Origin: a virus
DNA: 30,870 bases
Virus record (IMG/VR): IMGVR_UViG_3300032235_000624
Coordinates: 1-30,870 of that record
Direction: 5' to 3' (one strand)
Made by a program: the position numbers and the translations under genes. The notes below the pieces were generated by a model. The model saw only the letters and a list, made by a program, of their open reading frames with translations, was not told where the DNA came from and did no database searches. Below, in pieces: positions 1 through 30,870 of this stretch (position 1 is the first letter of the stretch; each line of letters opens with the position of its first letter).

Positions 1-3000
1 AGCAAAATAAAGCTGCCGCAACCGCATCTGGACAGGAATTAAGAGATTTAGAAGCTCGTGCGGAACAACAAAAAATAATTCTTGGTTTATTAGAGGACCA
101 ATTAGATGAATTGAATTCTCTAAAAAATGTAATATCGAAGAACCTACGAAACTTTGATGATATAGATGATACTTTAACAAGTATTGGAAATTCTTTACAA
201 AATAATGTTGAATTACAGCAAAAATTCGGAACAAAATTAAATTCCGCAAAAGATGCATTAAGTGATATAGCTAGTATAGTTGAAACTGCTGGATTCGATG
301 ATAGGCAATTAAAACATATTGATAAAGCTAATGATGCTTATAGAAATATGAATGTTTCTATTGTACAAGCATCTGCTAAATTAGCACAGGGAAGAATAGG
401 ACAGGAAGAATATAATAATTTAGTACAACAATCTTTAGCATCATTCGATGAACTTATAGGTTTAATAGATACGAGCACCCAATCCGGCCAAGATTTAGTG
501 GAAGTATTTAGACAAGGTAGAGCAGAGATGGAATCCTTTGAACAAGCTGCACAACGAAGCGCAGCTGCATTGGGTGGAATGAATACTGCGTTAGACCAAC
601 TTGGTGGTAGTGGTATTCCATTGGCTAGAGAGTTGAGTGATGTGGTAGGGGATATTGCAAACAAAGGTACATTGGGTAAAGCGGCATTAATTGCTTTAGG
701 AGCAGCCGCTGGAAAACTAGCATATGATTATTTCGGCGCCGGTACTCAAGCGGCGATTGAGGCATCGAATGATGTAAAAGAGAATCAAATTGAAGGTGCT
801 AAAAATGTAGCACAAGCAGGAAACGATTTGGCATTTGCTGGAAAACAAGCCGCTATGGACTTTGGTTTCCAATTGCAAGAAATGGCTGCTCAATTTAACG
901 CAGCATCTAAAACTGCATTTTTTGGTAAAGGATTGGGTAGTGTAGGATATGCTGCATCTAAATTACAATTAGCAGGTATATCTGCTGAAAGTATTGCATC
1001 AGCAACAACCGCAGCATCTAAAGCAGGTAGTGGTTCTACAAAATTAGCTGCTGATATGGCAATATTCGCTGAAAGAAGTGGTATATCGGTAGATAATTTA
1101 GCAAACGTACAACAAGCATTTAAACTATTAGATGGAATTTCGGCTGATACTGCATTAAATATGGCAGAAGGTACGAGGGCAATGGCAGAACAAGCCGGCT
1201 TAAATGTTGGTGATATAATGAACGAAGTTGCATCTGCATCTGAAATGGCATTGGATTATCAGGTACAAAGTGGTAAAGCATTAGCTAGACAAGTAGTTTA
1301 TGCAAAATCATTGGGGGTTAGTTTTTCTGAAGTAGCTAAGGCTGGACAAAGTATGGTATTGAACTATAAAGATAGTATCAAAGCAGAAATGAGTTTATCG
1401 GCTATGTTAGGTAAAAATGTAAACTTATCAGAAGTTAGGTCTAAGTTTATGTCGGGTGACCAAGAGGGAGCATTAAAAGCATTACAAGCGCAAGGATTAA
1501 AGCCATCCGATATGAATATGTTCCAAAAACAACAATTACAATCCGCTTTAGGTGGAATGGATTTGAGTTCTTTGGAAAAAATAGGAACACCTGGTTATCA
1601 AGAAGGTGCTGGAAAAGTTGGTACATTAGAAGAAAAGAGTGCTAAAGCATCAAATGATGCATTTTTAACATTAAAGCAAAGTGCCGAATCTGCATTGAAT
1701 ACACAACAAGCAATGATTCAGGGCCAAAAAGCAGTTGCACAAGCTGCTTTAGATACAATGAAAAATAATGCTTGGTTAAATTCTCAAGCATATTTGGATT
1801 ATAAAAAAGGATTGGCACAATTGAACGTAGAAAGAGGATTTACAGAAAACATCGGAGGAGCATTAGCTGCATCTGCCGGAGGATTGATTGGAAACTTTTT
1901 ACCACAAATAGTTAAAGGTGCTAAAGGATTATTTAAAGGAGGTGGTGCAACTGCTACCGCAGAAGGTGGTAGTAGTTTATTAGGTGGTGTTGGTAAATTT
2001 TTAACAAAAGGAGGAGGTAGTGCATTAGCTGGTCTATTTGGTGGTGTTACCGGATTTATGGATAAAAAGGATAAAGGTGGTAGTACAGGAGAAGCAGTTG
2101 GAGCAGGAGCATTGCAAGGTGGGTTAGCCGCAGGTGGAGCTGCGTTAGGAACTATGCTTGGACCAGTAGGTACTTTGGTTGGAGGATTTTTGGGTGATAC
2201 ATTAGGTGGTTGGATAAATGAAAATGCACCGGAAGTTTCTGCAAGATTTGGTGGATTATGGGATAGTGTTAGTGGTAAATTTATGGCAATAGGGGAAAAG
2301 TTTAAACCTGTAATTGATAAGATATCACAAGCGTTTAGTTGGTTAGGTGAAAAGTTTTCAGCAGTATATGATAGTGTTAATAACTTTATGATAAGTTTAG
2401 GCTTTGAAGAAGGTTTAGGTAGTATATTCTCTGGCATTGCAACTTTTATCGGAAACACTCTTATGGCGCCGTTTGAAATATTGATATCTGCTTTCGGATT
2501 TTTATTTGATATCATTAGTGCAGTTGGTCAATTCTTATCGGGTGATTTCACCGGAGCATGGGAAACGCTTAAAAAAGGATTTTCAGATTTCATAGATGGT
2601 GTAATAGCTCCATTCAAAAGTACATTTGATATGATTTACAACGCTTTTGCAAAGATGTGGAATGGTTTAGCTGATTCTTGGTTGGGACAACAATTGGGAT
2701 TGGGTAAAATGGAATTGAGAAAAACAGAAACTCCCGCAGCAACAGCCGCAGCAAATCCATCAGTAGCAGCTGAAGTTCAAACAAAAGCAGTTGCGGAAGC
2801 ACAAAAGCCGGTAGTAGCAGCAGCAACAAAAACAACCGCATTAGCAGAAAAAACCAATAAATTATCAGAAGATGCTGCTAAAGAAATGAAGTTCTCTGGA
2901 AACGTACAAAATGAGATGGTAGCACTTTTAGCGGCTAATGCGGCAATATTAGAACAAATTGCATACAATACCGCAGGTGAAACACCAATTAGTTTAGATG

Positions 3001-3065
3001 GCAAGACTGTTAATAGACAATTACTATCGAATAGCCGTAAGAACTACTCATTATCTAGAACTTAA
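1..3065 (+). CDS. Tail tape measure protein, 5' end outside the window
   Basis: The reading frame is open from base 3 with no in-frame stop before base 111, so the gene starts upstream of the window; the TTG at 111 is not the true start. About 1020 residues are visible. The N-terminal part is rich in Ala, Gln, Glu and Lys and looks helical. The middle (bases about 1850-2220) holds Gly/Ala-rich hydrophobic stretches typical of tape measure proteins, followed by amphipathic segments with phenylalanines and a charged, Ala-rich C-terminal tail. Tape measure proteins span the tail tube, set tail length and enter the cell envelope during DNA ejection. The call rests on length, composition and position directly upstream of baseplate genes, not on a diagnostic motif. 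Another long virion protein is possible. Confidence 0.7.
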   Translation, partial: QNKAAATASGQELRDLEARAEQQKIILGLLEDQLDELNSLKNVISKNLRNFDDIDDTLTSIGNSLQNNVELQQKFGTKLNSAKDALSDIASIVETAGFDDRQLKHIDKANDAYRNMNVSIVQASAKLAQGRIGQEEYNNLVQQSLASFDELIGLIDTSTQSGQDLVEVFRQGRAEMESFEQAAQRSAAALGGMNTALDQLGGSGIPLARELSDVVGDIANKGTLGKAALIALGAAAGKLAYDYFGAGTQAAIEASNDVKENQIEGAKNVAQAGNDLAFAGKQAAMDFGFQLQEMAAQFNAASKTAFFGKGLGSVGYAASKLQLAGISAESIASATTAASKAGSGSTKLAADMAIFAERSGISVDNLANVQQAFKLLDGISADTALNMAEGTRAMAEQAGLNVGDIMNEVASASEMALDYQVQSGKALARQVVYAKSLGVSFSEVAKAGQSMVLNYKDSIKAEMSLSAMLGKNVNLSEVRSKFMSGDQEGALKALQAQGLKPSDMNMFQKQQLQSALGGMDLSSLEKIGTPGYQEGAGKVGTLEEKSAKASNDAFLTLKQSAESALNTQQAMIQGQKAVAQAALDTMKNNAWLNSQAYLDYKKGLAQLNVERGFTENIGGALAASAGGLIGNFLPQIVKGAKGLFKGGGATATAEGGSSLLGGVGKFLTKGGGSALAGLFGGVTGFMDKKDKGGSTGEAVGAGALQGGLAAGGAALGTMLGPVGTLVGGFLGDTLGGWINENAPEVSARFGGLWDSVSGKFMAIGEKFKPVIDKISQAFSWLGEKFSAVYDSVNNFMISLGFEEGLGSIFSGIATFIGNTLMAPFEILISAFGFLFDIISAVGQFLSGDFTGAWETLKKGFSDFIDGVIAPFKSTFDMIYNAFAKMWNGLADSWLGQQLGLGKMELRKTETPAATAAANPSVAAEVQTKAVAEAQKPVVAAATKTTALAEKTNKLSEDAAKEMKFSGNVQNEMVALLAANAAILEQIAYNTAGETPISLDGKTVNRQLLSNSRKNYSLSRT

Positions 3066-3071
3066 TAATTC

Positions 3072-3100
3072 CTATAAATTTACATTAAAGATATTTATAG
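3072..3100 (+). promoter_or_regulatory. Inverted repeat and AT-rich element between tape measure and next gene
   Basis: In the 51-base gap, CTATAAAT (3072-3079) and ATTTATAG (3093-3100) are perfect 8-base inverted repeats with a 13-base spacer. CTATAAAT recurs at 3111-3118, overlapping the next start codon. No T-run follows the hairpin, so it is not a standard terminator. It could be part of a late promoter, because ATATTTATA (3091-3099) also occurs at 9462-9470 before another gene that lacks a Bacteroidota-type promoter. The base composition makes chance repeats likely. Confidence 0.3.
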
Positions 3101-3116
3101 TAAATACAAACTATAA

Positions 3117-4487
3117 ATGGCAACACTTTTAGACCTTTTTAAATCACAAAAGAAAGAACTATACGGATTAAGCGGTACAGCTATAATCGAAAGTAGAGGT
3201 TTAATCAACCCTCCAAGAGGTGCTGCATTACTTGCATCATCGCCGGATGCGGTAGCTGATTTAATTGGTAATCAAATAGGTGGTGCTTTAGGTGGTTCAG
3301 CTAATAGACCATCGGATACTATATTTAAAGATAAAACTCCATTTCAAAAACCATTATCTTTATTTAAAACTCAACAACAATTAAGAACAGCAGTAGAACC
3401 TGGTACAAAGTATTATATAAAAGATACTCCTGCACCCGCATCATTGATAGCATCGTTTACACAGGGTGGTTCATCAATAACCGGAATGGCTGCAAATTTA
3501 GCAATCAAAGCCGTTACGAAAGGTGGCTTAAAGAAATTGGCTAATGATTTAAAGGATAAAGATAACAATGAAGTTTTTGGACCAAAACTTAGTAAAGATA
3601 AAGATGGCAAGGAAGTTAAAAGAGAAGATATGCTATTTTCTACGCATTTTAAAGATAAAAATGGTCTTAAACTAAGGGATTCAAAAGGAGCTGGAACGTA
3701 TTGGGATGAAGGTCAGAAAAAACTATTAGAAGCTATTTCAATAACCGAAGATGAGTTAGAAGGAAAAGAGTATGCTAATCACGTAATAACTACATTTCAA
3801 ACCATTCCTGCAAAAGGTAAAACTTCTTTAAAAGTTCCGTTTGTTGGTAGTGTTAGTGGAATATCCGAAGAGGTTACTCCTGCTTGGACTAATTTTAAAT
3901 ATTTAGGTTCTCCATTTAGTGTATATAGATATGGTGGAGTAGAAAGGGCTTTGAGATTTAATTTAAAGTTGTATTACACAACTATTACAGAAAGAGATGT
4001 AATGATTACAAAAATTAATTATTTAAAATCATTAGCATTTCCGGATAAAGATATAAGAGCTATTACATTTGGGACTGATGCATCTGGAAAAAATAATTCT
4101 CAATATGCTATGGCTCCAAATTTAGTTAGAGTATCTATCGGAGATTTATATAAAAATATACCTGGATTTATAGAAAGTTTATCATTTGAAATAGATGATA
4201 ATGCACCTTGGCCAAATTCAGCAAATATGCCAAATTCAAAAATGACTTCAGGATTAGGTGGTTCGGATAATATGGATGATGGTTCAACATTATTATATCC
4301 ATCTGTAGTTGATGTATCGATAGGTTTTAAAATAATCGAAGACCATGCTATATCGAATGGTGAGGGTAACACCAAAACTTATAGATACGATTTTGATGGT
4401 AGAGAGACGGATAAAACTAATAAAGAAATTAAGAAATCAATTGCAGCATTTTTGAAAAAATTAGGAACATTACCAAAAGAAGAATAA
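3117..4487 (+). CDS. Probable baseplate/tail-tube initiator protein (gp48/gp54-like)
   Basis: A 456-residue protein that starts at the ATG 51 bases after the tape measure stop. The N-terminal third is low in recognisable motifs. The C-terminal half alternates strand-like segments with a conserved-looking core: a YRYGGVERAL stretch near residue 280 and RVSIGDLYKNIPGFIESL near residues 340-360, followed by an acidic, proline-containing turn. Such an arrangement recalls tail-tube and tube-initiator proteins of contractile tails, which sit on the baseplate hub and nucleate tube polymerisation. Its place between the tape measure and a gp53/LysM-like gene agrees with this. The stop overlaps the next start by one base (TAATG), so the two genes are probably translationally coupled. 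No signal peptide or membrane segment is seen. Family assignment is inference. Confidence 0.5.
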   Translation: MATLLDLFKSQKKELYGLSGTAIIESRGLINPPRGAALLASSPDAVADLIGNQIGGALGGSANRPSDTIFKDKTPFQKPLSLFKTQQQLRTAVEPGTKYYIKDTPAPASLIASFTQGGSSITGMAANLAIKAVTKGGLKKLANDLKDKDNNEVFGPKLSKDKDGKEVKREDMLFSTHFKDKNGLKLRDSKGAGTYWDEGQKKLLEAISITEDELEGKEYANHVITTFQTIPAKGKTSLKVPFVGSVSGISEEVTPAWTNFKYLGSPFSVYRYGGVERALRFNLKLYYTTITERDVMITKINYLKSLAFPDKDIRAITFGTDASGKNNSQYAMAPNLVRVSIGDLYKNIPGFIESLSFEIDDNAPWPNSANMPNSKMTSGLGGSDNMDDGSTLLYPSVVDVSIGFKIIEDHAISNGEGNTKTYRYDFDGRETDKTNKEIKKSIAAFLKKLGTLPKEE

Positions 4488-4789
4488 TGGCAAATAGATA
4501 TACATATTCAACTATACAAACGGAATCTTCTACTAAGAAAACATATTTGGGAAGCATTATCTATCCAAAGATAAAGCCAACTGATAATGATTTATATGTA
4601 ATTTCCGAATCAACGGATAGATTGGATTTATTGGCACACAAATACTATGGAGATAGAACTCTATGGTGGGTTATAGCAGTAGCAAACAACATAAATGATG
4701 CATCATTTTATGTAAAAGAAGGATTACAGCTTAGAATCCCATCTAATCTATCTCAAATTTTAAATGATTTAGAAAAGATAAATAAATAA
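4487..4789 (+). CDS. Baseplate wedge protein, gp53/LysM-like
   Basis: A 100-residue protein. Residues about 38-62 carry the pattern RLDLLAHKYYGD followed by LWWVIAVANNI, and later a GLQLRIP stretch. This is the LysM-like signature seen in T4 gp53 and in the small LysM baseplate proteins of contractile injection systems, where the protein joins wedge or hub components. The length is shorter than T4 gp53 (196 residues in T4, from memory) and close to the small LysM proteins of simpler tails. It overlaps the upstream gene by one base and is followed after four bases by the hub-like gene. No peptidoglycan hydrolase motif is present, so the LysM fold is likely structural here. Confidence 0.7.
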   Translation: MANRYTYSTIQTESSTKKTYLGSIIYPKIKPTDNDLYVISESTDRLDLLAHKYYGDRTLWWVIAVANNINDASFYVKEGLQLRIPSNLSQILNDLEKINK

Positions 4790-4793
4790 GCAT

Positions 4794-7013
4794 ATGTCAT
4801 TTCCATTTATAGCACCAATAAAGCCTTGGGTTAAAAAGAAATTAGAAGATAGGGAAAAACTTTCATATGAAAATTTTAGATTATCCCCATTTGTAATTAT
4901 GTCATCTGGTGCAGTTGTTACAAAAGCTGATGATGCGAATGTAAAAAAACTGATTAAAGATGGTTCATATGATAAGTCGACTTCATTTAGAGGATGTGTA
5001 ATATCAAATCAAAGTGAATTTTCAAAATTGTATCAAACATCTGATACTATATTGGGATATGATTTAGATGGTGTTCCAATTGTTATAAAAGGTGAAACTA
5101 ATAGAAAAATCTCCACACCAATAATTCAATCGGTAGAAATAGATACCGATGGTGGTAACAATACTTTAAAGGAAGCTCATATAAAGATTAAGTGTTTTTC
5201 TTTGAAGCAATTAGAAATGTTTGACCTTTTCTTTTGCAGACCATCTATGAATGTAATTTTAGAATACGGATGGAATACTGATATTGTTGGTAAAACTGAT
5301 ATAGATACATTGTTATTTGCAAAAAAGAAACACGATGTGTATGTAAAAGAATTTGCAGCACTATTTGATGATGCCAAAATAGCTAAAAGTAATTATGTAG
5401 CCAATTTGGAAAAAACTGATGGTAACTATGATTATATGGCAGGAAAGGTTACGGGATTCAACTATGGTCCAGCCGAAGATGGTACATATGATATCACTTT
5501 AGATATCTCCGCCGGAAACGAATTACAATTATGGATGCCAATCAAACAAACTAATACGGATTCGAGTATACCAAAAAAAGGAACAAACGAAGAACCTCCA
5601 TACAATACATGGTTAAGAAGAGTATCGGCTGATTTTAATTTACCGAATATAATAGCATTGGATGAAGCAACGTGGAAAAATGAATTTTTCAATTGGCATA
5701 TGATGAATGCAAAAGAAAAAGATAAAGTTGTATCATATGATGAATATGTTTCTTTTAAATTATTATTAGAATTACTTCAAAATTCGCAATCATTTAAATC
5801 GAACAGTGAGAAAATAAAAATAAATTATTTTGAAAATGGTGACAAAACTAAGCCGGTAATACCAATGAATTCGGATAAATTTATGATATCATCATCAGAA
5901 GATATCATTCTACCAAATAAACTTCCAAAGTTTAAATTTATATCTGATGCAAATAAAAAAAATGTATTGGTTATAGATGGTGACCCAACAGAAGATTGTT
6001 CGATAAATGGTAAAAGTTTTAATTTAAAAGATGTTAATATATTAAAAGATTTAAACGATGTAACAAAAAACCTATCATCGGATAAAGTATATGGAAATCT
6101 ATTAAATGTATTTTTTAAATATGAAGCGGTACTATCGATTTACAATCAATCATTCTCTCAAGCCGATTTTATAAATGGAATATTAGGATTGGTAAATGAT
6201 AATACCTATGGATTATGTAAATTGGAGTTGATGACTATCAATGATGAAGGAGGTCCTGGCGGAAAAGCTTTACAAATAATGGATTATAAATTATATACTA
6301 AGCCGGAAAGTATAACCGAACAACAAAAAGCATATAGATTCAAAATAGGACCAATTGGTAGTATCGTAAGAGAATTTAGTTTTTCAATGGAATTAGGTGA
6401 ATTAGCTCAAGCACAAGCATTGTATCAAGCTCAATTGAATTTAGATAATATAATGGCTGGACAAGAATTGACTGGCTCAAATAATACGGAATTAAAAGAT
6501 GATGCATATACCTTATTCGACATGTCGTATGCAAGAAACTCTGATGGATATTTTTCAGTAAACGAAGTAGAAAAAGCAATTGTAGTAAATGCGGCAGTAA
6601 ATAATAAGCAAAAATCCACAACATTTAATTTAACGCCTCAAGCCAAAAAGGGTGAAGCATCTAAGGAAACGGAAAATCTACAAGAAGTTGTTAAAAGAAA
6701 ATCTATTAAATTTAAAATTGGTAAAGAAAATAAAACTCTTATATTTTTAGATAAAGGTTTAATTAAAGAAAAAATCAATCCGGAAAAGAAAGGTTCTGCT
6801 TTAACATTTTTAGAAATATCATTGGCAATAGATGGATTAGCCGGATTGAGTTGTGGTGAATATTTTCAAATAGATGGTATACCAGAAACGTATAATAAAA
6901 ATGGTATATTTCAAATTACGAACGTAAAGCAAGGTTTAGATGATAGTGGTTGGAAAACAACCATTGAAGCAGGATATAGAATTAATGTTGAAGCCGTTTC
7001 ACCAAAAAGTTAA
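4794..7013 (+). CDS. Probable baseplate hub protein (gp27-like)
   Basis: A 739-residue protein. An early segment (residues about 106-155) with IIQSVEIDTDGG, a strand-rich IKIKCFSLKQLEMFDLFF and ILEYGWN resembles the tube-like domain of hub proteins of contractile tails. The C-terminal part (residues about 680-735) has FQIDGIPETYN, IFQITNVKQGLD and TTIEAGYRI, typical of the last barrel strands of gp27/gpD-type hubs. The hub forms a trimer at the tail centre that carries the tube above and the spike below. The middle contains a long Lys/Asp/Asn-rich insertion. The gene lies between the gp53-like gene (four-base gap) and a small unknown gene (two-base gap). No lysozyme domain is visible. The call is by pattern and context. 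Confidence 0.55.
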   Translation: MSFPFIAPIKPWVKKKLEDREKLSYENFRLSPFVIMSSGAVVTKADDANVKKLIKDGSYDKSTSFRGCVISNQSEFSKLYQTSDTILGYDLDGVPIVIKGETNRKISTPIIQSVEIDTDGGNNTLKEAHIKIKCFSLKQLEMFDLFFCRPSMNVILEYGWNTDIVGKTDIDTLLFAKKKHDVYVKEFAALFDDAKIAKSNYVANLEKTDGNYDYMAGKVTGFNYGPAEDGTYDITLDISAGNELQLWMPIKQTNTDSSIPKKGTNEEPPYNTWLRRVSADFNLPNIIALDEATWKNEFFNWHMMNAKEKDKVVSYDEYVSFKLLLELLQNSQSFKSNSEKIKINYFENGDKTKPVIPMNSDKFMISSSEDIILPNKLPKFKFISDANKKNVLVIDGDPTEDCSINGKSFNLKDVNILKDLNDVTKNLSSDKVYGNLLNVFFKYEAVLSIYNQSFSQADFINGILGLVNDNTYGLCKLELMTINDEGGPGGKALQIMDYKLYTKPESITEQQKAYRFKIGPIGSIVREFSFSMELGELAQAQALYQAQLNLDNIMAGQELTGSNNTELKDDAYTLFDMSYARNSDGYFSVNEVEKAIVVNAAVNNKQKSTTFNLTPQAKKGEASKETENLQEVVKRKSIKFKIGKENKTLIFLDKGLIKEKINPEKKGSALTFLEISLAIDGLAGLSCGEYFQIDGIPETYNKNGIFQITNVKQGLDDSGWKTTIEAGYRINVEAVSPKS

Positions 7014-7015
7014 TT

Positions 7016-7390
7016 ATGTATAAAGATTTAGTTAGTAGTAAGGAATCATTTTCATTAAAATCGCCAAATACTATTGTGCCATCTCCGACCAATAATGATT
7101 ATACGGATGCATACCTACTTAGGTATTTTATACAAAGGGTAAGCGATGTTAATGGATTTGTGTATGAGGTATCTCAAACGGAATATGCAGATTATTTGGA
7201 AAATCCATATTGGATAGCAGTAAGTATGAGATGGAGAATTTCCGGTCCTTTGGGTATGGTATATGATTCTAATGGTAACTTAATAGATAAAGGAGTTATT
7301 GAATCCAATAAAGCATCTTTATCTATAATTTCTTTGAAAATTAAAAATATTTCGTTATATTTACCAAACCTAAAACAATTTTATAAATAA
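7016..7390 (+). CDS. Unknown small protein of the tail block
   Basis: A 124-residue protein that I do not recognise. It has an aromatic-rich middle (residues about 25-75: DAYLLRYFIQRVSD, then TEYADYLENPYWIAVSMRW), a GPLGMVYDSNGN turn, and a Lys/Leu-rich end. The mix of strands and aromatic residues would fit a small virion or baseplate component. It starts two bases after the hub-like stop and overlaps the following dioxygenase gene by one base (TAATG), so it belongs to the same transcript as the tail genes. No signal peptide, membrane segment or catalytic motif is visible. Confidence 0.6.
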   Translation: MYKDLVSSKESFSLKSPNTIVPSPTNNDYTDAYLLRYFIQRVSDVNGFVYEVSQTEYADYLENPYWIAVSMRWRISGPLGMVYDSNGNLIDKGVIESNKASLSIISLKIKNISLYLPNLKQFYK

Positions 7391-8151
7391 TGAAACATAT
7401 TACACAATCTGAAGCTGAACATTTATTGCACGATTGGAAATATAAAGGTTACGCAATTGTTGATTTTCTTACCGAAAGTGAAGTAGATGAAGTAATAGCT
7501 GAATTGGATAGATTAAGAATCGATAGAAACCAATCCGATGAAAAATGGGGAGAATACGAACCATATATGCATCCGCATAAAGAATCCGAATTGGTAAATA
7601 AAATGTTAGCACATCCTAAAGCAATAGAGATGATGGAACTACTATTTGGTTCAGAAGTTCAGGGTGTTCAGACTTGGGCATATTTTAAACCAGTTGGTGA
7701 ATTAGGTAGAGATGCTCATCAGGATGGGTTCTATTCGCAAGCTGGATGGAATAAGATTGCAAATATATCAATATCATTAGACCCATCGGATGAAAGTAAT
7801 GGTGGATTATGGGCGTATGAGGCTTCTCACTATTTACCACTATTGGATATTGAAGTGGATGAGGAGAGAGTTAAGACAAATCCAGGTCATTGGAGAAACG
7901 AAAGAGGTAAAGCATCTAAAATGCCGGAAGGACATAATTTTCCAAAGATATATGCTAAATTAAAGAAAGGGCAGGCATTTTTAATACATTCACATTTAGT
8001 GCATGGTTCTGATACCAATAATGGTACAACATCGAGATATTCCATTCTAAGTGGATATATGGTTAAAGGTGGTTTCCTTAGACAAGGTGAACATATGAAA
8101 AGAGAACCAATCGATGTTTACGAATTAAGACAAAAATATTGGGGAGAATAG
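7390..8151 (+). CDS. Phytanoyl-CoA dioxygenase-like Fe(II)/2-oxoglutarate oxygenase
   Basis: A 253-residue protein of the PhyH family of Fe(II)- and 2-oxoglutarate-dependent oxygenases. Visible in sequence: an N-terminal GYAIVDFLTESEVDEV segment typical of PhyH, the HxD pair at H110-Q-D112, the distal histidine H205 in LVHGSDTN, and R216, which fits the 2-oxoglutarate carboxylate-binding arginine. Thus the Fe ligands and cosubstrate site appear intact and the enzyme should hydroxylate a substrate. The substrate is unknown: a small molecule, a protein side chain or a nucleobase. It overlaps the last tail-block gene by one base and is the last gene before a Bacteroidota-type promoter. Such oxygenases also occur near structural genes in other marine T4-like phages. 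Confidence 0.85.
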   Translation: MKHITQSEAEHLLHDWKYKGYAIVDFLTESEVDEVIAELDRLRIDRNQSDEKWGEYEPYMHPHKESELVNKMLAHPKAIEMMELLFGSEVQGVQTWAYFKPVGELGRDAHQDGFYSQAGWNKIANISISLDPSDESNGGLWAYEASHYLPLLDIEVDEERVKTNPGHWRNERGKASKMPEGHNFPKIYAKLKKGQAFLIHSHLVHGSDTNNGTTSRYSILSGYMVKGGFLRQGEHMKREPIDVYELRQKYWGE

Positions 8152-8183
8152 TTTGGTAATTTAATAAAAATTTAGTATCTTTG
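8152..8183 (+). promoter_or_regulatory. Bacteroidota-type promoter before the polA-like gene
   Basis: TTTGG at 8152-8156 (-33 box) and TATCTTTG at 8176-8183 (-7 box, consensus TAnnTTTG) are separated by 20 bases counted from TTTG. The ATG at 8190 lies only six bases after the -7 box, so the transcript is expected to start at or almost at the start codon (leaderless). Confidence 0.8.
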
Positions 8184-8189
8184 TAGGGT

Positions 8190-9455
8190 ATGAATTTAAT
8201 CGAAACAAATAATGCCCTATTGGAATTTTACAAATCTAACCCAAAAGTAGATTTGTTAGTACCCGTATGGAGTTCTCCGAAAGCACATGAATATGATACT
8301 TCGATATCATTTGCATATGTGAGAACCAATAATTCCGATTACATTATAAATTTCAATCATATAGATGCAAGTCAATGTAGGCAAGCCGCATTGAGTATGT
8401 TTGCAAACGAAAACACATTGGTTTTTGGCAATCGATATATTGGTAGTAAAGGACTTGATTATGAGTGGGTTTATTTTGAAGAGTATGGTAAACCATTCAT
8501 ACTCAATGAGTTCGCTGAAGAGGTTTATAAGGGGTATAGAAGCGACTTTAAATATCTAAACGATTGTGTACCACTAATGAGATGGTACGAAGTTTTAAGA
8601 CAAATTCCATTAATTTCAAATATCAAACCTTGGTATAGAAAATATTCAGAATCCATCAAAATATTAGGGAGGCTGGAGGGGGCTGGGGTGAAAGTCGAAG
8701 AAGAAAAATTTATTGATAGATTTCATTTCAATAATGAGTATTTGCCCAAAGGGTTTGCGTACACAAAATACAATCCATATACGATAACGGGTAGACCGAG
8801 CAATAGACACTTAGGGGTTAATTGGGCTGCGATGAATAAATCCGATGGAAGTAGAGCGAATGTAGTAAGCAGATTTAAGGGGGGTACATTGATTCAATTC
8901 GATTATGAATCCTATCACATTCGTATCATTGGTAAGATGGTGGGTTATGTGTTTCCCGAAGGAGAAACTGCGCACGAACATTTAGCAAAATATTATGGGG
9001 TTACGACCGAAGAATCTAAAGCCCTATCGTTCCGATATCTTTATGGGGGATTGGATGAATTTGCGAAAACCATTCCATTCTTTCAAAAGGTAAACGAATA
9101 TATCCAATCGGTTTACCAAAAGTTCGTAATATCCGGCCGTTTAACGACACCTCTTTATAAGAGGGAAATCCCATTCCAACGAATCGAAACTCCAAACGAA
9201 CAAAAGGTATTCAACTATTTACTTCAGGCATTGGAAACTGAAATCAATTACACAAAGATTGATGAGGTACTGAAATGGTGTGATGGGAGAAGGTCAAAAA
9301 TGATTCTATATACCTACGATGCGTTCTTAATCGATGTACATCCACAAGATAGAGATAATCTATTGAAGGAATTAACTACGGCATTGGAGAGGGGTGGATT
9401 TCCTGTCCGAGCATATGAAGGAAGTAATTACGATAATTTAGTTGTAATACAATAA
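8190..9455 (+). CDS. Diverged family A DNA polymerase-like protein (palm/fingers only)
   Basis: A 421-residue protein whose C-terminal 230 residues follow the order of family A polymerase motifs. TGRPSN (200-205) matches the TGRLSS motif. FDY (237-239) with D238 matches motif A. K277, F281, Y285 and G286 have the exact K-x3-F-x3-YG spacing of motif B. N342 and Q346 in NYLLQ match the conserved N and Q before motif C. YDA with D377 matches motif C (HDE in Pol I). Both metal-binding aspartates are kept, but the Glu of motif A is His (H243), the first Arg of motif B is Thr (T273), and the His and Glu of motif C are Tyr and Ala. No 5' nuclease domain and no clear 3'-5' exonuclease is seen in the first 190 residues. 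It may be an active accessory polymerase or an altered-function relative. A family B polymerase lies at 28156. Confidence 0.75.
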   Translation: MNLIETNNALLEFYKSNPKVDLLVPVWSSPKAHEYDTSISFAYVRTNNSDYIINFNHIDASQCRQAALSMFANENTLVFGNRYIGSKGLDYEWVYFEEYGKPFILNEFAEEVYKGYRSDFKYLNDCVPLMRWYEVLRQIPLISNIKPWYRKYSESIKILGRLEGAGVKVEEEKFIDRFHFNNEYLPKGFAYTKYNPYTITGRPSNRHLGVNWAAMNKSDGSRANVVSRFKGGTLIQFDYESYHIRIIGKMVGYVFPEGETAHEHLAKYYGVTTEESKALSFRYLYGGLDEFAKTIPFFQKVNEYIQSVYQKFVISGRLTTPLYKREIPFQRIETPNEQKVFNYLLQALETEINYTKIDEVLKWCDGRRSKMILYTYDAFLIDVHPQDRDNLLKELTTALERGGFPVRAYEGSNYDNLVVIQ

Positions 9456-9461
9456 AACTTT

Positions 9462-9470
9462 ATATTTATA
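9462..9470 (+). promoter_or_regulatory. ATATTTATA element, possible late promoter part
   Basis: The 51-base gap between the polA-like gene and the 721-residue gene is almost pure A/T up to about 9486 and has no TAnnTTTG box. ATATTTATA here repeats the element at 3091-3099. It may be a phage late promoter element or only AT-rich filler; the evidence is two copies. Confidence 0.2.
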
Positions 9471-9506
9471 TCATATAATTATATAAGAACAAACACGCAA
9501 TAAAGA

Positions 9507-11672
9507 ATGACTCCAAATTTCGAAGAAATATTATTGGAATTAAGTTACAGAGTTCCTACTGGGATTGTTGATTTAACAAACGAAGAACACTTAGATGAAT
9601 TAGTTACCATCTTAGAAGAAAAACGTATATACAATTCTAAAGCTATTAATAGTTTAAAAGAAAAGGCAACATCCAAACCTAGAAGAGTACCAAAAGCTCA
9701 AGGACAAGATATCGATACGGTATTAGCTCAAACATTTACAAACCCAGAAACCAAAAGACAAGTAACAATAGCAACTGCGTTGGGGTATGATAAAAAATCA
9801 CAAGCCTACAATATAGCAAAAAATAAATTTAAAGCAGCCGGATTTAGTAATAAGGATATCGATATGATTGATGCCGGTCCTGATGATGAAGAAAAACCAA
9901 ATGTATTTGGTAAAGGAAAGGGTGGTAAAGTATTTGGTAATGATTCCGAACCAGAAACAACTACTACATCTAATTTAAATCTAAAACCTGATGATGTTGC
10001 GAAAAGAACAGCCGCTTTATCTCAAGTTATTAACAAAGATTTTTCGCCTGAATTAAAAAAGAGTTTAGGAGAAAAGGGAATTAAAACATTACTTTCAGGC
10101 TTTGAGAAAATGATATCGGGTCAAAAAGTTAGTGCACAAGAAAAAGAATTATTACAAAATTTTGTAGCATTCAAAGATAAATCAGGTGAAGCTACATTAT
10201 ATATAGCAAACGCAACTCCTGGAAACTTTAAGAAACATAAAAAAGTAACATTCCCTAGCTCAAAAAGAGAAGAATTAAAACAACTTACTCAATCATTTGG
10301 ATTACAATCAACCAAAGCACAGGAAGGGGCTATGGGTAAAAAACAAGCAGTTCCAAACAAAGTTACCCCAGCACGTAAAGATGTTGTAATTAAAGAAGAA
10401 AAAGATGGTTCTATAATAATCGATGGAGTTAGACATAAGCCGGTGCCAGTGCCAAAATTAAGAGAGTTGGCATTACTTTTAAAGAAGAACGGAGTACCGG
10501 ATGCCGAAGTTGAAGCAAAAGCTACAATTGCATCATTGAGAAGATACAATAAGCAATTGGAGATGATGAAGAAAGCCGGAAAGTTTGAAATTGTTGATTT
10601 TGGTGATACATCTACACCTGAAGGTAGACAATCTACATTTGATAATGTAAAAAATCTATACATAAAACGATTTGAACAATTATTTAAAGAAAGCGGTGGA
10701 ATAACAAAGGAACAAAGAATGATTATGGATAGATTTAAATCTATACAATTTAATCAAAATGGTAGTAATCCAAATTTTGAAAAAGAATTGGATGATTTAC
10801 TAAGCGCAATGACTTTAAATAAAGATTTTAGAACAGCGGTTCCCGATTTGTTGGAGGTAATTGTATTTTCAAAAATGATTGGTAGAGGATATCAAGCGTT
10901 CTTACCTTCTTCTGAAACATTTAAAGTATCAGATGTAATAGCATTTAAAGAACCAAACTTTAAATTCCCTAAATCAGGAAACATAGCACAAGCAGTTGCG
11001 GATAATTTTAAAATGATTAAAACATCATTAGTATTAGTGGGTGGTTCAAGTGTTAAATTCGCAGAAGGTGGTGCAGGACAAAGTGATTCCAAAGTAGACC
11101 AAACCGAATACAAACATCCTGAAACAAAAGTTGTATTAGAGAGTTTATTGGGTGTACATCAATTTGTATATGGTAGAAGTAAAGATGCAAAATATCCACC
11201 ATCTGTACAAGATATGGTGAAAAAAGAAAAGCAGATAATGTTTCATCTAAATTGGGCTTTAAAAAACAACATAATTACAAAGGATGAATACAATCGTATT
11301 ATGGCACAAGCTGATAAGCAATCTGAAAGCGCTTTTCAAACAGCAATGAGAAATGGAGTTGGACCATTGAATGATAAAGAAAAAATGGAATATAAAAAGT
11401 TATTAAGATTGCACGCATTAGCTGGAGCAAGTATAGAAACAATTAATAATAATGATACGGATTTCAATTATTTTTCTAACGAAAGAAGTACAGTTAACGA
11501 AAGAACGGGAGCAGTTAAAAACGAAGAGTTAGATGGTATTGTTAATAAATGTTGTATGAGTTGGTCATATAATCCTGGATTTAAATTCAGTAAATTTGAG
11601 GGTAAAGTATGGATGACTCCTAATAACGTAAATCCATCACACATCGTATCGTGTGATAAAAAGAAAAGATAA
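9507..11672 (+). CDS. Large unknown protein, possibly virion-associated
   Basis: A 721-residue, Lys-rich protein that I do not recognise. The first about 50 residues form a compact leucine-rich unit (EILLELSYRVPTGIVDLTN), followed by a Lys/Pro linker and an acidic and Gly/Lys segment near residue 130. Further on are charged helical stretches (about 190-410). The last 250 residues look like a globular domain, with YKHPETKVVLESLLG near 540, and two adjacent cysteines in NKCCMSW near 683 plus a late VSCDKKKR. There is no Walker, nuclease or polymerase motif that I can defend. It is followed by a small unknown gene after three bases. The ATG at 9507 is the first in frame after an AT-rich gap. A packaged or structural protein is plausible from size and position only. 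Confidence 0.6.
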   Translation: MTPNFEEILLELSYRVPTGIVDLTNEEHLDELVTILEEKRIYNSKAINSLKEKATSKPRRVPKAQGQDIDTVLAQTFTNPETKRQVTIATALGYDKKSQAYNIAKNKFKAAGFSNKDIDMIDAGPDDEEKPNVFGKGKGGKVFGNDSEPETTTTSNLNLKPDDVAKRTAALSQVINKDFSPELKKSLGEKGIKTLLSGFEKMISGQKVSAQEKELLQNFVAFKDKSGEATLYIANATPGNFKKHKKVTFPSSKREELKQLTQSFGLQSTKAQEGAMGKKQAVPNKVTPARKDVVIKEEKDGSIIIDGVRHKPVPVPKLRELALLLKKNGVPDAEVEAKATIASLRRYNKQLEMMKKAGKFEIVDFGDTSTPEGRQSTFDNVKNLYIKRFEQLFKESGGITKEQRMIMDRFKSIQFNQNGSNPNFEKELDDLLSAMTLNKDFRTAVPDLLEVIVFSKMIGRGYQAFLPSSETFKVSDVIAFKEPNFKFPKSGNIAQAVADNFKMIKTSLVLVGGSSVKFAEGGAGQSDSKVDQTEYKHPETKVVLESLLGVHQFVYGRSKDAKYPPSVQDMVKKEKQIMFHLNWALKNNIITKDEYNRIMAQADKQSESAFQTAMRNGVGPLNDKEKMEYKKLLRLHALAGASIETINNNDTDFNYFSNERSTVNERTGAVKNEELDGIVNKCCMSWSYNPGFKFSKFEGKVWMTPNNVNPSHIVSCDKKKR

Positions 11673-11675
11673 AAA

Positions 11676-12092
11676 ATGAATACACAACTTTTATGTTTGT
11701 TCACATATAGAAACGAATTAGATACATCTTTAGAATTTGTATTAAGAAACTATACACTTATAAATCCTAATATATTTGTATTAGAAAGTAAGATTGCGGA
11801 AAACGATTTGTTTATAACATATAATGTAGAAAAAGGTTCTGCTCCAATAGATTCTCAATGGAAAACTATTTTAGTTCATAGAAAGAAGCAATCGAATACT
11901 ATATACACAATCAACGCCTTAAACGAAGTTATTAAATCTAAAACAGGTGGTCAATTAGATACTACATACCAATTGGATTGGAATGAGTATAGAAATTGTA
12001 TTATTACTACATCAAATTACGGCTACAAAAAAATCCCTACAAAGGTATTTAAAAATTTAAATCTATCGGATTTAAATATTGATACTTTTTAA
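11676..12092 (+). CDS. Unknown 138-residue protein
   Basis: A short protein without a motif that I recognise. It starts three bases after the 721-residue gene, so it is co-transcribed with it. It shows alternating hydrophobic and polar residues (FTYRNELDTSLEFVL, then NIFVLESKI), an apparent helix-strand mixture, and no membrane segment. The gene ends directly before a Bacteroidota-type promoter, so it is probably the last gene of its transcript. A role linked to its larger neighbour is the most economical guess. Confidence 0.6.
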   Translation: MNTQLLCLFTYRNELDTSLEFVLRNYTLINPNIFVLESKIAENDLFITYNVEKGSAPIDSQWKTILVHRKKQSNTIYTINALNEVIKSKTGGQLDTTYQLDWNEYRNCIITTSNYGYKKIPTKVFKNLNLSDLNIDTF

Positions 12093-12124
12093 TTTGGAAA
12101 TTCAGAATTAATTTATTATATTTG
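12093..12124 (+). promoter_or_regulatory. Bacteroidota-type promoter before the methyltransferase
   Basis: TTTGG at 12093-12097 directly follows the upstream stop codon, and TATATTTG lies at 12117-12124, 20 bases after TTTG. The ATG at 12149 leaves a leader of about 18 bases. TTTATT (12112-12117) and AATAAA (12129-12134) form a weak inverted repeat around the -7 box. Confidence 0.85.
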
Positions 12125-12148
12125 TTGAAATAAACAATTTAATAAATT

Positions 12149-12796
12149 ATGAAGGATATTTACCAAGGACCAGTTTACGAATTCCTTATAAATGAAAGCC
12201 TAAACAATAGAATGGGTTGGGGTGGAAATGCCGGAAGTATCGATGGTATTTCAGAGTACGACCTAAATAACTCTAGACGTGGTACTACATTTATGAGGGA
12301 ATTTCTTATTGCAGAAAAACCATTTACCATTTTAGAAACAGGAACCAATTATGGTTCATTCAGTTACGTTTTATACGAAACGTTAGAAGATTTCAAACTA
12401 TTTACATGCGATGCACATTCTGATAATCAATCAATGCGATGTGTAAACTTCATTAATGAATATTATGATGATAATAAAATATTTTATCAAAATATTAATA
12501 GTATTCAATTACTTACTCAATTACATAATACGGGGTTCAAAGTTGATTTAGCTTGGTTAGATAGTACTCATACCTATGATATGTTATTGGAAGAATTACT
12601 ATTAACAAAATCATTGCAAGCTAAGTTTATTATGATTGATGATTTTTGGACACAAAAAGAATTACAAAACGCAGTATTGGATTTCGTCAGAAAGAATGGT
12701 GAATATCGTATTCATTCATTTTCAAATATAAGAGAAAATGTAGGTTCTATTATAATCTTACAAAGAGTAGAAGCAGACAATTTAAATTTAATATAA
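12149..12796 (+). CDS. SAM-dependent methyltransferase (Methyltransf_24-like)
   Basis: A 215-residue class I methyltransferase. ILETGTNYGSFS (residues 61-72) is the glycine-rich motif I that binds S-adenosylmethionine. The acidic end of strand 2 is CDAH near residue 88. LAWLDSTHTYD (134-144) and FIMIDDF (160-166) match the DGxHxYxxxxxD and DD pattern of the small O-methyltransferase-like Methyltransf_24 family. This family acts mainly on small molecules or sugars; no DNA-methyltransferase motif IV (DPPY/NPPY) is present, so it is not an ordinary restriction-avoidance methylase. It shares a transcript with the DUF1599 gene ten bases downstream, which hints at a role in modified nucleotides, but the substrate is unknown. 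Confidence 0.75.
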   Translation: MKDIYQGPVYEFLINESLNNRMGWGGNAGSIDGISEYDLNNSRRGTTFMREFLIAEKPFTILETGTNYGSFSYVLYETLEDFKLFTCDAHSDNQSMRCVNFINEYYDDNKIFYQNINSIQLLTQLHNTGFKVDLAWLDSTHTYDMLLEELLLTKSLQAKFIMIDDFWTQKELQNAVLDFVRKNGEYRIHSFSNIRENVGSIIILQRVEADNLNLI

Positions 12797-12805
12797 AAAA
12801 CAGTT

Positions 12806-13159
12806 ATGACAGAAATCCACGAAGAAACAGCAAGAGAACATTGTGAAAGGGTTTACCCCGAAATGATGGCTGAATTTAAGAAAATTCAAGCCGAAATGTA
12901 TGAAACATTTTGCAAAAAGCAAAGAAACTATGGACCTGGTAATATTTCCGTAGGTACTGCATTGCAAACGAAAGATGATGTTAAGCTATCACTTACGGGT
13001 CTTTGGTTCAGAATCAATGATAAAGTTCAAAGATTGAAGCAATTGGTGGTATTAGGACAGCCAGATGAGGTAGGAGAATCGGTGCAGGATACATATGAAG
13101 ATTTATCAGTATATGGTATAATTGCCCAATTGGTAAGTAGAGGAAAATGGGCAAAATAA
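12806..13159 (+). CDS. DUF1599 / nucleotide-modification-associated domain 1 protein
   Basis: A 117-residue, helical, acidic protein. NYG (41-43), the FRINDKVQRLKQL stretch (68-80, with R69, D72, K73 and R76) and GESVQDTYEDLSVYG (90-104) match the pattern of DUF1599, also called nucleotide modification associated domain 1, found in many phages. Its charged helices resemble MazG/dUTPase-like nucleotide-binding bundles, so it may act on, or sense, unusual nucleotides. It follows the methyltransferase by ten bases and is the last gene before the gp32-like promoter. The domain name is from memory; the biochemical role is not established. Confidence 0.7.
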   Translation: MTEIHEETAREHCERVYPEMMAEFKKIQAEMYETFCKKQRNYGPGNISVGTALQTKDDVKLSLTGLWFRINDKVQRLKQLVVLGQPDEVGESVQDTYEDLSVYGIIAQLVSRGKWAK

Positions 13160-13160
13160 A

Positions 13161-13192
13161 TTTGGAAATCTCAAAAAAAAGTTCTATATTTG
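13161..13192 (+). promoter_or_regulatory. Bacteroidota-type promoter before the gp32-like gene
   Basis: TTTGG at 13161-13165 and TATATTTG at 13185-13192, 20 bases apart from TTTG. The -7 box sits inside a perfect 6-base inverted repeat, GTTCTA (13181-13186) and TAGAAC (13193-13198), which could be an operator. It is likely to drive the whole replication operon down to the terminator at 18254. Confidence 0.85.
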
Positions 13193-13198
13193 TAGAAC

Positions 13199-13289
13199 AA
13201 AAACATAAAAAGGTTATATTTAGATATAGGTAATATCGATAAAACCTTAAACATTAAACAACAATTATTAACTTTAAAACGTAAGACAA
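13199..13289 (+). promoter_or_regulatory. Long 5' leader of the gp32-like gene
   Basis: The expected transcript has about 90 untranslated bases, much longer than other leaders here. AAGGTT (13210-13215) can pair with AACCTT (13243-13248), closing a 27-base loop that itself holds a small AT hairpin. T4 gp32 represses its own translation by binding a leader that contains a pseudoknot, so a structured leader is expected for this gene. I did not find a convincing second stem for a pseudoknot here. Confidence 0.4.
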
Positions 13290-14138
13290 ATGGACATTTC
13301 ATTAGCCTTGAAGCGATTCAACTCGCTACAAAACACTTCCAAAAAATCAGATTCACTTTGGAAGCCAACACCGGGAAAACATCAAATTAGATTAGTTCCC
13401 TACAAGTTCAACAAAGACATTCCTTTCATTGAACTTTTCTTTCACTACAACATTAACAACAAAACTTATCTATCTCCAATTTCGTTTGGTAGACCTGACC
13501 CTATTGTTGAGTTTGCAGAAAAACTTAAACGTACAGGCGATACCGATGATTGGAAAGCAGGTAAGAAGATGGAGCCGAAATTAAGAACATTCGCACCCGT
13601 TATCGTAAGAGGTAAGGAGAACGAAGGTGTTAAATTTTGGGGATTTGGTAAGACTGTTTATCAGGACATCTTAGGTTACATCGCTGACCCGGATTACGGA
13701 GATATCACCGACCCAATGAATGGTAGAGATATCGTATTAGAAATTACTTCAGCAGAAGAATCTAATGCAGCTTATCCAACAACAACTATTCGTGTTAAAC
13801 CTTCTCAATCTAAAGTAGCTGATACAGCAGAAGGAATTCAAAGTGTATTAGAAAACCAAAAAGATATTACTGAATTATATTCGGAGTTATCTTACGCTGA
13901 ATTAAAAGGTGTATTAGAGAATTGGTTAAACCCATCGGCAGCAGTAGCTACGGATGATGTAGTTGAAGAGTTAGAAGCTCCTAAACAAGCACCAACTCCA
14001 ACACCAAAACAACCATCAGCGGATTTGGGTGGTACGCAAGAAATTGGTGATTTACCTTGGGAAAAGGAAGAAGCTCCAAAAGTAGCAGCTCCAAAAGATG
14101 ACGTAGCATCGGCATTCGATGATTTATTCAACAACTAA
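13290..14138 (+). CDS. Single-stranded DNA-binding protein, gp32-like
   Basis: A 282-residue protein with the T4 gp32 layout. The basic N-terminal end (MDISLALKRFNSL) fits the cooperativity domain. The core has IRLVPYKF, IELFFHYNI and FWGFGKTVYQDIL (residues about 30-160), as in the gp32 OB-fold. A flexible Pro/Ala/acidic linker leads to the C-terminal SAFDDLFNN, the acidic tail that recruits replication partners. It coats ssDNA and organises UvsX, helicase and polymerase. Unlike T4 gp32 it has no cysteine at all, so the structural zinc site must be absent. It is the first gene of the replication operon, followed twelve bases later by the recombinase gene. The start at 13290 is the first ATG after the long leader. 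Confidence 0.85.
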   Translation: MDISLALKRFNSLQNTSKKSDSLWKPTPGKHQIRLVPYKFNKDIPFIELFFHYNINNKTYLSPISFGRPDPIVEFAEKLKRTGDTDDWKAGKKMEPKLRTFAPVIVRGKENEGVKFWGFGKTVYQDILGYIADPDYGDITDPMNGRDIVLEITSAEESNAAYPTTTIRVKPSQSKVADTAEGIQSVLENQKDITELYSELSYAELKGVLENWLNPSAAVATDDVVEELEAPKQAPTPTPKQPSADLGGTQEIGDLPWEKEEAPKVAAPKDDVASAFDDLFNN

Positions 14139-14150
14139 AATTAGTTACAA

Positions 14151-15257
14151 ATGGCCAAAAGAGAAGAAGATTTAGCAAGTTTACTTGCCGATTCTCTAAA
14201 CAAACAAAATAAGGATGGTAAGATTGCCTACTTCTTAGATGATGATGGGGGCGATGCTCCTACCAACGTTAAGGATTGGCTATCTACGGGTAACGCAATG
14301 TTAGACGTAGCAATTTCGAATCGCCCTTATGGTGGTTTGCCGGTTGGCCGTATTAGTGAGATTACGGGTTTAGAGCAGAGTGGAAAATCTCTGCTCTCTG
14401 CCCATCTCTTAGCAGAAACCCAAAAGAAGGGTGGAGTTGCAGTACTAATTGATACGGAAACCGCAGTAAGTAGAGAATTTTTAGAAGCAATTGGAGTAGA
14501 TATCTCAAAACTACTTTATGTTTCAGTTGATACTGTTGAAGGTATCTTCGAAGCGTGTGAAACAATTATTGAGAAAGTAAGAACGGGTGATAAAGATAGA
14601 TTAGTTACAATCGTAGTCGATTCAGTAGCAGCAGCATCTTCAAAGAAAGAGATGGAAGCTGATTACGATAAAGATGGTTACGCAACTGATAAAGCAATTA
14701 TCATTTCTAAAGCAATGAGAAAGATTACCAATATGATTGGTAGACAATCGATTGCACTCGTATTCACAAATCAGTTAAGACAGAAGATGAACGCAATGTT
14801 TGGTGACCCTTGGACAACATCGGGTGGTAAAGCATTAGCATTCCATGCTTCAGTTAGATTAAGATTGAAGAGTATGGGTCAATTAAAAGTTGGTGATAGA
14901 ATCGTTGGTATTAAAGTAAGGACTCAGGTTATTAAAAACCGAATGGGACCACCATTACGACACGCAGATTTCGATATCTACTTTGATAGAGGTATTGATA
15001 ACTACGGAGGTTGGTTAGCCGTAATGAAAGATGCTAAAATTCTAAAGCAAGCAGGAGCTTGGTACGAATACATCGATATCGATACGGGTGAAATTTCTAA
15101 ATTCCAATCTAAGGATTTCTCTAAAATGTTAGAGAATGAGGAATTGAAAGACCAAATCTATCGTAGGATTTGTGAGGCAACTATATTACAATATAAAAAC
15201 AATTCGAATTCGGAAGAAGTTGAAGTTACAACGGACGGAGCAAATGAGTCAGATTAA
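14151..15257 (+). CDS. uvsX: UvsX/RecA-type recombinase
   Basis: A 368-residue RecA-family strand-exchange ATPase. The Walker A motif GLEQSGKS is at residues 73-80 and the Walker B strand LVTIVVD ends at D157. FTNQLRQKM and TTSGGKALAFHASVRL (about 204-235) correspond to the RecA NQ and L2 DNA-binding loop region. It pairs homologous DNA for recombination-dependent replication and repair, with the gp32-like protein and the helicase encoded beside it. The N-terminal 40 residues are charged and lack a long RecA-type domain; the C-terminus is acidic. Its last 14 bases overlap the start of the exonuclease gene, suggesting coupling. UvsX is chosen over cellular RecA because of the T4-type neighbourhood. 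Confidence 0.88.
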   Translation: MAKREEDLASLLADSLNKQNKDGKIAYFLDDDGGDAPTNVKDWLSTGNAMLDVAISNRPYGGLPVGRISEITGLEQSGKSLLSAHLLAETQKKGGVAVLIDTETAVSREFLEAIGVDISKLLYVSVDTVEGIFEACETIIEKVRTGDKDRLVTIVVDSVAAASSKKEMEADYDKDGYATDKAIIISKAMRKITNMIGRQSIALVFTNQLRQKMNAMFGDPWTTSGGKALAFHASVRLRLKSMGQLKVGDRIVGIKVRTQVIKNRMGPPLRHADFDIYFDRGIDNYGGWLAVMKDAKILKQAGAWYEYIDIDTGEISKFQSKDFSKMLENEELKDQIYRRICEATILQYKNNSNSEEVEVTTDGANESD

Positions 15258-16302
15258 TAAGAAGTATTTAGATATACTAAAACAAATAGATGAAGAGCAT
15301 AAAGGTTTCGGTGATTTACATCGTAATTCGAAAACCTTAGTTATTGATGGTCTTAATACCTTCATACGCTCTTGGTCAACTGCACCAAATCTTAACGATA
15401 ATGGTGACCACATTGGAGGAATAGTCGGTACTTTAAAAAGTATCGGCTACGCCATCCGTTTAATTAACCCTACACGAGTTGTAATCGTATTCGATGGTAA
15501 AGGGGGTTCAAATAGCAGAAAAGAAATATACGCAGGATACAAATCCGAAAGAGGTAAGAACAAAATCAAAATGAGATTGAATCGAGCCGCTACCGTTGAG
15601 ATGAATCCTGAAGAAGAAAGTATCTCAATGAAACGTCAAATGACAGCATTGGGAGAACTTTTGTCTGCACTGCCCGTAACCATTATGATTTACGATGGTA
15701 TCGAAGCTGATGATGTTATGGCGTATATCGCTACAACATTGAAGCAAGAAAACGAAAAGGTAGTGATAATGAGTTCGGATAAAGATTTCCTTCAGTTGGT
15801 GAATAAAGATGTTAGTGCATATTCTCCATCTAAGAAAAAGATTTATACTATCGATGAAGTAAAAGAAGAGTATGGGTTTCATCCACATAACTTTATTAAC
15901 TTCAGAATGATTGATGGTGATAAATCAGATAATGTAGAAGGTATCACCGGATTAGGTGCAAAAACGATTATCAAAGCATTTCCAATATTAACAGAAGAAA
16001 ACGTTCATACTACTGAATCTATGTTAGAGTATATTGAAACTCTACCAAAGAAATCAAAAGCACATGAATTGTTTCAGAATAATTTGGAAATCTTAAAAAG
16101 AAATCGTAAATTGATGCAATTATCGGAGCCAGAGTTTAGTGGGAATCTTCGTTTAAAAATTATGGATAGGTTTGATGAACAAACGCCAAAATTTGATAAG
16201 CATTCATTCTTAAAGTTAGGATTAAAGCATCGTATGTTAGATGCATTTCCTAATGTAAACGATTGGTTACAATCAACATTTTCACATATAAGTAAATTTT
16301 AA
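15244..16302 (+). CDS. rnh: 5'-3' exonuclease / RNase H (T4 rnh, FEN-like)
   Basis: A 352-residue FEN-type nuclease that removes RNA primers and flaps from lagging-strand fragments. The acidic metal-site residues are visible in order: D35 (LVIDGLN), D84 (VFDGKGG), E154/D156/D157 (IEADDV), D179/D181 (SSDKDF) and D226/D229 (DGDKSDN), followed by the helix-hairpin GITGLGAKT. R92-K93 with Y96 and Y99 belong to the RKxxYxxYK signature. I chose the ATG at 15244, 14 bases inside the recombinase gene. An upstream in-frame ATG at 15172 would add 24 basic residues encoded entirely within uvsX and is unlikely. A GGAG stretch lies shortly before the start. The gene precedes the co-chaperonin gene. Confidence 0.85.
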   Translation: MSQINKKYLDILKQIDEEHKGFGDLHRNSKTLVIDGLNTFIRSWSTAPNLNDNGDHIGGIVGTLKSIGYAIRLINPTRVVIVFDGKGGSNSRKEIYAGYKSERGKNKIKMRLNRAATVEMNPEEESISMKRQMTALGELLSALPVTIMIYDGIEADDVMAYIATTLKQENEKVVIMSSDKDFLQLVNKDVSAYSPSKKKIYTIDEVKEEYGFHPHNFINFRMIDGDKSDNVEGITGLGAKTIIKAFPILTEENVHTTESMLEYIETLPKKSKAHELFQNNLEILKRNRKLMQLSEPEFSGNLRLKIMDRFDEQTPKFDKHSFLKLGLKHRMLDAFPNVNDWLQSTFSHISKF

Positions 16303-16312
16303 AAAATAAGTT

Positions 16313-16618
16313 ATGGCAGACAAAGTAGCACAACCAATTGGAGATAGAGTTCTCCTAAAAGAAGTAGAACAACAAAACGATAGAACCGCAGGTGGTATCA
16401 TTATTCCAGATAGTGCAAAATTGGAAGATGTAAAACGTGCGGAAGTTATTAAAGTAGGTCCAGGCATCTATACCCAAAGTGGAACATTGATTCCAATGAG
16501 TGTAGCCGAAGGAGATGAAGTGATTCTACCACCATACCATCAGGGTAATGAGGTAAAAATCAACGGAGAGAAATATACCCTATTAAGAGAATCAGAAATC
16601 TTAATGGTATTAAAATAA
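16313..16618 (+). CDS. groES: GroES-like co-chaperonin (functional counterpart of T4 gp31)
   Basis: A 101-residue Cpn10-family protein that resembles bacterial GroES more than T4 gp31. IGDRVLLKEV (9-18) and a glycine-containing mobile loop (about residues 22-33) end in GGIIIPDSAK, the GroEL-binding region. VIKVGPGIYTQSG, GDEVILPPY and a terminal ESEILMVL match the family. As a cap for host GroEL it would support folding of phage proteins such as the major capsid protein. It sits within the replication operon, ten bases after the exonuclease, so it is expected to be made before late proteins. No GroEL gene lies in the window. Confidence 0.92.
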   Translation: MADKVAQPIGDRVLLKEVEQQNDRTAGGIIIPDSAKLEDVKRAEVIKVGPGIYTQSGTLIPMSVAEGDEVILPPYHQGNEVKINGEKYTLLRESEILMVLK

Positions 16619-16645
16619 TTTTTAAATTAAACATGGAGAAAAACT

Positions 16646-16882
16646 ATGAAGTGTATTAAAGTAATTAAAGAAACAAAAGACAACAAATTCGGAACTATTC
16701 GTAGAGTAGCTAACACCGAAGCGGATTCTAAAGTAAGTACAGGATATTGGGCATTCTGTCCAAAATCGGAGTGGAAGGAATTGACTCGTAAACCAAAGAA
16801 CGACCAAGCTACCGACCAAGCTACCGACCAAGTAAAGGTTCAATCTAAAAAACAATTGAAAAAACAAAAAGCTGAAGCATAA
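16646..16882 (+). CDS. Small unknown protein with a DQAT repeat
   Basis: A 78-residue basic protein. The first 55 residues look like a small folded unit (IKVIKETKDNKFGTIRRV, then GYWAFCPKSEWKEL). The tail holds a short DQAT repeat and ends in lysines and glutamines. A GGAG at 16635-16638 lies seven bases before the ATG, one of the few good Shine-Dalgarno sites here. The stop overlaps the helicase start by one base. I do not recognise the family; the position suggests a helicase partner, but nothing in the sequence shows this. Confidence 0.65.
   Translation: MKCIKVIKETKDNKFGTIRRVANTEADSKVSTGYWAFCPKSEWKELTRKPKNDQATDQATDQVKVQSKKQLKKQKAEA
16801..16832 (+). repeat. 12-base tandem repeat inside the small gene
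   Basis: The unit GACCAAGCTACC occurs twice from 16802 and is followed by a third partial copy GACCAAG. It encodes DQATDQATDQ in the linker between the folded part and the basic tail. The copy number is likely to vary by slippage. Confidence 0.8.
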
Positions 16883-18237
16883 TGGAAGCAGTAGATACAC
16901 TAGTCAAATATGGCCAATCGTATCAATCTAAAGTTGTAGCTTCTCTTATATCAGATGTAAAGTTCTTAGAACAGGTAACTGAAATAACTAAACCAGCTTT
17001 TTTTGAATCACAAGCCAACCAATGGATTATTGGAGAAGTTCAAAACTACTTCAATGAATTCCGTGCAGTTCCTACAATGGAAGTGTTTAAAATTAAGGTG
17101 GGTGATATTGAGGATAAAGTGCTAAAGCAAACTGTTGTTGAGCAATTAAAATCAGTTTATTTGCAAGTTGGTGCAGAAGATTTACCCTATGTAAAAAAAG
17201 AATACCTTACATTTGCTAAAAATCAAAAAGTTAAAGATGCCCTTCTAAAATCGGTAGATTTACTCAAAGCAGGAAACTACGATAAGATTATAGATACGAT
17301 GATGGCAGCATCCAAAGTTGGTGTAGAAAACGACTTAGGATTGGATTACATCGATAATTTCGAATTGATTATGGAAGATGTCAAACGAAATTCAGTATCA
17401 ACAGGATGGGAAGTAGTTGATGAATTAATGGATGGTGGGTTAGGACCAGGTGAATTGGGTGTAGTTATGGCGCCATCGGGTATTGGTAAGAGTTGGTTCT
17501 TATCTAAGATAGCGTGTTCAGCAGTTCAAAAGGGATTAAATGTATTACATTATACTTTGGAATTATCCGAAAGTTATGTAGGACAACGATACACAACAAT
17601 TCTTACGGGCATTCAAACATCCGAACACAAAGAACGTAAAGAAGAAATCGTTCGTAAGATTAAGAATACGCCAGGTAGAGTTCGTATTAAATACTATCCA
17701 CCACAATTCGCATCTTCAAAAACATTATCAGCTCACATTGAAAAGTTAAAAGCAAGTGGATTCAATCCAAATTTAATCATCATCGATTACGCCGATTTAT
17801 TAAAGAGTGGTAGTAATAGAGATGGATTATATGCGGAGTTGGGTGGTATCTATGAAGAACTTAGAGGTTTGAGTGGTGAAACGGGTATTCCAATTTGGAC
17901 AGCAACACAAACCAATAGAGCAGCTATTGACCACGAGGTTATTCAAGCGGATAGTGTTGGTGATTCTTATAAGAAAGTTCAAACCGCCGATTTTATTATG
18001 AGTGTGAGTAGAAAGACCAAAGATAAGTTATCTAATACAGGTCGTATTCACATCGTTAAGAATCGATTTGGACCGGATGGTATGACTTTCCCCGCTAAGA
18101 TTGATACCTTCCACGGAGTTATGGATGTGTTCGCAGCTAATTCCGCTGATGGAGTTATTGCAACAAAAGACTCTAAAAACGGAGAAAATTTAGAGAAAAA
18201 ATTATTACATAAAAAGTATGTAGAGAATATGGGATAA
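16882..18237 (+). CDS. Replicative DNA helicase, gp41/DnaB-like
   Basis: A 451-residue RecA-fold hexameric helicase. Residues about 1-150 form a helical N-terminal domain. APSGIGKS (197-204) is Walker A. A conserved glutamate follows in HYTLELSE (about 229), and LIIIDYADLL with D302 is Walker B. The later TATQTNRAAI carries the sensor Gln, and KNRFGPDGMTFP near the C-terminus matches the DnaB arginine-finger and basic region (KNRxGP). It unwinds parental DNA ahead of the polymerase. The start overlaps the stop of the preceding small gene (TAATGG). The gene is the last of the replication operon before a terminator hairpin. No primase domain is fused and none is seen in the window. Confidence 0.88.
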   Translation: MEAVDTLVKYGQSYQSKVVASLISDVKFLEQVTEITKPAFFESQANQWIIGEVQNYFNEFRAVPTMEVFKIKVGDIEDKVLKQTVVEQLKSVYLQVGAEDLPYVKKEYLTFAKNQKVKDALLKSVDLLKAGNYDKIIDTMMAASKVGVENDLGLDYIDNFELIMEDVKRNSVSTGWEVVDELMDGGLGPGELGVVMAPSGIGKSWFLSKIACSAVQKGLNVLHYTLELSESYVGQRYTTILTGIQTSEHKERKEEIVRKIKNTPGRVRIKYYPPQFASSKTLSAHIEKLKASGFNPNLIIIDYADLLKSGSNRDGLYAELGGIYEELRGLSGETGIPIWTATQTNRAAIDHEVIQADSVGDSYKKVQTADFIMSVSRKTKDKLSNTGRIHIVKNRFGPDGMTFPAKIDTFHGVMDVFAANSADGVIATKDSKNGENLEKKLLHKKYVENMG

Positions 18238-18253
18238 CTGAAAAATTGTCATA

Positions 18254-18290
18254 TAAAATTTTCTAAAGAAAAGAGAAAATTTTAATTTTT
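18254..18290 (+). terminator. AT-rich hairpin terminator after the helicase gene
   Basis: TAAAATTTTCT (18254-18264) and AGAAAATTTTA (18274-18284) form a perfect 11-base stem with a 9-base loop, followed by ATTTTT. It lies 16 bases after the helicase stop, as expected for an intrinsic terminator, although the stem has few G/C pairs. The remaining gap up to the nrdB start at 18334 shows no clear TAnnTTTG promoter. Confidence 0.65.
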
Positions 18291-18333
18291 GATGAATAGT
18301 TATACCTACAACTCTAATAAAAAAATTACATAA

Positions 18334-19347
18334 ATGAGCAAATTATTTACAGAAAGAATTCCATTCAAGCCGTTTGAATACCCAGAATATTATACGGAAG
18401 GATGGTTAAAACAAATGCAGGCGTTTTGGTTACACACAGAGATACCGATGCAAGGTGATGTTAAGGATTGGAACGAAAATTTATCAAAAGAGGAAAAGCA
18501 TTTAGTTGGTAATATTCTTTTAGGATTCGCTCAAACCGAATGTGCCGTTTCTGATTATTGGACTGGTATGGTTACCAAATGGTTTCCAAAGCATGAGATT
18601 AGACAAATGGCAATGGCATTTGGTTCACAAGAAACAATACATTCAGTAGCATACTCATATCTTAATGAAACATTAGGATTAGATGATTTCGAAGGATTCC
18701 TACACGATGAAACGATGAAGGAAAGATTTGAACTTTTAACCAATACAACCGCTGATTGGACTCCAAAAGATTTGGATACGAATCATAAGGCTAGAGTTGA
18801 GGTTGCTCGTTCATTGGCTATCTTTTCGGCATTTGCTGAAGGTGTAGCATTATACTCATCATTCGCTGTATTATATTCTTTCCAAATGAGAAATCTATTG
18901 AAAGGAATTGGACAACAAATGAAATGGAGTGTAAGAGATGAATCACTTCACTCAAAGATGGGTTGTCAATTGTTCAGACATATGTGTGATGAGTTTCCTG
19001 AATTGTTAGAAGAAGCAAAAGTTGATATCTACAAAGCAGCTGAAATCATTAGAGATTTGGAACATAAATTTATTGATAAGATTTTTGAAATGGGTGATTT
19101 GGAGAATCTTAAAAAAGATGACCTAAAAGAATTCATTACAAAAAGAATTAATGAAAAATTAGGAGAATTGGGATACAACCCTATTAAGGGTGGTGATGAT
19201 TATTTTGATTTCGATGAAAAGAAAGCATCTGAATTAGATTGGTTCTATCATCTTACGGGAGGTGTTACACATACCGACTTCTTTGCAATCAGACCAACTG
19301 ATTATTCAAAAGCAGGAGAAGGTGAAAATTGGGATGATATATTTTAA
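18334..19347 (+). CDS. nrdB: Ribonucleotide reductase class I, small subunit
   Basis: A 337-residue R2 protein that carries the diiron site and radical. By spacing against E. coli R2, ligands are E69 (position of Asp84), E100 and H103 (ETIH), E169 (FAEG), E203 and H206 (DESLH). The radical tyrosine is kept as Y107, four residues after H103. The first ligand is thus Glu rather than the usual Asp, as in some class I subtypes. With NrdA it makes deoxynucleotides for phage replication. It is followed immediately by nrdA: the nrdB stop codon and the nrdA ATG are adjacent. The start at 18334 follows an A-rich stretch without a Shine-Dalgarno site, usual for Bacteroidota. Confidence 0.92.
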   Translation: MSKLFTERIPFKPFEYPEYYTEGWLKQMQAFWLHTEIPMQGDVKDWNENLSKEEKHLVGNILLGFAQTECAVSDYWTGMVTKWFPKHEIRQMAMAFGSQETIHSVAYSYLNETLGLDDFEGFLHDETMKERFELLTNTTADWTPKDLDTNHKARVEVARSLAIFSAFAEGVALYSSFAVLYSFQMRNLLKGIGQQMKWSVRDESLHSKMGCQLFRHMCDEFPELLEEAKVDIYKAAEIIRDLEHKFIDKIFEMGDLENLKKDDLKEFITKRINEKLGELGYNPIKGGDDYFDFDEKKASELDWFYHLTGGVTHTDFFAIRPTDYSKAGEGENWDDIF

Positions 19348-21135
19348 ATGAAAGTTATGAAAAATTACGGAGAAGAATTAGGATGGGAATTAGATGTAGA
19401 TTTTCCAAATTGGGGAAATACTGAAATCTATGTTAAGACGATATCAAAAGGATATTTGTTACCAGGCGAAAAGCCAAAAGATGCATATTGGAGAGTTGCT
19501 ACGGCAGTTGCTAAGAGATTGGAGAAACCACAATTAGCAACAAAATTCTTTGATTACATTTGGAAAGGATGGTTGTGTTTAGCAACGCCAGTATTATCAA
19601 ATACGGGCACCGATAGAGGATTACCAATTTCATGCTTCGGTATTGATGTGGGTGATAGTATCTATGAGATTGGTTCTAAGAACTTAGAATTGATGTTGTT
19701 GGCAAAGCATGGTGGTGGTGTTGGTATTGGTATCAATATGATTAGACCGGCTGGTAGTAAAATTACAATGAATGGTACATCGGATGGTGTAGTTCCATTT
19801 ATTAAAATTTATGATTCAACCATCTTAGCAACAAATCAGGGAAGTGTTCGTAGAGGAGCAGCATCGGTAAACATTAAAATCGACCATAAAGATTTCGATG
19901 ATTTTATTGAAATCAGAGAACCGAAGGGAGATGTGAACCGCCAAGCACTTAATATGCACCAATGTGTAGTTGTAAGTGATAAGTTTATGGCTAAATTAGA
20001 GGAAGGCGACTCTGAAGCTCGTAGGAAGTGGGGTAAGTTACTTCAGAAAAGAAAGGCTACAGGTGAACCTTATATTATGTTTAAAGGTAATGTCAATAAA
20101 CATAACCCTGAAATGTATAAGAAGAACGGATTGAAAGTTCATATGACTAACATTTGTTCTGAAATCGTTTTACATACCGATGAACAGCATTCATTCGTTT
20201 GTTGTTTGAGTTCATTAAACTTAGCAAAGTACGATGAGTGGAAAGATACTGATTTAGTTTATACATCTACTATCTTCTTAGATGGTGTGTTGGAAGAATT
20301 CTTACAAAGAGCTAAGAATATGAAGGGATTCGAAAATGCAGTACGTTCAGCGGAAAGAGGTAGAGCATTAGGTTTAGGTGTATTAGGATGGCATACATAC
20401 TTACAACAAAGAGGTATTCCATTTGAAGGATTGCCTGCACAATTCGAAACTCGTAAGATTTTCTCTCAAATTAAGATTGAAAGTGAAAGAGCAAGTAGAG
20501 ATTTAGCTAAAGAATATGGTGAGCCATTATGGTGTAAAGAGAGTGGATTTAGAAATACTCACCTAAGAGCAGTAGCACCTACTGTATCAAACTCTAAGTT
20601 GAGTGGTAATGTAAGTAGTGGTATTGAACCTTGGGCAGCTAATGTATTTACGGAACAAACTGCAAAAGGTACATTCATTAGAAAGAATCCAGAATTGGAA
20701 AGAGTACTTCGTAAAGTTGGTAAAAACACAAAAGAAGTTTGGGACCAAATTTTAAACGATGGTGGTTCAGTACAAGATTTATCTTTCTTAGATGAATGGT
20801 GTTACGTCGATGGTAAGGTAGTTGAATGTAAAGAGGTTGAAAACGAACCAAAGCATAATTGTACACCTATCAAAGATGTATTCAAAACATTTAAGGAAAT
20901 CAATCAGTTAGATTTAGTAAGACAAGCAGGTATTAGACAACAATATATTGACCAAGCAGTTTCTCTAAACTTAGCATTCCCTGCAATAGCAGAACCAAAA
21001 TGGATTAATCAGGTTCATATGGAAGCGTGGAAGCAAGGTGTTAAGACACTTTATTATATGAGAACTGAATCAGTATTAAGAGGCGATATTGCAACAAAAG
21101 CAATGGACCCGGATTGTTTAAGTTGTGATGGATAA
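19348..21135 (+). CDS. nrdA: Ribonucleotide reductase class I, large subunit
   Basis: A 595-residue R1 protein, clearly shorter than E. coli NrdA (about 760). The active-site cysteine C270 lies in TNICSE (N268, C270, E272). The redox pair is C96 (PISCFG) and C285 or C286 (FVCC). TLYYMRTES near residue 565 contains the tyrosine pair for radical transfer, and the C-terminal CLSC (C590, C593) is the thioredoxin-reduced shuttle pair. No N-terminal ATP-cone is seen, so dATP feedback inhibition is probably lost, which suits high phage demand. Its start codon directly follows the nrdB stop, and a phoH-thioredoxin pair lies just downstream, giving a complete dNTP module. Confidence 0.92.
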   Translation: MKVMKNYGEELGWELDVDFPNWGNTEIYVKTISKGYLLPGEKPKDAYWRVATAVAKRLEKPQLATKFFDYIWKGWLCLATPVLSNTGTDRGLPISCFGIDVGDSIYEIGSKNLELMLLAKHGGGVGIGINMIRPAGSKITMNGTSDGVVPFIKIYDSTILATNQGSVRRGAASVNIKIDHKDFDDFIEIREPKGDVNRQALNMHQCVVVSDKFMAKLEEGDSEARRKWGKLLQKRKATGEPYIMFKGNVNKHNPEMYKKNGLKVHMTNICSEIVLHTDEQHSFVCCLSSLNLAKYDEWKDTDLVYTSTIFLDGVLEEFLQRAKNMKGFENAVRSAERGRALGLGVLGWHTYLQQRGIPFEGLPAQFETRKIFSQIKIESERASRDLAKEYGEPLWCKESGFRNTHLRAVAPTVSNSKLSGNVSSGIEPWAANVFTEQTAKGTFIRKNPELERVLRKVGKNTKEVWDQILNDGGSVQDLSFLDEWCYVDGKVVECKEVENEPKHNCTPIKDVFKTFKEINQLDLVRQAGIRQQYIDQAVSLNLAFPAIAEPKWINQVHMEAWKQGVKTLYYMRTESVLRGDIATKAMDPDCLSCDG

Positions 21136-21152
21136 TATATAAAAAAAGTTTT

Positions 21153-21878
21153 ATGGCAGAAAATCAATCAACAAAACACAAAGAATTGACAGAGAGAATC
21201 AGAGAAGAAAAAACTGAAAAGCCAAAAGGACCTATTAAGTTTCAAATTCAGTTAAACGAAGAGCAGAAGGAAGCAAAAGAAAAGATTTTAAATAACGCCA
21301 TAACAATACTAAGTGGTAAAGCCGGAAGTGGTAAAACACTTTTAGCTTGCCAGGTTGCATTGGATATGTTATTTAAAAAGACTGTTCAGAAAATTATCAT
21401 AACTCGTCCTACGGTAAGTAAAGAAGAGATTGGATTTTTGCCGGGAGATTTGAGAGAAAAAATGGAACCGTGGATGCAACCAATATATTCTAATTTTTAT
21501 CAATTGTATAATAAAGATAAGATTGATAAGATATTGGAAGATGGACATGTAGAAATTGTACCATTAGCATTTATGAGAGGTAGAACATTTTTGGATAGTT
21601 TTATAATCGTAGATGAAGCACAAAACTGCACAAACGACCAAATGGAGATGATTACATCTCGTTTGGGATTGAGAAGTAAAATGGTTGTATGTGGTGATAC
21701 ACAGCAAGTAGATTTAAAATATAAAGGAGATAGTGGATTTAAATTCTTATTATCAGCTGCAAAGAAGATTAAAGATATGGATTCACAAACATTACTAACA
21801 AATCATAGACACCCAGTTGTAGACTCCTTATTGGATGCATATGATGAATTTAAAGAAAGAACAAATGTTAACAGTTAA
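21153..21878 (+). CDS. phoH: PhoH-like ATPase
   Basis: A 241-residue P-loop protein. GKAGSGKT (55-62) is Walker A, FIIVDEAQN (150-158, D154 and E155) is Walker B with the typical PhoH glutamate. IITRPTVSKEEIGFLPGD (82-99) and VCGDTQQVDLK (about 195) are diagnostic of the PhoH family, related to superfamily 1 helicases. PhoH proteins are common in T4-like and marine phages. A role in RNA or phosphate metabolism has been proposed but is not settled. The first 30 residues are a charged tail. Its last 14 bases overlap the thioredoxin gene. Confidence 0.9.
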   Translation: MAENQSTKHKELTERIREEKTEKPKGPIKFQIQLNEEQKEAKEKILNNAITILSGKAGSGKTLLACQVALDMLFKKTVQKIIITRPTVSKEEIGFLPGDLREKMEPWMQPIYSNFYQLYNKDKIDKILEDGHVEIVPLAFMRGRTFLDSFIIVDEAQNCTNDQMEMITSRLGLRSKMVVCGDTQQVDLKYKGDSGFKFLLSAAKKIKDMDSQTLLTNHRHPVVDSLLDAYDEFKERTNVNS

Positions 21879-22128
21879 AAAGTTTTCCGCAGCATGGTGT
21901 GGACCATGTAGAGCTTTAGCTCCAGTAATGAACGAAATAAAAGGTCAATTTTCAAATGTAAAATTTGAAGATTATGATGTTGATGTGGCATATGAAGAAG
22001 CTACTAAATATGGTATTCGTTCAGTGCCAACAGTGATTATGGAAAGAGATGGTGTTGAAGTAGAAAGATTCGCAGGAACTGCATCAAAAATAGCTTATAT
22101 TAATGCAATAAATGAAAATTTAAAGTAA
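21865..22128 (+). CDS. Thioredoxin
   Basis: An 87-residue minimal thioredoxin. The active site is WCGPC (11-15), and the cis-proline is in SVPTVI (about 54). The family is normally about 105 residues, so the first strand and helix appear trimmed. I chose the ATG at 21865, which places the first strand (LTVKKFSAAW) directly before the active site; an upstream ATG at 21835 would add ten residues that do not fit. It overlaps phoH by 14 bases. It most likely reduces the C-terminal cysteine pair of the NrdA encoded upstream. Confidence 0.9.
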   Translation: MLTVKKFSAAWCGPCRALAPVMNEIKGQFSNVKFEDYDVDVAYEEATKYGIRSVPTVIMERDGVEVERFAGTASKIAYINAINENLK

Positions 22129-22132
22129 AATA

Positions 22133-22164
22133 TTTGTGATTCTCAAAAAAAAGTGTTATATTAG
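22133..22164 (+). promoter_or_regulatory. Bacteroidota-type promoter before the HTH gene
   Basis: TTTG at 22133-22136 and TATATTAG at 22157-22164 (one mismatch to TATATTTG) are again 20 bases apart. The ATG at 22169 is only four bases after the -7 box, so a leaderless transcript is expected. This is probably the first promoter of the accessory island. Confidence 0.65.
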
Positions 22165-22168
22165 ACGT

Positions 22169-22366
22169 ATGTTAAAAGGAGAAGCGCATCCAATGCACAA
22201 GCTGACTGAAAAGCAAGTATCTCAAATTAGAGAACTTTGGAAGGTAGGTCATAGAAATGTCAAAGTATTGGCAAGAAACAATGGAGTTTCGCCTGCTAAC
22301 ATTAAAAAAATAGTTACTAACCAAACGTGGACACATATGATTAAGTGGCCATACGAAAAGCAATAA
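22169..22366 (+). CDS. Small helix-turn-helix protein
   Basis: A 65-residue basic protein. KLTEKQVSQIRELWKVG followed by VKVLARNNGVSPANIKKIV forms a helix-turn-helix of the type found alone in phages or at the C-terminus of HNH homing endonucleases, and ends with TWTHM, a common tail of that domain. No nuclease residues are present, so it could be a small regulator or a relic of a homing endonuclease. The start is the ATG at 22169; a longer frame with a GTG at 22136 would overlap the promoter and is rejected. It precedes a 52-residue gene by three bases. Confidence 0.7.
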   Translation: MLKGEAHPMHKLTEKQVSQIRELWKVGHRNVKVLARNNGVSPANIKKIVTNQTWTHMIKWPYEKQ

Positions 22367-22369
22367 GTT

Positions 22370-22528
22370 ATGAGTGCCGAAGAGCAAATTGAAGAAATTC
22401 TATTGGAAGCCAATTCATATGGGTTGTGGAGAGAAGTGTTAGATACGGCAAAATCTCTTATGGATGCAGACCCAAAAAGAGATAGAGTATCTGCGTTTGA
22501 AGAAGCATTCAATGAGTGGGTAAAATAG
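22370..22528 (+). CDS. Unknown 52-residue acidic protein
   Basis: A short frame (ATG 22370, TAG 22526-22528) translating to MSAEEQIEEILLEANSYGLW at the start and SAFEEAFNEWVK at the end. It is strongly acidic and helical and fills the gap between the HTH gene (three-base gap) and the first Mom-like gene (four-base gap). Its start has the same AAGTTATG context as several real genes in this window. No family is recognised. A small acidic protein beside a DNA-binding protein could act as a partner or a mimic of DNA, but this is only a thought. Confidence 0.65.
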   Translation: MSAEEQIEEILLEANSYGLWREVLDTAKSLMDADPKRDRVSAFEEAFNEWVK

Positions 22529-22532
22529 TTAT

Positions 22533-23288
22533 ATGAAATTAGATGGAAAAGATTATTGTGATATATCCAAACTTTCAGTTAGATTAATAAGTAAGGATGT
22601 AGCTAAAGATATTATTGTAAATAACCATTATAGTGGTATATGGACAAAAGTATCTTATGCAATAGGTTTATTTCATATATCAAATGATGCACACAAATTC
22701 TTCGCCGGAGTAAACGAAAAACTTATTGGAGTAGCTTGCTATGGTGACCCGGTTGGTAGGCATTCGGGCGCATCCATTTCGGAACTATTAGATAGAACGG
22801 AGGTTTTAGAACTTACCCGTCTTTTTGTATTTGATGGATATGGTACTAACATTGAGAGTTGGTTCGTTGGAAAATCATTTGAATGGTTGAGAGAAAACGC
22901 ACCACACATCAAAGCATTGGTATCATATTCAGACCCAAAGGTTGGGCATTTGGGAACGATATATCAAGCAACTAATTGGATATATCAGGGTAATAAAATC
23001 AGACCAAATGATAGTTGGAGTTTTAAGTGGAGTGAGATTGATGAGTGGCATCATAGTAGAACATCCTATGTGAAGTACGGAACGAATGACCCAAAGATAA
23101 TTCAAAAAATGGTAACATCGCCATTTTGGATTAAAAAAGAACCACGTAAGCATAGATACGTTTATATATTGTTAAGTGGAAAAGAAAAAAAGAAATTATT
23201 TAAATCATTAAAATACCCATCTCTACCATATCCAAAGCATAATGCAGAATTTGTGGAAGAGATATATAAATTAGAACCCATAAAATAA
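22533..23288 (+). CDS. Mom-like DNA-modification protein (GNAT-type), copy 1
   Basis: A 251-residue protein of the phage Mu Mom type. Mom has a GNAT-like fold and converts adenine in DNA to a carbamoylmethyl form, protecting against restriction. The recognisable core is NHYSG (31-35), YGDPVG (70-75), VLELTRLFV (91-99), GTNIESWFVGKSFEWLRE (104-121) and ALVSYSDPKVGHLGTIYQA (128-146) followed by TNWIYQG. This matches the NxxSxFIGxS...SYADPxxGHxGxIYQAxN pattern of the family. The C-terminal 90 residues are basic and may bind DNA. A paralogue follows four bases downstream. Exact chemistry is not visible from sequence. Confidence 0.75.
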   Translation: MKLDGKDYCDISKLSVRLISKDVAKDIIVNNHYSGIWTKVSYAIGLFHISNDAHKFFAGVNEKLIGVACYGDPVGRHSGASISELLDRTEVLELTRLFVFDGYGTNIESWFVGKSFEWLRENAPHIKALVSYSDPKVGHLGTIYQATNWIYQGNKIRPNDSWSFKWSEIDEWHHSRTSYVKYGTNDPKIIQKMVTSPFWIKKEPRKHRYVYILLSGKEKKKLFKSLKYPSLPYPKHNAEFVEEIYKLEPIK

Positions 23289-23292
23289 GTTT

Positions 23293-24096
23293 ATGAAAGA
23301 AGAAGGTAAAAATTATTGCGATACCTCAAAAGTATTTATAGCACCAATCAGTAAAGATGTAGCAAAGGATATTATCGTAAAGAAACACTATACACACGCT
23401 TGGACAGCTTGTAGATACGCTTTGGGTATTTTTTATAAAATGGATGAATCTAATGCGCTAGGTGAAGATAATAAATTAATCGGATGTTTAGTTTATGGAT
23501 TCCCCGTTGGAGCAAGAGCAGCAACTTCTATTTCGGATTTACTTACAAAAGATAATGTATTAGAATTGACTCGTTTGTATTGTGATGATGGGTATGGTTC
23601 TAATATCGAATCATATGCAATGGGACAATCATTTAAATGGTTCAGAGAAAATGATTCAGCAATTAAAGCACTTATTTCTTACGCTGATAATGGACAAGAA
23701 CATTTAGGTGGAATTTATCAGGCAACGAATTGGATTTATCAGGGGTTAAATACTGATATCGCTTTAATGCCAAACTACGGAATATCATTATCAAATGACC
23801 CTTACAAATGGATTCATAGTAGGACTGTGTTTACAAAATGGGGTAGTGGTAACTTAGAACATCTTCGTAGAGAAATCGGTAAAGATGGTTATAAAGAGTT
23901 TTGGAGAAGAGAAGAACCACCAAAGCATAGATACTTACAAATTATCACAGCTGATAAGAAGGAAAAGAAAGCAATTATGAAATCCTTCAAACACGAAATC
24001 AGACCATATCCAAAAGATACCCGTGCTTTCAATAAGGATATCCAAAATTGGAAAACAATCGCACCCGAAACGGAAATAGATACCAAATTTTGGTAA
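23293..24096 (+). CDS. Mom-like DNA-modification protein (GNAT-type), copy 2
   Basis: A 267-residue paralogue of the preceding gene with the same order of motifs: KHYTHAW (31-37), YGFPVG (68-73), VLELTRLYCDDGYGSNIES (89-107), and IKALISYADNGQEHLGG (124-140) then IYQATNWIYQG. The N-terminal leader (GKNYCDTSKVF...SKDVAKDIIV) is also shared, so the pair came from a tandem duplication of the whole gene. The copies have diverged well outside the core, most of all after residue 150, where copy 2 carries a longer, different insertion. This could change the substrate or the target sequence. The C-terminus is basic. It ends the transcript before the promoter of the HNH gene. Confidence 0.75.
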   Translation: MKEEGKNYCDTSKVFIAPISKDVAKDIIVKKHYTHAWTACRYALGIFYKMDESNALGEDNKLIGCLVYGFPVGARAATSISDLLTKDNVLELTRLYCDDGYGSNIESYAMGQSFKWFRENDSAIKALISYADNGQEHLGGIYQATNWIYQGLNTDIALMPNYGISLSNDPYKWIHSRTVFTKWGSGNLEHLRREIGKDGYKEFWRREEPPKHRYLQIITADKKEKKAIMKSFKHEIRPYPKDTRAFNKDIQNWKTIAPETEIDTKFW

Positions 24097-24144
24097 TATA
24101 TAACTAATTGATTATCAGTAGGTTGGATAAATATGTCCAAAATA

Positions 24145-24176
24145 TTTGGTAATATAGAATAATCTTCGTATATTTG
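24145..24176 (+). promoter_or_regulatory. Bacteroidota-type promoter before the DGQHR-HNH gene
   Basis: TTTGG at 24145-24149 and TATATTTG at 24169-24176, 20 bases apart from TTTG. The -7 box lies in a perfect 7-base inverted repeat, GTATATT (24168-24174) and AATATAC (24178-24184), with a 3-base spacer. Transcription should begin near 24183. Confidence 0.85.
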
Positions 24177-24182
24177 TAATAT

Positions 24183-24279
24183 ACAAACAAAAGGTCGCAT
24201 TCACCTTAATCCGAATGCATTAACAAACAAATCGGTAAAAGTATCACCGAATTAACGATACTACAAAAAAAACAAAATT
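24183..24279 (+). ncRNA. Leader RNA with two tandem H-type pseudoknots
   Basis: The roughly 97-base leader starts with ACAAACAAA at 24183, repeated at 24223 and, with one change, at 24263: a period of exactly 40. Each full unit can form an H-type pseudoknot. Unit 1: AAGGT (24191-24195) with ACCTT (24203-24207), and GCATTC (24197-24202) with GAATGC (24213-24218). Unit 2: TCGGT (24232-24236) with ACCGA (24246-24250), and AGTATC (24240-24245) with GATACT (24257-24262). Both have a 5-pair stem 1, a 6-pair stem 2, loops of 1-3 and 5-6 bases and no base between the stems, so geometry is good. Stem sequences differ while pairing is kept. It may be a translational control element of the HNH gene or a separate small RNA. 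Confidence 0.6.
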
Positions 24280-25803
24280 ATGGCTATTAAAAAAACAATT
24301 AGCGCAAAAGTTCTTTCTGGTGGAACTCTAAACAAACTAAGAGAAATGTCCCCTTACATTTATGTAGATAAGCATCAGTTACAAAGATTGCTTGATAAGT
24401 GGGAAGATACTACATCCGCAAAACATATGAAAGCATGTTTAATTGGACATTCTAACATCTACACAATTGTATTAGTAAGTATTCAGGGTTGTTTAGATTA
24501 TTGTGAATCATTGATATCTCAATATTCCGAAGGTGATGACAGATATGAATCTGTAAAAGAAACCATAGATTATTTACAAAATCTAACAAAGCAGGGTTAT
24601 CGTTATTTGAACATCGATGGTCAGCATAGAGTAGAGTGTTATACCGATTATTTTAATTCAAAATTCGTAATAACCGAATCTGTTATTGATTTAATAGAAA
24701 GTAAGGATGGAACAACTATTCCATTCGAAATGAAAGGTGTATTTTTTAAAGATATGCCTGAAGAAACGCAATCGCAAGTTTTGAATTTACCAATTACAAT
24801 CGTATTGGTTGAAAAGGCAACTTTACAAGATATGGTTGATATTACCATATATACTAATATCGGAGAACCTTGGAATGATAACGAAAGACGTATTATTATA
24901 CCATCGCAATTTAATAGGTTCTTACATTCGTTTATGAATAATAATCCGTTATTAACGGCAATGTTCGATAATACAAAAAACTTATCAGGCGATTATGCAT
25001 TACTTAAAAAGGGAGATGCACTTATTATAGCAGAATGGTTTGGATATTATTACAATGTGTTGGAAGGTAACATTTATAATTGGCCTAAAAACTCTATGTT
25101 AGATAGTATGGCTTCAATCGAAGGTTTACCAAAACATAGTAAGAAACGATTAAACGACACAAAATCTCTAATATCCAAAACAATAGAATTGGCTAATTCT
25201 GCCGGTGAAATTAAATTTGAAAGAACATTTTTGGATAATTTATTCATACTGATGACGATACTAAATACACCATCGCATTCAATGAATAATAAAGGTAAAG
25301 AAATCAAAATCAACAATTATAAAAAATTCATTGATTGGTTTGCAAAAACTGAAGCAACTTTAAGAAAGGAAGATGAATTTCTTATAGACCCAGCAACAGG
25401 CAAAGATTATGTTCATCCTATTACGGGTAAAAAATCAACTAACGCAGAATCTTTTAAAAGAAAATGTGGTGCTAAGAAAACAGATGATATTCAAATTCGT
25501 TCTACTATGATGATGGAAAAGTTTTATAAAAGTTATGATAAACTTTTTGCAAATGGAATCATTACTTTAATAGATACTACAAATTATACTAAGAAGCAAA
25601 AGTTAGAAGCTGCTATTGAAAATGATTGGATTGATGCGGATGGTAATGAATTTACATTTGAAGAATTGATGGGTTCTAATTCTATTATGGAAGGTGACCA
25701 CATTGATGCTAGAGCAAATGGTAATGAAACTACAAAAGATAACTTAGTTCTTAGAAATAAAAAAGCAAATATTAGAAAATCAAATAAAGCAATTTTAAAA
25801 TAA
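24280..25803 (+). CDS. DGQHR-domain protein with C-terminal HNH nuclease domain
   Basis: A 507-residue protein. The N-terminal part has YRYLNIDGQHRVEC with D113-R117, the DGQHR/DGQQR signature shared by DndB-like, ParB-like and DUF262 proteins, and an NLPITIVLV strand with IYTNIGEPWNDNERR typical of such domains. The C-terminus (about 447-507) has GDHIDARANG with D473-H474, N488 in KDNLVL and N497 in KANIRK, an HNH (HNN-type) metal-dependent nuclease motif. The architecture resembles GmrSD-like type IV restriction enzymes (DUF262 plus HNH), which cut modified DNA, but the zinc cysteines are not seen. It is preceded by its own promoter and a tandem-pseudoknot leader, and follows the Mom-like pair. 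The glycosyltransferase begins one base after its stop. Confidence 0.7.
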   Translation: MAIKKTISAKVLSGGTLNKLREMSPYIYVDKHQLQRLLDKWEDTTSAKHMKACLIGHSNIYTIVLVSIQGCLDYCESLISQYSEGDDRYESVKETIDYLQNLTKQGYRYLNIDGQHRVECYTDYFNSKFVITESVIDLIESKDGTTIPFEMKGVFFKDMPEETQSQVLNLPITIVLVEKATLQDMVDITIYTNIGEPWNDNERRIIIPSQFNRFLHSFMNNNPLLTAMFDNTKNLSGDYALLKKGDALIIAEWFGYYYNVLEGNIYNWPKNSMLDSMASIEGLPKHSKKRLNDTKSLISKTIELANSAGEIKFERTFLDNLFILMTILNTPSHSMNNKGKEIKINNYKKFIDWFAKTEATLRKEDEFLIDPATGKDYVHPITGKKSTNAESFKRKCGAKKTDDIQIRSTMMMEKFYKSYDKLFANGIITLIDTTNYTKKQKLEAAIENDWIDADGNEFTFEELMGSNSIMEGDHIDARANGNETTKDNLVLRNKKANIRKSNKAILK

Positions 25804-25804
25804 T

Positions 25805-26908
25805 ATGAATAAATTTTGGGATTCAGAGGTAGGAAGCTTCGATAAAAAAGTTTTAGTAGTACCAAATTATACGCATTTCGGAGAAGGTAAAAATATAAAC
25901 GCAGATTCGTTTGTATTGGTAATGAAATCTTTTTTAGATAATGCTGGTTATGATAATTTACAATTTATAATCCCATATCCGAATGGTAGTATGCCAACGG
26001 ATTTTATGAAATATAAAAACGTTAAGCTCATTAATATGGGGAGTGTATCTACATTCCCCCCTTTAATGAGAATTCAATTTCCTGATTCGGCATTTAAGAA
26101 AATATTTTCAGAAGAAGGTATTGATATTATTTGGTCACATTTGCCGGAGTGGACAAATCAATTACTAATTGTTAGAAGATACAACACAGTAACTCAACCC
26201 GTTTTGGGATATTGCCATTGGTGGGAGATTCCCGAAAATGGTGCATATAATCACAATTCATTTTGGAATAATGTGCAAGGTATGTTGAAGATGAAAGTAT
26301 GTGGAGTTAACTCACAATGGGTTAAGAATCTAATTATAAAAAGAGCATCTGAATTCTTAAATCAACAAACGATAGATAAGTTAGAACAAATAATTCAGCC
26401 TTGGTATTTAGGATGTGATGAATTTGTAGAAGGAAATGTAAGACCAAAAACAATTCTATTTAATCATAGAGCAGATGGTTATACCGGCGCTGAATGGTTC
26501 TTCGAAGAAATGGATAAGTTATGGGAGCAAAGACAAGATTTCAAAGTACTAACTTCAATAGCAAGTGTAGTAAAACCATATACCGAATCTATAAGACATC
26601 CTAATAGAGAACACTATTTGAATAATGTAGGTAGCGCTGATATTGGAGTTGGATGTTTTACAAAGTATTCAGCGTGGAGTATGAGTACAACGGATGGATT
26701 GAGTAGAGGCGTTCCATATATCTTACCAAAAGAATTGTGTTATGAAGAAATGGTTGGTGAAGATTACCCACTTTTGTACAAAGGTAAAAAGGAATTCGTA
26801 AAAGTAATTACGGATTATTTGAATGGTAAAATAGAAAGACCAAACACAAAGCCAATTGCTGAAAAGTTGTATTGGAAAAATCAGCTAAAGAATTGGAAAA
26901 TTGATTAA
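25805..26908 (+). CDS. GT-B-type glycosyltransferase-like protein
   Basis: A 367-residue protein with a two-domain layout. The N-terminal domain begins with KVLVVPNYTHFGEG (15-28) and has aromatic strands (LGYCHWWEIPENG, 134-146). The C-terminal Rossmann-like domain starts with TILFNHRADGYTGAE (216-230) and has SADIGVGCF (277-285) and TTDGLSRGVPYILP (295-308), the region that in GT4-type enzymes binds the nucleotide sugar (usually E-x7-E; here no clear Glu pair). It may glycosylate DNA, as T4 glucosyltransferases do, or a surface or protein target. Its place next to DNA-modification genes favours a DNA role, but that is inference. It starts one base after the HNH gene stop. Confidence 0.6.
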   Translation: MNKFWDSEVGSFDKKVLVVPNYTHFGEGKNINADSFVLVMKSFLDNAGYDNLQFIIPYPNGSMPTDFMKYKNVKLINMGSVSTFPPLMRIQFPDSAFKKIFSEEGIDIIWSHLPEWTNQLLIVRRYNTVTQPVLGYCHWWEIPENGAYNHNSFWNNVQGMLKMKVCGVNSQWVKNLIIKRASEFLNQQTIDKLEQIIQPWYLGCDEFVEGNVRPKTILFNHRADGYTGAEWFFEEMDKLWEQRQDFKVLTSIASVVKPYTESIRHPNREHYLNNVGSADIGVGCFTKYSAWSMSTTDGLSRGVPYILPKELCYEEMVGEDYPLLYKGKKEFVKVITDYLNGKIERPNTKPIAEKLYWKNQLKNWKID

Positions 26909-26923
26909 TTTTTAATATATTTG
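26892..26923 (+). promoter_or_regulatory. Bacteroidota-type promoter before the DruA-like gene
   Basis: ATTGG at 26892-26896 (inside the end of the upstream gene) and TATATTTG at 26916-26923, with the usual 20-base spacing. The bases TATATTTGTAATAT at 26916-26929 are identical to 24169-24182 and contain the inverted repeat ATATT-TGT-AATAT. The ATG at 26928 is four bases after the -7 box, so the transcript should be leaderless. Confidence 0.7.
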
Positions 26924-26927
26924 TAAT

Positions 26928-28154
26928 ATGAAATTTTGGAATACAGGAGAAGAAACAAACACAACCACATTTGACTACGATGTGATGAAGAAGAAGTTCA
27001 TTGAAAATTTGGACTATCTTAAAGAAATGTCAGTAGAAGAACAAACCCTATATAAGAAGTGGATTGAGTGGAATGCTGATAGAGTTTCAAATATGAAACG
27101 TTTACCCGTATTACAATCATATTACGATTCTTTATGGAAACCTACCAATCTTATGGATAAAGATTTAACTATTTCTGAAATAGAAAAATTAGAACCATAT
27201 GTAGAAATAGTAGAAGATGATGCGAAAGAATCCACTCGTTGGACTGAAATTCGTAAACTAATCCATACGATGGAGTTTTCTGCTAACCCTGGTAGAAACG
27301 TAAAGATATACGTTAAAGATAGAACAAGCGGAAAGATATTAGGACAAATTTGTTTAGGGTCGGATATCACTTCATTAGGAGTTAGAGATGAATTCATTGG
27401 TTGGACTAAAGAAGATAAATTCGAAAAGGGTAAATTGAATTGTACATCTATTGCTACAACTATCGTATCGACTCAACCATTTGGATATAACTTCTTAGGA
27501 GGTAAGTTAATCGCAGCATTAGCAACCGCTCCTGAAATTAGAGCATATTGGAAAACTAAATATGATAATCCATTAGTCGGAGTAGGTACAACATCTTTAT
27601 ACGGAATTCATTCTCAATACAATGGTATTCCGCATTTCAAAACATTAGGAGAATCTAAAGGTAAAATTTCTACAAAGCCAGATGATTCGGTATATGACCC
27701 GTGGCATCAATGGTTAAAAGAAAATCGTTCAGAATGGTATAAGAAAAACATTATGGATGAGAGAGAACGCAATGGTGCTAATATGGGTTACGAAAAGAAC
27801 GGACCTGTAAGTGGAATTAAACAAAAGATTATTCAGGCAATTTTCAAAGAATTGGGAATCAAAGGAAACGCTTATGACCACGGATTCCAAAGAGGTGTAT
27901 ATTTTTCACAAATGTATCAGAATGGTAATGATTTTCTTTGTTCTAAAATAGAAGAAAAGGATTTGATATTAAATGAGAAGTTTGCTAAAGGAAACGAATA
28001 TACTACAAAATGGTGGAAAGATAAAGCCATCAAAAGATATACAAAATTACACGAAGAGGGTAGAATTAAACCCGAAGTATTGTTCTATGTAGATGCAATT
28101 GGGATGACGTGGGAACAAATGAAAGAACATTATTTAAAAGAAGTAGGAAGATAG
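26928..28154 (+). CDS. DUF4338/DruA-like protein
   Basis: A 408-residue protein. The central part reads GKILGQICLGSD (135-146), GVRDEFIGWT (151-160), FGYNFLGGKLIAALA (185-199) and a YxNPLVGVGTTSLY stretch (212-225), ending in HFKTLGESKG (236-245). This agrees with the DUF4338 pattern of DruA-type proteins (G...RDxFIGW..., ...LA..L..., Y..R..L..T......Y....W..LGET.G), known from the Druantia defence system and from other phages. The C-terminal 150 residues are basic and aromatic. The mechanism of DruA is not established, to my knowledge. It has its own promoter and lies between the glycosyltransferase and the polymerase gene, which follows after one base. Family call is from memory of motifs. 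Confidence 0.5.
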   Translation: MKFWNTGEETNTTTFDYDVMKKKFIENLDYLKEMSVEEQTLYKKWIEWNADRVSNMKRLPVLQSYYDSLWKPTNLMDKDLTISEIEKLEPYVEIVEDDAKESTRWTEIRKLIHTMEFSANPGRNVKIYVKDRTSGKILGQICLGSDITSLGVRDEFIGWTKEDKFEKGKLNCTSIATTIVSTQPFGYNFLGGKLIAALATAPEIRAYWKTKYDNPLVGVGTTSLYGIHSQYNGIPHFKTLGESKGKISTKPDDSVYDPWHQWLKENRSEWYKKNIMDERERNGANMGYEKNGPVSGIKQKIIQAIFKELGIKGNAYDHGFQRGVYFSQMYQNGNDFLCSKIEEKDLILNEKFAKGNEYTTKWWKDKAIKRYTKLHEEGRIKPEVLFYVDAIGMTWEQMKEHYLKEVGR

Positions 28155-28155
28155 T

Positions 28156-30717
28156 ATGTATCAAAACATTTATTACGAAAGACAAAAGAATTTAATTCAT
28201 CTATGGGATGATAAAAGTGGGTATCAAACATTTCCATACCGAAAGTATGCGTATAAAAAAGACCCATATGGTGAATATCGTTCCATGTATGGCGATAAAT
28301 TAACCAAAATTGGTAAATGGGAAAAAGAAGATGCTGAAGATTTGTTCGAATCCGATGTACCGGAAACAACTAGAGTTTTGGTTGATATTTACGATAACGA
28401 TTTACCATCAAATGGACATAGAGTTCTTACATTTGATATTGAGGTAGAAATGATATCAGGTCTACCAAACACAAAAGAAGCTAAAAACGAAATCACCGCA
28501 ATTGCTGCTCACGATGGAGCAACTAAATTATATGATGTATTCGTATTGGATAAAGAAAGAAAAGTAAAAAACAATGCCAAAAACTTTAACAAAGATGGTA
28601 GAGAAGTTAACGTTCACATTTTTGACAATGAGAAAAATCTACTATATGCTTTCCTTAATTACTATGAGGAAATTAACCCAACGATTCTAACGGGTTGGAA
28701 TATTGATTTCTTTGATATTCCATACCTATTCAATCGTATTAAGAATGTATGTGGTGAGGGAAATGCAAAACGATTATCTCCAATAGGTCAGGCATTCTGG
28801 TCTCCATATAGAGAGAAGTGGAGTTTTGGTGGTGTATCTATTTTGGATTATATCAATCTATACAAAACTTACACATATACATTGGAAGCATCTTATACCT
28901 TAAACTATATTGCTACTAAAGAATTAGGTAGAGGTAAGATTGAATACGAAGGAAGTTTGGATGATTTATTCGAAAATGATTTGGAGAAATTCATTGAGTA
29001 TAACATTGTCGATGTGGACTTAGTTGTAGCAATGGATGAGAAACTTCAATTCATTGAATTATGTAGAGCAGTTTGTCACGCCGGATATGTGCCATATGAG
29101 GATTATATATTTTCATCAAAGTGGTTAGAAGGCGCTTGTTTGGGATATCTTAAAAAGAAAGGATTAGTAGCAACTAATAAACCAAAAGATAGAAAAGAAA
29201 GAATGCAGGCTCTTAGAGATAACAATGAAGAGAAGTTTATTGGAGCATATGTAAAAGAACCTATTGTTGGTAAGTACGATTGGATTTATGATTTGGATTT
29301 AACATCTCTATATCCATCGATTATTATGACACTTAATATTTCACCCGAAACCAAAGTTGGCAAGATTCAGAATTGGGATGCGGAGGAAAATATTAGAGGA
29401 GCTGAAAAGGTATATAAGTTAGTAGGTAAGGATGGTGATACTTACGAATATAATACACAGGAATTAAAAGAAGTTATCAAAGATAGTAATTTAGGTGTTG
29501 CTGCAAATGGAGTTCTTTATACACAAGATAAGCCGGGTCTAATCGCAGATATCCTAAATGATTGGTTTCAAAAGCGTGTTGAATTCAGGAAATTAGAAAA
29601 AAAATATGGTGAAGCGAAAGATACGGAAAAGTATGAATTTTATGCTAAAAGGCAGCTGGTTCAGAAGATTCTTCTTAACTCTATGTATGGTGTGCTTGGT
29701 CTTCCTGCCTTTCGGTTTTATGATATTGATAATGCTGAGGCGGTTACGATTACAGGTCAAACTGTTATTAAGAAAACAGCAGAAATGGCAAACATCAAAT
29801 ATTGGAAAGAACTCGGAACTAAAGAGGATTATAATGTGTACATCGATACTGATTCCATTTATATGATGGCTGAACCATTGGTAAAACATCGTTATCCAAA
29901 TTACAAAGAGTTTGATGAACAACGAATGGCATCGGAGGTAAATACTATCGCAGAAGAAACGCAATCATTTTTAAACTCATTCTACGATATGTTAGCCGAA
30001 AGATTCTTCTTTATACCAAAAGATAAACATCGATTTGAAATTAAGAAGGAATACATCAGTAAAGCAGGATTTTGGGTAGCAAAGAAAAGATACGCTCAAT
30101 GGATGGTATTAAAAAATGGTATCCCTTGCGATAAGTTGGATGTAAAAGGTTTAGATGTTGTACGTTCATCATTTCCAAAAGCATTTCAGGACCAAATGAG
30201 TGGTATGTTAAAAGATATCTTAATGGGTAAGGATAACGAATATGTAGATAAGAAGTTATTGGCATTCAAAGATAGTATGGCTACATTGCCTGTTAATAAA
30301 ATAGCTAAGGGTGGAGCAATTAAAGAGTTAAGTAAATATGATAATGGTAGTTGGAGAAAGGATAGTGGTTTAGCAATTGCTAACTTTGAAAAAGGAACTC
30401 CGGCGCACGTAAAAGCGGGAATTACTTATAACCGATTATTAAAATTCTTCAATTGCCCATATAAGCACGAACCAATTAGAGATGGTGATAAAGTTAAATG
30501 GGTATATCTTAAAACAAATCCATTAGGATTGGATACATTGGCATTTAAAGATTATAATGACCCTAAAGAAATTATGGATTTCGTAGAACAATACATAGAT
30601 AGAGATAAATTATACGTTTCGGATATGGAAAACAAAGTTGATGATTTCTATACCGCACTTAAATGGCAAAAGGCTTCAACGGAAGCGTTAACTGCTAAGA
30701 AGTTTTTCTCCTTTTAA
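28156..30717 (+). CDS. Family B DNA polymerase, T4 gp43-like
   Basis: An 853-residue replicative polymerase with proofreading. Exonuclease motifs: FDIEVE (D94, E96), TGWNIDFFDIPY (179-190, D184) and EYNIVDVDLV (281-290, D286). Polymerase motifs: DLTSLYPSI (381-389, motif A), KILLNSMYG (504-512, motif B) and IDTDS (563-567, motif C with D564 and D566). All catalytic acids are present, so both activities should work. The C-terminus ends in TAKKFFSF, an aromatic tail of the kind that docks on a sliding clamp. It starts one base after the DruA-like stop and is followed by a promoter and a further gene. T4 gp43 is 898 residues, so the length is normal. Confidence 0.93.
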   Translation: MYQNIYYERQKNLIHLWDDKSGYQTFPYRKYAYKKDPYGEYRSMYGDKLTKIGKWEKEDAEDLFESDVPETTRVLVDIYDNDLPSNGHRVLTFDIEVEMISGLPNTKEAKNEITAIAAHDGATKLYDVFVLDKERKVKNNAKNFNKDGREVNVHIFDNEKNLLYAFLNYYEEINPTILTGWNIDFFDIPYLFNRIKNVCGEGNAKRLSPIGQAFWSPYREKWSFGGVSILDYINLYKTYTYTLEASYTLNYIATKELGRGKIEYEGSLDDLFENDLEKFIEYNIVDVDLVVAMDEKLQFIELCRAVCHAGYVPYEDYIFSSKWLEGACLGYLKKKGLVATNKPKDRKERMQALRDNNEEKFIGAYVKEPIVGKYDWIYDLDLTSLYPSIIMTLNISPETKVGKIQNWDAEENIRGAEKVYKLVGKDGDTYEYNTQELKEVIKDSNLGVAANGVLYTQDKPGLIADILNDWFQKRVEFRKLEKKYGEAKDTEKYEFYAKRQLVQKILLNSMYGVLGLPAFRFYDIDNAEAVTITGQTVIKKTAEMANIKYWKELGTKEDYNVYIDTDSIYMMAEPLVKHRYPNYKEFDEQRMASEVNTIAEETQSFLNSFYDMLAERFFFIPKDKHRFEIKKEYISKAGFWVAKKRYAQWMVLKNGIPCDKLDVKGLDVVRSSFPKAFQDQMSGMLKDILMGKDNEYVDKKLLAFKDSMATLPVNKIAKGGAIKELSKYDNGSWRKDSGLAIANFEKGTPAHVKAGITYNRLLKFFNCPYKHEPIRDGDKVKWVYLKTNPLGLDTLAFKDYNDPKEIMDFVEQYIDRDKLYVSDMENKVDDFYTALKWQKASTEALTAKKFFSF

Positions 30718-30749
30718 TTTGGAATATTAAAAAGTTTTTCTTATATTTG
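30718..30749 (+). promoter_or_regulatory. Bacteroidota-type promoter after the polymerase gene
   Basis: TTTGG at 30718-30722 directly follows the polymerase stop, and TATATTTG lies at 30742-30749, 20 bases after TTTG. The ATG at 30781 leaves a leader of about 25 A/T-rich bases. Confidence 0.85.
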
Positions 30750-30780
30750 TAACAATAACATAAAATTTAAAAATTAGATT

Positions 30781-30870
30781 ATGAACAAAAACAATTTACA
30801 ACGATTCATTCAAAAGTATTCACTAGGTGGAGTAATTGAATCAGTAGCATGGAACGCAGAAGGAAACAAA
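30781..30870 (+). CDS. Start of an unidentified gene, cut by the window edge
   Basis: The frame from the ATG at 30781 stays open to the window end and gives 30 residues beginning MNKNNLQRFIQKYSLGG and continuing with VIESVAWNAEG. This is too short for a firm call. Position after the polymerase and a promoter, and a possible start of a beta-strand-rich protein, would suit a replication accessory factor such as a sliding clamp, but there is no motif to prove it. Confidence 0.6.
   Translation, partial: MNKNNLQRFIQKYSLGGVIESVAWNAEGNK

Follow-up and report, generated by a model that had tools for sequence, protein, structure and literature searches.

A phage-encoded DGQHR-HNH protein beside tandem Mom genes: a candidate nuclease of an exchangeable slot

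DUF262-HNH enzymes that sense modification are known from hosts, which use them as weapons against phages; in these enzymes the DUF262 domain senses the mark and NTP hydrolysis unleashes the HNH domain. In SspE, phosphorothioates on self DNA license the enzyme, which goes on to cut DNA without the mark (PMC13251355; PMC9646914), and GmrSD cuts glucosylated foreign DNA (PMC4619093). A precedent for Mom coupled to a nuclease is found in the Mom-REase fusions of jumbo phages (PMC7824862). The protein described here is encoded by a virus record, IMGVR_UViG_3300032235_000624, of which positions 1 to 30,870 were analysed; this whole stretch of 30,870 nucleotides is referred to as the window.

SspE is, by analogy, probably the closest mechanistic counterpart of the window protein, although its target, unmarked DNA, is the opposite of that of a modification-dependent enzyme. 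At the level of fold and architecture, both carry an N-terminal DUF262/ParB-Srx domain with DGQ[Q/H]R and a C-terminal HNH domain with D/H-N-N in one chain; both genes lie beside those of DNA-marking enzymes, and SspE is among the best structural matches of the window protein. However, no sequence similarity between the two is detectable, and SspE is bacterial and depends on the phosphorothioate from SspABCD, whereas the window protein is phage-encoded, exchanged between phages and associated with a predicted Mom-type base acylation. The type IV enzymes GmrSD and BrxU share with it the DUF262 fold, the QR pair, a DGQQR-like motif and the D-H-N-N nuclease motif, but hosts use them to defend against modified phage DNA, whereas the window enzyme is phage-owned and fails both PF03235 and DUF1524. 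The DndB/DGQHR proteins (TIGR03187) are alike in their DGQHR signature, ParB/Srx fold and tie to DNA-marking genes, but DndB lacks an HNH domain and the window protein has no NCBIfam match. In the jumbo-phage fusions, as here, a phage Mom is paired with a nuclease whose proposed targets are host or rival DNA (PMC7824862), but there a REase-fold domain is fused to Mom, whereas the window nuclease is a separate ParB/DUF262-type protein located in a hypervariable slot adjoining two Mom genes and equipped with a promoter of its own and a pseudoknot leader.

Domain architecture and family link

The nuclease gene (24280..25803, on the + strand like all window features given coordinates below) runs from ATG to stop and encodes 507 aa. 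A sequence-only reading had proposed that its product joins a DGQHR signature to a C-terminal HNN-type motif, in the likeness of a DUF262-DUF1524 (GmrSD-type) enzyme. The joining of the two motifs was borne out by the translation and the homologue alignment. The DGQHR motif, a predicted NTP-binding signature, occupies aa 113-117 (24616..24630); both it, as I112-DGQHR117, and the Q35-R36 pair (24382-24387) are conserved in 11/11 aligned homologues of 40-96% identity, and a wider set (n=16) has S for H116 in one, possibly incomplete, row. At the other end, D473, H474, N488 and N497, together with K500, are conserved in all homologues long enough to include the C-terminal motif. The second Q of the GmrSD (I/V)DGQQR motif is H in the window protein, as in DGQHR domains, and the FxxxN position reads T189-IYT-N193, followed by a conserved G-x-P-W-N-x-x-E-x-R. 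The gene is under purifying selection, with a dN/dS of 0.05 for close pairs and 0.18-0.28 for distant pairs, which argues that the protein is kept functional. In one relative (L067, 984-2503; also in L103) a frame change divides the gene into two ORFs, through decay, sequencing error or frameshifting.

A structure model built on 11 homologues is of medium confidence over its full length (pLDDT 68.8), with a well-predicted N-terminal domain of the DUF262/ParB-Srx type (~aa 7-198; 24298..24873). The structural matches of this domain include BrxU (Z 6.6 over 285 residues, rmsd 14.8), SspE (Z 6.2-6.3; at Z 6.3, 152 residues with rmsd 4.2), ParB-CDP (Z 5.1), DndI (Z 4.6), Srx-ATP (Z 4.2) and Noc, and SspE is also its best Foldseek match (E 0.02). 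The Z scores are middling (<8), and the list is coherent in that the top matches belong to the ParB/Srx superfamily, plus a few helical coincidences. These middling scores support a predicted ParB/Srx (DUF262) fold.

The C-terminal domain (25552..25800) was modelled as the last 83 residues together with the HNH ends of two slot families, across which D473, H474, N488, N497 and K500 (25696-25785) are invariant. Absence of a beta-beta-alpha (bba)-metal fold had been set beforehand as refuting a nuclease assignment; the predicted model has this arrangement, a strand-loop-strand-helix in which the first strand ends at H474, and its structural matches are HNH nucleases only (Cas9 HNH, Gme HNH, Cap5 and similar, with Foldseek probabilities of up to 0.99). 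The Pfam HNH profile PF01844 matches aa 469-502 weakly, below its cut-off (E 0.0037).

Profile searches gave a different picture for the GmrSD likeness, which stands for the DUF262-like plus HNH architecture but not for Pfam membership. No match to GmrSD_N/DUF262 (PF03235) was found in Pfam at E up to 1, nor to the DGQHR (TIGR03187) or DndB models in NCBIfam at the same limit; the protein likewise lacks a Pfam profile match to DUF1524 (PF07510) and a PADLOC match. Sequence searches of the PDB with the protein and with its family profile returned chance matches only, and matches to CUB, MiaB and Vps28 were dismissed as weak and due to chance. The rarity claimed for such a phage protein was confirmed, as no homologue was present in 50,697 isolate phage records; none was found among contigs of sequenced bacterial and archaeal species either.

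The link to GmrSD-type enzymes is provided by relatives in the same genomic slot. Two of these slot proteins, in L019 (33.2 bits) and L064 (37.9 bits), reach the 33.2-bit GmrSD_N cut-off and also pass the Pfam HNH cut-off. When their family was compared with the window family, profile alignment gave a probability of 96.9 (E 1.8e-10, 369 columns) and ran from DG[QG][HQ]R to the HNH motif; comparison in halves gave 93.8% for the HNH parts and 65% for the N-terminal parts, the latter match lying around the DGQ motif. As a control, neither family found a match above 5% probability among the other eight slot clusters. This profile link relates the window protein to GmrSD-type enzymes although it fails PF03235: as judged from sequence profiles, it is a diverged DUF262-type plus HNH protein outside GmrSD as Pfam draws it.

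Genomic setting and leader of the nuclease gene

The window is a fragment of a T4-like phage in which genes for the tape measure, a gp25-like baseplate wedge, UvsX, SSB, DnaB, Nrd, PhoH and PolB were recognised. Its host is likely a Bacteroidota bacterium, because the promoters are of the Bacteroidota type and the best Mom relative among isolates is found in a Polaribacter phage; we infer this host rather than assign it, as the nearest PolB (49%) comes from a phage listed under Microcystis.

The gene order around the nuclease is PhoH, Mom1, Mom2, nuclease, glycosyltransferase, DruA, PolB. The DNA-modification genes that the sequence-only reading had surmised for this phage are thus present as gene content, with two Mom genes directly upstream of the nuclease. 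Mom-family DNA acyltransferase 1 (22533..23288; phrog_1384) matches Pfam Mom PF25680 at E 2.9e-43 (profile positions 2-202 of 202), and Mom-family DNA acyltransferase 2 (23293..24096), 46% identical to it, matches at E 5.4e-42 (3-202 of 202). Judging from these families, the phage DNA probably carries bulky adenine marks. The tandem duplicates (22533-24096) stay side by side in nearly all relatives, and extra Mom-like genes adjoin DnaB or lie downstream of DruA in L042 (4729), L052 (2662), L056 (5307) and L065 (14543). In the unrelated Microbacterium phage Appa (L224, 1978-3130), a ParB-like gene overlaps a Mom-like gene.

Downstream, a gene for a GT-B type glycosyltransferase (25805..26908) begins 1 base past the nuclease stop codon. 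The window protein has no Pfam match on its own, and its assignment rests on the members of its family A9, 10/12 of which match Glycos_transf_1 (best E 7e-5), with a best E of 3.5e-6 for Glyco_transf_4. It is followed by a DruA/DUF4338 protein (26928..28154; Pfam DruA E 4.1e-19, PADLOC DruA E 4.4e-21), a GNAT-type enzyme in line with the published description of DUF4338 (PMC10853773). Mom, glycosyltransferase, DruA and PolB are thus the neighbours of the nuclease, and no Ssp gene was recognised in this fragment of an incomplete genome.

The nuclease gene has its own Bacteroidota-type promoter, identified by sequence match as TTTG-N20-TATATTTG (24145..24176). Five promoters of the form TTTG-N19-21-TAnnTTTG occur in the window, against 1.32 expected; they lie at 8152, 12093, 13161, 24145 and 30718, all on the + strand and all intergenic, and all begin TTTGG(A/T)A. 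Similar promoters precede the slot genes of sister phages.

The leader between promoter and ATG had been described as structured, a description that held up: it is more stable than its shuffles (MFE z -2.5) and contains two tandem H-type pseudoknots with covarying pairs. Pseudoknot 1 (24191..24218), AAGGT-c-GCATTC-ACCTT-aatcc-GAATGC, shows two-sided changes in 5/11 pairs among 4 distinct sequences, and pseudoknot 2 (24232..24262), TCGGT-aaa-AGTATC-ACCGA-attaac-GATACT, in 3/11 pairs among 6 distinct sequences; these covariation counts are small, and the leader pieces in the alignment were delimited by hand around the pseudoknots. All cells were paired in both, against 83% (pseudoknot 1) and 91% (pseudoknot 2) in shuffles. 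They are the sole intergenic pseudoknots of at least 11 perfect pairs on the window + strand. Pseudoknot 2 is found in all full-leader homologues of the nuclease class except L095/L094, with G-U for one G-C, and L165, whose leader has neither pseudoknot. As the tandem element is absent from the leaders of the other slot classes, it belongs to the DGQHR-HNH cassette. Rfam returned nothing at the gathering threshold and only a sub-threshold RefA9 match in the leader; the tandem pseudoknots (24191-24262) are a possible new cis-regulatory RNA family, and a natural guess is that the leader would control translation of the nuclease.

The exchangeable slot

Loci were compared around 80 relatives of Mom2 and 80 with a more distant Mom2, together with loci from nuclease queries. 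In other phages the order Mom1, Mom2, DruA, nuclease, glycosyltransferase, PolB is found, and the content of the nuclease slot varies. It may hold the DGQHR-HNH protein of the window, the GmrSD_N plus HNH family, a ParB plus PD-(D/E)xK-like family with a profile that picks up ParB, Noc and Spo0J, a GIY-YIG-like plus ParB-like class (GIY-YIG weak, at E 0.016-0.035 in 1/6 members; ParB-like motif by eye), unassigned proteins of 490-680 aa, or sometimes small homing-type genes, or it may be empty. Slot proteins of 580-680 aa in L045, L062, L073, L086 and L020 show N..NPW or NVEHR motifs and GH...N...N-like C-termini, and may be further ParB/DUF262-HNH-like families. Slot clusters c1, c2 and c4 are not claimed as DUF262/HNH proteins, their likeness being by eye only.

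Among 75 distinct Mom2 alleles with a closed interval, 39 are accompanied by a large slot class (seven classes), 32 have an empty slot and 4 have another ORF. Many of those with an empty slot keep Mom1, Mom2 and DruA, which argues that the marks are not there solely for the nuclease. At least 30 changes in what the slot holds are needed on a PolB tree of 71 phages, and unrelated slot enzymes occur despite near-identical PolB (L161 vs L162; L035 vs L045). Comparison of L024, with an empty slot, to the occupied L022 shows that the inserted unit consists of promoter, leader and ORF, placed between the DruA stop and the glycosyltransferase start. Against L016, the window has ~90% DNA identity in both flanks and 61% protein identity in the nuclease; against L003, the nuclease is 92% identical, and glycosyltransferase, PolB, Mom2 and NrdA are 54-83% identical (PolB 59%). 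A very recent transfer of the nuclease between phages of the window and L003 types was considered and toned down, as its dS of 0.94 is slightly below that of the flanks.

Linkage to the marking genes was followed in 57 slot-nuclease clusters: Mom or DruA lies within three genes upstream in 42/49 with a visible upstream region, and a glycosyltransferase lies directly downstream in 45 of the 53 with a visible downstream region. Loci reached from the nuclease queries, which were not selected by Mom, usually have a GNAT gene (Mom or DruA) before the nuclease and a glycosyltransferase directly after it. The same linkage is found at other genomic places (L104, L107, L181, L202, L204, L205), with the order DruA end, nuclease, glycosyltransferase retained in L104 and L107, and in other orders in L183 and L184. 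Co-occurrence of nuclease and glycosyltransferase within the PolB-linked set was discarded as a separate line of evidence, because glycosyltransferase presence changes only once on the tree; adjacency at other genomic places is therefore the evidence retained for their link.

Proposed role of the nuclease

We propose, at an even chance of being right, that the phage owns a modification/restriction module sparing its own marked DNA, of which the window protein is the exchangeable restriction half. The two Mom-type acyltransferases, with the DruA-type GNAT enzyme and the glycosyltransferase, would mark adenines or further decorate the phage DNA, as their families indicate. The DGQHR domain, judging from its fold, would sense the mark on DNA and couple sensing to NTP hydrolysis, and the HNH domain would then cut or nick host or rival-phage DNA. 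The phage's own marked DNA would be spared, either by the mark blocking cutting or by an SspE-like licensing of the enzyme in trans, and the tandem-pseudoknot leader would probably delay or tune translation until marking has taken place. We favour such a sparing enzyme because one that attacked the phage's own mark would destroy the phage that makes it. The modification-dependent enzyme first proposed is one of two readings, and fits no better than use of the mark in the SspE or R-M manner. A fuller version, in which Mom, DruA and the glycosyltransferase write the mark of an SspE-like self/non-self system based on base acylation, interchangeable ParB/DUF262-nuclease cassettes read it and destroy unmarked host or rival DNA, and the pseudoknots time synthesis of the nuclease, is offered tentatively, as something we would sooner doubt than accept.

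The foremost alternative is a GmrSD-like, strictly modification-dependent enzyme that cuts the bulky-modified DNA of rival phages with different marks. The DUF262-like plus HNH architecture is that of GmrSD and BrxU, both cutters of glucosylated-hmC DNA, and the fast turnover of nucleases in the slot is consistent with an arms race among phages with different marks; however, the phage itself appears momylated, so the target mark would have to differ from its own, and the Pfam GmrSD_N and DUF1524 profiles both fail. We regard this alternative as unlikely.

Small homing-type GIY-YIG-like and HNH-like proteins are encoded in the slot of L041 (10806), L059 (1615) and L089 (2004). These genes count against the restriction-half reading and agree with a selfish or homing-type endonuclease in an insertion hotspot between the DNA-metabolism genes of T4-like phages, as does the occurrence of similar nuclease alleles in distant phages; the gene-plus-promoter cassette cleanly present in L022 and absent in L024 between the same two genes is compatible with this explanation without being specific to it. 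Such an origin is nevertheless quite improbable in view of the strong and continuous purifying selection (dN/dS 0.05 at dS 0.94), the class-specific covarying leader and the lasting linkage to GNAT and glycosyltransferase genes at other genomic places. To our knowledge, a DUF262/ParB domain is also not usual in homing enzymes.

A DndB-like ParB/Srx helper or regulator of modification, for instance an NTPase that limits or guides marking and whose HNH domain processes or resolves phage DNA, has some precedent in the regulatory action of DGQHR proteins such as DndB (PMC10853773) and in the overlapping genes of phage Appa, but is the least probable explanation, given that unrelated nucleases (HNH, PD-(D/E)xK-like, GIY-YIG-like) interchange beside ParB/DUF262-type domains and that many Mom-bearing relatives have no such gene.

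The kinds of parts brought together in the proposed restriction half are known. As far as shown by the databases and literature searched, what is new is a phage-owned DUF262-type HNH enzyme beside tandem Mom genes, a hypervariable slot of unrelated mark-sensor-like nucleases, and a covarying tandem-pseudoknot leader, the last of which may be a new element controlling a dangerous nuclease. It seems that DUF262-HNH enzymes belong to this phage family, lie next to its DNA-marking genes and are exchanged at a single fixed site. If this is true, hypermodified phages would have one way to attack unmarked DNA, a single locus would constitute a ready collection of new mark-sensing nucleases, and it would become testable whether the hypermodification of phage DNA serves attack as well as defence.
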